NCBI GenBank assembly: GCA_028278405.1
Contig: JANQEK010000029.1
Location: 43,482 to 107,481 of the forward strand
Direction: 5' to 3'
Length of the DNA stretch: 64,000 bases
From: Nitrospinaceae bacterium
GTDB taxonomy: Bacteria > Nitrospinota > Nitrospinia > Nitrospinales > Nitrospinaceae
Shown here: positions 1-64,000 of the stretch, one piece after another
How positions within the stretch are numbered: the stretch's first letter is position 1
Layout of the letters: each line of letters begins with the position of its first letter
Translations under genes and position numbers: made by a program
Notes under the pieces: model-generated
Seen by the model: the letters and a program-made list of their open reading frames with translations, nothing else
Database searches by the model: none
What the model was told of the DNA's origin: nothing

Positions 1-79
1 ATTCAGCGCGCGTTGGGAGCAAAAGTTTTTTTGAGTTGTTGAAAACCTGAGGTTTCACTTACTTTGAAAGGAGTGGAGA

Positions 80-523
80 ATGAAAAAGGTAACTTTGTTA
101 ACTGTTGTTCTGTTTGCAGGTGTCACGGCCACTGCATTCGCCGGAAACATCAAAACCGGTCAAACGGCTACCTGTAACGATGCAAAATCCATCACCATTT
201 CTGTTGCTAAAATCGCCAACAAAGCTAACTCCAGTGATTTCGGATACACCACCAATGACCGGGGTACCGGAAACGTTGTGGTTTGGAAATCCTCCAACGC
301 CACCACCGTTCCCATCAGCCTGGGACCGAACGATGACAATCGTTCTGTAAATGGTACGGACAAAGGTAAAACCGGTTTGGGACGAATGGGTACCATGGGT
401 CGCAGCAAAGTGGTTCTGACCCGTCAGACGGCTTTCAGCCGCGGTGACTCCATTGGCGATATCAGCGGTAAAGTAACGGTGACCAACACCGGCACGAACC
501 CGGTATCTGTTGCCTGTAACTAA
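80..523 (+). CDS. Small secreted hypothetical protein with signal peptide
   Basis: ORF with N-terminal MKKVTLLTVVLFAGVTATAFA signal peptide, RBS aaaggagtgg upstream, terminator downstream. Confidence 0.7.
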   Translation: MKKVTLLTVVLFAGVTATAFAGNIKTGQTATCNDAKSITISVAKIANKANSSDFGYTTNDRGTGNVVVWKSSNATTVPISLGPNDDNRSVNGTDKGKTGLGRMGTMGRSKVVLTRQTAFSRGDSIGDISGKVTVTNTGTNPVSVACN

Positions 524-570
524 GTAAAGTTTTTCTTTCGGATGCTGTGATTTATTCCGTAGCCCAAAAA

Positions 571-604
571 GAAACAGCCGGCCCACCCCTGAGCCGGCTG
601 TTTC
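571..604 (+). terminator. Intrinsic terminator-like hairpin
   Basis: Perfect 12-bp inverted repeat gaaacagccggc ... gccggctgtttc directly after the first CDS. Confidence 0.7.
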
Positions 605-665
605 ACTTTGTGCCCTCCTTAACCCATCCTTGAAGTCACACTTTCTACCTTAATTAACTCCCGGA

Positions 666-866
666 TTAACCAAGAGCCTCTTCATCAGGATTTTCTTTTT
701 TCATGAAGTTCTGCAACACATCAAAACAATAATTGGGATCGGTCCGGTTGTCGTAACCGCTGTCCCCCATCGACTCCAGAAATCCGATGCGGGCATTCTT
801 CTTATTGGTTCTGATTTGTTCGCGCGCTTTCTTGTCGGGTCCGCCAGGCTGCATCATCTTGCTCAT
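666..866 (-). CDS. Small hypothetical protein (66 aa)
   Basis: Complete ORF with charged soluble composition; no recognised family. Confidence 0.5.
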   Translation of the reverse strand: MSKMMQPGGPDKKAREQIRTNKKNARIGFLESMGDSGYDNRTDPNYCFDVLQNFMKKENPDEEALG

Positions 867-1268
867 CTCAAACTCTTCCGATTAAAGATTCATGAAGCAA
901 TCATCAATACCTTTACTGTTATAGTAACAAGCAAGATAGATGCCAACAATACCCAAAAACTACCCCTTTCAGTTAGCCCTAAGTATTCAATATATTAGAA
1001 AAATATGAGATTTTTACGGTCTGTTCACGAGGGCCGGATTTTGACACTTCCCGTCGCTCCTCAAGGCCCATTTTTGTCTCTTACCCCTCATGCCGGGGAA
1101 AACCCCCTGAATTTTTTGAGGCTTATCAAGAGCCTCTCAATCGGTTAAACTAGACCCCCCAGCGCTGGGCAAGCCCCGGAGCAGATTTTGTTTATCCTTT
1201 CACCCCTGGCTTCAGCGAAAAACACATGTTTAAAGTTACCAGCGGAGGTACTCCGCAAAGGACTGTTC

Positions 1269-2669
1269 ATGACTGAAGAAGTACGCGTCCGGTTCGCGCC
1301 CAGCCCCACCGGTTTCCTGCATATCGGCGGGGTGCGCACCGCCCTCTTCAACTGGCTGTTCGCGCGCCACCACAAAGGCAAATTCATTCTGAGAATCGAG
1401 GACACCGACCGCGAACGCTCGACTGAGAACTCGATTCAGGAAATCATCGAATCAATGCAATGGCTGGGGCTCGATTGGGACGAGGGACCCTTCCGCCAGA
1501 TGGAACGGCAAGACCTCTACAAGGAAAAGGTCGATCAACTGCTGAGGGAAGGGAAGGCATACCGCTGTTACTGTTCTCCGGAGGATCTGGAGCGCCGCCG
1601 CAAACTGGCGATGGACCAGGGCGCCAAGCCGAAATACGACGGCACCTGCCGCGGCCGCAAGGACCAGCCGAATGAGCCGCACGTCGTGCGCTTCCTGTGC
1701 CCGCAAACGGGCAACGTCGTCGTCAAAGACCTCCTGCGCGGCAACGTGGAGTTCGACGTGGCGGAACTCGACGACTTCATCATCCTGCGCACCGACGGCA
1801 CGCCGACCTATAACTTCGTCGTGGTGGTGGACGACGCCGATATGCGCATCACCCACGTTATCCGGGGCGATGATCATCTGTCCAATACCCCCCGGCAGGC
1901 GCTGATGTACGACGCTCTCAATTTCCCGCGGCCGCAGTTCGCGCACATCAGCATGATCCTCGGCGCCGACAAATCACGCCTATCGAAACGCCACGGCGCG
2001 ACGGCCACCCTCGCCTACCGCGATATGGGCTACCTGCCCAATGCGCTGATCAATTACCTAGCACGCCTCGGCTGGTCCCACGGCGACCAGGAATTGTTCA
2101 CACAGCAGGAAATGATCGAACACTTTTCACTGGAGCATGTGACGATTTCCGCTGCGGTGTTCAATCCTGAAAAACTGTTATGGGTCAACGAGCAGTGGAT
2201 TCAGAAGTCCACGCCGGAGGAACTGGTCGAACCCTTTGAAGCAGCTCTCATTAAAGAAGGCATTCTGAACGAGGGTCACGGCAAAACGCAAGACGACCTC
2301 ATGAAAGTCATCCCCGCCCTCCAACCACGCGCCAAAACGCTGATTGAAATGGCCCACGGCGCTGAGTTTTACCTAAAGGATGAAGTGGTATTTGACGAGA
2401 AAGCGAAAGCCAAGTTTTTAACACCGGAAGTGAAGCCTTTGTTTGAGAAACTGGTGGCGGGGTTGGAGGGAATGGAGGAGCCGTTGGACCACGACGCTGT
2501 CGAAGCCCTGTTCAAACAGACCGTCAAAGAAGCCGGACTCAAACTCGGCAAACTCGCCCAGCCCGTCCGTGTCGCCCTCACCGGCAAAACTGCCTCCCCT
2601 GGAATTTATGATGTGGTGCTCCTGCTGGGGAAAGAGAGAACCATTGAGCGGTTAAAGAACGCCTTATAG
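1269..2669 (+). CDS. gltX: Glutamate--tRNA ligase (GluRS)
   Basis: MTEEVRVRFAPSPTGFLHIGGVRTALFNWLFARH...RIEDTDRERS...DKSRLSKRHGA: class I aaRS HIGH/KMSKS-type motifs; start set at 1269 inside the listed ORF. Confidence 0.95.
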   Translation: MTEEVRVRFAPSPTGFLHIGGVRTALFNWLFARHHKGKFILRIEDTDRERSTENSIQEIIESMQWLGLDWDEGPFRQMERQDLYKEKVDQLLREGKAYRCYCSPEDLERRRKLAMDQGAKPKYDGTCRGRKDQPNEPHVVRFLCPQTGNVVVKDLLRGNVEFDVAELDDFIILRTDGTPTYNFVVVVDDADMRITHVIRGDDHLSNTPRQALMYDALNFPRPQFAHISMILGADKSRLSKRHGATATLAYRDMGYLPNALINYLARLGWSHGDQELFTQQEMIEHFSLEHVTISAAVFNPEKLLWVNEQWIQKSTPEELVEPFEAALIKEGILNEGHGKTQDDLMKVIPALQPRAKTLIEMAHGAEFYLKDEVVFDEKAKAKFLTPEVKPLFEKLVAGLEGMEEPLDHDAVEALFKQTVKEAGLKLGKLAQPVRVALTGKTASPGIYDVVLLLGKERTIERLKNAL

Positions 2670-2694
2670 CGTCAGGATAAGGATCAAAATTAGA

Positions 2695-3135
2695 ATGGCT
2701 GATAATTTAACACCGGAAAAACGAAGCAAGATAATGTCTAGCATTAAGGGAAAAAATACCAAACCAGAGTTGGTAGTGAGGTCTATTGCTCACCGTATGG
2801 GATTCCGGTTTCGTCTCCATCGAAAAGATTTACCCGGAAAGCCTGATTTAGTTTTCAAGCGATTCAAAAAGGTAATTTTTGTTCATGGTTGTTTTTGGCA
2901 CCAACACAGAAAATGCCCAATATCGCATTTACCCACAACAAATACTAAGTTCTGGGAAGAAAAATTCAAACAAAATCATTTCAGGGACGAAAAAAACAAA
3001 AGGGAACTAAAAAGGTTGGGGTGGGGAGTTTTAACAATTTGGGAGTGTGAAACCAAAAAGCCCGGGAAGATAATAAAAAAACTTGAAAAATCCCTAAATT
3101 CACATTTACCAAAGCATCTTCATAAAGAGCATTGA
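2695..3135 (+). CDS. vsr: Very short patch repair (Vsr) type endonuclease
   Basis: RSKIMSSIKGKNTKPELVVR...LPGKPDLVFKRFKKVIFVHGCFWHQHRKC is the Vsr fold and active-site signature. Confidence 0.9.
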   Translation: MADNLTPEKRSKIMSSIKGKNTKPELVVRSIAHRMGFRFRLHRKDLPGKPDLVFKRFKKVIFVHGCFWHQHRKCPISHLPTTNTKFWEEKFKQNHFRDEKNKRELKRLGWGVLTIWECETKKPGKIIKKLEKSLNSHLPKHLHKEH

Positions 3136-3195
3136 TTAACTTTTAATATTGAATACTGTGCGAGGAATAAAAAAATATTTCCAGACGATATAACC

Positions 3196-4149
3196 TCATG
3201 GCTTCTGACTAAGGTTCTCAAGAAACTTATTAACCATTGAATCTTGCTCGACCAAATCTTTCCTAATGTCTTTTGCAGTAGTCTCATCAAACTTGAAATT
3301 TTTTACTTTAATCACCATTTTCCCATCTTCATCACTCGTTAATTCTTCCTCTTCATGCGCTAGCAGGTTCCGTTTTTTGCTCGTTTCCCTATATTGCTCT
3401 ATTACTTGATAAAATTTATTATGATCACTCTTGGAATTCTTTGCATCGAAATATTGCTCAAGAATTTCTTTACTTAGCGTTGCGATTCTCAGATCGGACC
3501 AGAAATTAATTGTTGACCCCAAGTATTCCCATGGATCATCATAATTAACTTTTCCAAAATTTCTCAAACGTTCCTCTAGCTTCTTTTTTATTCTTTTTAA
3601 AATTTTTTCGCGAAAAGTATTTTTCTCTTTACCGTCATCGAGAGTTTCATTATAAAAAGTCTTAATAATTTGGAAAATCTTTTTATCAATCCCCGATGTA
3701 GACGCCATTACTATTCCGCGCAAAGAATTCAGATCTAAAACTTTTCGAACAGTGGTCTCAATTACTTTGAAAACCTTGTCGTAAAATGGTTCGCCAGCAC
3801 GTTGGGCTACATAAACACCCTCTAGCTTATGATCCGAAATCACTCGGTGCAAATCCTCGCTACTTACCCCAGAATAGAATACTACCTCAGCGTAAATATT
3901 GTGATCTCTGATTTTTTTGATAAACTCTCCGCCTACAGTTTTGTCATTAAACCTATAATCAACAAGTATTAAATCATAGTTGCTTGAATTATTTAACTCC
4001 GCTTCCAGCTCCTCTATGTTTTCAGACCGAACCGCGCTGATTTGAGCAACAAACCCCAAGTCTTTTAAATGATCCTTAACACCTTCTTCAGTTTCTTCCA
4101 ACCATTCGGCATCATCTTCACACCATAGTATGTTATAGCTCAATCTCAT
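3196..4149 (-). CDS. Receiver-domain protein with C-terminal HEPN-like helical domain
   Basis: NILWCEDD...YDLILVDYRF receiver-like acidic pocket and phosphoacceptor Asp; C-terminal KKRNLLAHEEE matches the HEPN Rx4H motif; ATGA overlap with upstream gene. Confidence 0.7.
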   Translation of the reverse strand: MRLSYNILWCEDDAEWLEETEEGVKDHLKDLGFVAQISAVRSENIEELEAELNNSSNYDLILVDYRFNDKTVGGEFIKKIRDHNIYAEVVFYSGVSSEDLHRVISDHKLEGVYVAQRAGEPFYDKVFKVIETTVRKVLDLNSLRGIVMASTSGIDKKIFQIIKTFYNETLDDGKEKNTFREKILKRIKKKLEERLRNFGKVNYDDPWEYLGSTINFWSDLRIATLSKEILEQYFDAKNSKSDHNKFYQVIEQYRETSKKRNLLAHEEEELTSDEDGKMVIKVKNFKFDETTAKDIRKDLVEQDSMVNKFLENLSQKP

Positions 4150-6488
4150 TTTATTTTAATTCCTATGGCAAAATTCCCTTTTTTACTATTTTCTACAAAT
4201 ACATCGCCCCCAAAATCCTCTGAAACTACTTTTTTTAAATGAAATAATCCCAAACCAGATCCAGAAGTTGTCGTGACTCCCTTTTCAAAAATGCTATCTA
4301 AGTTATCAATATTTTTACTCAAGCCATCCCCATCATTAGACACAATAATTAAATAATTACGACCCTTCTTTGACGCTGAAAATTTGATTTTCCTTGCATT
4401 GGCTTTTTTTGCATTGTTGAGCAGGTTATCAATAACCATAGTTAGCTCCAATGGCCTAAATTTCTTTGCTAGCTGAAGAGACTCAGGGATATTATCTACC
4501 ACGCAAAGATCGCTATATATTTTGAACTCGTCTAAGGTTGATAAATACTTTTTGATAAAAGTGAAAATATCTGCATTTGCCTTTGCTGAAGATATTCTAA
4601 AATTGGCATGAGTTGCAAATCGAGATATTTTTAAGATCTTATTATTTTGCATTTCTATCTTGTCTATGAAATCTTTTGCTTTTTTGGGATCAAAACCTTT
4701 TTCTATTTTTCTCCTGAAATTTATAATCGCTTTTGCGATTGTATCAGCATATAAAATAGTTTGATGATGAAGGTTTATGATGGCATCTAAATCTTCATTG
4801 GCCTGCGCTCGCAAAAAAAGATTTTCACTCGTAAGCTGCTCTGTTGTTTTCCTTATCCTTTCCGCATCCTCCCTTAACTTTTTTGCTTTTTCTTGAAGCT
4901 GAAGGTTTGTTTTCCGCTTTGAAGCGAGCTCTTTTGCCTGACGCTCAATAAATTTAGAAAGGTCTCTTTTATCTACTGGCTCAAGCTGGCTAATTGACAG
5001 CCCAGAAAATCTAGCTTTAATATCGCGAACCAAAATCTCATATGAAGAAATTTCTTTTAGAGCTAAATTTTTAATATAATCCTCATTAAAAATGATATTG
5101 GTAATATTCTCCTTGTCACTTCTTATATAAATAATAGAAGCTAAGGACTCCAAAATAGATTTATCTCTGTCAGCATATTCTATATCGCCTTCTTCTATGT
5201 TAAAGTCATCATCATTTTGGACCTCTCTATTTATTCTGTCCCAATCCAATCCTTCAACCACAAACATCTCCAATTTTCTAAATAAGTTTTGGATATATCC
5301 ATACAACTTGCCATCATTTAGTGAAGAATTTACTTTTTGCTGATTTGAGGTGAGCTCAAGATAAGCTTCGTTATGGACCAATCCTTCCCGGCTAGAGATG
5401 GCAGAAAAGATATCGTCTTTATCAGTTATTTCAACACGGCCAAAAATTTCCCTAGTTCCAAGATACCTACTGTGTCCTTGTTGTTTTCTTCTATCAATAG
5501 CTAACCAATCATTTGTTGGCTCACCATACGGGATTACTCTAAATCCATTTAAGAAAAGAAACACTGAACCAAAATCTACAAGACTATAACCCGTTTCCCT
5601 TTTGAAGAAGGATTTGGCAGGTTGATTCAGGTAGTACAAGGATACGCTAATAGACTTTAAATGCAGATATGGATTTTTTTCGATAAGGGTAAAAATATCA
5701 TGGGCATCATGGCGTAACGTTGTTTTTATTTCTTTTCCTTTTTCATCAATTTCGGAATGTATAGAAGTTGTCCTAAAATCGAGCTTGTCAAAAATCTTAT
5801 TTTCGACTTTTCCATTAACCTGTTTGATTTTTGGAAAATCTGAAGAATGCAAATAAACAGCGAATTTATGATTCGGATCAATTACAAATCGCTCAAGCTC
5901 CCTCCTTAACTTTTTTAACTTTTCACTTCCCCATGAACTACGCAATTCATTAATTACAAGAACAGTTCCTGATTTAAATACTCCCAATCCGGTCTTACTT
6001 TTAAATTCGCGATTGGTAATAATATTAGGAGTCGAATATATATCGCTAACCTTCTTTGTTCTTTCATCAATCTCGTATGCTGTCCAATCAATTGGAAGGT
6101 GAATGATTTCGCCCGAGTTTGCTTTAGTGTATAAATCAAGCTTCTTTCCTAGACGATCACATGAAAACCTACCAATACCTTTACTGCCCGCAAAGGGAAG
6201 CCCCTTCATATTTATTCCGTGTTTTTTGTCCGAATAAGCGATGTTTAGCCATTTGAACTTTATATCGTCGAGAGACATTCCTTGCCCAGCATCTTGAATA
6301 ATAAGTTTAGAGGAGGGGTTAATTTGTATCGCATCGCTAAAATTTATTTTTACATTTTTTGAGCCTGCATCTTTGGAGTTTTTTATAAGTTCAATAATAG
6401 CAACATTGTCGTTATTAATAAGGCCACGCCCCACAATATCCTTTATTCGGGCATGTGCGGCAAAGCTAACTTTTTTTAACTTTTTCAT
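4146..6488 (-). CDS. Double GHKL ATPase: MORC/Hsp90-like N-terminal ATPase plus histidine-kinase-like C-terminal HATPase
   Basis: N-term IIELIKNSKDAGSKNV...IIQDAGQGMS...GSKGIGRFSCDRLG; C-term IDNLLNNAKKANA...VSNDGDGL...FEKGVTTTSGSGLGLF; coiled coil between. Confidence 0.8.
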   Translation of the reverse strand: MKKLKKVSFAAHARIKDIVGRGLINNDNVAIIELIKNSKDAGSKNVKINFSDAIQINPSSKLIIQDAGQGMSLDDIKFKWLNIAYSDKKHGINMKGLPFAGSKGIGRFSCDRLGKKLDLYTKANSGEIIHLPIDWTAYEIDERTKKVSDIYSTPNIITNREFKSKTGLGVFKSGTVLVINELRSSWGSEKLKKLRRELERFVIDPNHKFAVYLHSSDFPKIKQVNGKVENKIFDKLDFRTTSIHSEIDEKGKEIKTTLRHDAHDIFTLIEKNPYLHLKSISVSLYYLNQPAKSFFKRETGYSLVDFGSVFLFLNGFRVIPYGEPTNDWLAIDRRKQQGHSRYLGTREIFGRVEITDKDDIFSAISSREGLVHNEAYLELTSNQQKVNSSLNDGKLYGYIQNLFRKLEMFVVEGLDWDRINREVQNDDDFNIEEGDIEYADRDKSILESLASIIYIRSDKENITNIIFNEDYIKNLALKEISSYEILVRDIKARFSGLSISQLEPVDKRDLSKFIERQAKELASKRKTNLQLQEKAKKLREDAERIRKTTEQLTSENLFLRAQANEDLDAIINLHHQTILYADTIAKAIINFRRKIEKGFDPKKAKDFIDKIEMQNNKILKISRFATHANFRISSAKANADIFTFIKKYLSTLDEFKIYSDLCVVDNIPESLQLAKKFRPLELTMVIDNLLNNAKKANARKIKFSASKKGRNYLIIVSNDGDGLSKNIDNLDSIFEKGVTTTSGSGLGLFHLKKVVSEDFGGDVFVENSKKGNFAIGIKIK

Positions 6489-7720
6489 CTGGGAAGTAAT
6501 TTTTTAATTGTCAAACCAATAGCCTCTGCCATCAAAGGGGGAACGGCATTGCCGACTTGAGTGTAACGGGGGCATTCCTTTTTTCGCATATTGCCGCCTG
6601 TTGTATACTTGCCTTGGAAAGAGAACCAATCTGGAAAGGATTGTAGCCTGGCGTTTTCCCTTACAGTTAAAATCCGTGGTTCCTTATAGTGCAGGGTGTC
6701 ATCAGGCAATGTGGTAACCGTTGCGGCTAGTTTTTTAGGGTGCAAAGGTGTGAAGGAATGCTTCTTCATATTAAGTTGTTTGCGGTGTTCTTTTGATACG
6801 GATATACCTTTAGGGCACACCTTAAGGACTGTTTTAAATTTTTCCAGAGTTGTCGGCTTATGATTTGGCAACCGAATACTGTTCGGGATGTATCCTGAAG
6901 GGACTCCTTTTCTCATTAGTTTTTGGTAAGGGCTAAGTTCTTCAGGTTGTTCGTATTTTATTTCCCTAAAACCTTTCCCATCTAATGAACCAATAAGATC
7001 TTTCCCACCCACTTCCAAATCCCCAATTGCTTCTAATACAGTTGTGCTATGGCCATTGAGTCTCTTTTTTTTCCTGAAATCCGGAATAAGTGAATCCATG
7101 AACTCAAAGGGATCATTTATGAACTTTCCAATGTCCTTCCTAACGGCTAACATGATGAACCTTGAACGTGGTTGGGGTACCCCGAACTTTGATGCTTCTA
7201 TCATGCTTGGATAAACATGGTACCCACCCCATTTTAAATTTTCCAACCGCTTTTTGACCTTAAGGGAATAAGGTTTTTTCCCATTTTTAAAAGCCGTTTG
7301 GAATCCTTTCACATTTTCTAATAATAAAAACCGTGGCCTGATTAAATCGACTACCTTTATATACTCTGACGTAAGCCTATTCCTATGGTCCCTTGGGTTG
7401 CGGAGCCCAATGTATGAAAAACCTTGGCAAGGGGGCCCCCCGGCAATGAGGTCAATCTTACCCCTTAGTTTTCTTATTTTTTGGGTGTGCTTGCTCAAGA
7501 TTTGTTGGATCGACATGGGTTCACATGGCAACCAATCAGGCCAATCAAATTTATACTTAGAATTTTTCTTACAGAAGTTGTGTGACAGGGTTTGGAAGGC
7601 ATCGGGGGATTTTTCAACAGCGAAAACACCTTTCCAACCTGCCTGCATCAACCCAAGTGAAAGTCCACCGCACCCTGCAAACAGATCAATGAATGTATGA
7701 TTTCGCATCATATTAGGCAA
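6485..7720 (-). CDS. dcm: DNA (cytosine-5-)-methyltransferase
   Basis: FIDLFAGCGGLSLG, GGPPCQGFS, LLENVKGF, QPRSRFIMLAVR, RENARLQSFPD, QVGNAVPPLMAEAIG motifs. Confidence 0.95.
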   Translation of the reverse strand: MPNMMRNHTFIDLFAGCGGLSLGLMQAGWKGVFAVEKSPDAFQTLSHNFCKKNSKYKFDWPDWLPCEPMSIQQILSKHTQKIRKLRGKIDLIAGGPPCQGFSYIGLRNPRDHRNRLTSEYIKVVDLIRPRFLLLENVKGFQTAFKNGKKPYSLKVKKRLENLKWGGYHVYPSMIEASKFGVPQPRSRFIMLAVRKDIGKFINDPFEFMDSLIPDFRKKKRLNGHSTTVLEAIGDLEVGGKDLIGSLDGKGFREIKYEQPEELSPYQKLMRKGVPSGYIPNSIRLPNHKPTTLEKFKTVLKVCPKGISVSKEHRKQLNMKKHSFTPLHPKKLAATVTTLPDDTLHYKEPRILTVRENARLQSFPDWFSFQGKYTTGGNMRKKECPRYTQVGNAVPPLMAEAIGLTIKKLLPR

Positions 7721-7805
7721 ATATTACGACAAATCTTAGGAAAAGCAATAAAATCGAACACAGAGAATTATCTCATATTTTCCAGTAGGTTATAAGGGGA
7801 AGCCA

Positions 7806-9482
<1,677 letters not shown>

Positions 9483-9567
9483 TTCGGGGCTCCCGGGGTT
9501 GCAGTCCCCCGTTCACACTGGGGGTCATAAAGGCAAGTATTGTAGCAGATCGTTCAAGGGTTGGGGA

Positions 9568-11229
9568 TCACGATTCCGAGGCAAAATCTTCGGGGCGAAG
9601 GAAATATTCCCGGTAGTAGACTTCAAGCTTCTGCCGGAGGGCGACTGCTTTGTCGTAATCGGGACCGAATCGTTTCGAGTAAGTCGCCTCCGCCCGGCGG
9701 CTGTGGTGGATGGCGAGCCAGCCGTCCCCTCTGGAATGATAGAGTGCCCCCAATACTTCGTGGGCGATGACGTTATCGCCCTTCACCGCCAGGGCCTCGC
9801 GAAAGGCATCCACAGCGGGTTGCCACTGTTGCATGGCCTTGTAGGATTCGCCAAGGTTGAGCCAGGATTCGATACAGCGCGGACAATGGGTCACCGCTTG
9901 TTTCAAATGCAATACGGCTTTTTCCGGCTGGTGCTGACCCAACCACGCGACGCCCAGGTTATTGTGTGCAAAATAGTTGGTGTCGTCCACCGCCAGGGCG
10001 TGCCGGTACAGGGTGAAATTGTTTTTCCAGACCGACGTCTGCACAAACGAAATCATCATCAACACAACCAGAAAAACGCCTCCGGTCACAGCAGCGACAC
10101 ACCCTTCCTGCTCTCGCATCACCTTCCATTGCGCCAGACCCCAGACCACCATGATAAAAATCCCGATCAGGGGAAAGTAGGTGTAGCGGTCGGCCATATC
10201 GTGATCACCCAGTCTAAGCAGACCAGTCATCGGCAGCAGTGATCCCGCGAACCACAACCAGCCCATCGTAATGTACGGGTGCCGTTTCCACTGGGAAAGT
10301 GCACCGAAGGTGAGAACCAAGAAAATCAGCAGGGACCCGCTCCATTGCCAGAGTGGCGGCATTTCCTGACTTGCGGGATAAAAAACGGAAAACTGAGCCG
10401 GCCAGAGTATATGGAACAGATATTTCATATAAAGCACGGGCATTGTCGCCAAACGAACGAGCCAGGGAACGGATGCCGTGTCACTCTCTATTGGGTGCGA
10501 TTCGGACCCTTTGAAAATCATAAAAAGGGAGAAACCGATGATCAGGAAAAGAGGAATTTTCTCAATCAGCAATTTACCCAGAGCTCGCCAATTGATTTCC
10601 GTGGAACCTGTCTCACCCTGCAATCGATTCAGAGGCCAGAAATCAATCAGCAGAAATACGAATGGCAGAACCACCATCACCGGCTTGGCCAAAAGCGCCA
10701 AAACAAAACAGATCGCCATCAACACATAGCGGAGAATGTTGGGATTGCGCGCAAACCGGCGGTACACCTCCAAGGACAACAGAGCAAACAGCATGGCCAA
10801 GAGGTCGTTGCGGTCGGCGACCCACGCCACCGTTTCCACCCGCAGTGGATGAATCGCGAACAGAATCGCGGCGACTGCACTCTTGTTCTGTGAACCGGTC
10901 AGGTTGTTTACAATCAGAAAAAAAATCACCGTGTTCACTACATGGAGAAACAGGCTAACGGCGTGATGGCCCGCAGGATTGAGGCCAAACAACTCGACAT
11001 CGAGCATGTGAGATATCCAGTTCAAAGACTGGGAGAGATTGTACTTGTGAGAAAACGCCCAGACGAAACCTTCCCAGGTCAGGCCGTTTTTGACGTGGTC
11101 GTTCTCGACATAAAACGTATCCTTAAAGTTGACGAATTCAAAGCCAATGACTTGGCCGTAGACCAGCACATTGGCGAGCACCAACAGAAGGGAAATCTGG
11201 AGAATAGAAAGGTTTAAGAGCTTATTCAT
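9568..11229 (-). CDS. TMTC-like multi-TM membrane protein with C-terminal TPRs (GT-C glycosyltransferase-like), copy 1
   Basis: GQVIGFEFVNFKDTFYVENDHV...LFAIHPLRVETVAWVADRNDLLAMLF; hydrophobic N-half, TPR C-half; paralog at 12678. Confidence 0.8.
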   Translation of the reverse strand: MNKLLNLSILQISLLLVLANVLVYGQVIGFEFVNFKDTFYVENDHVKNGLTWEGFVWAFSHKYNLSQSLNWISHMLDVELFGLNPAGHHAVSLFLHVVNTVIFFLIVNNLTGSQNKSAVAAILFAIHPLRVETVAWVADRNDLLAMLFALLSLEVYRRFARNPNILRYVLMAICFVLALLAKPVMVVLPFVFLLIDFWPLNRLQGETGSTEINWRALGKLLIEKIPLFLIIGFSLFMIFKGSESHPIESDTASVPWLVRLATMPVLYMKYLFHILWPAQFSVFYPASQEMPPLWQWSGSLLIFLVLTFGALSQWKRHPYITMGWLWFAGSLLPMTGLLRLGDHDMADRYTYFPLIGIFIMVVWGLAQWKVMREQEGCVAAVTGGVFLVVLMMISFVQTSVWKNNFTLYRHALAVDDTNYFAHNNLGVAWLGQHQPEKAVLHLKQAVTHCPRCIESWLNLGESYKAMQQWQPAVDAFREALAVKGDNVIAHEVLGALYHSRGDGWLAIHHSRRAEATYSKRFGPDYDKAVALRQKLEVYYREYFLRPEDFASES

Positions 11230-11325
11230 AGAGCATGAACGGCAAACAAAAAAATTCCACAGGCCTTTTCAGTATCACAAAAGACCTGTGGAAAATCAAT
11301 TCACCTGCTCCCATGTATCGAGAGA

Positions 11326-12510
11326 TCAACTTTTATCCATTAGACCCCAGTCCACCCACTCCTGAACATTGAGGGCTGATAGCGGGAAATCAATGGTGTT
11401 TTGGGTTTCAATGTAATCGTCGAACCAGTAGGCATCCGGGTTACGTTTGAAAGCCATGAACTTGCCGCTGTTACCGTTCTGTGCTGAGCGGTGATATTTG
11501 AAGTAGATCTGGTTCGGAGTGAGGCCAACCACTTCTATCTTGCCTGTCTCATGGGACATTGCAAAACGCGCGCGCTTGGCGAGACCGGAGCATTTGACCC
11601 GAGCCATCTCGAATATTTCAAATGCTCGCTCCAGCGGCACCGAAAAGGTCCGGTTACCGGCTGTAGGCCGACATTGGAACACATAATACGGTGTCACGCC
11701 CAGAAAAGACATTTCGTTCAACAATTCATTCAGTACCAGCGGATCGTCGTTGACACCGTCGATCAACGGAGTCTGGTGCACCATAATCGCGCCCGCTTTC
11801 TGGAGAAGATTGATAGCTTGAATCGCCGCATCGGTAATCTCTACCGGATGATTGAAATGTGCAACGACGTAAATTTTCTTGGTCGGCGTGGTGTATTTTT
11901 TGATCATCTCCAGTAAAGAGGGGTCGTCGATAATTCGATACGGATTGAACGCCGGCATCTTGGTACCGATGCGGATTATTCGGACATGATCGATCTCGCG
12001 AACCTGACGAACCAGAGGCTCCAGCTTGCTGGTGGACATAACCATTGGGTCGCCGCCGGTGAGTAGGACATTGCTGATCTCCGGATGAGTTCGAATGTAA
12101 TCCAGCGCTTCGGATATATTCTTTGTCACCTCGTCGTTATCGTCCATGAACAGACGCTTGCGAAAACAGAAACGGCAATAGGCCCCGCACGTTTCGTTAA
12201 CCAGCATGATGACGGTGGAATCGTATTTGTACTCCAGTCCCTTGGCCACGGTATACGCGTGTTCGTTCGATGCATCGAGTTGGCCTTTGTCGTTGAGCTC
12301 TTTGGCATCAGGAATGATCAAACGCTTGATCGGGTCATTAGGATCATCCCAGTTAATGAGCGATTGATAATAATCATTGGTGCGAAAAACAAAGGTATCG
12401 ACCACCTTGTTCAGTGTTTGACGCTCATCAGATTTTAATTCGGAGATTTGTTCGAGCTTATTGAAGTATTTTACTTTGGTTTTTTCTCGGGGGGTGTGAG
12501 GTGTATTCAT
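11326..12510 (-). CDS. KamA-family radical SAM protein (lysine 2,3-aminomutase-like), copy 1
   Basis: CGAYCRFCFRKRLFM CxxxCxxC radical SAM motif; VLLTGGDPMVMS; YYQSLINWDDPNDPIKR KamA-type N-terminus. Confidence 0.85.
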   Translation of the reverse strand: MNTPHTPREKTKVKYFNKLEQISELKSDERQTLNKVVDTFVFRTNDYYQSLINWDDPNDPIKRLIIPDAKELNDKGQLDASNEHAYTVAKGLEYKYDSTVIMLVNETCGAYCRFCFRKRLFMDDNDEVTKNISEALDYIRTHPEISNVLLTGGDPMVMSTSKLEPLVRQVREIDHVRIIRIGTKMPAFNPYRIIDDPSLLEMIKKYTTPTKKIYVVAHFNHPVEITDAAIQAINLLQKAGAIMVHQTPLIDGVNDDPLVLNELLNEMSFLGVTPYYVFQCRPTAGNRTFSVPLERAFEIFEMARVKCSGLAKRARFAMSHETGKIEVVGLTPNQIYFKYHRSAQNGNSGKFMAFKRNPDAYWFDDYIETQNTIDFPLSALNVQEWVDWGLMDKS

Positions 12511-12677
12511 GACTGACCTCCATGCGGATTGTAATCCGCTTTAAATATCACTGATCTGGCCCCCTCTAATCCATAATCTCAGTCTACGACTTTTTGATTT
12601 GAATGTCCTATTTATTGAGTCGGGTTTTCGGATAACTGTTGAAAGAGGCGGCTTAGAACTTATTGAGTAGGAAGGGT

Positions 12678-14321
12678 TTACGGTTTCAGATCATACACCT
12701 GGTAATAATGCTTCAGGTTTTCTTCGGCCTCATGAGTCTTGTCGAAGTCCGGGCCATAGTTCCGTATCAGCAATGCATGTGCAATGCGGGTATGGCGAAT
12801 GGCATGAGGGCCTTCTTTTACCTTATGGTACAACTTGCCCAATTCGAAATGGACCACCACGTGGTTGGGTTGCGCCTGCAAAATTCGATTGTAGGCATGG
12901 ATGGCCTCCCGGGGCCGGTCCAATATCCGATAGGCCTTGGCCAGATTGAGACGGGCCAAGGCGTGATGGGGACTGATCTCCAACGCCTTGTTGAAATGAA
13001 CGATACTTTCGTCCGCCTTACCTTTCGCCAACAAAGCATGGCCAAGATTGTTGTGGGCGAAATCATTGTGTTCCGTATGATCCACGGCATGCTGAAACAA
13101 AGTCACACTGTTTTCCCAGACACGGGTTTGATTCCAGGACACGAACATCAAACCGACCCCGAGCAATGCGCTTGCAAACCGGACCGCCTTCATAGAGACG
13201 TTCCAATGCTTCACGGCTTCGGCCAGTCCCCAAACCCCCATGAGCAAAATACCGATCAAAGGAAAGTACGTGTAACGATCGGCAATTTCCTGGAAGCCTG
13301 CTTTGACAAATCCCACCACCGGCACCAGCGAAACCAGAAACCACAGCCATCCGACCCACAGGTAAGGGGCACTGCGAAAACGGCGCAGCACCCAAACCGT
13401 GACACCTATAAGGAATAGCAGTGAAGCGGCAATCTTCCACGTCGCTGCAGTCTGGTAGGACAAGGGATAAAACACCGCCAGGTCCGCCGGCCAGAATATT
13501 TTTCCGAGATAGCGCAGGTAATTAATAGGAACATTCAACCAGCGGTCAAGCCACGGCAGAGCCGCTTCCGAAACCATCACATTGTGAACCGCCTGACCGT
13601 TATAAGCGATCCACGAAAACAAACCGGACAACCCCAGCAAGGGAACTTTTTCCCAAATCAAGCGTTTGACACGGTCCCATGAAATCGGTGAATCAGACTC
13701 CAGGCGATTGAGCGGCCAGAAATCGATCAACAACAAAACCAAAGGCAAAATCACCATCACCGGTTTGGACAACAGCGCCAGCACAAAACAAAAAACCGTC
13801 ACTCCATACCATGAGGGACGGCGCAACATGGCATACTTCCAATAGGCCCCTATCGTCAACAGGGAAAAAAGCATCGCCAGCAAATCTTTGCGGTCGGCGA
13901 CCCAGGCTACGGTCTCGACACGCAACGGATGGATGGCGAACAAAACAGCGGCCACGGCGCTCTTGCTTCGATCGCGGGTGATCTTTTCGAGAACCGTAAA
14001 AAACAGAAACGTGTTGAGCAGGTGTAGAAGAAGATTAGTCAGGTGATGCCCAGCGGGATTCAGACCGAACAACTCCACATCCACCATATGGGAAATCCAA
14101 TTGAGCGTTGTGGAAAAGTTGGTATGAATATTCGCAATCGCCCAGAACAACCCTTCAAGGGTCAACCCCCTGATGACCATGTGATTATCGACATACACCG
14201 GATCATCGATGTTGACGAATTCAAAACCGATCACCTGGCCGAAAACAATTACGATCAGCAAACCGAGCAAAACGAATATCCGGCTTCTGGGCACCTGGAA
14301 ATCCTGATCCATGAGAGACAC
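12678..14321 (-). CDS. TMTC-like multi-TM membrane protein with C-terminal TPRs, copy 2
   Basis: GQVIGFEFVNIDDPVYVDNHMV...LFAIHPLRVETVAWVADRKDLLAMLF; paralog of the 9568 gene. Confidence 0.85.
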   Translation of the reverse strand: MSLMDQDFQVPRSRIFVLLGLLIVIVFGQVIGFEFVNIDDPVYVDNHMVIRGLTLEGLFWAIANIHTNFSTTLNWISHMVDVELFGLNPAGHHLTNLLLHLLNTFLFFTVLEKITRDRSKSAVAAVLFAIHPLRVETVAWVADRKDLLAMLFSLLTIGAYWKYAMLRRPSWYGVTVFCFVLALLSKPVMVILPLVLLLIDFWPLNRLESDSPISWDRVKRLIWEKVPLLGLSGLFSWIAYNGQAVHNVMVSEAALPWLDRWLNVPINYLRYLGKIFWPADLAVFYPLSYQTAATWKIAASLLFLIGVTVWVLRRFRSAPYLWVGWLWFLVSLVPVVGFVKAGFQEIADRYTYFPLIGILLMGVWGLAEAVKHWNVSMKAVRFASALLGVGLMFVSWNQTRVWENSVTLFQHAVDHTEHNDFAHNNLGHALLAKGKADESIVHFNKALEISPHHALARLNLAKAYRILDRPREAIHAYNRILQAQPNHVVVHFELGKLYHKVKEGPHAIRHTRIAHALLIRNYGPDFDKTHEAEENLKHYYQVYDLKP

Positions 14322-14428
14322 AACACCAAAGTTTAGAAGAAGTTACCTATTTACCAGTGTAAGGAGAATTTTCAAAGGAACCAAAAGTTTTATCCGGTTT
14401 TTTTAGGAAGCGGTGGGAATTCAAGCAA

Positions 14429-16564
14429 TCAAATAATCTCCGAAATATCTTTGACTTTCACCGTATCGCCAAGGTTTTTGGCTTTAAGAGCGTCTTCGAG
14501 CATGAGTACGCAAAAGGGGCAGGAAACGGCTATGGTGTCGGGTTTCGCCTGCATGAGTTCGTCTACGCGGTTGTGGCTGATGCGTGTCCCACTTTCCTCC
14601 AGCAGGAACCTGCCGCCGCCAGCGCCGCAACAGGTGCCGCGCTCACGCGATGTTTCGACTTCTTTTACGGATTCCGGAGAGGCGGTAGATTTCAAAATGT
14701 CGCGCGGAGCCTCGTATACTTTGTTGTGCCGTCCCATATAACAGGAATCATGCACCACCACGGTTTCATCCGTTTTGTTTTCTGTCGCAAGTTTATTCTC
14801 CTTTATAAGATTCGCCAGCAATTCCGAATGGTGGATGACTTCCAGCTTCACTCCAAACTCGGGGTATTCGTGCTTGAACGAGTTGAAGCAGTGCGGGCAA
14901 TGGACGATCACCTTGATCACTCCCTGCTCTTTGAATGTTTCGGCATTCTTCGAAGCCAGCATGTCGAACAGGTATTCGTTGCCGAGACGACGAGCCGGAT
15001 CGCCTGTGCACCCTTCACGGTTGCCGAGGATGGAAAAATCGACTCCCGCTTTTTGCAGAGCCCGCACCACCGACTCCGAAACCTTCTTACCGCGGTTGTC
15101 AAACGAACCGTTACATCCCACGAAGTACAGGTACTCGGTCGGATTGTTCTTGTCCCACTGTTTGATGTTCAATTCCTTAGCCCAGTCTTCGCGCTGGGTG
15201 CCGGGGAATCCCCATGGATTGCTGTGGGTCTCCAATGACTTGAATGCATCGCCCAGTTCCTTCGGGTAACGGTCCTCCGTCAGCACCAGTCCCCGGCGCA
15301 GGTCAACCATCTTATTGACGTACTCGATCATGACCGGGCATTCCTCCTCACAGGCACCGCAGGTGGTGCAGGCCCAAACCGTGGCGTCCTGAATCGCATT
15401 ATTCATAATCACAGGTGGTTCATTGGGTTCCTTATTACTAAGCAATGCGGGCGTCTGGAAATTGAGATGATCGCGCAGGTCGATGGTGAACTGTTTCGGG
15501 GATAACGGCTTGTCCGAATTGAGTGCCGGACAGAACACGTCGCATCGTCCGCATTCCGTACAAGTGTGCAGGTCGAGCAGTTTCTTCCAGGAGAATTCTT
15601 CGACTCGCGTCACACCAAACGTCTCTTTAGTCTCATCTTCAAAGTCGATGCGGCTTAACTGGTTACCCATCTGGGTGACATTACCCAAGAACACGTTGGG
15701 AATCGACGTAATAATATGGAAGTGTTTGGAGCGCGGTAGGATAACGGAAAAAATCAGAATGGAAATAACATGCGTCCAGTATGCAGCTTGCTCCAGGGAA
15801 GGCCGAGTTGAATAATCCGATGCCGGTAAAATTAGGGCAAACACTGTACCCAAAGGACTCCACAACCCACTCATGATATCAGGATGGTAAAACCCAATCT
15901 CCCAGAGAATCCGATGTAAAGGGGTGGTCAAGCCCTGTCCCAAATTGGAAAAGCTTAATTTGGCGCCCTCGAATACGATGTCCGATACCATTATGGTAAA
16001 GATAAGCAAAAGGATGATAATCCCTTCACCAGATAGGTTAAGGCGTTTCGGTTTAATTACCAACCGGCGATATAACGCATACAGGCAGGCCAGAATAACC
16101 AGAAAAATGAAAGCATCTTTCAAATAATAATAAATGACATAAATTATCCCAATGACATCCAACACTAAACCACCTTCTATGTCGATCGCCATGAAATTCA
16201 CCGAATATGGACCTTCAAAGATCGGCCAAAACCCAATCAAAAAAAACTCGAAAGCACGAAACAGCAAGACCAGAAATCCCCAGAAGATGAGAGCGTGCAT
16301 CCATCCGGCGGGGCGGTCCTTGAACATTTTGCTTTGGGCAAAAGCAATGCAGAAAGTGTTCCATAATCTTTGAACAGGACGGTCTAATCGATTCTCTCCA
16401 GCGGACCTCATCAACATCTTCAGTTTAGGCCAAAGCGCCCATAGAAAAGCTGCTAACGTCACCGGAACCAAACCACATAAAATCCATGTTCCAAGAGGAA
16501 TTGGAGGTCGCGGAACCGGTATATGCCTAAGCAATATGTGGCTGAATTCAATGAATTGGGGCAT
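14429..16564 (-). CDS. Membrane-anchored Fe-S oxidoreductase (heterodisulfide reductase subunit D/GlpC-like, CCG domains)
   Basis: TM N-terminal domain, CTECGRCDVFCPA and CTTCGACEEECPV 4Fe-4S motifs, CCGAGGGRFLLEE CCG motif. Confidence 0.88.
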   Translation of the reverse strand: MPQFIEFSHILLRHIPVPRPPIPLGTWILCGLVPVTLAAFLWALWPKLKMLMRSAGENRLDRPVQRLWNTFCIAFAQSKMFKDRPAGWMHALIFWGFLVLLFRAFEFFLIGFWPIFEGPYSVNFMAIDIEGGLVLDVIGIIYVIYYYLKDAFIFLVILACLYALYRRLVIKPKRLNLSGEGIIILLLIFTIMVSDIVFEGAKLSFSNLGQGLTTPLHRILWEIGFYHPDIMSGLWSPLGTVFALILPASDYSTRPSLEQAAYWTHVISILIFSVILPRSKHFHIITSIPNVFLGNVTQMGNQLSRIDFEDETKETFGVTRVEEFSWKKLLDLHTCTECGRCDVFCPALNSDKPLSPKQFTIDLRDHLNFQTPALLSNKEPNEPPVIMNNAIQDATVWACTTCGACEEECPVMIEYVNKMVDLRRGLVLTEDRYPKELGDAFKSLETHSNPWGFPGTQREDWAKELNIKQWDKNNPTEYLYFVGCNGSFDNRGKKVSESVVRALQKAGVDFSILGNREGCTGDPARRLGNEYLFDMLASKNAETFKEQGVIKVIVHCPHCFNSFKHEYPEFGVKLEVIHHSELLANLIKENKLATENKTDETVVVHDSCYMGRHNKVYEAPRDILKSTASPESVKEVETSRERGTCCGAGGGRFLLEESGTRISHNRVDELMQAKPDTIAVSCPFCVLMLEDALKAKNLGDTVKVKDISEII

Positions 16565-16716
16565 CGTTGGATACGCTGGCGACCACGAAAAGGGGCTGTT
16601 TGCACCCTATTCTGGTGTGAGGGACTGATGGGTTCAAATACTGTTGTTTTCGCTTGGCCCTGTGATATATTGAAATCCAAGGATACAGCTATCAATCACC
16701 TGTTTGAGGTGACACC

Positions 16717-17628
16717 GTGATTTCGGGACAACGCGCAATTTTCAAGGGTTTATTATACATGATTGGCGCGGCAGGTCTTGTCTTTGCCGCCGGCCCGGTG
16801 TGGGCCATTGACACGGATGATGCGTTTCCGTACTTCCAGCAAAACCCGAACCCGTCGACAACCGCGCACCCCCTGCACAAGATTGCGCCGAGTGAATTCC
16901 AAAGTATCAATCCGAACCTGACCGGAGAGGTCAACGAGCCGCACCCCATCCCGGAATACCTGAACAAATTTCCGAAAGTGGGCCGGTTCCCGAAATATTA
17001 CTATCAGCTTCTGGAAACCGACCCGGATGACCAGGTGCAAAGCAAGGTGTTCGATCGCCAGGCCTTCAAGCAGGCCCGGCGGATCGGGGTGATCTACTTC
17101 GAAAACAAAACCTACGGACTGGGCAAGGACAAGGATGCCGGGCAACTGGTCGCCAACCAGTTTTCAACGCAACTGGAGAAAGTGAAAGAACTGTCGGTCG
17201 TTTCCCCGCCTCGGATGCTGGACGAGTTCCAGCTGAAAATTGTGACGACGCCGGACCAAAAATCCGATCCGGAAGAGAGTCCCGCCCCTTCGGGACCTCC
17301 CGGTTCCAAGCCGGGTTATGATTTGCCTTATTCCAGGGACAAGTTTGACGCCGTCCTCATCGGTACGGTGACCCGGTATACCAATTGGCATAAAAACCGT
17401 GCGGGCGAACCCAATCACGGTGAAGGCGCCGCGGTGGAGTTCGGCGTATACCTGATCAGCACCAAGACGGGAGAGGCAATCTGGGGGGCCCGCTTCGTGG
17501 GGCACCAGTCCGCGTCGCTGGCCAATATTTTTTCGTCCCAGAACCGGTGGCTGGACAAAAAAAATTATTCCCGCGAAGCCATCAAAAAAGTATTGAAGGA
17601 TTTCCACGATATGGCAGAATCCAAGTAA
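16717..17628 (+). CDS. Hypothetical secreted protein
   Basis: ORF with N-terminal hydrophobic signal (LLYMIGAAGLVFAAGPVWA). Confidence 0.65.
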   Translation: MISGQRAIFKGLLYMIGAAGLVFAAGPVWAIDTDDAFPYFQQNPNPSTTAHPLHKIAPSEFQSINPNLTGEVNEPHPIPEYLNKFPKVGRFPKYYYQLLETDPDDQVQSKVFDRQAFKQARRIGVIYFENKTYGLGKDKDAGQLVANQFSTQLEKVKELSVVSPPRMLDEFQLKIVTTPDQKSDPEESPAPSGPPGSKPGYDLPYSRDKFDAVLIGTVTRYTNWHKNRAGEPNHGEGAAVEFGVYLISTKTGEAIWGARFVGHQSASLANIFSSQNRWLDKKNYSREAIKKVLKDFHDMAESK

Positions 17629-17649
17629 ACCTTTTACATCACCAGAACC

Positions 17650-18447
17650 ATGAATGACAGTTTTGATTCCAGCTCAAAAGATCGTCCTCCTCAAATGAGT
17701 CCGGAGGCTTTGAAGAAAAAGAAATTGTGGAGAAACCTCTTTATATTGAACCTCTGCATCACTATTTTTCTGATCGGGTTGTACTGGCTTCCTGTCAAGC
17801 TGGAGCAAATGGGCGGTTTTCTGGATTCTTCGAGTATTAACGAGAAAAAAGGAGGCCCGTCCCGGAAATTCGGCGGAGCCCAAACGGCGACTGCAATCAA
17901 TCCCAATTTGCTGCCGACGAGCACCATTGTGATTGATGCCACCAACGAGGAACAATGGACTTACTTTGATTTCTCACGAGGAAAACAGGTAAAAATTCAT
18001 GACCCTTCTTCCCTGGAATGGGACTTGGCCTTTCGTCGCGGAAAGATCATCTCCAACGGGGGGGCCACCAACAAATTCGGCAAGGCTGGCCTGATTGACC
18101 TGGGGGAGGTTTCCTTTGATGCGGTCGAGAGCGTTCCATTGAAAGATTTCATTCCGGACAAATCGACGCGCACCCAAACCGAAAACCCTGTTCTGGTGCA
18201 ATGGTACAAATACAACTACATCACCCATAAACTGACCGCGCGTAAAAATGTTTATGTGATGCGCACATCTGACGGGAAGTTCGCCAAGATACAGTTTCTG
18301 AGCTTCTATTGTGCAGACAAACAGCCCGGTTGCATTCAGATGAAATATGCATACCAGGACGAGGGGACTAAAAGTTTTCTAAAGGACAACAGCGGCTCGT
18401 TCACCTCAACCACAGTTGCCACAAACCCTGTTATTTCAGGCTCTTAG
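17650..18447 (+). CDS. HmuY-like (heme-binding family) membrane-anchored protein
   Basis: Single N-terminal TM then EEQWTYFDFSRGKQV...SLEWDLAFRRGKIISNGG, HmuY-family-like pattern. Confidence 0.65.
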   Translation: MNDSFDSSSKDRPPQMSPEALKKKKLWRNLFILNLCITIFLIGLYWLPVKLEQMGGFLDSSSINEKKGGPSRKFGGAQTATAINPNLLPTSTIVIDATNEEQWTYFDFSRGKQVKIHDPSSLEWDLAFRRGKIISNGGATNKFGKAGLIDLGEVSFDAVESVPLKDFIPDKSTRTQTENPVLVQWYKYNYITHKLTARKNVYVMRTSDGKFAKIQFLSFYCADKQPGCIQMKYAYQDEGTKSFLKDNSGSFTSTTVATNPVISGS

Positions 18448-18656
18448 CGGATTCTCTTGTATTTCCTTCCGGACCCGGGCGGCTGGAATGCTCTAAAATC
18501 TCTTGATGCTTCCAGAAAACAAAAGATGAACCTTCCAGACGGGTATGGTAAATTTTAACCTTTTAGCGGACGAACCACTTGAAGCGAGTCCCTGTCGGAC
18601 CGCTTTTTCAATATCCATTTTCAGCACAACCTAAAGCAGATTCAGGAGTAACATTT

Positions 18657-19232
18657 ATGGCGAGTTTAAAAGGCATTTTGTTTAATCAATACGCGGGCGA
18701 GGGCTTGAGTCAATTGATCGAAGAGTTGCAAAGCAAATACAAGCCTAAAAAAGGTCGGCGGTTCAACCAGAATGACATCACTTACGAAATCAGTCGGCCC
18801 GTGTTGCATGACAACAGCCTGGAATTTGAAATCAGTTCCAAAATTCCTCAAGACGAGCTTTCCACCGAAAAGGAAATGCAGAACTATTTCCAAGCCATTA
18901 AGAAAATCATCAACGCTGAGAAGAAAAAGCCGATTTCGATCGAAAGGGAAAATATCGTCTGGGATTCCAAAAAGGAGACGGAGAAGGAAAGAGAATACGT
19001 CAAACTCCACTACAGTTATGCACTGGAAGACCTTTATGACGACCAGGAGATATTAAACCGCTGCAAGGAATTGGAAGGAAGTTCGGCCAAGGACGCGCTT
19101 CCCGACATCCCGGGCGGATTCACCACACCCGGTAAAATTGCCTTGCTGATGGTCAAAGAGAAGATTCAGGAATTCTGCAGAAATCATGTTACCGTGCTGA
19201 TCGAAGCCAACAAGAAGGTCCGGGGCAAATAA
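18657..19232 (+). CDS. Hypothetical protein
   Basis: ORF with internal start MASLKGILFNQYAGEG preceded by caggagt RBS. Confidence 0.6.
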   Translation: MASLKGILFNQYAGEGLSQLIEELQSKYKPKKGRRFNQNDITYEISRPVLHDNSLEFEISSKIPQDELSTEKEMQNYFQAIKKIINAEKKKPISIERENIVWDSKKETEKEREYVKLHYSYALEDLYDDQEILNRCKELEGSSAKDALPDIPGGFTTPGKIALLMVKEKIQEFCRNHVTVLIEANKKVRGK

Positions 19233-19249
19233 AAGCCACTGGGTAAACC

Positions 19250-19429
19250 ATGAATCCATTCAGATATTTTTTGGGAAGAGCCATGCAAATCGTAGGATTG
19301 GGAGCGTTGACCTACGTCGTGCTGATGTTTTTCACCCAAATGGGAATGGAGCCTCTGCTATGGGGCAGTGTAGCCGGCGCTACCTTCTTTTACGGGGGAA
19401 CGATGATCTTGGGAAAAAGCGAGAGCTGA
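19250..19429 (+). CDS. Small two-TM membrane protein (59 aa), not in ORF track
   Basis: Manual translation MNPFRYFLGRAMQIVGLGALTYVVLMFFTQMGMEPLLWGSVAGATFFYGGTMILGKSES*. Confidence 0.6.
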   Translation: MNPFRYFLGRAMQIVGLGALTYVVLMFFTQMGMEPLLWGSVAGATFFYGGTMILGKSES

Positions 19430-19464
19430 CCTCCCTCCTCCCCTTCCAACCGGATTGACTCCTG

Positions 19465-20184
19465 ATGCAGGAATTTTTAAAAAAGCCGGGATTTATGGTT
19501 CAATCGGGAACCATGGGAGCGGACCTGAGTTATCTCCTCGCCGTGGTCTTCACGGTCCTCTTCCTGGTCGCTTGGTGGATGGCCAAAAAGGGACAGGGAA
19601 CCCGACACCACAAGCTCATCTTTGTTTCCATGGTCTCCATGGTGGTGTATTTCGTGGCCTACTACTACGCCCGGTCCCTGGGGGTCCTTTCTCTCGAAGG
19701 CAAAGAGGGTTTCGGCGGTCCCCCGGAAGTTTACGATTCGATTTTCCTCCCGATTCTTACCACCCATCTCGTCCTGGTCACATTGGGACTGATTCTGACG
19801 CCCTACATGATTGTTGAGGGATTCCGCGCCTGCAACAAAGTTAACAACGACTATGTGCTCCGGTCCGGGGAATTGAAAGCCGACCCGAAAAAATTTATCC
19901 GGATCTGGCTGTGGATATTGGGATTGTGGCTGTTGATGGAGGTCTACTGCCTGGCCATGGGCAAATCGGGTGCTGCACAACTGGCTTATTTTCTTATATT
20001 TACGACCATTGCATTGGTTGTCGGGCTGGAAAAACTGATCGAGAGATGGCTTCCGGACGGTGCCCGGCGACACCGGATTTTAGGACGAGGAACCATGGTC
20101 CTATTCGCACTGATCCTGGTTACCAGTACCGCGACCTATCTCATGCTGTATGTGATTTACCCGCTGAAGTCCGCGGCGGGCTGA
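19465..20184 (+). CDS. DUF420-like multi-TM protein
   Basis: Multiple TM helices with HHKLIFVSMVSMVVYFVAYYYAR...LPILTTHLVLVTLGLILTPYMIVEGF; DUF420-like pattern. Start may be downstream of 19465. Confidence 0.65.
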   Translation: MQEFLKKPGFMVQSGTMGADLSYLLAVVFTVLFLVAWWMAKKGQGTRHHKLIFVSMVSMVVYFVAYYYARSLGVLSLEGKEGFGGPPEVYDSIFLPILTTHLVLVTLGLILTPYMIVEGFRACNKVNNDYVLRSGELKADPKKFIRIWLWILGLWLLMEVYCLAMGKSGAAQLAYFLIFTTIALVVGLEKLIERWLPDGARRHRILGRGTMVLFALILVTSTATYLMLYVIYPLKSAAG

Positions 20185-20295
20185 TCGGGGGATCCTGGAA
20201 AGGCTTATAACTTAGGGAGTTTCAGGGATTTTTCGGGCAAAAGAAGGATTTTTTTACCCTTGACTTAAATAAACAATGTGGTAGATTGTGCCCGT

Positions 20296-20403
20296 TTAAA
20301 TGACTTCAAAGTACATCAGCAACAGGTAGGCGGCGGTCAACACGTTGACCCCCAAACCGATCAGAACAATCGTATCGAAAATTTTACCGTCTTTACTGGC
20401 CAT
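20296..20403 (-). CDS. Putative 35-aa single-TM protein, not in ORF track
   Basis: Manual translation MASKDGKIFDTIVLIGLGVNVLTAAYLLLMYFEVI*, RBS cgaggacctcATG. Confidence 0.45.
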   Translation of the reverse strand: MASKDGKIFDTIVLIGLGVNVLTAAYLLLMYFEVI

Positions 20404-20436
20404 GAGGTCCTCGATAAATTAACAAACGGGAAAGTT

Positions 20437-20466
20437 AAGTTAGCATTCCGTCTTTTATACTGTCAA
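20437..20466 (-). promoter_or_regulatory. Candidate sigma-70 promoter for the 35-aa minus-strand ORF
   Basis: TTGACA (rc of 20461-20466), about 18 bp spacer, TAACTT (rc of 20437-20442); a + strand TATACT at 20456-20461 overlaps it. Confidence 0.35.
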
Positions 20467-20513
20467 GGGTAAAACAGTTTACTCACTTAAACAATTAGAA
20501 AAGGAAAACCCGA

Positions 20514-20618
20514 ATGGATTTACAAAAATTTAAAGAAAAGTCCGGACCCTGGATTTATCTTGCGACCGTAGTCTTCTGTCTTTGGTTTTTCTACTGGTTC
20601 GCATCCGTTTGGCGCTAA
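20514..20618 (+). CDS. Putative 34-aa single-TM protein, not in ORF track
   Basis: Manual translation MDLQKFKEKSGPWIYLATVVFCLWFFYWFASVWR*, aaaggaaaa RBS. Confidence 0.5.
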   Translation: MDLQKFKEKSGPWIYLATVVFCLWFFYWFASVWR

Positions 20619-20666
20619 AGGGTCTGCTCCAAATTTTTTAACCTAGAGAGGGGAGATAGAAATTTC

Positions 20667-20846
20667 ATGTCTGAAATTCAAGATGAAACTAGACCATTTA
20701 TAACCGCGAAATCCATTACTCATTTCATCATCGCTTTGATCGTAATGTTCGGTTATTATTTCCTGATTGACTGGGCTCTCATGAAAGTCCAAGGCTTGGA
20801 CTTCTTCTACCTGTGGTCCACAGGCGGTGGTGGCGGAGGCCATTAA
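20667..20846 (+). CDS. Putative 59-aa single-TM protein with GGGGGGH C-terminus, not in ORF track
   Basis: Manual translation MSEIQDETRPFITAKSITHFIIALIVMFGYYFLIDWALMKVQGLDFFYLWSTGGGGGGH*, gaggggag RBS. Confidence 0.55.
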   Translation: MSEIQDETRPFITAKSITHFIIALIVMFGYYFLIDWALMKVQGLDFFYLWSTGGGGGGH

Positions 20847-20931
20847 TCGGGTTTGATCTTTTCTTATCGTATTCAAAAAGATGGCAGGTCCATGGCTTGC
20901 CATCTTTTTTAATGCCTTTTACTAAAGTCCT

Positions 20932-21597
20932 GTGTCTTCCTCCAACATACCTTCGGATGCCCGGTCCCGCGCTTTCAGGGGAACCCCGGGGTGTCGTGTC
21001 TATCTCTTTCGTCACGGCGAAACCGCTAATGCACATCAAATCTGTATGAACGGTCATTTCGACGTTGCCTTGTCGGATACCGGCCTGGAACAGGCGCGCC
21101 AATTGGCCCAGGCGCTTCAAGATCAACCCATCCGAGCCGTTTACTCCAGCGACCTGCAGCGGTCTTATCAGGGAGCCCGCCTGATCGCCGAGCATCACGA
21201 ATTAGAACCTGTCGCTTTTCCCGAGCTGCGTGAATTGTCTTTCGGAGAATGGGAAGGTAAAACCCTGACGGAACTCAGTGAACAATTCCCCGGCGAAATG
21301 GACAAACGCCTTAAACAAACCGAGTTGTTCCGTGCCGACGGCGGGGAAACTTTCCAGGAACTGCACGACCGGGTGATCCCAAAATTTCTGGAGATCACCG
21401 GCAACCACCCCAACGATACGATTGCCGTTGTCTGTCACGGCGGAGTCAACCGGGCTATTCTGGCCCATTTGCTCGGATTTCCCATCTCCAACCTGTTTCG
21501 TATTAGCCAGCACTATGCCGCCGTCAACATTATCCAGTTCTATGAAGACCAGGTGATGGTGGAACTGCTCAACGGTTCCTGGCAACAGATCACTTGA
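20932..21597 (+). CDS. Histidine phosphatase (phosphoglycerate mutase-like) family protein
   Basis: VYLFRHGETANAH...VYSSDLQRSYQGA...ELRELSFGEWEGKT...VCHGGVNRA. Confidence 0.88.
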   Translation: MSSSNIPSDARSRAFRGTPGCRVYLFRHGETANAHQICMNGHFDVALSDTGLEQARQLAQALQDQPIRAVYSSDLQRSYQGARLIAEHHELEPVAFPELRELSFGEWEGKTLTELSEQFPGEMDKRLKQTELFRADGGETFQELHDRVIPKFLEITGNHPNDTIAVVCHGGVNRAILAHLLGFPISNLFRISQHYAAVNIIQFYEDQVMVELLNGSWQQIT

Positions 21598-21610
21598 TCC
21601 GGACACAACC

Positions 21611-22390
21611 ATGAGCGCTTTTCTGGTTCAAATTAAAAATGCCACCGTTTATTTGAAAGATACTCCGGTATTGAAATCCATCGACTGGACCGTTCGGTCC
21701 GGCGAACACTGGGCATTGGTCGGCAACAACGGCTCCGGCAAAACCACTCTATTGAAACTCATTTTCGGGGAACTGCTGCCCATCGATGGGGGTACAGTCC
21801 ACTGGTTCAACAGCCGGACCTGGAACGGACTGGCGGACATCCGCGAACAAGTCGGTTATGTCTCTGCCGAGTATCAGGAAAACTACGACCGGAATGTCAC
21901 CGGTCTGGAAGTGGTGGAATCCGGTTTCTTTGCCAGCATCGGACTCTGGCAGAAAGTCAACGCCCGGCAGAAACAGCGTGCCGAGGAGTGCATGCACCTT
22001 TTGGAGATCGAATATCTGAGTCCAAAGCCGTTCCGCAGCATGTCTTACGGTGAAGCCCGCCGGGTTCTATTGGCGCGGGCACTGGTCCACCGCCCCACCT
22101 TGCTGGTGCTCGATGAACCCTGCGCCGGACTCGATATTCCGACGCGCGAGCGCTTCCTGGAGACGCTACAAAAACTGGCGCGGAAAACCCAAATAATTTA
22201 CGTCACACACCACATCGAGGAAATCCTCCCCGCTATCACCCACATTCTTTACCTCAAGGACGGAGCCATCTTCCGTCAGGGGAACAAAGATTCGATGCTA
22301 CAAGATGAAATCCTGTCCCAGGCGCTGGGGTATCCCTTGACGCTCCATAAAAACAATGGCCGCTACTGGGCAGAGTACCTCCGCAGGTAA
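21611..22390 (+). CDS. ABC transporter ATP-binding protein
   Basis: Walker A VGNNGSGKTTLL, signature MSYGEARRVLLARAL, Walker B LLVLDEPCAGLD. Confidence 0.9.
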   Translation: MSAFLVQIKNATVYLKDTPVLKSIDWTVRSGEHWALVGNNGSGKTTLLKLIFGELLPIDGGTVHWFNSRTWNGLADIREQVGYVSAEYQENYDRNVTGLEVVESGFFASIGLWQKVNARQKQRAEECMHLLEIEYLSPKPFRSMSYGEARRVLLARALVHRPTLLVLDEPCAGLDIPTRERFLETLQKLARKTQIIYVTHHIEEILPAITHILYLKDGAIFRQGNKDSMLQDEILSQALGYPLTLHKNNGRYWAEYLRR

Positions 22391-22450
22391 TTTTTAACCC
22401 TGAAATGCGAAAACAACTTGGCAATCACAATATTCCGCCTATGCCAGATT

Positions 22451-22471
22451 GGGTCCAGCGTCACGCTGGAC
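22451..22471. repeat. Short palindromic intergenic repeat, copy A
   Basis: gggtccagcgtcacgctgg; 8-bp stem gtccagcg/cgctggac; same 21-bp core as copy B. Confidence 0.6.
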
Positions 22472-22543
22472 GGGTTGCCAAGGGAAGTGGGATGGTATAA
22501 AATTCCCTCGCTCTTATAAAACTGCCATTCCTGCGAGGCCGCC

Positions 22544-23110
22544 GTGAGGTTTTGGATTGCCCTAATGATTATGATCGTGCTGGCCCCCGTTCCCGGATTA
22601 CGGGCAGACGAAGCGCTGGACTGGTATCTCAAAGGGAACGAGCTCAGCCGACAGGGACAGTTCGAACAGGCGGTGGAGGCGTACCATCGGGCTATCCAGA
22701 TCAATCCCGACGCCACGGGACCGTTTTATAATCTGGGCCTGGCTTATAAACATCTGAAGCAGTACGAACACGCTTCGGCAGCCTTTGAAAGTGCGCTTCG
22801 GTTAGAGCCGAATAATTTGAACATCCGCCTCAACCTCGGCAACGTCTACAACCGGATGGAGCGGTGGGAGCAGGCTATCAACCATCTCAACCGGGTGGTG
22901 CATCGAAGTAAGGACAATGCCGAAGCGCACGGCAACCTGGGATGGGCGTACCTGAATTACTCAAAGGGGCCGCAGTTCAAAATGCTGGTGATCCTGAATC
23001 TGCAAAAAGCCGTCGATCTGTTTGAAGCGCAAAACATGCCGGAAGCGGCAGAGGCCACCCGCAAAACTCTGGAAGAAGCCCGAAAAAAATTCGGTTATAA
23101 AGATCGTTAA
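22544..23110 (+). CDS. TPR-repeat protein, secreted (GTG start)
   Basis: Signal peptide then TPR units (GPFYNLGLAYKHLKQYEHASAAFESALRLEPNN). Confidence 0.8.
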   Translation: MRFWIALMIMIVLAPVPGLRADEALDWYLKGNELSRQGQFEQAVEAYHRAIQINPDATGPFYNLGLAYKHLKQYEHASAAFESALRLEPNNLNIRLNLGNVYNRMERWEQAINHLNRVVHRSKDNAEAHGNLGWAYLNYSKGPQFKMLVILNLQKAVDLFEAQNMPEAAEATRKTLEEARKKFGYKDR

Positions 23111-23150
23111 TCAAATGTCAGACAGCATACTTATTGAAAGAGGAAACCCT

Positions 23151-23420
23151 ATGTCCGTATCAGTCACCGTGGAACCCACCCGCAATGAAAATACCGTTGT
23201 ATTCAAACTAGACAAAGCGCTCATTCCTCCTGGAACAGGCAATTCGTACCCTAACCCCGAAACCGCCCAAAGCGACCCTCTCGCCAAGGCGTTGTTTGAA
23301 ATTCGTGGAGTCTCCAGTGTCTGGGTCCTCGGCAACGAGGTGCACGTGACCAAGGAAGACCAAGTCACCTGGGGAGCCATCAAAAGTAAAGTGGTGGAAA
23401 CGATCCGGCAGAACGCCTAA
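23151..23420 (+). CDS. NifU/Nfu N-terminal-domain protein
   Basis: MSVSVTVEPTRNENTVVFKLDKAL...PLAKALFEIRGVSSVWVLGNEVHVTKE; RBS agaggaaaccctATG. Confidence 0.75.
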   Translation: MSVSVTVEPTRNENTVVFKLDKALIPPGTGNSYPNPETAQSDPLAKALFEIRGVSSVWVLGNEVHVTKEDQVTWGAIKSKVVETIRQNA

Positions 23421-24799
23421 CCCTTCTTCGCGTTAAAATATTCCTTGAAAACCTGAATCAGATCGCCGTGGTCCTGCGACCCGGCCATCTCGCGGATCGA
23501 ATGCATGGAGAGCATGGGATTGCCCACGTCGACGGTGCGGATGCCGAGATTGGCGGCGGTAATCGGCCCGATGGTGCTACCACACGCGAGATCGGAACGC
23601 ATCACGAACTTCTGCACGTTCACTCCGGCGCGTCGGCACAGCAATTCGAAATGTGCGCTCGACACGCCCTCTGTGGCGTACCTCTGCCCAGCGTTGGTTT
23701 TAATCACCGGCCCGGCATTGATCAACGGCATGTGCTGGCCTTCGTGCTTGTCAGCATAGTTGGGATGCACCGCGTGCGCCATATCTGCGGAGATAAAAAC
23801 CGATCGGGCCACAGCACGCATCAGCGCCTCGCGCGGATTTTCAGAGTCCATCACCATCCGCTCCAGCGCATCCTTCAAAAACGGCGACCCACCGCCCTGC
23901 GCGGTCTCGCTCCCGATCTCTTCATGATCATAAAACGCCAGCACCCGCGTGGCACTGTCTTGTTTGGATGCTTCCAGCAATGCCACCGTCGCCGCGTGGC
24001 AGGAGGCCAAGTTGTCGAGCCGTGGTGCATACAGAAACTCGTCATTCGGGCCGGCAAATGAAGAAGACTGCACATCGTACAACGCCAGATCGAGGCTGAC
24101 GATCTCCTCCGCCCTGCACTTCAACTCGCGGGCCACCAGCGCCTTCAACGCTTTTTCTGAAGAAAGATTTTTTTGAGCCATTTGCAGAATCGGAGGCAGA
24201 TGGGTCTGCTTGTTGAGCTTGAGTCCCTTCTCGTTGACCTCGCGGTTAAGATGAATGGCCAACTGCGGAATGCGAAGCAAAGGCTTTTCAATTTTAAGGA
24301 GACGCGATACCGGTTGCCCCTTTTTCGATTTCAGTACCACTCGTCCTGCCAACGACAGGTCCCGGTCGGTCCACGTTGTCAACAACACCCCACCATACAC
24401 TTCGACACCCAACTGCATGTAACCGGATTGCTCGTAAGCCGGGTTGGGTTTGAGGCGCAGGTTCGGGCTGTCTGTATGCGCACCGATGATCTTGAATCCA
24501 GTCGATTCCGCCGGCTTCGTTCCCACGACAAACGCCATAAGGGACGAATCGTTGCGCGTTACATAGTACCGCCCGCCCTTTTTCAGGTTCCAGGCATCGG
24601 ACTCCTGCAATGCGTCAAAACCTTTGGCTTTCAGGAGAGCGGCCAGTTCGCGCGTCGCGTGAAACGGCGTCGGGCTGGCATCAATCAATTCCAGTAAGGA
24701 CTCGGCGTATTTCCGATAAGTTTTCGCGTTACGTTTCACAAATATATTAACCACATATAACGCGGCGAATCGCCGTTGGTAATTTGGGTCCAGCGTCAC
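23417..24799 (-). CDS. apeB: M18 family aminopeptidase
   Basis: GAHTDSPNLRLKPNP, FYDHEEIGSETAQGG, DMAHAVHPNYADKHE motifs of M18 metallopeptidases; exact start uncertain. Confidence 0.9.
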   Translation of the reverse strand: MTLDPNYQRRFAALYVVNIFVKRNAKTYRKYAESLLELIDASPTPFHATRELAALLKAKGFDALQESDAWNLKKGGRYYVTRNDSSLMAFVVGTKPAESTGFKIIGAHTDSPNLRLKPNPAYEQSGYMQLGVEVYGGVLLTTWTDRDLSLAGRVVLKSKKGQPVSRLLKIEKPLLRIPQLAIHLNREVNEKGLKLNKQTHLPPILQMAQKNLSSEKALKALVARELKCRAEEIVSLDLALYDVQSSSFAGPNDEFLYAPRLDNLASCHAATVALLEASKQDSATRVLAFYDHEEIGSETAQGGGSPFLKDALERMVMDSENPREALMRAVARSVFISADMAHAVHPNYADKHEGQHMPLINAGPVIKTNAGQRYATEGVSSAHFELLCRRAGVNVQKFVMRSDLACGSTIGPITAANLGIRTVDVGNPMLSMHSIREMAGSQDHGDLIQVFKEYFNAKKG

Positions 24800-24804
24800 G
24801 CTGG
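24786..24804. repeat. Short palindromic intergenic repeat, copy B
   Basis: gggtccagcgtcacgctgg identical to copy A at 22451. Confidence 0.6.
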
Positions 24805-25087
24805 TCCATTCCCCAACAGGGGAGTCGCATGATATATCGGGTCATGAAATTTCCCAACCGAATTTTGGCTGTTCAACGCCAAATCGCCCGCTTTACCGTA
24901 AGTTGTGTGGCGGCAGGGCGGCAAAGAGCTCTTATTTTATACGGATTTAACAAATCGGGACCTCCTCCGCGATTCAGCCAGCCTTTTCCAGAAGGCACAA
25001 TTTTCTTGTCCTCATTCGCGACATTGCTACAATAAACTAGTCTTTGCCTTGAAAATCTGGACCAATCCTATTATTGGATTACGTGTT

Positions 25088-25393
25088 ATGGGCGAACTGA
25101 TCAAAGCGGCATTCGGGACAAAAGTGACGCCGAAACTGCGACACTACGATCCCAACAATACCAGCCGGGACTACCAGGCGGAAATCTTCAGCGAGCTGTA
25201 CCCGAACTTTCCCCAATACAAACAGCATGTCGCCGCGTTCGTCGAGCGCAACTACTGCACCATGATTAATGACGAAGACCACCCCACCCCGCAGGACGTG
25301 TTACAATTCCTGAAACCGGATGAAGTGATCCGCCTTAACGAGTGGATCCTCACCCGCGGCTCCAACCTGCATCAATCCATCAGCAAAGGCTGA
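25088..25393 (+). CDS. Hypothetical protein
   Basis: MGELIKAAFGTKVTPKLRHYDPNNTSRDYQ; internal start of the longer listed ORF. Confidence 0.6.
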   Translation: MGELIKAAFGTKVTPKLRHYDPNNTSRDYQAEIFSELYPNFPQYKQHVAAFVERNYCTMINDEDHPTPQDVLQFLKPDEVIRLNEWILTRGSNLHQSISKG

Positions 25394-25492
25394 GCCCTTT
25401 CTCTTTTTCTAAAGACACAGCCATCTTATAATTCATCTCTTCCTTAATAAGGAAGGGAAATCAGCACCAGTGCTTCGCCGGAAGGACAACAC

Positions 25493-25771
25493 ATGGCCGA
25501 TTGGCATCTTTATATGATCCGCGTGAAGAACGGTAGTCTGTACACCGGCATCGCGACAGACGTCGACCGTCGCTTTGCCGAGCACGTGGAGGGAGGAAAG
25601 AAAGGATCAAAGTACCTGCGCGGCAGGGGTCCGCTCAAACTCGTGTTCCGAAAAAAAATCGGCACACGCTCCCAGGCCTCCAAAGCCGAAGCCCAAGTCA
25701 AAAAACTTCCCAAATCTGCAAAAGAACAACTGGCGAGAAGAAAAGTAAAACTAGATACTTTCCTCATCTAG
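25493..25771 (+). CDS. GIY-YIG domain nuclease (UPF0213/YhbQ-like)
   Basis: WHLYMIRVKNGSLYTGIATDVDRRFAEH. Confidence 0.9.
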   Translation: MADWHLYMIRVKNGSLYTGIATDVDRRFAEHVEGGKKGSKYLRGRGPLKLVFRKKIGTRSQASKAEAQVKKLPKSAKEQLARRKVKLDTFLI

Positions 25772-25810
25772 CGATCCTCCATACACACCATAATCGGGGA
25801 GGGGTATTAA

Positions 25811-26605
25811 ATGAAAACAATCAGACTGAGAATCTCAGAGATTTTGAGACCTTCACATAAGAGCGATCCTGTGAGCAAAAGCCTTAACATTGCTATTGTA
25901 ACGTTGATCTTTTTGAATGTGATAGCCGTTATCTTGGAATCTGTTAACCGGTTCGCAGAAGCCTATTCAAGTTTTTTTAAATGGTTTGAGGTTGTCTCAG
26001 TAGTGATCTTCTCAGTTGAATATGGACTTCGCCTATGGACTTGTGTAGAAAAGCCTCAATTTGAAGGACTAAAAGGAAGGTTACGATATGTTTTTACTCC
26101 ATTGGCTTTGATCGATTTACTTTCCATTTTGCCCTTCTATTTACCCATGGTCTTTCCAGTTGACTTGAGATTCTTAAGAGTATTGCGCTTAGTCCGAGTT
26201 TTTCGCATTCTAAAATTGGACAAATTTTCTCAATCCCTTAATTTGCTAGGAAGAGTTTTGATTAATAAGAAAGAAGAACTCATCATAACTCTTTCAACTG
26301 CGATTATTTTATTAGTAGTTGTATCTAGCATTATTTACTTTATCGAGAATGACGCTCAACCTGGAGTGTTCTCAAGTATTCCGGCAGCGATGTGGTGGAG
26401 TATTGGCGCTACTACCCGATTAGGACCTGGCCCTATAAACCCAATAACGGATCTGGGAATGGTATTTGGATCAATGGTGGCAATTTTGGGTCTTGGAGTC
26501 TTTGCCTTGCCTGCAGGAATCCTTGCATCAGGACTGGTTGAGGAAATTCAGAAAAAAGAGTCCACTCCACCCACATGCCCTCATTGCAGAAAAGAATTAG
26601 CTTAA
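25811..26605 (+). CDS. Voltage-gated-like 6-TM ion channel with atypical selectivity filter
   Basis: S4 DLRFLRVLRLVRVFRILK; pore SIPAAMWWSIGATTRLGPGPINPITDLG; C-terminal CPHC. Confidence 0.85.
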   Translation: MKTIRLRISEILRPSHKSDPVSKSLNIAIVTLIFLNVIAVILESVNRFAEAYSSFFKWFEVVSVVIFSVEYGLRLWTCVEKPQFEGLKGRLRYVFTPLALIDLLSILPFYLPMVFPVDLRFLRVLRLVRVFRILKLDKFSQSLNLLGRVLINKKEELIITLSTAIILLVVVSSIIYFIENDAQPGVFSSIPAAMWWSIGATTRLGPGPINPITDLGMVFGSMVAILGLGVFALPAGILASGLVEEIQKKESTPPTCPHCRKELA

Positions 26606-26617
26606 AAATTTAAACAG

Positions 26618-27013
26618 TCACTTCACAGCAACGGAGATGTCGGTGACCTGAGCGGCCTGGAGGAGACCCATGACTTTGACGACGTCGCCGTAGGCGATGT
26701 CTTTGTCGGCGCGGATGATGGTTTTGACTTCCTGGGGTTTTTTGAGGTCGGCGAGGCTGACTTCCAATTGCTGGAGGCTGGTGCGGCGTCCCTTGATATA
26801 AATTTTCTTATCCTTGGTCATTTCGATCTCAAGGTTCTTGACCACTTCGTTGTCGCTGGCGGCTTTCGAGGTGGGGAGTGTAATATCCATCCGCCGCGGG
26901 AAGTCGACAAAGGCGGTCGACACCATGAAGAAAATGAGAAGCAGGAACACGACGTCGATCAGCGGCGTCAACTCCAGTGAATAGTTTTCTTCCTGTTCGC
27001 GTCTGAAATGCAT
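26618..27013 (-). CDS. exbD: Biopolymer transport protein ExbD/TolR
   Basis: LELTPLIDVVFLLLIFFMVSTAF. Confidence 0.9.
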   Translation of the reverse strand: MHFRREQEENYSLELTPLIDVVFLLLIFFMVSTAFVDFPRRMDITLPTSKAASDNEVVKNLEIEMTKDKKIYIKGRRTSLQQLEVSLADLKKPQEVKTIIRADKDIAYGDVVKVMGLLQAAQVTDISVAVK

Positions 27014-27049
27014 TTTTTCAATCTAGCCCATTGTCAATGCCTTGTCCGG

Positions 27050-27823
27050 TTATGTGGGACGAGCCGCCGTCGGTTTTTCTTTACCCTTCTCGGCGCGGCG
27101 GTTGCGCATGCTTTCGAAGTTCAACTCTTCCACCAACTGCACGGATACTTCTTCCATCTCGAATACGAAACGCTCGATGCGTCCCCGGAAATAATGATAC
27201 AACGCCAGAGCCGGAATGCCGACGACGAGACCGGCCGCGGTGGTGATGAGTGCCTCCGAAATGCCGCTAGCGACGAGGCCGGGGTTACCGGTCCCGCTTT
27301 GTGAGATGACGTTGAACGCCTTGATCATGCCGAACACGGTGCCGAGGAGGCCGAGCATGGGGGTGATGTTGGCGACTGCACCCAGCACCCGCAGGTTGGA
27401 AGTGAGCAGCGACGCCTCGTGCTGACCCGCGCCCTCGATGGCGTGCTCGACTTCGTCGACCTTGCCGCCAAAGCGCAGCAGTCCTGCTTTCAGAATACGC
27501 GATAGAGAGTTGTCGTAGGATTTACACAACTGGAGACCGAGGTGAATATCCTTCCAGTTCCAATGCGCACGCACCTTTTCGAGAAAATCAGGATTGATGA
27601 TGTTTTTCCGGCGCAAAGTGTAGAAGCGTTCGATTGCGATGCCGATCATGAGAATGGAACAGAACAGGATGGGGTACATCATCGGCCCGCCCTTGTCGAT
27701 CACGGAGATAATGGTCCAACCGGCCACGGTTTTTTCATTCGCCGCCCAGGCAAAATCGGCCCCAGCGATCACCAGGAAAAAGGTCAATCCTATTGATTTT
27801 AATGGGGTTGAATATTTTTTCAT
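27050..27823 (-). CDS. exbB: MotA/TolQ/ExbB proton channel family protein
   Basis: LGAVANITPMLGLLGTVFGMIKAFNVI...ISEALITTAAGLVVGIPALALYHYF. Confidence 0.9.
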   Translation of the reverse strand: MKKYSTPLKSIGLTFFLVIAGADFAWAANEKTVAGWTIISVIDKGGPMMYPILFCSILMIGIAIERFYTLRRKNIINPDFLEKVRAHWNWKDIHLGLQLCKSYDNSLSRILKAGLLRFGGKVDEVEHAIEGAGQHEASLLTSNLRVLGAVANITPMLGLLGTVFGMIKAFNVISQSGTGNPGLVASGISEALITTAAGLVVGIPALALYHYFRGRIERFVFEMEEVSVQLVEELNFESMRNRRAEKGKEKPTAARPT

Positions 27824-27988
27824 GAAGGGGTCCGGCGCTCCTGAGGGGCCCTAAACCAGCGTTAAACAATTCAAAAGGCCTTTAGCTTTATAGCACGAAC
27901 CTCGTGCGGCACACAAGGCGCAAACCCTGACTTTTGGACCTGAATAATGCTATGATAGTTTGGCTGTTATCCACCCGCAGGAAAGGTT

Positions 27989-28753
27989 ATGAATCCACTT
28001 AAAACTCAACTTCGAACCACCCTGTTCTATGCGCTCCTGTGCCTGTTTCTCCTGAATGGTTGCGGTGGATCTTTACTCAATCTTTCCGAAAAATCGCCCA
28101 AGCAGCTGCTCGCGGACGCCACATCGTACATCCGTGTGGAAAACTATACAGATGCAAAAGTCGCGCTGAAAAAGATTCTGGAGGACTTTCCGGACAGCCC
28201 CGAGAGAGTGATGGCCAGCCTGTTGCTGGCAGATGTTCATTTCAAGAACGGACAGTACGAAGAAGCCAAGTTCATGTTCAAAAATTTTCTGGAACAACAC
28301 CCGATGCACCGGCTGGCGGACCGGGCCTCGTACTTCATAGCGATGAGCGATTTCAGGATGATGGATATTGAAACCCGGGATCAGACCTTTGCCCAAAATG
28401 CTTTGGAGGAATTTGAAAAACATCTGAGAACATTTCCTAAAAGCAAATACCGTCAACTGGCGGAGGAGAGAAGAAAGGAATGCATCAAAAGCCTTGCGCG
28501 CAACCAGATGGAAATCGGCAAGTTTTATTTCCGTATTAGTTCTTTTCAGTCCGCGATCAACCGATTTCAGGAATTAATGAACACTTACCCGGACCTGCCG
28601 TTCCTGGACGAAGTGTTGTTTCTGCTGGGCGAATCGTTTTACAACGAGCAAAATTTTAAAAAGGCCAAACGGAATTACCAGGAGTTGATCCGCAAATTTC
28701 CAAGGAGCCAGTACGTTACGGAAGCCCGGACGCGCCTGAGAGAAATTCAGTAA
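27989..28753 (+). CDS. bamD: Outer membrane protein assembly factor BamD-like lipoprotein
   Basis: Lipobox LLNGCGG plus BamD-type TPRs. Confidence 0.8.
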   Translation: MNPLKTQLRTTLFYALLCLFLLNGCGGSLLNLSEKSPKQLLADATSYIRVENYTDAKVALKKILEDFPDSPERVMASLLLADVHFKNGQYEEAKFMFKNFLEQHPMHRLADRASYFIAMSDFRMMDIETRDQTFAQNALEEFEKHLRTFPKSKYRQLAEERRKECIKSLARNQMEIGKFYFRISSFQSAINRFQELMNTYPDLPFLDEVLFLLGESFYNEQNFKKAKRNYQELIRKFPRSQYVTEARTRLREIQ

Positions 28754-28774
28754 TCACCAAGTCGTGGCACAATC

Positions 28775-29677
28775 ATGGCAACCCAAAGAACACCCAAAAC
28801 TAAAAAGCCAAAAGTCGGCAAGACAACTGCTATAAAGAAAGAGCGTGCATCGGAGATCCCCGACGCACTCGGGCAGTACATGAACGAGATCAGCAAACTG
28901 AAACCTCTCAGCCGGGAAGAGGAGGAAGCGCTCTCCAATAAAATTCAGGAAGGGGATGTGCAGGCGTTACACGAATTAGTGCGCCGCAATCTCAAATATG
29001 TTGTGACCGTTGCCAACAAATATCGGGGTTGCGGATTGTCCTTACAGGATTTGATTGAGGAGGGGAACATCGGCTTGATCCAGGCGGCCAAACGATTCGA
29101 TGGCAAACGGCATATCAAGTTTATCACCTATGCGGTGTGGTGGATCCGGCAGGCCATCATGCACTCTCTGGCAGAACAGTCGGGTACAGTCCGGCTTCCC
29201 ATCAAACAGGCGGGCAAGCTTTATAAAATTGAGCGGAAATACAAGGCGCTGACCCAGGAACTGGAACGGGAACCCACCACCTCTGAAGTAGCGGAGGATT
29301 TAGGCTACAGTGTCGAGGATATTGAAAATATCATGCGGGCCTACCGGACTCATCTGTCGCTGGACACTCCCCTGCGGGACGACGACGTAACCCAATACCT
29401 CGACCTTCTGGAAAATCCCGATTACATTCCTTACGACGATCAGATCATGAAAGAATCCCTGCATCAAAAGGTGGACGACATGCTCAAGCATTTGTCGAAG
29501 CGCGAAGAGCAGATTCTCCGCATGCGGTTCGGGTTCAATGGAGAAACCAAAACCCTGGAGGATATCGGCAAGGAAATCGGGTTGTCCCGTGAGCGGGTGC
29601 GGCAGATTGAAAAACGGGCCAAAGCGCGTTTGAAAATTCGTTCCAGCAGTGAAGCCCTGCAGGAACATTTGGAGTGA
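28775..29677 (+). CDS. Sigma-70 family RNA polymerase sigma factor (RpoD/RpoS-type)
   Basis: DALGQYMNEISKLKPLSREEE...DLIEEGNIGLIQAAKRFD...TYAVWWIRQAI...LSRERVRQIEKRAKARL. Confidence 0.92.
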   Translation: MATQRTPKTKKPKVGKTTAIKKERASEIPDALGQYMNEISKLKPLSREEEEALSNKIQEGDVQALHELVRRNLKYVVTVANKYRGCGLSLQDLIEEGNIGLIQAAKRFDGKRHIKFITYAVWWIRQAIMHSLAEQSGTVRLPIKQAGKLYKIERKYKALTQELEREPTTSEVAEDLGYSVEDIENIMRAYRTHLSLDTPLRDDDVTQYLDLLENPDYIPYDDQIMKESLHQKVDDMLKHLSKREEQILRMRFGFNGETKTLEDIGKEIGLSRERVRQIEKRAKARLKIRSSSEALQEHLE

Positions 29678-29778
29678 CAATAGAGCGGACATTGCCCACC
29701 TCTCCGCCACCGTAGACTAAAATCCGAAGCCGGGAAATGATGGAAACGGGCTGATCCATCCTTTTGAACCCAATCACT

Positions 29779-30363
29779 ATGGAAATTACCCTTGTCTGCC
29801 TGTTTGCCTACCTTCTGGGATCCATCCCTTTTGGTGTTCTGTTGGCTAAACTGAAACATGTAGACCTGCGCCAGCATGGAAGCGGTAACATCGGCGCAAC
29901 CAATGTGGCTCGAACACTCGGCAAAACCGCAGGAATTTTAACTCTGCTGGGAGATTGCGGGAAAGGCTACCTGGCACCGTGGGTGGCCAGCCTGCTGTTG
30001 GATACCCACTGGGGAATCGCAATGGCGGGGTTGATGGCGTTTCTGGGACATATCTTTTCGGTCTTTCTCAAATTCAAGGGAGGCAAAGGCGTCGCCACCG
30101 GCTTGGGAGTTTTTTTGTATCTCATGCCAGAGGCCGGATTATCATCGATCGTCGTATTTGTGATATCACTTGCTTTCACACGCTATGTTTCAGTCAGCTC
30201 CATCCTTGCTGCCATCAGTATTCCCTGGCTGGGGATTTACTTTAACGCCTCAGGACCTCCCGTCTACGTTGCAACCGTCGCGGCAATCATCACGACGATC
30301 CGTCATCATGAAAATATTCAGCGGTTGATTGATGGGACAGAGTCCAAATTTCTGAAAAAATAG
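29779..30363 (+). CDS. plsY: Glycerol-3-phosphate acyltransferase PlsY
   Basis: AYLLGSIPFGVLLAK...HGSGNIGATNVARTLGK...FKGGKGVATGLG. Confidence 0.93.
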   Translation: MEITLVCLFAYLLGSIPFGVLLAKLKHVDLRQHGSGNIGATNVARTLGKTAGILTLLGDCGKGYLAPWVASLLLDTHWGIAMAGLMAFLGHIFSVFLKFKGGKGVATGLGVFLYLMPEAGLSSIVVFVISLAFTRYVSVSSILAAISIPWLGIYFNASGPPVYVATVAAIITTIRHHENIQRLIDGTESKFLKK

Positions 30364-30433
30364 CGTTTGACAAACGCCGAGCAGGAAATATAATGGCTAA
30401 TTCATCTGCGTAGCGGACAAATTATGGTTTAAA

Positions 30434-30511
<78 letters not shown>

Positions 30512-30545
30512 TTTCCTCTTCTCTTCCTTCCGTTAAAATTCAAAG

Positions 30546-30620
30546 GGCGCCGTCGCCAAGTGGCTAAGGCCGAGGTCTGCAAAACCTCTATCGGCGGTTC
30601 GAATCCGCCCGGCGCCTCCA
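30546..30620 (+). tRNA. tRNA-Cys (GCA)
   Basis: Acceptor GGCGCCG/CGGCGCC, anticodon arm GAGGT-CTGCAAA-ACCTC, T-arm GGCGGTTCGAATCCGCC, encoded CCA. Confidence 0.95.
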
Positions 30621-30834
30621 ATTTCCTTAATGACCTCGGTGGGGTAGAAAAATCCCCCTGATAGAATTACAATTAATAGTTGTGTAATATAATTTCCTAT
30701 GCTAAATTCTCTATAAGTAATTGATATAACTTATTATAAAAACCTTACGCATTGTTCCAGGCCGATTCCCGGCCACAAAATAATCTCACCTTTGATCAAC
30801 CAGCCCTTTAACTAACTTCATGAGGAGAACGTCA

Positions 30835-31338
30835 ATGAAAAAGCTAATTATGATGGGTGCTCTGGTTCTTGCTTTGGTTTCTTTTTCTGGATCTGCCTTT
30901 GCCGCCGGGTACGCCGATGCCGGTTGCGGTCTTGGTTCTATCGTATTTGGCAACCAGCAAGGTGGAGTCCAGATTTTGGCATCCACCACCAACGGAACCT
31001 TTGGAACCCAGACCTTTGGCATCACCACGGGTACCTCCAATTGTAATCCTGCAGGCCTTGTGAAACTGGAAATGGAGCGAGAGGAATTTGCCGAGAAAAA
31101 TTATCCCACTCTCGTAAAAGAAATGGCTAAAGGTGAAGGAGAAAACCTGGAGACTCTGGCGAGCCTCTACGGCTGTTCTCAAGACACTCAAGCCGATTTC
31201 GGTTCTTTGGTACAAGAAAACTTCAGCAGCATCGTTAAAAACGACTCCACCACTTCTCAGGAAATGCTGTCCAGCCTGAATTCTGAGATTTCGAGTCACG
31301 CGGTATTGTCTAAATCCTGCTCAGGCATCGCTGGTTAA
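30835..31338 (+). CDS. DUF3015 family secreted protein, paralog 1
   Basis: Signal peptide, AGCGLGSIVFG...TSNCNPAGLVKLE...YGCSQDT...SHAVLSKSCSG; start 30835. Confidence 0.85.
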   Translation: MKKLIMMGALVLALVSFSGSAFAAGYADAGCGLGSIVFGNQQGGVQILASTTNGTFGTQTFGITTGTSNCNPAGLVKLEMEREEFAEKNYPTLVKEMAKGEGENLETLASLYGCSQDTQADFGSLVQENFSSIVKNDSTTSQEMLSSLNSEISSHAVLSKSCSGIAG

Positions 31339-31357
31339 TTCAGCAGGACTCTTTTTT

Positions 31358-31402
31358 AAAGGGTATCAATGTGTCCTTTGAGACATATTGATACCCTTTT
31401 TT
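31358..31402 (+). terminator. Intrinsic terminator after DUF3015 paralog 1
   Basis: aaagggtatcaatgtgtc ... gacatattgataccctttttt. Confidence 0.8.
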
Positions 31403-31721
31403 ATTTCTACCTTCCGCTCATCAACCCACCTCAAAAAGGGGGTTGCTCTACAAAATCCCACAACCCTTTTATTTATCTGAAACTCCCGCTAACTCATTTC
31501 CCCTAAATTGGAGCATTTGTTCACCTCTCCCAAAATCAAACCCGAACGGTATAAGAATTACATTTATAGGTTGTGTAACAATATATTATCCCTTAATATC
31601 TTATAAGATAAGGAGTTTTATGATTCCCAATTTAACTGAAGCTATTGTGTCTATCCCGGAAAATTCGGCTTTCCGGAATTTCAAATCACCCTTAACCTTT
31701 AACATCATGAGGAGACAATCC

Positions 31722-32228
31722 ATGAAAAAATTTCTACTGGTGGGTGTTGTTCTTATTACCTTCAGTTCCCTTTCGGGTGCTGCATTTGGAGCCGGCTATG
31801 GCGGCTCCGGCTGCGGACCGGGTTCTTTGGTTGCGGGTACGGCGCCGGGCGCTATGCAATTGATCGGAGTGACAACCAACGCCATTTTGTCACCCACACA
31901 ATATTCAGCAATTACGTCAGGCTTTTCCAACTGTAATCCGCAGGGCCTGGTCAAACTGGAGAGGGAACGCGAAATGTTTGCTCAAAGTAATTACTCCAGT
32001 CTGGTCCGCGAGATGGCCGTCGGGGAAGGTGAAAACCTGAGGACCCTGGCGGGTATGTACGGATGCTCGGAAGAATCTCATGAAGTATTCAATTCTCTGG
32101 TTCAGGAAAACTTCGAGCATATCATTCGAAGCGAAGGCACCACTTCCGGTCAGATGCTGGATTCTATCGAGAATGAGTTGGCGGCCCATGCGGTGCTGTC
32201 CAGATCATGCTCGGGTGTGATCGGCTGA
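31722..32228 (+). CDS. DUF3015 family secreted protein, paralog 2
   Basis: MKKFLLVGVVLITFSSLSGAAFGAGYGGSGCGPGSLVAG...FSNCNPQGLVKLE...YGCSEES...SRSCSGVIG; start 31722. Confidence 0.85.
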   Translation: MKKFLLVGVVLITFSSLSGAAFGAGYGGSGCGPGSLVAGTAPGAMQLIGVTTNAILSPTQYSAITSGFSNCNPQGLVKLEREREMFAQSNYSSLVREMAVGEGENLRTLAGMYGCSEESHEVFNSLVQENFEHIIRSEGTTSGQMLDSIENELAAHAVLSRSCSGVIG

Positions 32229-32288
32229 TCGAATAACCAACACTGCTATCAAATGAACATAACATTGAACATCACGAGGAGATACTCA

Positions 32289-32807
32289 ATGAAAACATAT
32301 CTACTTGGAAGTGCGGTGCTTTTCGTTTTAATCGCTTTTTCAGGAACGGCCTTCGCTCATCCTTCGGGATACGGCGATGCGGGCTGTGGTCCCGGTTCTT
32401 TATACATGGGGAAAAAACGCGACGGTGCCCAGCTCCTAGCGGCTACCATAAATAATTCGAGTGGTTACGGATCCATTCATTCGACCGCGATCACTTTTGG
32501 CACCTCCAACTGTGGATCGGACAAACTGACCCGCCAGCAACGGGAGCGTGAAACATTTGCCAGCATCAATTACAACAGCCTGGTTAAAGAAATGGCCGCC
32601 GGTGAAGGTGAAAATCTCGATAACCTGGCCAGTATGTACGGTTGTTCCCAAAATTCCTACGGAGAATTCGGAACCGTGGCCCAGGAAAACTTTGGACTCA
32701 TTGTGAAGGATCAGAATTCCTCTGCAAAGGACTTGCTGGGTTCGTTGGAAAAACAGATTTCCGGACACGCGGTTTTGTCCAAGACCTGTACGGGAGTCAT
32801 CGGCTAA
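32289..32807 (+). CDS. DUF3015 family secreted protein, paralog 3
   Basis: MKTYLLGSAVLFVLIAFSGTAFAHPSGYGDAGCGPGSLYMG...TSNCGSDKL...YGCSQNS...SKTCTGVIG; start 32289. Confidence 0.85.
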   Translation: MKTYLLGSAVLFVLIAFSGTAFAHPSGYGDAGCGPGSLYMGKKRDGAQLLAATINNSSGYGSIHSTAITFGTSNCGSDKLTRQQRERETFASINYNSLVKEMAAGEGENLDNLASMYGCSQNSYGEFGTVAQENFGLIVKDQNSSAKDLLGSLEKQISGHAVLSKTCTGVIG

Positions 32808-32825
32808 GCTAAATAGCCTTGATTT

Positions 32826-32873
32826 AAAAGGGATATCCATGTATCCTCGCGATGCATTGATATCCCTTTTTTT
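32826..32873 (+). terminator. Intrinsic terminator after DUF3015 paralog 3
   Basis: aaaagggatatccatgtatc ... gatgcattgatatcccttttttt. Confidence 0.8.
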
Positions 32874-32899
32874 GTCCACCCCTTTCCCGTACTTCCACC

Positions 32900-34828
32900 T
32901 TGTATTATCCCTTCCGCATCGCCATCATCGCCTTTCTCATATTTGTTTTTCCTTTTTCCGGTTTCCTGCGGGCCCAGCCCTCCGATACGCATCCTTATTT
33001 GAAACAACTGATCCAACAGGCACTGGAAAAGCAGTTGGATCAAAAAAGACGTTGGCATCTCTTGCTCCATTACAAGAGTAAGTGGCTCGGAGGATATGAG
33101 AGCGAAGCGGACGGAATGGATTTTTTCAACACCCCTGAGGGCAAAACAAATCCCAGGGCGGAACTGATTGCGACCCTCAAAAGCTTTTTCAAAGACCCTG
33201 ATTCTTTAAAACCCAAAGAAGAACACCCGCAATGCAATTTCCCCGCACGCTACAAATGGTTGGCGCGGGAACTTTCAATAGACTCCAATCAACTTCCCAA
33301 AGCCGACTGTTCCCGAATGGAAGGTTGGCTGAACCAATTGGATCCTCAAAGCGTGACTCTTATCTTTGCCTCCTTTTACATGAACAATCCTGCATCGATG
33401 TTCGGTCATACATTTCTCCGAATCGACAGCAAAAGTAAAAACAACCGGCAAACGTTGTCGAACTATGGAGTCAATTACGCAGCCACTGTTGATACCGGCA
33501 GTATGCTCTTATATGCCTTCAAAGGTCTTTTCGGATTTTTTAAAGGAGGATTCAGCGTTTTCCCCTATTACCTCAAAGTTCAGGAGTACAGCAATTGGGA
33601 GAGCCGTGATCTGTGGGAATATGAATTGAAACTTACACCGGACCAGGTCGATTACCTCTTGCGTCATTTGTGGGAGCTGGGCGGAACTCATTTTGACTAT
33701 TACTACTTTCAGGAAAATTGCTCTTATCATATGCTCACCATCCTGGAAGCAGCGAATCCGGAACTTGAGTTGAGCGATGATTTTTTGTTTTCCGTTCAAC
33801 CTGCAGACACCATAAAAATCCTGGCGGAACAAAAGGGTTTGATCAACAAGGTCACTTACCGTCCCGCCATTTTGAGCCGGATGGAGCACAAAATCGAGCA
33901 AATGAATCCCAAAGAAAAAGATATCCTTTACGATCTGGTTGAAGAAAGCGAAGCGCTGAAAGAAGATTCTTATCAGCAATTAACCACTCCGCAAAAGGCC
34001 CTTGTATTGGACGCTTACCTGGATTATCTGGAGTATGAGGGGCTTGGCCAGGAAGACTTCGATCCTAAAAAGCCGCTCCGTATTCCCCACGCGATTCTTC
34101 TGGAACGCAGCAGGCTCAAATACAAGCGACAGGATACGGAAATCACCCAATTTTCAGCCCCACCGGAAACGGCGCACGGAACGGACCGGGCGCGGCTGGG
34201 AATCGGCATCAACAACGATGAATTGTTTCAGGAAATCGGCTATCGCCCTACCCTGCACGATCTTTTGGCGCGGGATGCAGGATACAAAAGTGATTCACAG
34301 TTTATGTTTCTGGATTTTATCGGCAGATATTATTACGAGTCAAAACGATTCCGCCTGGACCGGCTGCGTTTTCTGGATATTGTGTCTTTGACGCCCTTCG
34401 AACCTATTTTTAAAAAACCTTCCTGGAAACTCAATTTGGGCTTCGACACTCTCCGCGATTTCAACTGTAATTACTGCAATTCATTCAAAGGCAATGGGGG
34501 TTTCGGGTATTCTTACAAACCCGGTCATACTTCACCTTATATCCTGTTCGTCATGGCGGAGCTGGAAGCGGAAACGTCCGGACATCTGAAAGAAAACCAT
34601 CGTTTCGGAGGAGGTGTTTCGGGAGGCCTGTTTGTCGATTTCGGGGAGGATTGGAGACTGCAACTGGGAGCCCAGTACAAGCGATTTCCCCTCGGGAATG
34701 ACTCGGAATATATCCGATACGATTCCAAACTACGTTATTCCCCTCACAAGGATGTGGACCTGCGTCTGGAATACCAGAAATTCGACGATAAAGACCAGGG
34801 CTTGTTCTCCGTTAACATATATTTCTGA
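32900..34828 (+). CDS. DUF4105 / Lnb N-acyltransferase-like domain protein with C-terminal beta-barrel-like region
   Basis: MFGHTFLRIDS (His) and YYYFQENCSYHML (Cys) motifs of DUF4105/Lnb; signal peptide; Tyr/Phe-rich C-terminus ending in aromatic residue. Confidence 0.75.
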   Translation: MYYPFRIAIIAFLIFVFPFSGFLRAQPSDTHPYLKQLIQQALEKQLDQKRRWHLLLHYKSKWLGGYESEADGMDFFNTPEGKTNPRAELIATLKSFFKDPDSLKPKEEHPQCNFPARYKWLARELSIDSNQLPKADCSRMEGWLNQLDPQSVTLIFASFYMNNPASMFGHTFLRIDSKSKNNRQTLSNYGVNYAATVDTGSMLLYAFKGLFGFFKGGFSVFPYYLKVQEYSNWESRDLWEYELKLTPDQVDYLLRHLWELGGTHFDYYYFQENCSYHMLTILEAANPELELSDDFLFSVQPADTIKILAEQKGLINKVTYRPAILSRMEHKIEQMNPKEKDILYDLVEESEALKEDSYQQLTTPQKALVLDAYLDYLEYEGLGQEDFDPKKPLRIPHAILLERSRLKYKRQDTEITQFSAPPETAHGTDRARLGIGINNDELFQEIGYRPTLHDLLARDAGYKSDSQFMFLDFIGRYYYESKRFRLDRLRFLDIVSLTPFEPIFKKPSWKLNLGFDTLRDFNCNYCNSFKGNGGFGYSYKPGHTSPYILFVMAELEAETSGHLKENHRFGGGVSGGLFVDFGEDWRLQLGAQYKRFPLGNDSEYIRYDSKLRYSPHKDVDLRLEYQKFDDKDQGLFSVNIYF

Positions 34829-34840
34829 AAACTCACCCAA

Positions 34841-35794
34841 TCATTTTTCGAACAAAGCTTGAACAAAATCCTCTGCCTGAAATTCCTGAAGGTCCTCCGG
34901 CTTTTCTCCAATGCCTATAAACCGGATAGGCAAACCCATTTCCTGAGAAATATTGAGGAGCACCCCACCCTTGCTGGACCCATCCAGTTTGGTCATCACC
35001 AATCCATCAATATCCAACGCCTCATGAAACAGCTTCGCTTGTGAAATGCTGTTCTGACCGATGGTCGCATCCAGCACCAGCAGGGTTTCATGCGGTGCAT
35101 CAGGAATCACCTTGCCGATCACCCGCTTCACTTTTTTCAATTCTTCCATCAAATTCGAGTTCGTCTGGAGCCGCCCTGCCGTATCGACGATGACGATATC
35201 CATTTTACGTGCCACCGCAGCCTGCACACCATCGAAAGCCACCGCCGAAGGGTCCGCGCCGCTGGTTTGCTTGATGCAGGTAATCCCAATGCGATCGGCC
35301 CACATCTGTAACTGATCCATCGCCGCGGCCCGAAAAGTGTCGCCAGCGGCCAGCAATACTTTTTTCCCCTCACTGTGCCACCGTTGCGCCAGTTTGCCGA
35401 TGGTTGTGGTTTTTCCCGAACCGTTGACTCCAATCACCAGGACCACAAAAGGCGAATGAATCGAATAGTCCCAATCCTTTTGATTTTTATTGAGCAGTTG
35501 CATCATCATTTGACGCAAATGGCTGAGCATCCCCTCACGATCGCGAATACGCGCCTCCCCGATTTGCCGGTTGAGTTCATCCACAATAAATTGTGTGGTC
35601 TTCACCCCCACATCGGCAACCAACATCGCTTCTTCGATTTCGTTCACAAGCTCCGGCCCGAGCGTTGCCTTGCCATGAACCAGGTTGTCAATCCCCCCTG
35701 CCAAAGAATTCCGGGTCTTGGACAATCCTTTTTTCAGGCTTTGGAAAAAACCGGTTTTTTCTTCTGCCGGATTTTCTTTTGTGGGTTCACTCAT
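34841..35794 (-). CDS. ftsY: Signal recognition particle receptor FtsY
   Basis: VIGVNGSGKTTTIGKLAQRW, AGDTFRAAAMDQL, VDTAGRLQTNSNLMEEL, TKLDGSSKGG. Confidence 0.95.
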   Translation of the reverse strand: MSEPTKENPAEEKTGFFQSLKKGLSKTRNSLAGGIDNLVHGKATLGPELVNEIEEAMLVADVGVKTTQFIVDELNRQIGEARIRDREGMLSHLRQMMMQLLNKNQKDWDYSIHSPFVVLVIGVNGSGKTTTIGKLAQRWHSEGKKVLLAAGDTFRAAAMDQLQMWADRIGITCIKQTSGADPSAVAFDGVQAAVARKMDIVIVDTAGRLQTNSNLMEELKKVKRVIGKVIPDAPHETLLVLDATIGQNSISQAKLFHEALDIDGLVMTKLDGSSKGGVLLNISQEMGLPIRFIGIGEKPEDLQEFQAEDFVQALFEK

Positions 35795-35848
35795 CTTGTG
35801 TTTTTGAAAGGATTGGGAATTTGCGAAATCATCTGGAAACAGCAGCTA

Positions 35849-37021
35849 TCACGAGGCAGCAGGTTTGGGTTTGAATTGTCTAGGTTGCGGGGCATTCTTT
35901 TTTAACATGATAGTTAACAGATTTTTGTCCCGGCACGATACCGCGACATCCATCTTTCCATCCTTGTTGAAATCACCCGCCACCAAACCTTGGGGATACT
36001 CATCGACAAAATGCTTGATCGGCGGATAAATGAATGTTCCATCTCCCCTTCCCAGGGTTACCGCCACCGTATCGTGGGTCGAATTGGAGACGGCAAGATC
36101 AACGATTCCATCACCGGTAAAATCCTCCGCGGCGACAAACTTGGGAAACTCGCCCGCCGAAAAATCCCGAAGCGTTTTGAAAGTCTTGTCTTTGTTGTTC
36201 ATCAACATGGTCATCGCGTGCAGCGAGTTGCTGGATGTGACCAAGTCCATAAATCCATCGTTGTTGGCATCCACATTGGCTACGGTGAGAGGTTGTCCCC
36301 CTCCCTTAAATACTTTGGATTTTTCAAATTCCCCTTTGCCATTGCCCCAAAGAATCTCCACCCCCACATTGCCGGATCCCGCCAGAGCCACTGCAATGTC
36401 GACATGCTTGTCGTGATTGTAGTCCCCTACGACCAGCCCGGTGGGCTGGCCTTTGACTGGTATTGGTTTGGGCTCTTTGAATCCTCCTGTTCCCTTACCG
36501 AACAGGATTGCAACTTTATGATAGCGGAGTGAAACAGCAAGATCCGGATAACCATCTCCATTGAAGTCTCCGGCGATCAGGTTGATCGGAATACGGCCCG
36601 GCTTGACGACTTTTCCGGTATTTTTGAATCCCCCTCGTCCGGTATTCAAGAATATTTGAATATTCTGGTCCTGATAGTTCAATTCCGCCAAATCCTTGAA
36701 TCCATCACTGTTGAAATCCGCAACGGCAAGGCAAATCGGGTCGGCTCCGGTTTTATACTGCACCTGATCCTTGAAGGAACCATCTCCTTTTCCCTTATAG
36801 AAAGACATGGTGTGTTCGGCGCTGTTCAAAACCACCAAATCCAGGTTGCCGTCAATGTCGAAATCATCCGTGACCAAAAATGACGGTTCTTTTCCTGTAT
36901 CCAGTACGGCACTAATCCTGAACAAAGGGGCCATTTTTTTCTGGGACTTGGAAGCAGGAGGGCAACCCACTAAAAACAAAAGGGCTAAACTCGAAACCAG
37001 GAAATTGAAAAGCGATTTCAT
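35849..37021 (-). CDS. FG-GAP/VCBS repeat lipoprotein (beta-propeller)
   Basis: Lipobox LVGCPPAS; repeated DFNSDGFKDLA / DFNGDGYPDLAV / DFTGDGIVDLAV motifs. Confidence 0.85.
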   Translation of the reverse strand: MKSLFNFLVSSLALLFLVGCPPASKSQKKMAPLFRISAVLDTGKEPSFLVTDDFDIDGNLDLVVLNSAEHTMSFYKGKGDGSFKDQVQYKTGADPICLAVADFNSDGFKDLAELNYQDQNIQIFLNTGRGGFKNTGKVVKPGRIPINLIAGDFNGDGYPDLAVSLRYHKVAILFGKGTGGFKEPKPIPVKGQPTGLVVGDYNHDKHVDIAVALAGSGNVGVEILWGNGKGEFEKSKVFKGGGQPLTVANVDANNDGFMDLVTSSNSLHAMTMLMNNKDKTFKTLRDFSAGEFPKFVAAEDFTGDGIVDLAVSNSTHDTVAVTLGRGDGTFIYPPIKHFVDEYPQGLVAGDFNKDGKMDVAVSCRDKNLLTIMLKKNAPQPRQFKPKPAAS

Positions 37022-37085
37022 AGGGAAAATCCAATGAAGGGTCAAACGAGGATTGAGAATAGCATACCCCCCTTGTTTCAACAAC

Positions 37086-38663
37086 CTAAGCTTTGGTTGA
37101 AACCGGAGTGGGATTCGAGTGATTGGGATATGCCAATTGAACCGATTCCTTGAAAAAATAATCCAGCATTCCTCTAAAGATATAAGTATGAAATTTGGAT
37201 AGAAGGGTCCAATAGATATGACCCCACACCGGATCCGGGATGAAGTGTGCCCGGAGGGTCAGACGGGTATGTCCGTTCTCGGAAGGTTGCAGGGCGAACT
37301 GAAGCCAGGACAGGCCCGGTGAGATCAATTCCGCCCGTAAAAGCAACTCCCGGTTGGGCGTCAGGTTTTCCACACGCCAGAAATCGACCGAATCCCCAAC
37401 ACGAAGATCATTAGGATCCCGCCGGCCCCGGTTCAATCCGACGCCTCCCAAAACACGATCGATGAACCCGCGGATTTTCCACAACAGATTGGCATGCACC
37501 CAGCCGTGGGACCCGCCGATCCGGCAAACGGATTGGAACACAACTTCCGCCGGAACAGGAATATCCTTCGAATGCTCCTCGACAATAAAATTCGAAGATT
37601 CAAACTCACAAAGCGGCAGAAGATCGGCCATGTTTTCCGGAGGCACATCACTCCAATGGGAATACACCATCGAGTTTCTTTCTTTCTCCAGAGCCCACTT
37701 CACAGCCGTTTCAAACCCGACCGTCTCGAACGGAAGAATCTCCCGAATCGTTTCATCCGGACACACCACATCGGTCCGCAGGCTTTCCAGGAGCAGGCAG
37801 GTAATGTTTACCGGAACCGAAATAAACAAATGCAGCCAATAGGCAAATAACCGGCACATCAGGGTCACTGGAATCGGGACCCAGGAAACATTGAAAAACT
37901 GCACCCGCTTGTTCACCACCCTGGCAAACCGTTGCACCATTTCCTCATAAGTCATTACATCTTTGCCGCCAATGGGATACTTCCTGGTTTTTAATCCTTC
38001 CGTTTCCAAAACGCCGACGAGATACTTGATCACGTCTCGAACAGCAATCGGTTGACACAGGGAATTGAACTCGGGCAGAAAAGGAATCCAGCGGGTGTGC
38101 TGGATCATGGATTTGAGAAGCTCGTAAGAGGCGCTTCCGGTTCCGATAATAATGGCTCCGCGCAGACGAATGACCGGTATTGAGCCTTCAGACAAAGTGG
38201 ACCCCACTTCGATCCGGCTTTGCAGGTGCCGTGACAACACTTTACTGGTTTCACCCAATCCCCCGAGATAAATGATTTTTTTGACTTCACATTCTTCGGC
38301 CACTTCGCGAAAGTTTCTAGCCACTTCCTTGTCCGTTTGCCGAAATTTGCTTTTGACCAACCGCATACTGTGGATGAGGTAATAAGCGACATCGACTCCC
38401 TTCATCGCCGGTTGCAATTGGTCCTTGTGCAGGGCGTCAGCGTAAACATATTCCAGATTGGGATGCGATAACAACTGCGGCAGGCCTTTTTCACGGAGCA
38501 TGCAACGGACCCGGTAACCGCGAAACAACAATTCAGGTACCAGACGCCGTGCCACGTAACCGTTGGCCCCGGATACCAATACCGTTTTGACATCAGGCAA
38601 CGGGGATGTCGGTAAATCGTCGCAGTAGTGGTAGTTGACTTTTTCCGGATTCATAACACCCAT
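37086..38663 (-). CDS. NAD(P)H-binding SDR-like protein with C-terminal DUF2867-type domain
   Basis: VLVSGANGYVARRLVPELLFRGYRVR Rossmann motif; C-terminal GLNRGRRDPNDLRVGDSVDFWRVE. Confidence 0.8.
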   Translation of the reverse strand: MGVMNPEKVNYHYCDDLPTSPLPDVKTVLVSGANGYVARRLVPELLFRGYRVRCMLREKGLPQLLSHPNLEYVYADALHKDQLQPAMKGVDVAYYLIHSMRLVKSKFRQTDKEVARNFREVAEECEVKKIIYLGGLGETSKVLSRHLQSRIEVGSTLSEGSIPVIRLRGAIIIGTGSASYELLKSMIQHTRWIPFLPEFNSLCQPIAVRDVIKYLVGVLETEGLKTRKYPIGGKDVMTYEEMVQRFARVVNKRVQFFNVSWVPIPVTLMCRLFAYWLHLFISVPVNITCLLLESLRTDVVCPDETIREILPFETVGFETAVKWALEKERNSMVYSHWSDVPPENMADLLPLCEFESSNFIVEEHSKDIPVPAEVVFQSVCRIGGSHGWVHANLLWKIRGFIDRVLGGVGLNRGRRDPNDLRVGDSVDFWRVENLTPNRELLLRAELISPGLSWLQFALQPSENGHTRLTLRAHFIPDPVWGHIYWTLLSKFHTYIFRGMLDYFFKESVQLAYPNHSNPTPVSTKA

Positions 38664-38728
38664 AATATGGTCTCAGATCGGAAGAATTGCAAGGGATCAC
38701 GAAACTTTTTGGGCCTTTGGAGGCAAAA

Positions 38729-39011
38729 TCAGGATTGACCGCAGAAAAACAGATTGTGCCGCTTCTCTTCTCTCACCGTGGTAGCAGGTCCATGGCCGGG
38801 ATGCAGGGCCGTATCATCCGAAAAAGAAAAGAGTGTTTGCGTAATGGAACGATAGAGATCCTGCCAGGATGAGTTGGCGCGCCCCATCGATTCGGCGAAC
38901 CTCATCCAACGTGAGATCTGCCGCTATCGCCAAGTCCTCCTGTGACCAGGATTTTCCATCGCGGGCTTTTTGCAGGATATCACCGAGTTCGTCTTCCAGG
39001 GCGGAACTCAT
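38729..39011 (-). pseudogene. Remnant of HTH/MBL-fold metallohydrolase gene (internal deletion and frame shift)
   Basis: N-terminal XRE-like HTH frame (MSSALEDELGDILQKARDGKSWSQEDLAIAADLTLDEVRRIDGA) followed in a different frame by SSWQDLYRSITQTLFSFSDDTALHPGHGPATTVREEKRHNLFF, an MBL-fold hydrolase C-terminus. Confidence 0.7.
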
Positions 39012-39020
39012 CGGTTTTCT

Positions 39021-41159
39021 CTAGATGGCTTTTTCCTTTTGAAACATATAGTACGCCATAAGATACATGATCAACGATACCAAATAAAGCGACTTGGTTC
39101 CAAAAGCCATGGCGCTGTATTCCAAAAGCCCCCCGAAAACCGCCCCCAGCACATTGAACCCGAGAGAATGTGCGGGGTTTCCCCGGGTTCTGAAAATAAC
39201 GGCAAACAGGATGCTTGAAAAAAATATCGGCAACGCCACCATTAAACTCCCGAAAAACCATTGGCCCGGCAAGGATAAAGACAGCAATTCCCTTACCGGA
39301 ACCATGTAGGTAAGCAATACACAAAAGATCAACAACCCGAACTGGAGATGAGGATTGAGCTTTTCAGTTCGAATGACGAGGCCATTGGCAAGTAATATCA
39401 TGATCAGAATGGAAGAAAAAACCAGAACATTTACCACCCAGGTCGAACCGAATAACAGAGACATTTCTGTTACGCTTTTGGTTTCCAGAAGAAGGAAACC
39501 TGCACCAAGTAACAATAGCGTCCAATCCGGCTTTCCCCACCCTTCTTTGCTCCAGAGACTGCCTCCTATGATCAAAACTGAAAATAGAGCAATACAAGCA
39601 CCTACGACCCAGTAATGCAAAGGAATATTAGGCTGTTTTAAAAACAGATACGGCCAGTCGTCCGTCGGAAGTTTGAAGGGATAAAGAACTGTCCCGTCCT
39701 CTCCCGTTTTATAATTAATCGTTTGGTTGAATTTCGCCTGGATGGGACCCGCCTCCAGTGCGTCTTTTACGTTTCCTTTCCATCCTCCAACAAAGGTATA
39801 GTTGAATAAATGCGGAACCTGTTGTTTCACCAAAGGAGGTCGGCCAAAAGCTTCCAAAAGGATTCCATAGATTTTTTCTGCCACATATGGTTTTCCGGTC
39901 TGATGATATACAGCCACAATACCTTCAGAGTTTAGATGATCGCGAATGGTTTTGAACGATTCCACCGTATACACATAATTGTCCAACCGAATCGAGGACA
40001 TTCCGGAAAGCAGGGTCTGGCTGTCCAAGGTTCCTAAAATAATCAAATCATATTTTTTGTCAGATTTCTTAAGGAAGGCCCGGGCATCATCATTATAGAC
40101 AGTTACCCGCGGGTCATCATAGGGCTTTTGGAAATGAACGCGTTTTCCAAGATTAAGAATTTCCGGATCAATTTCAACGGCATCAATATGCCTCGCCCCC
40201 TGCTCCAAAGCCAAAGCAACGTCGTTTCCCGTCCCGGCACCAACAATCAAAACCTCGTTCAGCGAAGAAACAAACGAGTAGGGAGCGAGATAACTGTTTT
40301 TGATACGTTTTACCTCATCCGCAAGGATTTTGTTTGGAGCCACAAAATCATCGCTTAAATTTAAAACAAACTGATGAATACTGCCGTTAACTTTCAACTC
40401 GACAGACCATCCTCTATCCAGATAGTCGATCCGGTAATAAGGAGACCACACCTCAGCGGTTTTTTCATCCACCGCGGACAGCTGGGCTACTATCCACAGG
40501 GCTATCGGAAAAAGCAACGCAGTGGCTAGAATTTTTTTGTTGGAAACGCAAAGTAAAACAAAATAAACAAAACCAATGGAAAACCAAACCATGGGAGAAA
40601 GAGAATACCAACTCAATACCGAAAATACAGCCAAACCCGAGAGACTTCCCAGAATATTGATGGAATACGCTGTCAAAGGTTTGAATTTGTTAAATTCCCT
40701 CGCAATCCCCGACCCCAAAGGAACAAATACCAGAGTAGTAATGACAAACAGCAAAACAACAACTTGCTCCATACTCCAGTTTCTGGGACTTGCAGAAGCG
40801 ACCATATTGTGCAAATAAAACACTTCACCACCTGCTGGAGTGAACTCCAAAATTTCATCAGAAAAATAAAACAGAGCTGAAAATAAAACGACTATTAAAG
40901 GAGCAAAAAAAACTATAAAATCCTTGCCGCGTGCCTGCAGGACCATCCCTACGCCCATCCCCAAAAAGGTGGCGATGAGCACAAGGTTGGTAAAATAAGA
41001 AACCAGTTGGATATTAGCGGGAATAAAACGAATCAATCCAACTTCCAGAAAGAGCAAAAGAAAACTAAAACCAAACAAACGCAGAGCGCTTTGTTCATGG
41101 CGGGATTCCGAGCGAAAGGCATTCATCACACCCCATCGTGGCTTGACCGGGATATTCAT
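39021..41159 (-). CDS. Multi-TM spermidine synthase-like protein
   Basis: Central EVLIVGAGTGNDVALALEQGARHIDAVEIDPEIL Rossmann motif flanked by TM helices; start likely 41159. Confidence 0.85.
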   Translation of the reverse strand: MNIPVKPRWGVMNAFRSESRHEQSALRLFGFSFLLLFLEVGLIRFIPANIQLVSYFTNLVLIATFLGMGVGMVLQARGKDFIVFFAPLIVVLFSALFYFSDEILEFTPAGGEVFYLHNMVASASPRNWSMEQVVVLLFVITTLVFVPLGSGIAREFNKFKPLTAYSINILGSLSGLAVFSVLSWYSLSPMVWFSIGFVYFVLLCVSNKKILATALLFPIALWIVAQLSAVDEKTAEVWSPYYRIDYLDRGWSVELKVNGSIHQFVLNLSDDFVAPNKILADEVKRIKNSYLAPYSFVSSLNEVLIVGAGTGNDVALALEQGARHIDAVEIDPEILNLGKRVHFQKPYDDPRVTVYNDDARAFLKKSDKKYDLIILGTLDSQTLLSGMSSIRLDNYVYTVESFKTIRDHLNSEGIVAVYHQTGKPYVAEKIYGILLEAFGRPPLVKQQVPHLFNYTFVGGWKGNVKDALEAGPIQAKFNQTINYKTGEDGTVLYPFKLPTDDWPYLFLKQPNIPLHYWVVGACIALFSVLIIGGSLWSKEGWGKPDWTLLLLGAGFLLLETKSVTEMSLLFGSTWVVNVLVFSSILIMILLANGLVIRTEKLNPHLQFGLLIFCVLLTYMVPVRELLSLSLPGQWFFGSLMVALPIFFSSILFAVIFRTRGNPAHSLGFNVLGAVFGGLLEYSAMAFGTKSLYLVSLIMYLMAYYMFQKEKAI

Positions 41160-41263
41160 GATTTCTCCAAATTGTTTTAATGTTTTTAGTATAAAGGAAC
41201 TTTTTTGAGAATGAACTATTTCTAAGGCAGTATTTTTGAGGATAATTGACATGCAGGTGATTT

Positions 41264-42037
41264 ATGTTAGGTGCAATTGCAGGTGATATCATCGGTTCGC
41301 GTTTTGAGCAGAGTCCTACCAAAACAACCGATTTCGAGTTGTTCCATTCTGATTGCCGGTTTACAGACGATTCTGTTTTGACATTGGCGGTTGCGGAGCA
41401 TCTTCTTCTCGGCTCCGATTTGATCGACACACTCAGGGAATATTTCCTCCAGTATCCCGACGCCGGCTATGGGGAAGGGTTTCTACGATGGGCCAACTCC
41501 ACTTCACGCGAACCTTACAATAGCCTGGGTAACGGTTCTGCCATGCGGGTGAGCCCTGTCGGATTTGCGTTCGATTCTCTGGAATTGGTCCTGGACAAGG
41601 CCCGGGAAACTGCCGAAGTGACACACAACCATAAGGAAGGCATCAAAGGCGCTCAGGCCACAGCCGCTGCCATTTTTCTCGCTCGCGCTGGAAACAGCAA
41701 AGAAGAAATCAAGCGTTTTATCGAATCACATTTTCAATACAATTTGAGCCAATCCCTCGATGTCATCCGCGCACAATACACATTTGACGCCACTTGCCCG
41801 GGTTCTGTTCCGCAGGCGATCACTGCATTTCTGGAGTCGGAAAATTTTGAGGATGCCGTCCGCAAGGCGGTTTCCCTCGGAGGTGACAGTGACACCCAAG
41901 CCTGCATCTCAGGCGGTATCGCCCACGCTTTCTACGGAAAACTGCCGGACATTATTTCCGCCGAGGTTCACAGCCGCCTCGAAGTCCCTCTGCGTCAAAT
42001 CCTTACCCTATTTTGCGACCGATTTTCGTGCCCTTGA
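41264..42037 (+). CDS. ADP-ribosylglycohydrolase (DraG-like) family protein
   Basis: MLGAIAGDIIGSRFE, FTDDSVLTLAVA, LGGDSDTQACISGGIAHAFYG. Confidence 0.92.
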   Translation: MLGAIAGDIIGSRFEQSPTKTTDFELFHSDCRFTDDSVLTLAVAEHLLLGSDLIDTLREYFLQYPDAGYGEGFLRWANSTSREPYNSLGNGSAMRVSPVGFAFDSLELVLDKARETAEVTHNHKEGIKGAQATAAAIFLARAGNSKEEIKRFIESHFQYNLSQSLDVIRAQYTFDATCPGSVPQAITAFLESENFEDAVRKAVSLGGDSDTQACISGGIAHAFYGKLPDIISAEVHSRLEVPLRQILTLFCDRFSCP

Positions 42038-42126
42038 CATGCTAAAAAGTTGATCTTCCCTCTTGCGTTCCGGAGGTGGGTAGGCTATGGTTTTAGCTCA
42101 TTTCAAAGCAAATGTGGATATCAACC

Positions 42127-42152
42127 GGGCCGGTTTCTCCGGCTTTTTTTTT
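42127..42152 (+). terminator. Intrinsic terminator
   Basis: gccgg tttct ccggc followed by T9. Confidence 0.7.
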
Positions 42153-42169
42153 AGAGTGGATGGAGTTTT

Positions 42170-43576
42170 ATGGCGGATTTGACACGGGAAGAAGTCGAAG
42201 AGATTCTGGACCAGCTCCGGGAATACAAGGAGCGGGCTGAAGAAGAGGAAGAACTGGAAGAAGACGATGAATCTCCCGACGATGAGGAGGAAGAATCCGC
42301 CGACGATGAAGAGCCGGCGGAGGAAAACAAGGAGGAAGAACCGGAAGAACAAATCCCCAACCTCAAGGATAAGGACCTTGCCGGTCTCGATCTATCAGGC
42401 CTGAATTTTTACGGCGCGGATATCACTGCATCCAAGCTGACCGGAACAAGTTTTGCGGACTCCGATCTGACAGACTGTACACTCGATGACGCGGACCTCT
42501 CGAAAGCCGAATTGATGGACTGCATCATGAATGACACCCAGCTGAACCGGGCGAACCTTGCGGAAGCCAATATGGAACGAGTGGATCTGCGTCGCGCCAA
42601 ACTGCATGAAGCCAACCTGACTCAGGTTAATCTGAAAGAATCCATCGTCAATAACGCAGACTTTTTGAAAGCCAACCTGTCCCGTGCATCCATGAATGAT
42701 GCGGACTTGTCCCGAGCCAATTTCAAGGGAGCGGATATGAGCCATTCCGATCTCTCCGATTCCAAACTCAGTATCGGGGTCTTTTATGAAACCAATCTGC
42801 AGGAAGCCAACATGGTTCGGGCGGAGATCAAGGGCGCTAAAATGTTCGGCGCCAATTTCAACAAGGCCCGCCTTACCCGCGTCGATTTCACCGGAGCCGA
42901 CCTGACTGAAGCCGCTCTCACCAATGCCGACGTCAGCCGTGCCAAATTCAACGGCTCCATTATGCGAAGAACCAACCTGGAAGGTTCGGACTTGAGCGAA
43001 TGCAATTTGGACATCGCGGATTTGAACGGCGCCGTATTGTTGAAGGTGAAACTCGAAGGCTCCCACATGAATCGGATCAAATTGAACGACGCTAATTTGA
43101 AGGGAGCTTATCTACGCGGGGTCAACCTCAGTCGCGCCAAACTCGGGAATGCCAACATGGAAGGTGTAGACCTGAGCGACTCGGATCTGGAGGGAGCCAA
43201 TTTCAACGGAGCAAACCTGGACGGGTCCGACCTGAGCCGTGCCCATTTACAGGAAGCCGTTCTGGAACAGGCTTCTCTCAAAAATGTCCACCTGACCGGA
43301 GCCAATCTCAGAAAAGCCAAGCTCGACAAATCCAACCTGGAGGGAGCAGACCTCGGTGGCGCCAAACTTAAAGGAGCCTCTCTCGTGGGAACCCAATTGA
43401 AAGGAGCAGACCTGCATCGGGCGGAGTTGGATCAAGCCAACCTGTCCAAAGCCGACCTGGGAAATGCCAATCTGACCGGCGCCAAACTCAACGATGCCAA
43501 TCTGACCGGCGCCAAACTTGAAGGCACTGAATTAAAAGAAGCAGAATTGGATGAGGTGAAAGGCTACAACCCTTGA
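42170..43576 (+). CDS. Long pentapeptide-repeat protein with acidic N-terminal region
   Basis: Roughly 80 A(D/N)LXX repeats; N-terminal about 65 aa dominated by D/E. Confidence 0.9.
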   Translation: MADLTREEVEEILDQLREYKERAEEEEELEEDDESPDDEEEESADDEEPAEENKEEEPEEQIPNLKDKDLAGLDLSGLNFYGADITASKLTGTSFADSDLTDCTLDDADLSKAELMDCIMNDTQLNRANLAEANMERVDLRRAKLHEANLTQVNLKESIVNNADFLKANLSRASMNDADLSRANFKGADMSHSDLSDSKLSIGVFYETNLQEANMVRAEIKGAKMFGANFNKARLTRVDFTGADLTEAALTNADVSRAKFNGSIMRRTNLEGSDLSECNLDIADLNGAVLLKVKLEGSHMNRIKLNDANLKGAYLRGVNLSRAKLGNANMEGVDLSDSDLEGANFNGANLDGSDLSRAHLQEAVLEQASLKNVHLTGANLRKAKLDKSNLEGADLGGAKLKGASLVGTQLKGADLHRAELDQANLSKADLGNANLTGAKLNDANLTGAKLEGTELKEAELDEVKGYNP

Positions 43577-43602
43577 ATCGTTTCTCAGTTTTCGGAATCG
43601 TC

Positions 43603-44112
43603 TCAATTCAACAGAAAGTCTTCCTCTTTGAAACCGTACTTCTGAAAAAATCTTCTTAGATTTCGCCGTGATTGAGCCAACCCTACCTTATTCTTCTGTT
43701 CCTTGAACAGGTGTTCGGCAATCTGCGTATGAACAATGGCATTGGCGCCCGCTCTCAATTCATCGTAGGCTTCACCCAAAGCCAAGTGGGACTGGGCGTT
43801 TTGCGGATCGTCTTTGATAATTCCTTCGTGCTTCGCAATTCTTTCTTCAACGGTGTAACGGCTCTTTCGTCTCTCTTCCTGGAGAAGCTTCAGCTCCTTG
43901 TCCAGCAGCTCCTGCAACTCCTGATGAACGCGTTTGGCCAATTCATCGCTGAATTGCTTAAGCTGGTCCGCGAGCGGAGGTTTGCCTTCAAAAGGATCCT
44001 CCATTTCGTCACCATCCTCTTCCGCCCAAATGCCGGAAACACACATCAGTGAAAAAAACAGCGCTGCTAAAAGCGCAACCCATGGTTTGTTTGTCTGCAT
44101 CGCCATACGCAC
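43603..44112 (-). CDS. Secreted TPR-like hypothetical protein
   Basis: Signal peptide LLAALFFSLMCVSGIWA; TPR-like DPQNAQSHLALGEAYDELRAG. Confidence 0.65.
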   Translation of the reverse strand: MRMAMQTNKPWVALLAALFFSLMCVSGIWAEEDGDEMEDPFEGKPPLADQLKQFSDELAKRVHQELQELLDKELKLLQEERRKSRYTVEERIAKHEGIIKDDPQNAQSHLALGEAYDELRAGANAIVHTQIAEHLFKEQKNKVGLAQSRRNLRRFFQKYGFKEEDFLLN

Positions 44113-44269
44113 ACCCGTTACCCTTCAAAAGATAATGTAAACTATTATTTTACCACTGAAATCGAAGAAAAATCGGGAGTTCTCAGAATGCAAGGGAAGA
44201 AGTGCGTGTGTCCCCTCTCAATCGCTTGAGAAAGGGAGTCTTGAACGAGGGTTACAACCAATTAAAATT

Positions 44270-45436
44270 TTAAAAGTATTCGGAATCGACGCCTGCAGGC
44301 TCGCCCATCGGAGTATATTCGTCTACCAGTTCCGTGTAGTCGTCAAACCAGTATGCTTCCGGGTTGCGTTTGTACACCATGAACTTGGCATCATTTTCTT
44401 CTGTCGCTGCTCTGAGATACTTGAAGTAGATATGGTTCTCGGTCAGACCCACCACCTCGATTTTCCCGGTGTCGTGGGACATCACCAACCGAGCCCGCTT
44501 GGCGAGACCTGAGCAGCGTGTGCGTGCTGTCTCAAAAATCTCAAACGCCTCTTCCAAAGGAGTGACATAGATGCGGTTCCCCAGCGTGGGACGGCATTGG
44601 AATACATAATACGGAGGAACACCCATGTAAGACAGCCTGTTGAACATTTCAACGAGTAATTCGGGGTCATCGTTGACACCGGCAATCATGGGCGTCTGGT
44701 TGACAACAATGGCTCCTGCATCCAACAGAAAACTGAGACCGCGCACCGCTTCCGGTGTCAACTCGCGCGGATGATTGAAATGCGCCATCACATAGATCCG
44801 CTTCTCGGGAGTGCTGTATTTCCGTAACATCTCCGCCAGGGAAGGATCGTTATAGATCCTCATGGGATTGAATGCTGGAATCTTGGTGCCGATACGAATG
44901 ATGTTGACATGATCCACTTCACGCACCTTCTGGATGATCGGCTCCAACTTAGACGTGGACATGATCAGAGGATCGCCACCGGTCAACAAAACATTGCTGA
45001 TCTCCTTATGCGTTCGGATATATTCCAACCCTTCGCTCACGTCCTTGGTGACTTCCTCGTTCTCATCCATGAACAAACGCTTGCGGAAACAAAACCGGCA
45101 GTAGGCCGCACACACCTCGTTTACCAGCAACAGAGCCGTGGAATCGTATTTGTGCTCCAATCCTTTCGCGACGGTATAAGACTCTTCGTTGGAAGCATCC
45201 AATTGTCCCCAATCATCAAGCTCCTGCACATCGGGCATTACAATACGGCGGATGGGATCTTCCGGATCGTTCCAATCGATCAATGACTGATAGTAATCGT
45301 TGGTGCGAAAAACGAATTTCTCATTCACTTCGCTTAATCTATTTATTTCACCCTGACTCAACTGCGGAATTTGCTCCAGTTTGGTCAGGTATTTTATCTT
45401 CTTGGCTCCGTTACCATTGGAATTATTGTTAGTCAT
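44270..45436 (-). CDS. KamA-family radical SAM protein, copy 2
   Basis: CAAYCRFCFRKRLFM, VLLTGGDPLIMS, YYQSLIDWNDPEDPIRR; close paralog of the 11326 gene. Confidence 0.85.
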   Translation of the reverse strand: MTNNNSNGNGAKKIKYLTKLEQIPQLSQGEINRLSEVNEKFVFRTNDYYQSLIDWNDPEDPIRRIVMPDVQELDDWGQLDASNEESYTVAKGLEHKYDSTALLLVNEVCAAYCRFCFRKRLFMDENEEVTKDVSEGLEYIRTHKEISNVLLTGGDPLIMSTSKLEPIIQKVREVDHVNIIRIGTKIPAFNPMRIYNDPSLAEMLRKYSTPEKRIYVMAHFNHPRELTPEAVRGLSFLLDAGAIVVNQTPMIAGVNDDPELLVEMFNRLSYMGVPPYYVFQCRPTLGNRIYVTPLEEAFEIFETARTRCSGLAKRARLVMSHDTGKIEVVGLTENHIYFKYLRAATEENDAKFMVYKRNPEAYWFDDYTELVDEYTPMGEPAGVDSEYF

Positions 45437-46225
45437 CTAACCCCTCCGATTCAATTTCATGAGGCCTTTTTGGCTAATCAATGATTCACATCAACCATCA
45501 CTTTTCAAAAAGACTCAACCTCACAACAATAAAAAACCAGAACCTGTGCAAATAATCCGTTTCACAGCTTTTAAAATGAAACCGCTGTTTAGTCTGCGAT
45601 TATTCCGGGGACGGTCCTGGCGGCGAATTGATTTCCCCAACGAGTGTTTAAACTTCTTGTTTCAAGCCTGCCTTGTTTCACTCCATCGCAACTCAACGAT
45701 CCAATTCAACCGTGGCCGGCAATCGTTTCAACAAGTTGTCGTTTGGAATGGGATACGAATCTTCTCACATGCTCCTGAAATTGCAAGAGTTAAAATAATT
45801 TTTATTTTCGAATAACCCGATTTTGTTTTTTTAAAATTTTTACAAACAACTTCATTTAAAAAATTTTTTAAATATATTTTAAGTCTGATAACAATCGCTG
45901 AAAGAATTTTGTTTTAACAAAAAAATTTTTTTATTTTTAAAACAACTCTCATTCCGTCCAAATTACTTTTTTAAAATCTATCAGTTACACATCCTATTAA
46001 CGGAGCCGGCCCACCGTAAACTTTAGCTGAAAAATTCGAGCTTCTTTCGCCAGGAAGTGCCGACCCGTTTTAGGTCGTAGACTCGCATAGCGAATATAAA
46101 GCGAAATTACGAATGGACTTGGAAATCTCTTTCAGGGGAGTGTAACAAAAAATACATTCTATTTTAAGGCCTGAGATTGAATTATCTTGGAGAAGGAGGG
46201 TTTCAGTCCTGATAGAGAAGAGCTG

Positions 46226-47425
46226 TCAGATAAGCCCCAAGGATGCGCCAATCTTCTTGAAAGCCGCCACGGCAAGGTCCAAGTCGGAGGTTTCATGGCC
46301 GGCTGAGACCTGGATACGGATGCGGGCCTCCCCTTTAGGCACCACAGGATAGCTGAAACCGATGACGTAAATCCCCTCTTTCAGGAGCTTGTCTGCCATA
46401 TCATGAGCCAATCGCGCCTCACCCAGCATGATCGGGACAATCGGGTGCTCCCCCGGCCGGATATCAAACCCGGCTTGTGCAATCTTTTCCCTGAAATAGG
46501 CGGTATTAGCCTGAAGTTTCTTCACCCGCTCCGGGCTCTGGTCGATCATATCGATGACTTTCAGGGTAACCGCAGCGATCACCGGAGACAGAGAATTGGA
46601 GAACAGATAGGGCCGCGATCTCTGCCTCAACAGGTCGACGATCTGCCTACGGCCGGTGGTGAACCCTCCTGAGGCCCCGCCCAACGCTTTGCCGAAGGTC
46701 GAGGTGATGATATCCACTCTCCCCATCACCTTCCGGTGCTCAATGCTGCCTCGCCCCGTCGGCCCGAAAAAGCCGGTGGCGTGGGAGTCGTCCACCATCA
46801 CCCAGGCACCATACTTCTCAGCCAAGTCACAGATGTCTCCGAGCATTGCCACATCACCATCCATACTGAACACACCGTCGGTGGCGATCATTTTGAACCG
46901 TTTATCCTCAGCGCGCTTGAGCTGGGTTTCCAGATGATTCATATCGCTGTGGTTGTAGCGGAAGCGCGTCGCCTTGCACAACCGGACGCCGTCGATGATG
47001 CTGGCATGGTTGAGCCGATCACTGATGATGGCATCCTTCTCATCCAAAAGTGTCTCGAACAATCCCGCGTTGGCATCGAAGCAGGAAGAATACAGAATCG
47101 TGTCCTCGGTCTGCAGAAACTCGGAGACTTTATTTTCGAGAGCCTTGTGGATTTCACTGGTGCCGCAGATGAAGCGCACCGACGCCATGCCGTAGCCATA
47201 TCGATCCAATGCTTCTTTACCTGCCGCGATCAGGTCCGGGTGATTTGCCAGACCCATATAGTTGTTAGCGCAGAAATTGAGCACCTCACCACCGGCAGTC
47301 TTAATATGCGCCTGTTGGGGAGACAGCAGAATCCGTTCCTCTTTATAGAGACCCGCTTCGCGAATCTCTTCCAACTCACTCTGGATATGTTTCAGTTGGT
47401 CGACAGGCACTGAATACCTCCTCAT
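46226..47425 (-). CDS. kbl: Glycine C-acetyltransferase (2-amino-3-ketobutyrate CoA ligase)
   Basis: [47 protein letters not shown]-Lys region. Confidence 0.9.
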
Positions 47426-47448
47426 TGTTTAATGAGAGCTTTACCCTA

Positions 47449-48708
47449 TCAATATTTCAAAATGGTTTTGGGGTTGGTCTGGATTGCTTCCTCGAAGGCG
47501 TCGCGGTCGAATTCGTGAAACGGAAATACCGTGCCCTCTCCTTTGTTGAGAATCACTTCCCAGATTTTGTCCTGCAGGTTGTGCTCTTTCGAGACAAGAA
47601 GGTTGTTGACAATATACCAGGTCTGGAACACCTTGCGTCCGACGATACCATGCATCGTCTTGCCGTGCATGATGATTTGATCGAAATCGGGCAAACGGTA
47701 AGCACCCGAGGACAGTCCGAACAGGATGATATCGCCGCCCGCCCGTGTCGAAGCGATAGCCGTGTTCAATGCCTGGTTGCTTCCGGACATTTCAAACGTG
47801 ACGTCCACACCCTCCCCAAGACAGGTTTTCTGGATTTGATTGACGATTTCCGGGTCGGGCATCACCGATTTCCTGCCGGTGGAACCTTTCAGCACTTTGA
47901 GCGCCTGATCAATGCCGAGGCGCCCCGCCAACTCCAGATTTTGCGGATTGGGATCAACACCGATGATCGTAGTCGCCCCCATCGCCCGGGCCACGAGAAT
48001 CGAAAACAAGCCGATGGTACCGCATCCGAAGATCGCCACCGTCTTGCCGCGCAGGTCGACCTTACTGCAGGCGTGCACCGCGTTTCCCAGCGGTTCCTGA
48101 ATGGCCGCCACTTCCGGGCGTATGAGATCGGTATTCGTTCGCCATAACTCCTTGGCGGGCAGTTTGACAAGTTCCGCGAAACAACCGTCGGTTGAGATAC
48201 CGATGATGAGGTGGTTGGCGCAAACGTGTTCCTCGCCGATTTTGCACTGATGGCACAGACCGCAGAAAATATGCGATTCGGCGGAAACAATGTCACCGGG
48301 ACGGTAACCGTAATGACCGGCGGCGTAGGAACCGGCTTCGACGACTTCGCCAAGCAATTCGTGGCCGCAAACACGGTAATCTTTGTCCTCGCTTTCCAGC
48401 GAGTCGAAGATCATATCCTTGAATGCGTGCCGAAACCAGATGCCTTTGTCCGAACCGCAGAACCCGGTATAAATGGGCTTGATGAGCACCCGCCCGCCGT
48501 CCTTGGGAACTTTACTCTCCTCCAGTGTCGGAGGGTCGACCTGGGCAAGCGTCATGCCGGTGGCGGTGACCGTCGGTTGGATGAGCGCCCGTCCGCCCGC
48601 ATTGAGGGTAATCCCCTCTTTCAGTGTGGGCTCGTCGATATCGGTAAACGTCATACCGGTGGTGGTGTCCCACTCTTCACGTTTGATATCGAGAATCAGC
48701 GCTTTCAT
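47449..48708 (-). CDS. Zinc-dependent dehydrogenase, threonine 3-dehydrogenase-like
   Basis: GFCGSDKGIW, CGHELLGEVVEAG, VAIFGCGTIGLFSILVARAMGA; adjacent to kbl. Zn-MDR family. Confidence 0.8.
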   Translation of the reverse strand: MKALILDIKREEWDTTTGMTFTDIDEPTLKEGITLNAGGRALIQPTVTATGMTLAQVDPPTLEESKVPKDGGRVLIKPIYTGFCGSDKGIWFRHAFKDMIFDSLESEDKDYRVCGHELLGEVVEAGSYAAGHYGYRPGDIVSAESHIFCGLCHQCKIGEEHVCANHLIIGISTDGCFAELVKLPAKELWRTNTDLIRPEVAAIQEPLGNAVHACSKVDLRGKTVAIFGCGTIGLFSILVARAMGATTIIGVDPNPQNLELAGRLGIDQALKVLKGSTGRKSVMPDPEIVNQIQKTCLGEGVDVTFEMSGSNQALNTAIASTRAGGDIILFGLSSGAYRLPDFDQIIMHGKTMHGIVGRKVFQTWYIVNNLLVSKEHNLQDKIWEVILNKGEGTVFPFHEFDRDAFEEAIQTNPKTILKY

Positions 48709-48779
48709 GAACTCTCCGTATTTTAAAACCTTTCTCTAGTAATATTGTAACGCCTTTGGAATTTAGCAAACTTTTATTT

Positions 48780-50261
48780 TTACGACGAAGGGCGCGCCCG
48801 TTTGTGGGCCCATTGTCGGAGATGGGTGATCTTTTCCGCCGCTGTCACTGCCAGAGGTACGGTTTCTTTAATACTCTGCAGGACATCTTCTGTCGTAAAC
48901 TCCCGGTCCTGGGCAAAAGCCCGGTACATAGCCGACAAAATGGACTGTTCGATTTCGGCTCCGCTGAACTGATCGGCTTCTTTCGCCAGGCGGGCCACAT
49001 CAAATTTCTTAGAGTCCCGTTTTTTCAGGCCGAAGTGAATCTCAAAAATAACTTTCCGCTCGTCCGCGGTGGGCAGATCGATGAAAAAGATTTCATCAAA
49101 ACGACCCTTGCGCAGCAGCTCCGGTGGCAGACTTTCGATATCGTTTGCCGTGGCGATGACGAACACCGGCTTGATCTTTTCCTGCATCCAGGTCAGAAAG
49201 GTGCCGAACACACGCGAGGTGACGCCGGAATCAACCGACCCGGAACTCTGAATGCCGGAAAACCCTTTCTCGATTTCGTCCAGCCACAGTACCGTGGGGC
49301 TCATCGCTTCCGCAAGCGCAATGGCTTTGCGCATGTTGGCTTCAGAGTTGCCGATGAACGAATCGAAAATCTGGCCGATATCGAGCCGGAGCAAAGGCAG
49401 ATTCCATTCAGCGGCGATGGCTTTGGCGGCCAGACTTTTACCGCAGCCCTGTACCCCAAGCATGAGCAGTCCTTTCGGCTCCGGCAGGCCGTACTCACGC
49501 GCTTTATTGCTGAACGCACCTCCGCGCTCTTTCAACCATTCCTTGAGTTTACCCAGCCCTCCGACATTAGCAAGGGTGGTCGACAGGCCGATGAAATCGA
49601 GAATACCGGATTTTCGGATCAGTTGTTTCTTTTCCTCGATGATACGCGGAAGATCTTCCCTGCTGAATTTACGGTCGGTGATCAGCGCCTTGGCGTAAAC
49701 ATTCTCCGCCTCGTTACGCGTGAGGCCAAGGGTGGCCTGAATGACTTTTTCCTGGAGGTCCTGAGTCAACTCCACTTTAACCTTCTGGGATTTGCGGTAC
49801 GGCTCCAAAAGATTGTTCAACACCTCAGCCAGTTCGCCGGCATCCGGCAGCGGCAGATCGTGAACGGTGATATCCTTTTCCAGTTCCGGCGGAATTTTCA
49901 GTACCGGCGAAACCAGCAAAATGGTTTTGTAACTGCGCTTCAAATGGTGCACCAGGTCGCGCATGTGCCGGAGTATTTTCTGTTCTTCCAGATAGGGATG
50001 GAAATCCTTCAGCACGAATACCGCTTTTTTATCGGAGGCATCAATATATTTCAACGCTTCTTCCGGATGAGTCGATTTCTTGGCATCGCCCTGCGGAGGC
50101 TGGAACCCTTTGGAACAAGTCCAGGTGATGACTTCCTTGCCAATCGTGCGTCCCATTTCTTCCAACACTTCCTCGGCGCGGATTTCTTCATTGGTCACAA
50201 GGTAAATCAACGGGTAACGGGCCCGGATGCTGAGTGACAGTTGGTGTTTCAAATTATTCAT
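48780..50261 (-). CDS. AAA+ ATPase, Ycf46-like
   Basis: [19 protein letters not shown] Walker [13 protein letters not shown] Walker B; Ycf46-type N-terminus. Confidence 0.85.
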
Positions 50262-50276
50262 GGGTTATTCCATCCA

Positions 50277-52220
50277 TTAAAGTTCGAGAAACGATGACCG
50301 GTCTTCCACCGCGTGCGGTTCGTGAACCAATTGATGATAGTGAAGGCTCTGGGAGTCAAGGATCGCCATACGGTTTGCGGTTTCACTCACCGCGATCGAC
50401 TGGATTCCCCCAGCCAACGGAAACCGCCACACGAGGTCGCCGCTCGGCACGCGATAACAGGACAGCATGTCGCCGGAAGGCACCAACTCGAGAACATCCT
50501 TTTTATGTTCTCCAAAAAAAGAATGTGAGCTGCGGGCGGTATACTCTCCCAACCGGCGTCCATCGTGACCGCACAACATGACCGAGCCTTGCTTATTTCG
50601 GAAAATCACCTTCTTTTTTAGAGGTATGATTTCCCGGATCGGTCCCTCCATTTTATGTTGCCATTGTTCTTTTCCATTCAAATTGAGACTGTAACAACGT
50701 CCCATTTTTCCCCCGGCAAAAATTCCGGCTGAAGTGAGCTCGAGAGCGGTGACGGGTCCTTTCAACATCGTCCGCTTGAGCCTCAAACTTTTCAGGTCCA
50801 ACACAAACAAAATTTTCGGCGACGATTGAAACACCGCCCGTCGCGCCAGGTTGTGAACGCGGAGATTGTAAATCTTTTTCTTGAGATTACGGCTCCATGA
50901 TTTCCTGGCCTGGCCGGAGTAACAGGTCAACGCTTTGAACTTGTCAAAAGCAAGAACCGCTGTTCCCGATGGCGCCAACGCAACATCACTCAACTCGGCG
51001 TTGTAGAACGTCAGATGTTTTTCTTTCAGGGTCTGGGTGTCCAGTAAAAACAACTCCGTGTCGCTGTACAACAGCAGCTTCTTGCCGTTCTGCGAAAGCC
51101 GGGCATGGGGAAGACGCGTCATGAAATGCTTGATCCACACCAGGTCCCCTGAAAAATCAAAGAGCTGAAACTCCTTGCCGTCGCCCAAGAGTATTAACCG
51201 CCCGTCTCCCGAAATACTCAATTGGCCGGGCGATGCATTGACTTTGTGAACCGGTTGACTCCAGATTTCTTTGTGATCCCCGAGATCGTGAAACTGAGTC
51301 AACTCGAGAAAGTTCGAGCGTTGCTCTCCTTCCTCCAAAAACTTGAAGCAGGTCAACGTCCCATTCTGTTCCGCAACGACAACCCGTGTGCCCCGGCGGT
51401 TGATCCGGCAATGTGTAACCGGAGACAGCAATTCTTTTTCCCAGACCACGGCGGCGCTTCTTGATGCCAGCAAAATTTTTCCCAACTGATCCGCAATCAA
51501 CAAAAATTTGCCGTTGCCGCTGACATCGACATGAGCCACGGAACGGTCCAAGTCGATCTGGCCCAGCGTCTGGTCATTGCCGTTGTAAAGATAGACCCCG
51601 TTATTGAAACAGGAAACCGCGAACACGTCTCCCTTGTCGCTAACCACGAACTCGGAGGAAAACTGCCGTGACAACTCCAGAGGCGAGGGATTGTTGACCA
51701 GCCACAGGTTGGTTCCATCGGACTGGTACAACCCCAGACACACCTGGTTGTGCACCACCCAGAACTGCTCCTTCTTGGGAACCGGCACAACCCGGAGCCA
51801 CGGTTGAGGGATAGGGTAATCCCGTACCGTCCGGCCTTTCACATCAATGCGGCGCGGCTTGCTCTTCCATCCTGACAGCAGGATATCCCCTGATTTGCTG
51901 TCCAACCCGGACCAGAAATTTTTAAACCCCTTTTTCAGCACCAGTTTCCCGGCGAAATCAACCAGAAACAACTGACTGTATTCGTTCAGGATCGCCACCT
52001 TCTTTTTGCGGGCCAGAATTTTTACACCCGTCACCGGCTGGCCCACTTCCGCTTCCCAGACCAGTTTGCTCTCACCATTCAAAAAATGCACCACTCCGTT
52101 CTCAAATCCGAGCGCCACCCAATGATGTTCCGGAGATAAATCCATGGAGGTCAAACGGCCGGGAATGTCCCGCTTCCAGAGCTCAACGGACGATTTTTTC
52201 TGTTCGATAACCTGACCCAC
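50277..52220 (-). CDS. WD40/PQQ-like beta-propeller protein
   Basis: Repeated beta-blade patterns (HVDVSGNGKFLLIADQLGKILLASRS). Confidence 0.7.
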   Translation of the reverse strand: MGQVIEQKKSSVELWKRDIPGRLTSMDLSPEHHWVALGFENGVVHFLNGESKLVWEAEVGQPVTGVKILARKKKVAILNEYSQLFLVDFAGKLVLKKGFKNFWSGLDSKSGDILLSGWKSKPRRIDVKGRTVRDYPIPQPWLRVVPVPKKEQFWVVHNQVCLGLYQSDGTNLWLVNNPSPLELSRQFSSEFVVSDKGDVFAVSCFNNGVYLYNGNDQTLGQIDLDRSVAHVDVSGNGKFLLIADQLGKILLASRSAAVVWEKELLSPVTHCRINRRGTRVVVAEQNGTLTCFKFLEEGEQRSNFLELTQFHDLGDHKEIWSQPVHKVNASPGQLSISGDGRLILLGDGKEFQLFDFSGDLVWIKHFMTRLPHARLSQNGKKLLLYSDTELFLLDTQTLKEKHLTFYNAELSDVALAPSGTAVLAFDKFKALTCYSGQARKSWSRNLKKKIYNLRVHNLARRAVFQSSPKILFVLDLKSLRLKRTMLKGPVTALELTSAGIFAGGKMGRCYSLNLNGKEQWQHKMEGPIREIIPLKKKVIFRNKQGSVMLCGHDGRRLGEYTARSSHSFFGEHKKDVLELVPSGDMLSCYRVPSGDLVWRFPLAGGIQSIAVSETANRMAILDSQSLHYHQLVHEPHAVEDRSSFLEL

Positions 52221-52420
52221 AAATAGTCTTGACGGAAGATGGACGATTACCTGTCTGCTGACAAATACCCCCTCTTTTTATTGTAAAGGAAACACCGGGA
52301 ATGATAAGGCCCTAAATCCTTTTTTCTGAACCTTTTCCGGTTGAACGCCGGGCGGGGTTGTGAGATGTTAATGATCTCCGTTTTTCCCGGCTTCCCACAG
52401 GGCCTTAGAAAAGGATTTTC

Positions 52421-52651
52421 ATGAGCACCGAGCGTTACATTCTCAGTTTCAAAGCCGTCACCGGGTTCCATGTGGTTCTTGAATATGGCGGACTGGAAGA
52501 ATTGGAAGCCGTCCAAAAGAAAATTGAGGACGCGGGGCTGACCTGTGAACGATGGAAGGAATACAACGTCCGTTTCGACAAGGCAGATCTATTTATGGAC
52601 ATGCGCAGTCCCGAATGCATCGCCCAGTTTGATCTGGACGACTGGATATAG
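52421..52651 (+). CDS. Small hypothetical protein (76 aa)
   Basis: Complete ORF MSTERYILSFKAVTGFHVVLEYGGLEELEAVQKKIEDAG. Confidence 0.55.
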   Translation: MSTERYILSFKAVTGFHVVLEYGGLEELEAVQKKIEDAGLTCERWKEYNVRFDKADLFMDMRSPECIAQFDLDDWI

Positions 52652-52671
52652 CCGTTCCAACACTATCCCAT

Positions 52672-53178
52672 TCAAAATTTTTTGAGATGCTCGGCAAGCA
52701 TGCCGGCCAGCAAGTCGAGGTTGGTTGGCCAGGCGTAGCGGATGTCCAAAGAGGGATAGCGGGTGCTCAGGTCGTCCAGAATTTCCGGGATTTCGATTTC
52801 GGAATGGGACCCGCCGGGGGTCAGCATGGTCGGTACCACCGTAATGCGGTTGATCCTGCGTTCTGCCAGGCCCGCTACAGCATCTTCCAGAGTAGGCGCG
52901 CAAAATTCGTTGTAGGCCAGTACCAGAGGCGCTCCCTCCAGCAAAGGCTCCAGGCGCTCGGCCAATTGCTCCAGCCCGGTTTTGTAAGGATCATTCTCCG
53001 GCGTGCGGGGCCATTCGCGAATCTGTTTCTCAAGACTCTGCTCCCGCTCCGTCGCCGCTTGACCGGAGGCTTTACGTTCCCGTTCCAGTTGCTTGAACTG
53101 CTGAATCAATTCTCTCGGGCAATCCTTCGGCAGGCCGCCATGACCCACCAGAATCACCCCATGGTGATTTTCACTCAT
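52672..53178 (-). CDS. Sirohydrochlorin chelatase/CbiX-like protein
   Basis: GVILVGHGGLPKD; EFCAPTLEDAVAGLAERRINRITVVPTMLTPGGSHSEIEIPEIL. Confidence 0.85.
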   Translation of the reverse strand: MSENHHGVILVGHGGLPKDCPRELIQQFKQLERERKASGQAATEREQSLEKQIREWPRTPENDPYKTGLEQLAERLEPLLEGAPLVLAYNEFCAPTLEDAVAGLAERRINRITVVPTMLTPGGSHSEIEIPEILDDLSTRYPSLDIRYAWPTNLDLLAGMLAEHLKKF

Positions 53179-53249
53179 CTGATACGCTCCCGCTAAAAAC
53201 CATGAATTGAACTTACCACAAGCCCACGCTCAATTCATCTCAAGGCAAA

Positions 53250-53282
53250 AAAAAACGGCCCACCCGAAGGTGAGCCGCGTTT
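53250..53282 (-). terminator. Intrinsic terminator for the 53299 gene
   Basis: On minus strand: aaacgcggctcacc ttcg ggtgggccgttttttttt. Confidence 0.75.
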
Positions 53283-53298
53283 AGTGCCTAATCTTGAC

Positions 53299-54216
53299 TC
53301 AGTAATAAATAACCAAATCGGCAGTGAACCTCCAGTTCAGAAGATCCTGAGGTCCGGTAATCGGAGTTTCGTAAGAAAATCCCGCCAGCACATGATCCGA
53401 AATCTTATAGCGGCTCCCAACCGCAAAATTAACTACTGTGCTGACATTACTTCCGCCAATACTGACCACATCATATCCCTCAAAAGCAAAGGGAGTCAGA
53501 TTGGCTTCGTCAATAGGAGTGTATCCATTGAGTTCCACTAAAGGAAAAAAGTCGGGAAGAACTTCGTAGTCCAGATGTAACGAATAATGGAACCACGAGG
53601 CGTTTTTATCTCCATCCAAAGCAAGTTTGGTATTGACCATCGCCTCAACCCCGAGTTTGTCGTAAGTATTGGCGGCAGAGATAAACGGAGTGATGAATCC
53701 ATCACCATTGCCCTGCAACCAGAAGGGACCTGCCTTGATGCGCCCTGTCGGAGCTTCATAGGTCAACCCGGCGGTAACCAGAGTTTCATTCTTGGGATCG
53801 GAGAACAGAGCGTATTTGAATCCAAAAGCAATGTTGGCGAACCCGTCATCACTTAAGTTCGGAAGGTTAAAATCAACGTCCGCATAACCATCCTTATTGG
53901 CGATGAATCCCAGGCGCTCGGTCAAAGCGACCCTTAATTGCAGGGCCAGGATATTCGTGTTTCCTCCTCCTAATGATCCCACCCCCGGCAAGGGAGTATT
54001 GTTCGGAAAGCTGTGATAAATATAGACAGGCCGAAGTTCAGTGGTAATGTAAGGTGTTTCGTTGAGCAAGGGATTGGACATCGGCGGGACATAGCGCTTG
54101 TGCTTGCCTTCCCCCAAAGACCCTTTCAGATCCCAATCAATGGCCCAAGCCGGAGATACCGCCAGCAGAGTTATTGCCAGGAAACATTTCAACAACCGCA
54201 AAACCGATCTTTTCAT
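53299..54216 (-). CDS. Outer-membrane beta-barrel-like secreted protein
   Basis: Signal peptide; alternating beta-strand pattern; C-terminal ADLVIYY. Confidence 0.65.
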   Translation of the reverse strand: MKRSVLRLLKCFLAITLLAVSPAWAIDWDLKGSLGEGKHKRYVPPMSNPLLNETPYITTELRPVYIYHSFPNNTPLPGVGSLGGGNTNILALQLRVALTERLGFIANKDGYADVDFNLPNLSDDGFANIAFGFKYALFSDPKNETLVTAGLTYEAPTGRIKAGPFWLQGNGDGFITPFISAANTYDKLGVEAMVNTKLALDGDKNASWFHYSLHLDYEVLPDFFPLVELNGYTPIDEANLTPFAFEGYDVVSIGGSNVSTVVNFAVGSRYKISDHVLAGFSYETPITGPQDLLNWRFTADLVIYY

Positions 54217-54327
54217 TCTCCCCCTCCAAGGTAAATATTAAAAAAATCAAGGGTTTACAGGAAAACCTTGATGAATAGGCCAAACGGCAGATGTTTCCTT
54301 AGTTATTAAGACCTTTTAGAGAGGATT

Positions 54328-54747
54328 TTATTCCTTACATTCAAAGGAAGTATCGGACAACCAGGTAATTTGAATGTAATCGGGGAGGCGGGTGTCCCGA
54401 TCAAGATAGGCTAACTCGAGTTGGTCACAGGTGAGATTGACGGCCTGACTCAGGTCGACCCCGCACAGGTAGGCTTCGGTGAAGTCGGCGTCTTCCAGAT
54501 TCGCGCCATTGAGGTTGGCTTCGCTGAGTACGGCGCTGTTGAAATCCACTTCGGTGAGGTCGGCGCCAGTCAGGTCCGCCTGCATCAGATAGGAAAAACT
54601 CAGGTCAGCCCCGCTCAGTTTGGCTTGCTGGAGTTGGGCCTTCATCAATTTGTGGTGACTGAGGTCGGCGCCTTCCAGGTTATCTTTTTTAGCCTCCACT
54701 TTTTTCAAAATTTCGGCCCACTCTTCCAGCATTTCAAACCTCCACAC
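54328..54747 (-). CDS. Short pentapeptide-repeat protein
   Basis: NLEGADLSHHKLMKAQLQQAKLSGADLSFSYLMQADLTGADL. Confidence 0.85.
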   Translation of the reverse strand: MWRFEMLEEWAEILKKVEAKKDNLEGADLSHHKLMKAQLQQAKLSGADLSFSYLMQADLTGADLTEVDFNSAVLSEANLNGANLEDADFTEAYLCGVDLSQAVNLTCDQLELAYLDRDTRLPDYIQITWLSDTSFECKE

Positions 54748-54993
54748 CGGGCAAAAGCATAAAGTTCATTATTAATAGAGCGAATTGTTCCAATCCACTG
54801 AGAATTTGTCAACGATTTCTTAGACGATAGCCGAAATCGCTTAATTCTCAATGAATTTAAATTTTATCCTCACCGAAACCTAACAAGCGGGCCCTATTCT
54901 TCAGCAACAGAATGATTTCAATGAACTTAGGATTAATTCATGAAATGTAAGGATTTTATGTATCGAGCCAATCAAAATGAAAAAGGAGGAGAA

Positions 54994-56406
54994 ATGCCCA
55001 GAAAGTTACTCGGTATGCTGTTGTTGATGTTGGGAGTCCTGGTATTCAGCCAGTGGGCCTGGGCCAAGTCCACGGAGACAGATACGGATTCGCGTATTCT
55101 GGCTTTGGAAGAAAAGATCGAAGCATTGCAAAAGCGTGAAAATTTGGCTCTAAACACGAGCGCCTTGAGCCTGAGGGACAAGGTCGTTGCCGCAGATGAG
55201 CCCTATCTTAAAGTTAAGTACAACTACCCGGGATTCAAACTCTACACCTCTGACGGATTGTTCTCCACCAAACTGGTTTGGCGCGCTCAGATGCGATACA
55301 CCCATCCCAACCGCTCGGATCCCCGAAGCGTGGCTAACTTTACCACCCGTGAGGATGTCAGCAACTTCGAATTGCGCCGGGTTCGAATGAAAATCGGTGG
55401 TCATGGTTATAGAAAATGGATTAAGTATTACTTTGAAGTCGATCTACAACCCTCCAAGAGCGTTGTAGCGACCAGCGGAGCAACCGAAGATCCAGATAAA
55501 CTCGGTGATCGAGCACGCGTTATCGACTGGAGAATTACGGTGCAACCCATCGATGAAATCGGATTCCGGGTGGGTCAATGGAAAATCAACTACAACCGCG
55601 AACGGGTAGACTCCTCAGGTCGCCAAACGTTTGTCGAACGATCGATCGTGAACCGCATTTTCACTATCGATCGTCAAGTGGGCATCATGCTGCAGGGTCG
55701 CCTGTTCAAGGAAACGCCTGCAGACTTGAGATATTATGCCGGTATTTTCAACGGAGAAGGCCGTGCCACCAATAACGATGACGGGGAACTCATGTATATG
55801 GGCCGCATTCAGTGGAACTTCCTAGGCCGTGATCTAAAATGGCGTCAGTCGGACGTTAAGTATCATGAGAAACCGACGGCACAAATCGCCTTTGCCGCCG
55901 CAACCAACAATGGAAGATGTACCCGGTGGAGTTCAAGCGGCTGTGGAAACATCAGTGGCTTTGCAAATCCCGGAACAGTCCCAAATGTAAGATTCCGAAG
56001 AGACCAGTGGGTACAGGAATTTGCCATGAAGTACCGGGGTCTGGCTATTCAGCAGGAATATCATCAGATGGAGATTGAGGACAAACTGGGTTCTCCCACT
56101 GCTCCGGTCACGCGTAAATTTCAGGGTATGTATGCGCAGATCGGGTATACCAACCATGGATTGGTTCCTGTGGTTCCCGAAGGACTTGAACTGGCCTTTC
56201 GTTATGCATATGTCATTGAGGCCAATGCCGGCGCGACTCCCCTCGATCGAGAGCGCAGAGAGGAATATACGACAGCCATCAACTGGTTCCTGGCAGGCCA
56301 TAACAACAAGATCACCGTCGATTACTCCTACCTGACCCTGAAAGACATTACCGGAATGAATTATTCCGATAACAGAGTGAGGGTTCAATGGGATATTTCC
56401 TTCTAA
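54994..56406 (+). CDS. OprO/OprP-like porin
   Basis: Signal peptide, coiled-coil start, NFELRRVRMKIGGHGYRKWIKYYFEVDL..., C-terminal VRVQWDISF; aaaaggaggagaaATG RBS. Confidence 0.8.
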   Translation: MPRKLLGMLLLMLGVLVFSQWAWAKSTETDTDSRILALEEKIEALQKRENLALNTSALSLRDKVVAADEPYLKVKYNYPGFKLYTSDGLFSTKLVWRAQMRYTHPNRSDPRSVANFTTREDVSNFELRRVRMKIGGHGYRKWIKYYFEVDLQPSKSVVATSGATEDPDKLGDRARVIDWRITVQPIDEIGFRVGQWKINYNRERVDSSGRQTFVERSIVNRIFTIDRQVGIMLQGRLFKETPADLRYYAGIFNGEGRATNNDDGELMYMGRIQWNFLGRDLKWRQSDVKYHEKPTAQIAFAAATNNGRCTRWSSSGCGNISGFANPGTVPNVRFRRDQWVQEFAMKYRGLAIQQEYHQMEIEDKLGSPTAPVTRKFQGMYAQIGYTNHGLVPVVPEGLELAFRYAYVIEANAGATPLDRERREEYTTAINWFLAGHNNKITVDYSYLTLKDITGMNYSDNRVRVQWDISF

Positions 56407-56460
56407 CAACAATTCGTCTCAAGCCAAGGTAAGAAAACTTAAAATTTTCTTATCTCCTCC

Positions 56461-56497
56461 AAACCCGTTCGGTCTTCGCAGGGACCGGGCGGGTTTT
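56461..56497 (+). terminator. Intrinsic terminator after the porin gene
   Basis: aaacccgttcggtc ttcgcag ggaccgggcgggtttt. Confidence 0.75.
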
Positions 56498-56555
56498 CTA
56501 TTTACAGGCATTTCACTTCCCAAAAACAGCATCTCCCAAGCTTTTACTTGAAGCC

Positions 56556-56587
56556 TTGACAAATCGATATATTTTGATATATATAAC
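56556..56587 (+). promoter_or_regulatory. Sigma-70-like promoter
   Basis: TTGACA at 56556-56561, TATATA/TATAAC at about 56580-56587, upstream of the 56620 gene. Confidence 0.55.
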
Positions 56588-56619
56588 GCTAATAATATTC
56601 GTACCCTGGGACTCGCTAG

Positions 56620-58086
56620 ATGAGATGTGACAAGGGAAAAATCCGGTGGTTGGCATTTTTTCTGCTCCTGATCCCCGCGACATCCCTGGCAAAGCATTCC
56701 TCCTATAGGGACAGCGGCCCCTCCCCCAAGCCTTATGTGTACCGAGACAGTGAAATCGGCACTACAGGGCCGAGGTTCACTCTCAATGACAGTGGAGCAT
56801 TGCCCGACTGGCTGTCCCTAGCCGTACAACACCGGATTCGGTACGAAACCTTGAACAGCCAATTCCGCTCCGGCACAACGGGAAGTGATCAGATTCTATC
56901 CCTGCGCACACTGGCCCAGGCCACGGTGCGTCTTCACCCGGGTTTCAAAATTCAGCTGGAACTCCAGGATTCGCGCGCAGAGTTGGCCGACTCGGGAACA
57001 GCCATAACCCCCGGAATCGTCAACGCGGCGGAATTACTGGAAGCCAATTTACAGTGGTTAGCGAAAGGGCTTTTTCAGGAGAACAGCCGCAGCCTCCTGC
57101 GGGCAGGACGCCTGACTATGGACATTGGTCATCGCCGTCTGGTGTCGCGCAATCGATTTCGCAACGTATTAAATTCTTTTACCGGCGTGGACTGGATCTG
57201 GAAAGCACAAAGCGGCGACATGGTTCGAACCCTGTTCACCCTGCCGGCGAGACGTCTTCCCACCACCCAGGCCGAACTTTTGGATAATGATGCTTCGTTC
57301 GACGAAGAGACTCTGGATCGTATTTTTTGGGGCGTATTCTTTGCCACTCCAAACCTTCCACGGGGAATCCAGGGGGAGCTTTACTTGTTCGGGCTGCACG
57401 AAGATGATCGTCCGGATTTCCTCACCCGTAATCGTCAATTGTATACACCGGGATTTCGGTTTTACCTCCCGCCACAAAAAGGCCAGCTCGATTATGAATG
57501 GGAGTCAATTCTCCAGTTCGGTACATCGCGGGCCACCACAGCGATCACGGACACTCGCGATCTGGACCACTTTGCTCACTTCCACCATGCGGAAGTGGGT
57601 TATACCTTTCATGGCCACTGGTCACCCCGGCTGATTCTGGCATACGACTACGCCAGCGGAGACAGCAACCCGAATGACGGAACTCATGGAAGGTTCGATC
57701 CTTTGTTCGGCGCAACGGTATTCGATTTCAGTCCAACTGGAATTCACAGGCCGTTTGTCCGGTCCAACATCACCGGTCCCGGCGTAATTTTCTCAATTCA
57801 TCCGCATAAGCAAGTCAGCACGTACATCCATTACCGCGCATTTTGGCTGGCTTCGGATACCGACGTGTGGGCCGGGAACTCAGGCTTGCAGGACCCGTCC
57901 GGAAGTTCCGGATCATTTCTCGGTCAACAATGGTTTTTGCGTGCTATCTGGCGGGCATTGCCCAACGTTCAGTTGGAAGGAGGAATCGCGTATCGAATTG
58001 ATGGCGACTTCCAAAAAGCCGCTCCTAACTCACCACGTGAAGGGGATACTTTATATTCTTATATTCAAACTACCTTCTCCTTTTAA
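56620..58086 (+). CDS. Alginate export (AlgE-like) family porin
   Basis: HRIRYETLNSQFRSGTTGSDQILSLRTLAQATVRLHPGFKIQLELQDSRA...LLRAGRLTMDIGHRRLVSRNRFRN. Confidence 0.8.
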   Translation: MRCDKGKIRWLAFFLLLIPATSLAKHSSYRDSGPSPKPYVYRDSEIGTTGPRFTLNDSGALPDWLSLAVQHRIRYETLNSQFRSGTTGSDQILSLRTLAQATVRLHPGFKIQLELQDSRAELADSGTAITPGIVNAAELLEANLQWLAKGLFQENSRSLLRAGRLTMDIGHRRLVSRNRFRNVLNSFTGVDWIWKAQSGDMVRTLFTLPARRLPTTQAELLDNDASFDEETLDRIFWGVFFATPNLPRGIQGELYLFGLHEDDRPDFLTRNRQLYTPGFRFYLPPQKGQLDYEWESILQFGTSRATTAITDTRDLDHFAHFHHAEVGYTFHGHWSPRLILAYDYASGDSNPNDGTHGRFDPLFGATVFDFSPTGIHRPFVRSNITGPGVIFSIHPHKQVSTYIHYRAFWLASDTDVWAGNSGLQDPSGSSGSFLGQQWFLRAIWRALPNVQLEGGIAYRIDGDFQKAAPNSPREGDTLYSYIQTTFSF

Positions 58087-58337
58087 GAATCCCAACTTAC
58101 TTGGAAGTCTTAAAGCTATCCGATAAAATACTTAGGTTTATTCAATCAAACACGCATCAAACACACATTTCCTATTTAAAAAGAAATATCTGGACTATAA
58201 TGACCCGGTGAAAATTCTGGATTTCCTGCAATAAAAGGAAAATCCGCATTAGATGAGATTTTCATTTTCAATTTGATGTAGGCGAGTACAAGATTAGGGG
58301 TTTACCATGAAGGACTAACCTTTGTTCAGGACTCTGA

Positions 58338-59576
58338 ATGCAAGCCCATGATTTTTTTCTTAATCTTCTTATCGTACTTTTAACCGCTAGAATTTTTGCT
58401 GAACTGGCAACGCGACTTAAAGCACCTTCGGTAATTGGCGAGTTAATGGCGGGAGTCCTACTCGGACCGAGTTTGCTCGGCTGGATTGAGCCCATCGAAG
58501 CCATCAAGCTCATGGCAGAAATTGGCATTATCCTGCTTCTTTTCGAAGTGGGGTTGGAGACCGATCCCAAGCAATTGGCGAAGTCAGGTTTAAAGTCCAT
58601 TGTTGTGGCCCTCGCCGGTTTTATTGTACCGTTTCTGTTGGGATTCGGTGCGGGGTATTGGCTATTCGATCTCTCATTACTGGTATCCCTGTTTATTGGG
58701 GGAACCCTCACTGCAACCAGTATTGGCATTACCGCCCGCGTGCTCACTGACTTGAAAAGACACTACGCCCCGGAGGGTCAAATAATTTTGGGGGCGGCAA
58801 TTCTTGACGATGTAATGGGTGTTATCTTGCTGGCCCTGCTTTATGAATTCTCTACGGGCGGCGGAGTCACTCTGGCAAATACCGGTAAGGTAACCATGTT
58901 CGTGGCGGCGTTTTTTATTTTGGCGCCGGTTGCGGCCAAACTGATATCTACAATTATTAAAAACATCAACACCACGACTGAAATTCCAGGCTTGATTCCC
59001 ACCTCAATAGTCTCCCTGGTGCTTTTTTTCGCCTGGCTGGCTCATTCCATGGGCGCTCCGGAGCTTCTGGGAGGCTTTGCGGCAGGTCTGGCATTATCAA
59101 GACGTTTCTTTTTACCTTTTGGTACAGCATTGCATGCTGATCCTCCTTTTGCCGAGCACATTGAAACGGAAATGAAACCAATCATTAACTTGTTCACACC
59201 GATTTTTTTTGTCATGGTTGGGCTGTCCCTGAACCTGCGCGAGATCGATTGGACCTCTCCTTTTATTTGGGCTTTTTCTTTAGCCCTTATGGTTGCCGCA
59301 ATCGTTGGCAAACTGGTAGGTCCCTGGCTCATCCGGGAACCTTGGCCGACTCGATGGATCATTGGAACCGCCATGGTTCCGCGCGGTGAAGTAGGCCTCA
59401 TATTTGCTGAATTGGGACTTGAAGGTGGTATCCTCAACAATGAGGTTTATGCAGGAATGGTCATTGTGATCGCAGTGACCACCGTATTGTCTCCCTTTGC
59501 GATGAAGTGGCTTTACAGTCGCTTTAATGATCGCATGCTACATTCTAACAGCACTTTATTGAAAAGATCGAATTGA
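58338..59576 (+). CDS. Cation:proton antiporter (CPA2/Kef-type)
   Basis: LKAPSVIGELMAGVLLGPSLLG; AILDDVMGVILLALL; MVPRGEVGLIFAELG. Confidence 0.9.
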   Translation: MQAHDFFLNLLIVLLTARIFAELATRLKAPSVIGELMAGVLLGPSLLGWIEPIEAIKLMAEIGIILLLFEVGLETDPKQLAKSGLKSIVVALAGFIVPFLLGFGAGYWLFDLSLLVSLFIGGTLTATSIGITARVLTDLKRHYAPEGQIILGAAILDDVMGVILLALLYEFSTGGGVTLANTGKVTMFVAAFFILAPVAAKLISTIIKNINTTTEIPGLIPTSIVSLVLFFAWLAHSMGAPELLGGFAAGLALSRRFFLPFGTALHADPPFAEHIETEMKPIINLFTPIFFVMVGLSLNLREIDWTSPFIWAFSLALMVAAIVGKLVGPWLIREPWPTRWIIGTAMVPRGEVGLIFAELGLEGGILNNEVYAGMVIVIAVTTVLSPFAMKWLYSRFNDRMLHSNSTLLKRSN

Positions 59577-59643
59577 TTCCTGATGCTATCTGCTTGACAA
59601 TAGGTTGTAGAGGCGAAAGCTTATAACGGAGGTTATTATAACG

Positions 59644-61242
59644 ATGAGTATGCCATCAGACACACCGGAAATTCCCAGAGGGAATCTTGCCGGGTTTAAG
59701 TCCTATTTCAAACACGATATCCTCTCTGGCTTTTTAGTTTTTCTTATTGCATTGCCGCTGTGCCTGGGAATTTCTCTGGCTTCAGGATATCCCGCCGTGG
59801 CCGGCATCTTTACCGCCATTGTTGGCGGATTGGTCGCCACCTTCCTTAGTAATTCGGAACTTACGATTAAGGGACCTGCTGCCGGTTTGATTGTTATTGC
59901 ATTAGGTTGCGTTCAGGAATTCGGCTTTACGGGAGGGGTGGACCCGGCGAAGGATTTTCAGGCTTATCGTTTGGCATTAGGCGTTGGGGTTGTGGCTGGG
60001 GTATTTCAAATTATAATGGGTCTTTTCCGCGCAGGAATCCTCGTAAAGCTCTGTCCGAAACCGGCGATTCACGGTTTGCTGGCCTCCATTGGAATTATTA
60101 TTATCTCAAAGCAATTTCCTATATTGATGGGGTTGAACCCACAGGGCTCTCCGCTGGCATTACTCGCCGGCATTCCTTCCTTTGTAATAGACATGAATCC
60201 AAAAGTTGGGTTAATCGGGATATTAGGCGTTGCCATTGTTTTGGGTTATGGCTTTATTAAAAGCCCCAAATTGAAAGTTATTCCTGCACCTATGCTGATG
60301 CTATTGATCATTGTTCCAATGGGAATGTTTTTAGGAATCGGCTCGGAGGGGTCTTATGTGTTCAACAACCAAGTTTACGAATTAGGTCAAAAGTTTTTAG
60401 TGAATGTTCCATCTAGTTTACTGAACGCTGTTACTTTACCTGATTTTTCAGGAATAACCACGGAGACTGGAGTTAAATATATTGTTTTATTTGCGATCAT
60501 TGGAACTTTGGAGAGCATTCTAAGTGCAAAGGCTATTGAAGCCATTGATCCGTGGAAGCGAAAAACAAATCTGGATCGAGACCTGTTAGCCACCGGTTTA
60601 GCTAATACCCTGGCGGCTTTCATTGGTGGATTGCCAATGATTTCTGAAATTGTTCGAAGTAAGGCCAATATTGATAATGGAGCCAGAACCCGGTTTGCCA
60701 ATTTTTACCACGGGATGTTTTTGCTGGTATGCATTGTCTTGATCCCAGGAATCATAAATCAAATCCCCCTGGCTGCCCTGGCAGCATTATTGGTTATCAC
60801 AGGATATCGCCTGGCCTCCCCTCAAGAGTTTATGTCTATGTATCGTGAGGGAATAGACCAGTTTATTATTTTTGTGTCGACCATTTTCGGTGTACTTGCT
60901 ACGGATCTATTGAAGGGATTGGCGATTGGGATTGGAGTCAAGATTATCATCCAATTGATTCGTGGGGGCTCCCTCTTTAGCTTGCATGCCAAGATCCTTC
61001 TTGAAAGAGATCTTTCAATCACGATTTTTTTACGAGGCTCAATAGTTTTCAGGTCGTGGATTCCTCTGCGAAAGCAACTTGAACGTTACTTGGAAAAAAA
61101 GAAGCGGGTCACCCTGGATATTACCGAAACGCGACTCGTTGACCGTAGGGTCTTGTCTAATATTGACGAATGGAAAGAGAAATACCAGGAAAACGGTCTT
61201 GAGTTGTCAGTGCGAACCAGAAAGAAATCCGTCGATGAGTGA
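59644..61242 (+). CDS. SulP family inorganic anion transporter
   Basis: DILSGFLVFLIALPLCLGISLASGYPAVAGIFTAIVGGLVATFLSNSELTIKGPAAGLIVI. Confidence 0.9.
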   Translation: MSMPSDTPEIPRGNLAGFKSYFKHDILSGFLVFLIALPLCLGISLASGYPAVAGIFTAIVGGLVATFLSNSELTIKGPAAGLIVIALGCVQEFGFTGGVDPAKDFQAYRLALGVGVVAGVFQIIMGLFRAGILVKLCPKPAIHGLLASIGIIIISKQFPILMGLNPQGSPLALLAGIPSFVIDMNPKVGLIGILGVAIVLGYGFIKSPKLKVIPAPMLMLLIIVPMGMFLGIGSEGSYVFNNQVYELGQKFLVNVPSSLLNAVTLPDFSGITTETGVKYIVLFAIIGTLESILSAKAIEAIDPWKRKTNLDRDLLATGLANTLAAFIGGLPMISEIVRSKANIDNGARTRFANFYHGMFLLVCIVLIPGIINQIPLAALAALLVITGYRLASPQEFMSMYREGIDQFIIFVSTIFGVLATDLLKGLAIGIGVKIIIQLIRGGSLFSLHAKILLERDLSITIFLRGSIVFRSWIPLRKQLERYLEKKKRVTLDITETRLVDRRVLSNIDEWKEKYQENGLELSVRTRKKSVDE

Positions 61243-61320
61243 TTCTAATTTCTGGAAACTATTTTTGTAGTAGTTGGATATGCGATTCCCGCAGGGCCCC
61301 TTTTATTTTTTTGCAACAAA

Positions 61321-62520
61321 TCACTCTTTGCTTTCTGGTTTTTCTTTCTGCAGCCGGTCCAAAAGTTGGTTGAAACTATGACTCAGGGAACCCAATTCAT
61401 TTTCAGAAGTAACAGGCAAGCGTTTTTCGTTATAGTTTCCATGCGCGAGCTCATCTGCCAACTTACAAATCTCCAGGAGGGGCTCGCTGATCGAATGAGT
61501 GAAGTTTACGCAGAATATGCCGCTGATCAGTGTCGCCGATAAAAACAATGCCACCAAAAGAACTATCAAATAATGAGTTTTACTGGAAATTTCCTCCACA
61601 TCATTTTCCAGTAATTGTTCCTGATCTGCAGTCATATTATTCAAGAGTTCTGTAATTCGAAATGCTGCGGGAGCGGCTTCAGCTTTCAATAAATGATTGG
61701 CTTGGTTCCATTCTTCTCCCGATCGAATTCGAATGATTTCTTCCAGCAAAGGACCGAGCTGATTAAGTCCACTTTGCAGGGATTCAAAATAATTCAACTG
61801 TTCTTTGCTTGAACGGTTTACATTTTTTCTTAATGCTTTCATATACCCGGCATTTTTCTTCCAGTTTTCCAGGGATTCATTTTTGAATTCCTCCTTACCA
61901 GACAACAAAAACTCATCAGCTCTTTCCAAAGCCAGGCCGGTTGTGGTTTCTATATTCGCGAGAATTTCTATCTGTCGTTTATTTTTGGGAGTTATGTTGT
62001 CTTTTATGCTCAGCTTGATCATTTTTGAGACGATAGCCATAATGGATTTTTCCAAAGGTTCCGCCTGGTTGAACAAAATTTTCTGCGCAGGGGAGTTTTC
62101 CGGAGTTTGCGCTATGTCTTCAATTTTCTTTTGGGTCGCTTTAAAATTATTGATTTCTTCTTCGATGGATTTTAAACGAGTCTTATTTTCTGGATTTGTC
62201 CAGTTAGGAGCAAGCCCATGCATCAACTTCAAGGATGGATTAATTTGCTTTTCCCACGCAATGATTCTTTCCGTCTTAAATTTTGAATCACCTAAAAGAA
62301 TCCATCCGCGCAGAGAAGCCAGCGAATGATTGACACCATTTAACATCATAAGACTGGCGTGAGCAGTGGGAGTCCGAAGATCGACAACCCTCTTGGTGAC
62401 TATCTCCATGGTTCTTACTTGCTGAATGGTGAGCAAAACCACTCCCAACAATATTAGGGTGATGACACCAAAACCCAAACCCACTTTTTTCCCTATGGTC
62501 ATATCTCTAAAATTAAACAT
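61321..62520 (-). CDS. Membrane sensor with 4-helix-bundle domain and terminal HAMP, no output domain
   Basis: MCP-like N-terminus FRDMTIGKKVGLGFGVITLILLGVVLLTIQQV; second TM; HAMP-like ISEPLLEICKLADELAHGNYNEKRLPVTSENELGSLSHSFNQLLDRL at C-terminus. Confidence 0.8.
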   Translation of the reverse strand: MFNFRDMTIGKKVGLGFGVITLILLGVVLLTIQQVRTMEIVTKRVVDLRTPTAHASLMMLNGVNHSLASLRGWILLGDSKFKTERIIAWEKQINPSLKLMHGLAPNWTNPENKTRLKSIEEEINNFKATQKKIEDIAQTPENSPAQKILFNQAEPLEKSIMAIVSKMIKLSIKDNITPKNKRQIEILANIETTTGLALERADEFLLSGKEEFKNESLENWKKNAGYMKALRKNVNRSSKEQLNYFESLQSGLNQLGPLLEEIIRIRSGEEWNQANHLLKAEAAPAAFRITELLNNMTADQEQLLENDVEEISSKTHYLIVLLVALFLSATLISGIFCVNFTHSISEPLLEICKLADELAHGNYNEKRLPVTSENELGSLSHSFNQLLDRLQKEKPESKE

Positions 62521-62995
62521 TCACTTTTTCCCTATTGTTAGATCTCTAAAATTAAATATCTCAACCCTTTAAAATAACCACCCTGAAAACCAACTAATCC
62601 ATTCTCTTGTCAAATCCTATGTATAAGTAAAGTGTAAAGAAGGAGAGATTCTAATATATTTTATAATAACATAGCAAAACTTAAAGTCTGTACGGAAGGG
62701 AAAGTTTTAGTTGTTCCCGATCCTTTTCCAATCCATTTAAAAAGGGTGTATTTCTCTTTATAGAGAAGTAAAAGAACACAAGGTCTTGGTTGAGGATATC
62801 CGACTTCGGCTGACCGTTGGTGTGGAGAACTCGAAACCTCAAGGTCGTACCTTACAAGGTCTTTCCCGACGGCGACGGGGGTTCGAATCCCGCTGTGGAC
62901 ACATATCGTTTATTCCCCTAAAGCAGTTTTTTAATTATAGAATTATCCCTTATAAAATCTACCTTAATTGTCCGAAAAAAGATTACCGGAGAATG

Positions 62996-63141
62996 AGGAG
63001 TTATCACTTGACCTGCCAGAAATTCTTGATATAAAAGGAATAGGCGCTCTAGACTGCTGTGGGCCTTTTTGTGTGTCTGAGACAGGAATAGGTCTATATG
63101 AGTACTATTTTAGAGAAATCCCTTTCCCAAGAAGATTGAGC
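62996..63141 (+). repeat. Truncated duplicate of the dabA promoter and 5' end (copy 1)
   Basis: ttgacct..cgaaattcttgatataaa box, gacaggaataggtc...tatatgagtactatt.cagagaa.tcccttt repeated at 63678-63895; copy 1 frame stops: ATG AGT ACT ATT TTA GAG AAA TCC CTT TCC CAA GAA GAT TGA (63098-63139). Confidence 0.8.
63008..63035 (+). promoter_or_regulatory. Sigma-70-like promoter, copy 1
   Basis: TTGACC, 16 bp, TATAAA. Confidence 0.5.
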
Positions 63142-63186
63142 CAAAGCTATAATAATCTACTGGACCGACAGAAATAGGTACCTACC

Positions 63187-63552
63187 ATGCTGATTCTCCG
63201 AGATTGCATGTCATCCCCCGTGATCAGTGTTCCCGAGAATGCCACCGTACAGGCAACCGCTCAAATCATGGCCGACAAAGGAATCAGCAGTATATTGATT
63301 GAAGGCCAGGAAGGATTTGCAGGCATCTTTACATCCACCGATCTGGTGAAGCGGGTGGTCGCGAAAGGATTGGACCCGAAGACTACGCCGGTGTTATCGG
63401 TAGCCAGTTCGCCTATCCTGACGATTGATCAGTATCTGACTCCGGAAGAAGCCAATGAGAAAATGCTCCGCCACAAGGTCAAGCGGATCGGTGTGACTCA
63501 GGGGAAGAAAATCGTGGGTATTCTTTCCAGGAAAGATATTGTCCAGCTCTAG
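63187..63552 (+). CDS. CBS-domain pair protein
   Basis: MLILRDCMSSPVISVPENATVQATAQIMADKGISSILIEG...NEKMLRHKVKRIGVTQGKKIVGILSRKDIVQL. Confidence 0.9.
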   Translation: MLILRDCMSSPVISVPENATVQATAQIMADKGISSILIEGQEGFAGIFTSTDLVKRVVAKGLDPKTTPVLSVASSPILTIDQYLTPEEANEKMLRHKVKRIGVTQGKKIVGILSRKDIVQL

Positions 63553-63677
63553 AGCCGCCTGCAGGCCGGCAAATCCATCCGGCCCAACATTAGATTTATG
63601 TTAGAAACCCTGATTTGTATTCTATTGATGATACTATTACGTGCGGAGCAACCTTGTTGTTTGTAAGTTACCCCAGA

Positions 63678-63895
63678 TTGAGTAGTAATCTCTTGACCTA
63701 CCCGAAATTCTTGATATAAATGGTAAAAGTTATTGATTTCTTGTCGGTCAAGACTAGCTTCTGCTTTCTTTTTGTTTCAAACAGATAGGAATAGGCATTC
63801 TAGGCTGCGGTTGGCCTTTTATATGCCTGAGACAGGAATAGGTCGCTCTATATGAGTACTATTTCAGAGAAGTCCCTTTCCCCAGAAGATCGCGA
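63678..63895 (+). repeat. Duplicated promoter and 5' end of dabA (copy 2, intact)
   Basis: Same blocks as 62996-63141, with about 67 bp extra at about 63721-63787. Confidence 0.8.
63693..63720 (+). promoter_or_regulatory. Sigma-70-like promoter, copy 2
   Basis: TTGACC, 16 bp, TATAAA. Confidence 0.5.
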
Positions 63896-64000
63896 CCAGG
63901 TTCGGCAAGTTGTATTGAACGCCAGTGAGCCAATTGCCCCGTTTTGGCCCATGCGAACCATGGTTGCACAGAATCCCATTCATGGATTGGAATATCTGCC
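63852..64000 (+). CDS. dabA: DUF2309/DabA-like inorganic carbon transporter subunit, 5' part (runs off the window)
   Basis: Manual translation MSTISEKSLSPEDRDQVRQVVLNASEPIAPFWPMRTMVAQNPIHGLEYLP, DabA/UPF0753 N-terminal pattern. Confidence 0.75.
   Translation, partial: MSTISEKSLSPEDRDQVRQVVLNASEPIAPFWPMRTMVAQNPIHGLEYL

Follow-up and report, generated by a model that had tools for sequence, protein, structure and literature searches.

A methylase-linked histidine kinase and a receiver fused to a predicted HEPN ribonuclease form a candidate immune cassette in a Nitrospinaceae bacterium

Two-component proteins act in phage defence, not in transcription, in the defensive system Detocs, which consists of a histidine kinase and a receiver-effector protein. 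The TPR-type sensor kinase of Detocs is accompanied by the DtcB and DtcC receivers, and a PNP-type nucleotidase serves as effector where the present cassette has a predicted HEPN domain; the system is not known to include a DNA methylase or a MORC-type ATPase. The gene set discussed here is of a general kind that is already published: Bellieny-Rabelo et al. (2021, PMC8011034) described a C5-methylase with a HATPase_c_3/kinase protein, a receiver and Vsr in 628 strains, and proposed that the HEF_HK (PF19191) and Response_reg_2 (PF19192) pair provides signalling that controls restriction-modification (R-M). ParaMORC ATPases occur in R-M neighbourhoods together with C5-methylase and Vsr (Iyer et al. 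2008, PMC2292703), and the anti-phage nuclease VcSduA/Shedu requires its paraMORC-type GHKL domain for defence (PMC12137116). HEPN ribonucleases of the RiboL-PSP, MAE_28990, Apea and DUF4145 families are found in defence and R-M islands, and a paraMORC-HEPN (Ymh) fusion has been noted (Anantharaman et al. 2013, PMC3710099). A figure legend of DefensePredictor contains a predicted HATPase/REC system, whose identity with the present cassette is not evident from the text (PMC13092281).

The window, by which we mean the whole analysed stretch of 64,000 nucleotides, contains a 5.0-kb island (positions 2695-7720) between gltX (1188-2669, plus strand) and the convergent glnS (7806-9482, minus strand). 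The GC content of the island is 0.367, compared with a mean of 0.493 (SD 0.018, minimum 0.429) in 5-kb stretches of the window's remainder, in agreement with the AT-rich island of the original prediction. The island carries vsr on the plus strand and, convergent with it on the minus strand, an operon of three genes encoding a dcm-type methylase, a histidine kinase (HK) and a receiver protein (RR). Reading the sequence confirms the two ATGA overlaps of 4 bp noted earlier on the minus strand, at 6485..6488 (dcm stop and HK start) and 4146..4149 (HK stop and RR start); the latter indicates translational coupling, and roughly half of the related loci show it too, with an identical -3 spacing. Neither the ORF list nor the domain search revealed a restriction endonuclease ORF between gltX and glnS, as had also been noted. 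The cassette is horizontally acquired and its distribution is patchy. In five genomes of the same family that lack the island, gltX and glnS converge at a distance of 0.5–1.6 kb from each other, the GHKL gene has no match in the 60 relatives searched, and the RR gene has none in the other 76 genomes of the host phylum.

The first gene of the operon (6485..7720, minus strand) encodes a DNA (cytosine-5) methyltransferase of 411 aa, which matches PF00145 at 6.1e-58, scores above the TIGR00675 cut-off and has intact motifs I, IV, VI, VIII and X (DLFAG, PPCQ, ENV, QPRSR and GNAV). The vsr gene (2695..3135, plus strand) encodes a very-short-patch repair endonuclease of 146 aa (PF03852, 2.7e-30; above the TIGR00632 cut-off) with intact GKPD and HGCFWH motifs. 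Enzymes of this type repair deaminated 5-methylcytosine.

The second operon gene (4146..6488, minus strand) encodes a protein of 780 aa that was originally described as a double GHKL ATPase. Two GHKL domains are indeed present in one protein, but they are not equivalent ATPases: a paraMORC-like ATPase (HATPase_c_3) is fused to a soluble histidine kinase (HATPase_c). Because the protein combines a sensor ATPase with a histidine kinase, the predicted phosphorelay applies literally to the C-terminal half and not to the N-terminal one. The N-terminal MORC/MutL-type domain (residues 28-150, 6039..6407, minus strand) matches PF13589 at 2.5e-20, with weak matches to the HgiDII/BbrUII and MutL models; E33, N37, D66, G68 and KGIGR are invariant in a 9-protein alignment, and a conserved middle region (YGEPxNDW) follows. 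The predicted phospho-accepting histidine, H575 (LHHQT; 4764..4766, minus strand), is invariant among 22 aligned HKs and among 9 diverse homologues, and the ATP-binding and H-box columns are conserved in both the 9-protein and the 22-protein alignment. The residue after this histidine is Q or H, and never E or D, in all 22 members. The C-terminal catalytic domain (residues 680-772, 4173..4451, minus strand; PF02518, 4.1e-15) keeps the N-box N688/N692, F734 and the G2 box GSGLGL. Its G1 box, SNDGDG, contains an N at a position that is D in the 21 aligned relatives, and since this Asn coincides with a Gln after the phospho-accepting histidine, the kinase step in the window may be weak or changed.

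The last operon gene (3196..4149, minus strand) encodes RR, a protein of 317 aa whose architecture is shared by 26 aligned proteins. Its AlphaFold2 model (mean pLDDT 82.7) consists of a receiver fold and, C-terminal to it, an all-helical domain. The match of the receiver to Response_reg is weak (0.0014), and a Foldseek search with the full model returned receiver matches with target TM-scores up to 0.79 and nothing beyond receiver domains. The putative phospho-accepting aspartate D64 (3958..3960, minus strand) is invariant in the 26 aligned RRs, and when 12 diverse receivers from all clades are compared no other residue is invariant; the acidic positions D12 and D64 are both invariant in A3, and the beta-5 Lys is apparently replaced by Arg (R117). 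The modelled beta-alpha fold, the phospho-accepting Asp and the acidic pair identify this part as a receiver domain (PF00072).

The all-helical remainder of RR (residues 118-317, 3196..3798, minus strand; mean pLDDT 86.1) is a predicted HEPN ribonuclease. Its RNLLAH sequence (residues 260-265, 3355..3372, minus strand) corresponds to the HEPN catalytic motif RNxxxH, of which R, N and H are invariant in the 26 aligned proteins, so that all 26 contain the Rx4-6H pattern with a polar residue after Arg that characterizes HEPN domains (PMC3710099). The HEPN-like protein of the original prediction gains further support from six HEPN-superfamily Pfam families that matched different relatives of RR, all with weak E-values: RiboL-PSP (2e-4), DUF4145 (3.6e-4), HepT-like (0.003), MAE_28990 (0.0047), Apea (0.0084) and Swt1 (0.09). 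In profile comparisons by hhalign, the C-terminal domain scored 31.4 against HEPN_RiboL-PSP, compared with at most 12.9 for 13 controls. This score exceeds those of all 40 shuffles in which the motif block was kept, and it drops to 16.0 with the block masked, indicating that much of the match rests on the block. The window RR itself matched no HEPN Pfam model, Foldseek gave no significant match for the C-terminal domain model (best E 0.23), and the C-terminal profile had no sequence match among solved structures.

The relatives, 25 aligned and one more, come from IMG/VR contigs and two bacterial phyla; the carriers include mobile or provirus-like contigs, and a distant relative resides on Campylobacter plasmids. 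By tblastn, neither the window RR nor the RRs of its relatives had a match in plasmids or phages, and a DNA search of E. coli genomes with one relative found none. PADLOC reported no relevant match to the window HK or RR and only weak, inconsistent ones for RR relatives. The original prediction had been staked on the four genes occurring together elsewhere. They do not all fare alike: the dcm, HK and RR genes recur as a conserved unit, in the order dcm>HK>REC-HEPN in the locus with the closest HK (L132) and dcm>HK>RR>vsr in a distant one (L008), so the objection that these genes never co-occur falls away, while vsr is present in only 5 of 27 loci, which rules it out as a core part and makes it accessory. 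Of the 26 related loci, all but L051, where the contig stops at RR, have a C5-methylase beside the kinase-receiver pair. The receiver and the ribonuclease motif are kept together: the phospho-accepting Asp and R-N-x3-H are invariant in 26 diverse proteins and the phospho-accepting His in 22.

The output differs among clades of the HK tree, which have a fused HEPN domain, a separate HNH gene, a separate caspase/CHAT-like gene or other long receivers. Where the receiver lacks a fused effector, a separate HNH gene comes next in 19 rows, and in L010, L025, L034 and L082 the next gene has an HG...SC caspase/CHAT-like pattern. A gene for a HAD_PNKP 3'-phosphatase, an RNA end-healing type of enzyme, lies directly 3' of the REC-HEPN gene in four loci. 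No recurrent classical restriction enzyme was found among 67 neighbouring genes, the only candidates being two HNH_2 genes and one GmrSD.

These observations lead us to propose, with conviction and doubt in about equal measure, that the cassette is an R-M-like system for immunity (or addiction), with a phosphorelay in the place of the restriction enzyme. The gene content suggests that a phosphate relay, not a classical restriction enzyme, triggers RNA destruction. The intact C5-methyltransferase could mark host DNA as self. The MORC-type GHKL half of HK would clamp DNA and respond to unmethylated, invading or damaged DNA; that this sensor reads methylation we infer from gene context alone. The cytoplasmic kinase would then autophosphorylate H575 and pass its phosphate on to the receiver's D64, and phosphorylation would activate the fused domain, whose predicted HEPN identity is supported by the motif, the all-helical model and the family matches. 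Cleavage of cellular or phage RNA by HEPN could lead to growth arrest or abortive infection, with Vsr as an optional companion. More tentatively, the window may represent the HEPN form, a phosphorylation-gated ribonuclease, of a modular immunity class in which a methylase and a MORC-type ATPase read self and non-self on DNA and a His-Asp phosphorelay addresses interchangeable effectors: a fused HEPN RNase, a separate HNH nuclease or a separate caspase-like protease.

The same gene set could alternatively be an addiction module, triggered by lost methylation of the host's own DNA and not by phage entry, with the methylase as antitoxin and the kinase-REC-HEPN pair as a toxin, so that cells which lose the cassette are killed or arrested and it is thereby maintained. 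The inseparability of methylase and kinase-receiver pair, the predicted toxicity of the effector, the mobile or provirus-like contigs and, for a distant relative, the Campylobacter plasmids are all consistent with this notion, which we nevertheless consider unlikely; defence and addiction are not mutually exclusive for R-M-like systems. It is distinctly improbable that the pair is a regulatory system that responds to the state of DNA or nucleotides and governs how the methylase or genes nearby are expressed, its helical domain binding RNA or protein without cutting. Control of R-M was proposed for the related HEF_HK/Response_reg_2 pair (PMC8011034) and HEPN domains can be inactive, but RR has no DNA-binding output domain, the invariance of its R, N and H points to catalysis, and in related clades the fused domain gives way to separate HNH or caspase-like genes. 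An unusual type II restriction system, in which the GHKL protein, alone or with RR, cuts DNA as HgiDII/BbrUII-type enzymes do and the receiver merely regulates, is very improbable and was rejected as the main reading. The match of HK residues 20-215 to the BbrUII/HgiDII model (62.7 bits) lies far below its cut-off (550 bits) and covers the ATPase part only, the conserved middle region, H-box and kinase domain that make up the remainder show no nuclease motif, and an HNH gene is missing from most REC-HEPN cassettes. In favour of such a system are the C5-methylase and Vsr, which typically accompany R-M enzymes, and an additional HNH_2 gene in two relatives.

If the proposed immune phosphorelay is correct, it joins three subjects that are usually treated separately, namely self-marking of DNA by methylation, MORC-type ATPases and two-component phosphorelays, and connects them to an effector that cuts RNA. 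MORC-type ATPases are relatives of eukaryotic gene-silencing proteins. The HK phylogeny shows that clades exchange their output modules, a trait shared with other modular immune systems, and the predicted HEPN RNase offers a concrete output for a relative of the widespread, functionally silent gene pair of 2021 (PMC8011034).

The literature we searched yielded no description of a REC-HEPN effector; the survey of Burroughs and Aravind (2020, J. Bacteriol.), outside that search, could contain one. The cassette differs from type II R-M systems in that its island has no cognate restriction endonuclease. It shares the N-terminal GHKL domain, the conserved motifs and the R-M neighbourhood with paraMORC ATPases (PMC2292703), but differs from these and from VcSduA in what the ATPase is joined to, which is a histidine kinase instead of a nuclease, and in having its effector on another protein. 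RNxxxH, the all-helical domain and the R-M context are common to the HEPN ribonucleases of PMC3710099, whose only mention of a receiver concerns a different fusion from the receiver-HEPN protein of the window. With the HEF_HK/Response_reg_2 system the window shares a soluble HATPase_c_3, H-box/DHp and HATPase_c kinase, an adjacent receiver protein, an adjacent C5-methylase and the R-M context, and Vsr is often near in the published system. We reject membership on three results: the window HK does not match PF19191 at E up to 1 (nor do 10 relatives at 0.01), the phospho-accepting His is followed by Q or H instead of the E or D of HEF_HK, and the window RR does not match PF19192 at E up to 1 (2 of 13 relatives do, at 1e-4 or weaker). 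The window family forms a separate, supported clade from HEF_HK in the HK tree, with HKs of ~780 aa compared with ~1000 aa. What is new, besides the missing Pfam matches and H-Q in place of H-E/D, is a shorter receiver protein of ~310 aa with a predicted HEPN effector, where Response_reg_2 proteins have ~550-600 aa and no HEPN domain.

The original prediction placed an AT-rich island between gltX (1188-2669, plus strand) and glnS (7806-9482, minus strand). The island is real, and reading of the ORFs recovers its gene set and strands: vsr (2695-3135, plus strand) with intact motifs, and a minus-strand operon of dcm (6485-7720), with the main methylase motifs present, a 780-aa double-GHKL protein (HK; 4146-6488) and a 317-aa receiver protein (RR; 3196-4149), whose two ATGA overlaps were both confirmed. 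GC content is 0.367 in the island compared with 0.493 ± 0.018 in other 5-kb stretches of the 64-kb window. Five members of the same family have gltX and glnS as convergent neighbours separated by 0.5-1.6 kb, and no trace of the island genes lies between them. HK was not found in 60 relatives, and a search of the remaining 76 genomes in the phylum did not find RR. The island is a horizontally acquired insertion.

The N-terminal part of RR is a receiver (AlphaFold2 model, mean pLDDT 82.7; Foldseek returns receivers); the domain after it is all-helical (mean pLDDT 86.1). D64, R260, N261 and H265 are unvarying in 26 aligned RR proteins, and the phospho-acceptor and the RNxxxH motif thus travel together. 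Single relatives match six HEPN-superfamily Pfam models, different ones in different proteins: RiboL-PSP (2e-4), DUF4145 (3.6e-4), HepT-like (0.003), MAE_28990 (0.0047), Apea (0.0084) and Swt1 (0.09). Profile-profile comparison with an alignment built from collected RiboL-PSP HEPN proteins scored 31.4 (P 2.7e-4) compared with at most 12.9 in 13 controls, with RNxxAH aligned onto RNxxAH. The motif block supplies much of this signal, the score being 16.0 with the block masked, and 40 shuffles that kept the block reached at most 27.6. Foldseek gave no confirmation of a HEPN fold for the helical domain, which we consider likely to be HEPN.

The N-terminal domain of HK is a MORC/MutL-type GHKL ATPase (PF13589, residues 28-150). 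After it come a conserved middle region that contains YGEPxNDW, then a coiled stretch, an H-box containing H575, and finally a kinase HATPase_c domain (PF02518, residues 680-772). In the G1 box of this kinase domain, SNDGDG (4326-4343, approximately residues 716-721), Asn replaces the Asp of the 21 aligned relatives; the window copy may therefore be weakened, and its kinase half may have decayed or may bind nucleotide differently. In one related locus (L027) an ORF of 494 aa on the opposite strand (7102-8586), which may be an insertion element, splits the HK gene (5992-9975).

Scanning of viral contigs and genomes yielded 25 further aligned loci with the same receiver-helical protein, plus L026, placed in the clade; the protein occurs in 2 of 399 and 8 of 396 genomes drawn from the phyla of G077 and G079, respectively. 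A C5-methylase adjoins every related locus but L051, where the contig stops at RR, either in the order dcm>HK>RR or flanking the pair on the opposite strand. Vsr is nearby in four related loci and the window, and no recurrent classical restriction enzyme was found among 67 flanking genes. A stand-alone PNKP-type 3'-phosphatase gene (HAD_PNKP, PF25109) directly follows the REC-HEPN gene in L016 (9410-9850), L019 (9380-9832), L100 (7976-8419) and L123 (7338-7778), and may serve RNA-end healing or act as a brake. An HNH_2 gene lies directly 3' of RR in L126 and L128.

In a tree of 105 HKs, the window HK pairs with L132 (support 98), and both sit in a clade of 24 rows; every row of that clade but L025 has the fused HEPN, counting L026, whose RR reads RNALMH. 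Short-receiver clades are accompanied by a separate HNH gene (19 rows). Four loci inside the HEPN clade or close to it, L025, L010, L082 and L034, have a short receiver and, directly after it, a gene of 201-226 aa with an HG...SC pattern (9238-9903, 7785-8465, 8906-9559 and 8664-9269, respectively); these caspase/CHAT-like genes lack Pfam matches and could be a third type of effector. What stays constant is the relay, the receiver; what changes is the effector.

In other clades the longer receivers have a final domain in which a CD motif is conserved (TPSCDIVN, TPPCDFSN, QQRCDSVR and SAACDLVP in L014, L008, L174 and L175, respectively). L014 is a conjugative Campylobacter jejuni plasmid with an HK-RR-dcm cassette at 4995-9460, and HK matches occur in forty Campylobacter plasmid records. 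The kinase-receiver pair is also found in a halophilic archaeon (L012, a Halomicrobium plasmid), with an N6-methylase gene nearby. In L005 a PAPS-reductase/DndC-like ORF, judged by eye (6758-7864), adjoins a related HK-RR pair, which suggests association with phosphorothioate DNA marking besides methylation.

The most likely mechanism is a chain in which the methylase would mark self DNA, the GHKL-kinase would read DNA state, and phosphate transfer from H575 to D64 would turn on the HEPN RNase, leading to growth arrest or abortive infection. The analysis itself demonstrates the linkage of the genes, the conservation of the key residues, the identities of the domains and acquisition by horizontal transfer; we infer the signal that is sensed, the kinase and RNase activities and the defence role.

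The general methylase/kinase/receiver arrangement has been reported in 628 strains, with a proposed signalling link to restriction-modification (PMC8011034). The paraMORC-Vsr-Dcm genomic context was described by Iyer 2008 (PMC2292703), and a paraMORC-type domain is required for phage defence in VcSduA (PMC12137116). Descriptions of REC-HEPN were not found in the literature searched, which was covered in part. Seven systems of the published type (PF19192) form their own HK clade (support 99), with HKs of ~1000 aa and complete RRs of ~540-590 aa without a common terminal RNxxxH. Unlike the PMC8011034 systems, the window family does not pass their profile tests, has no acidic residue following the phospho-His and carries a different, interpretable effector, and it is thus a variant of a published arrangement.
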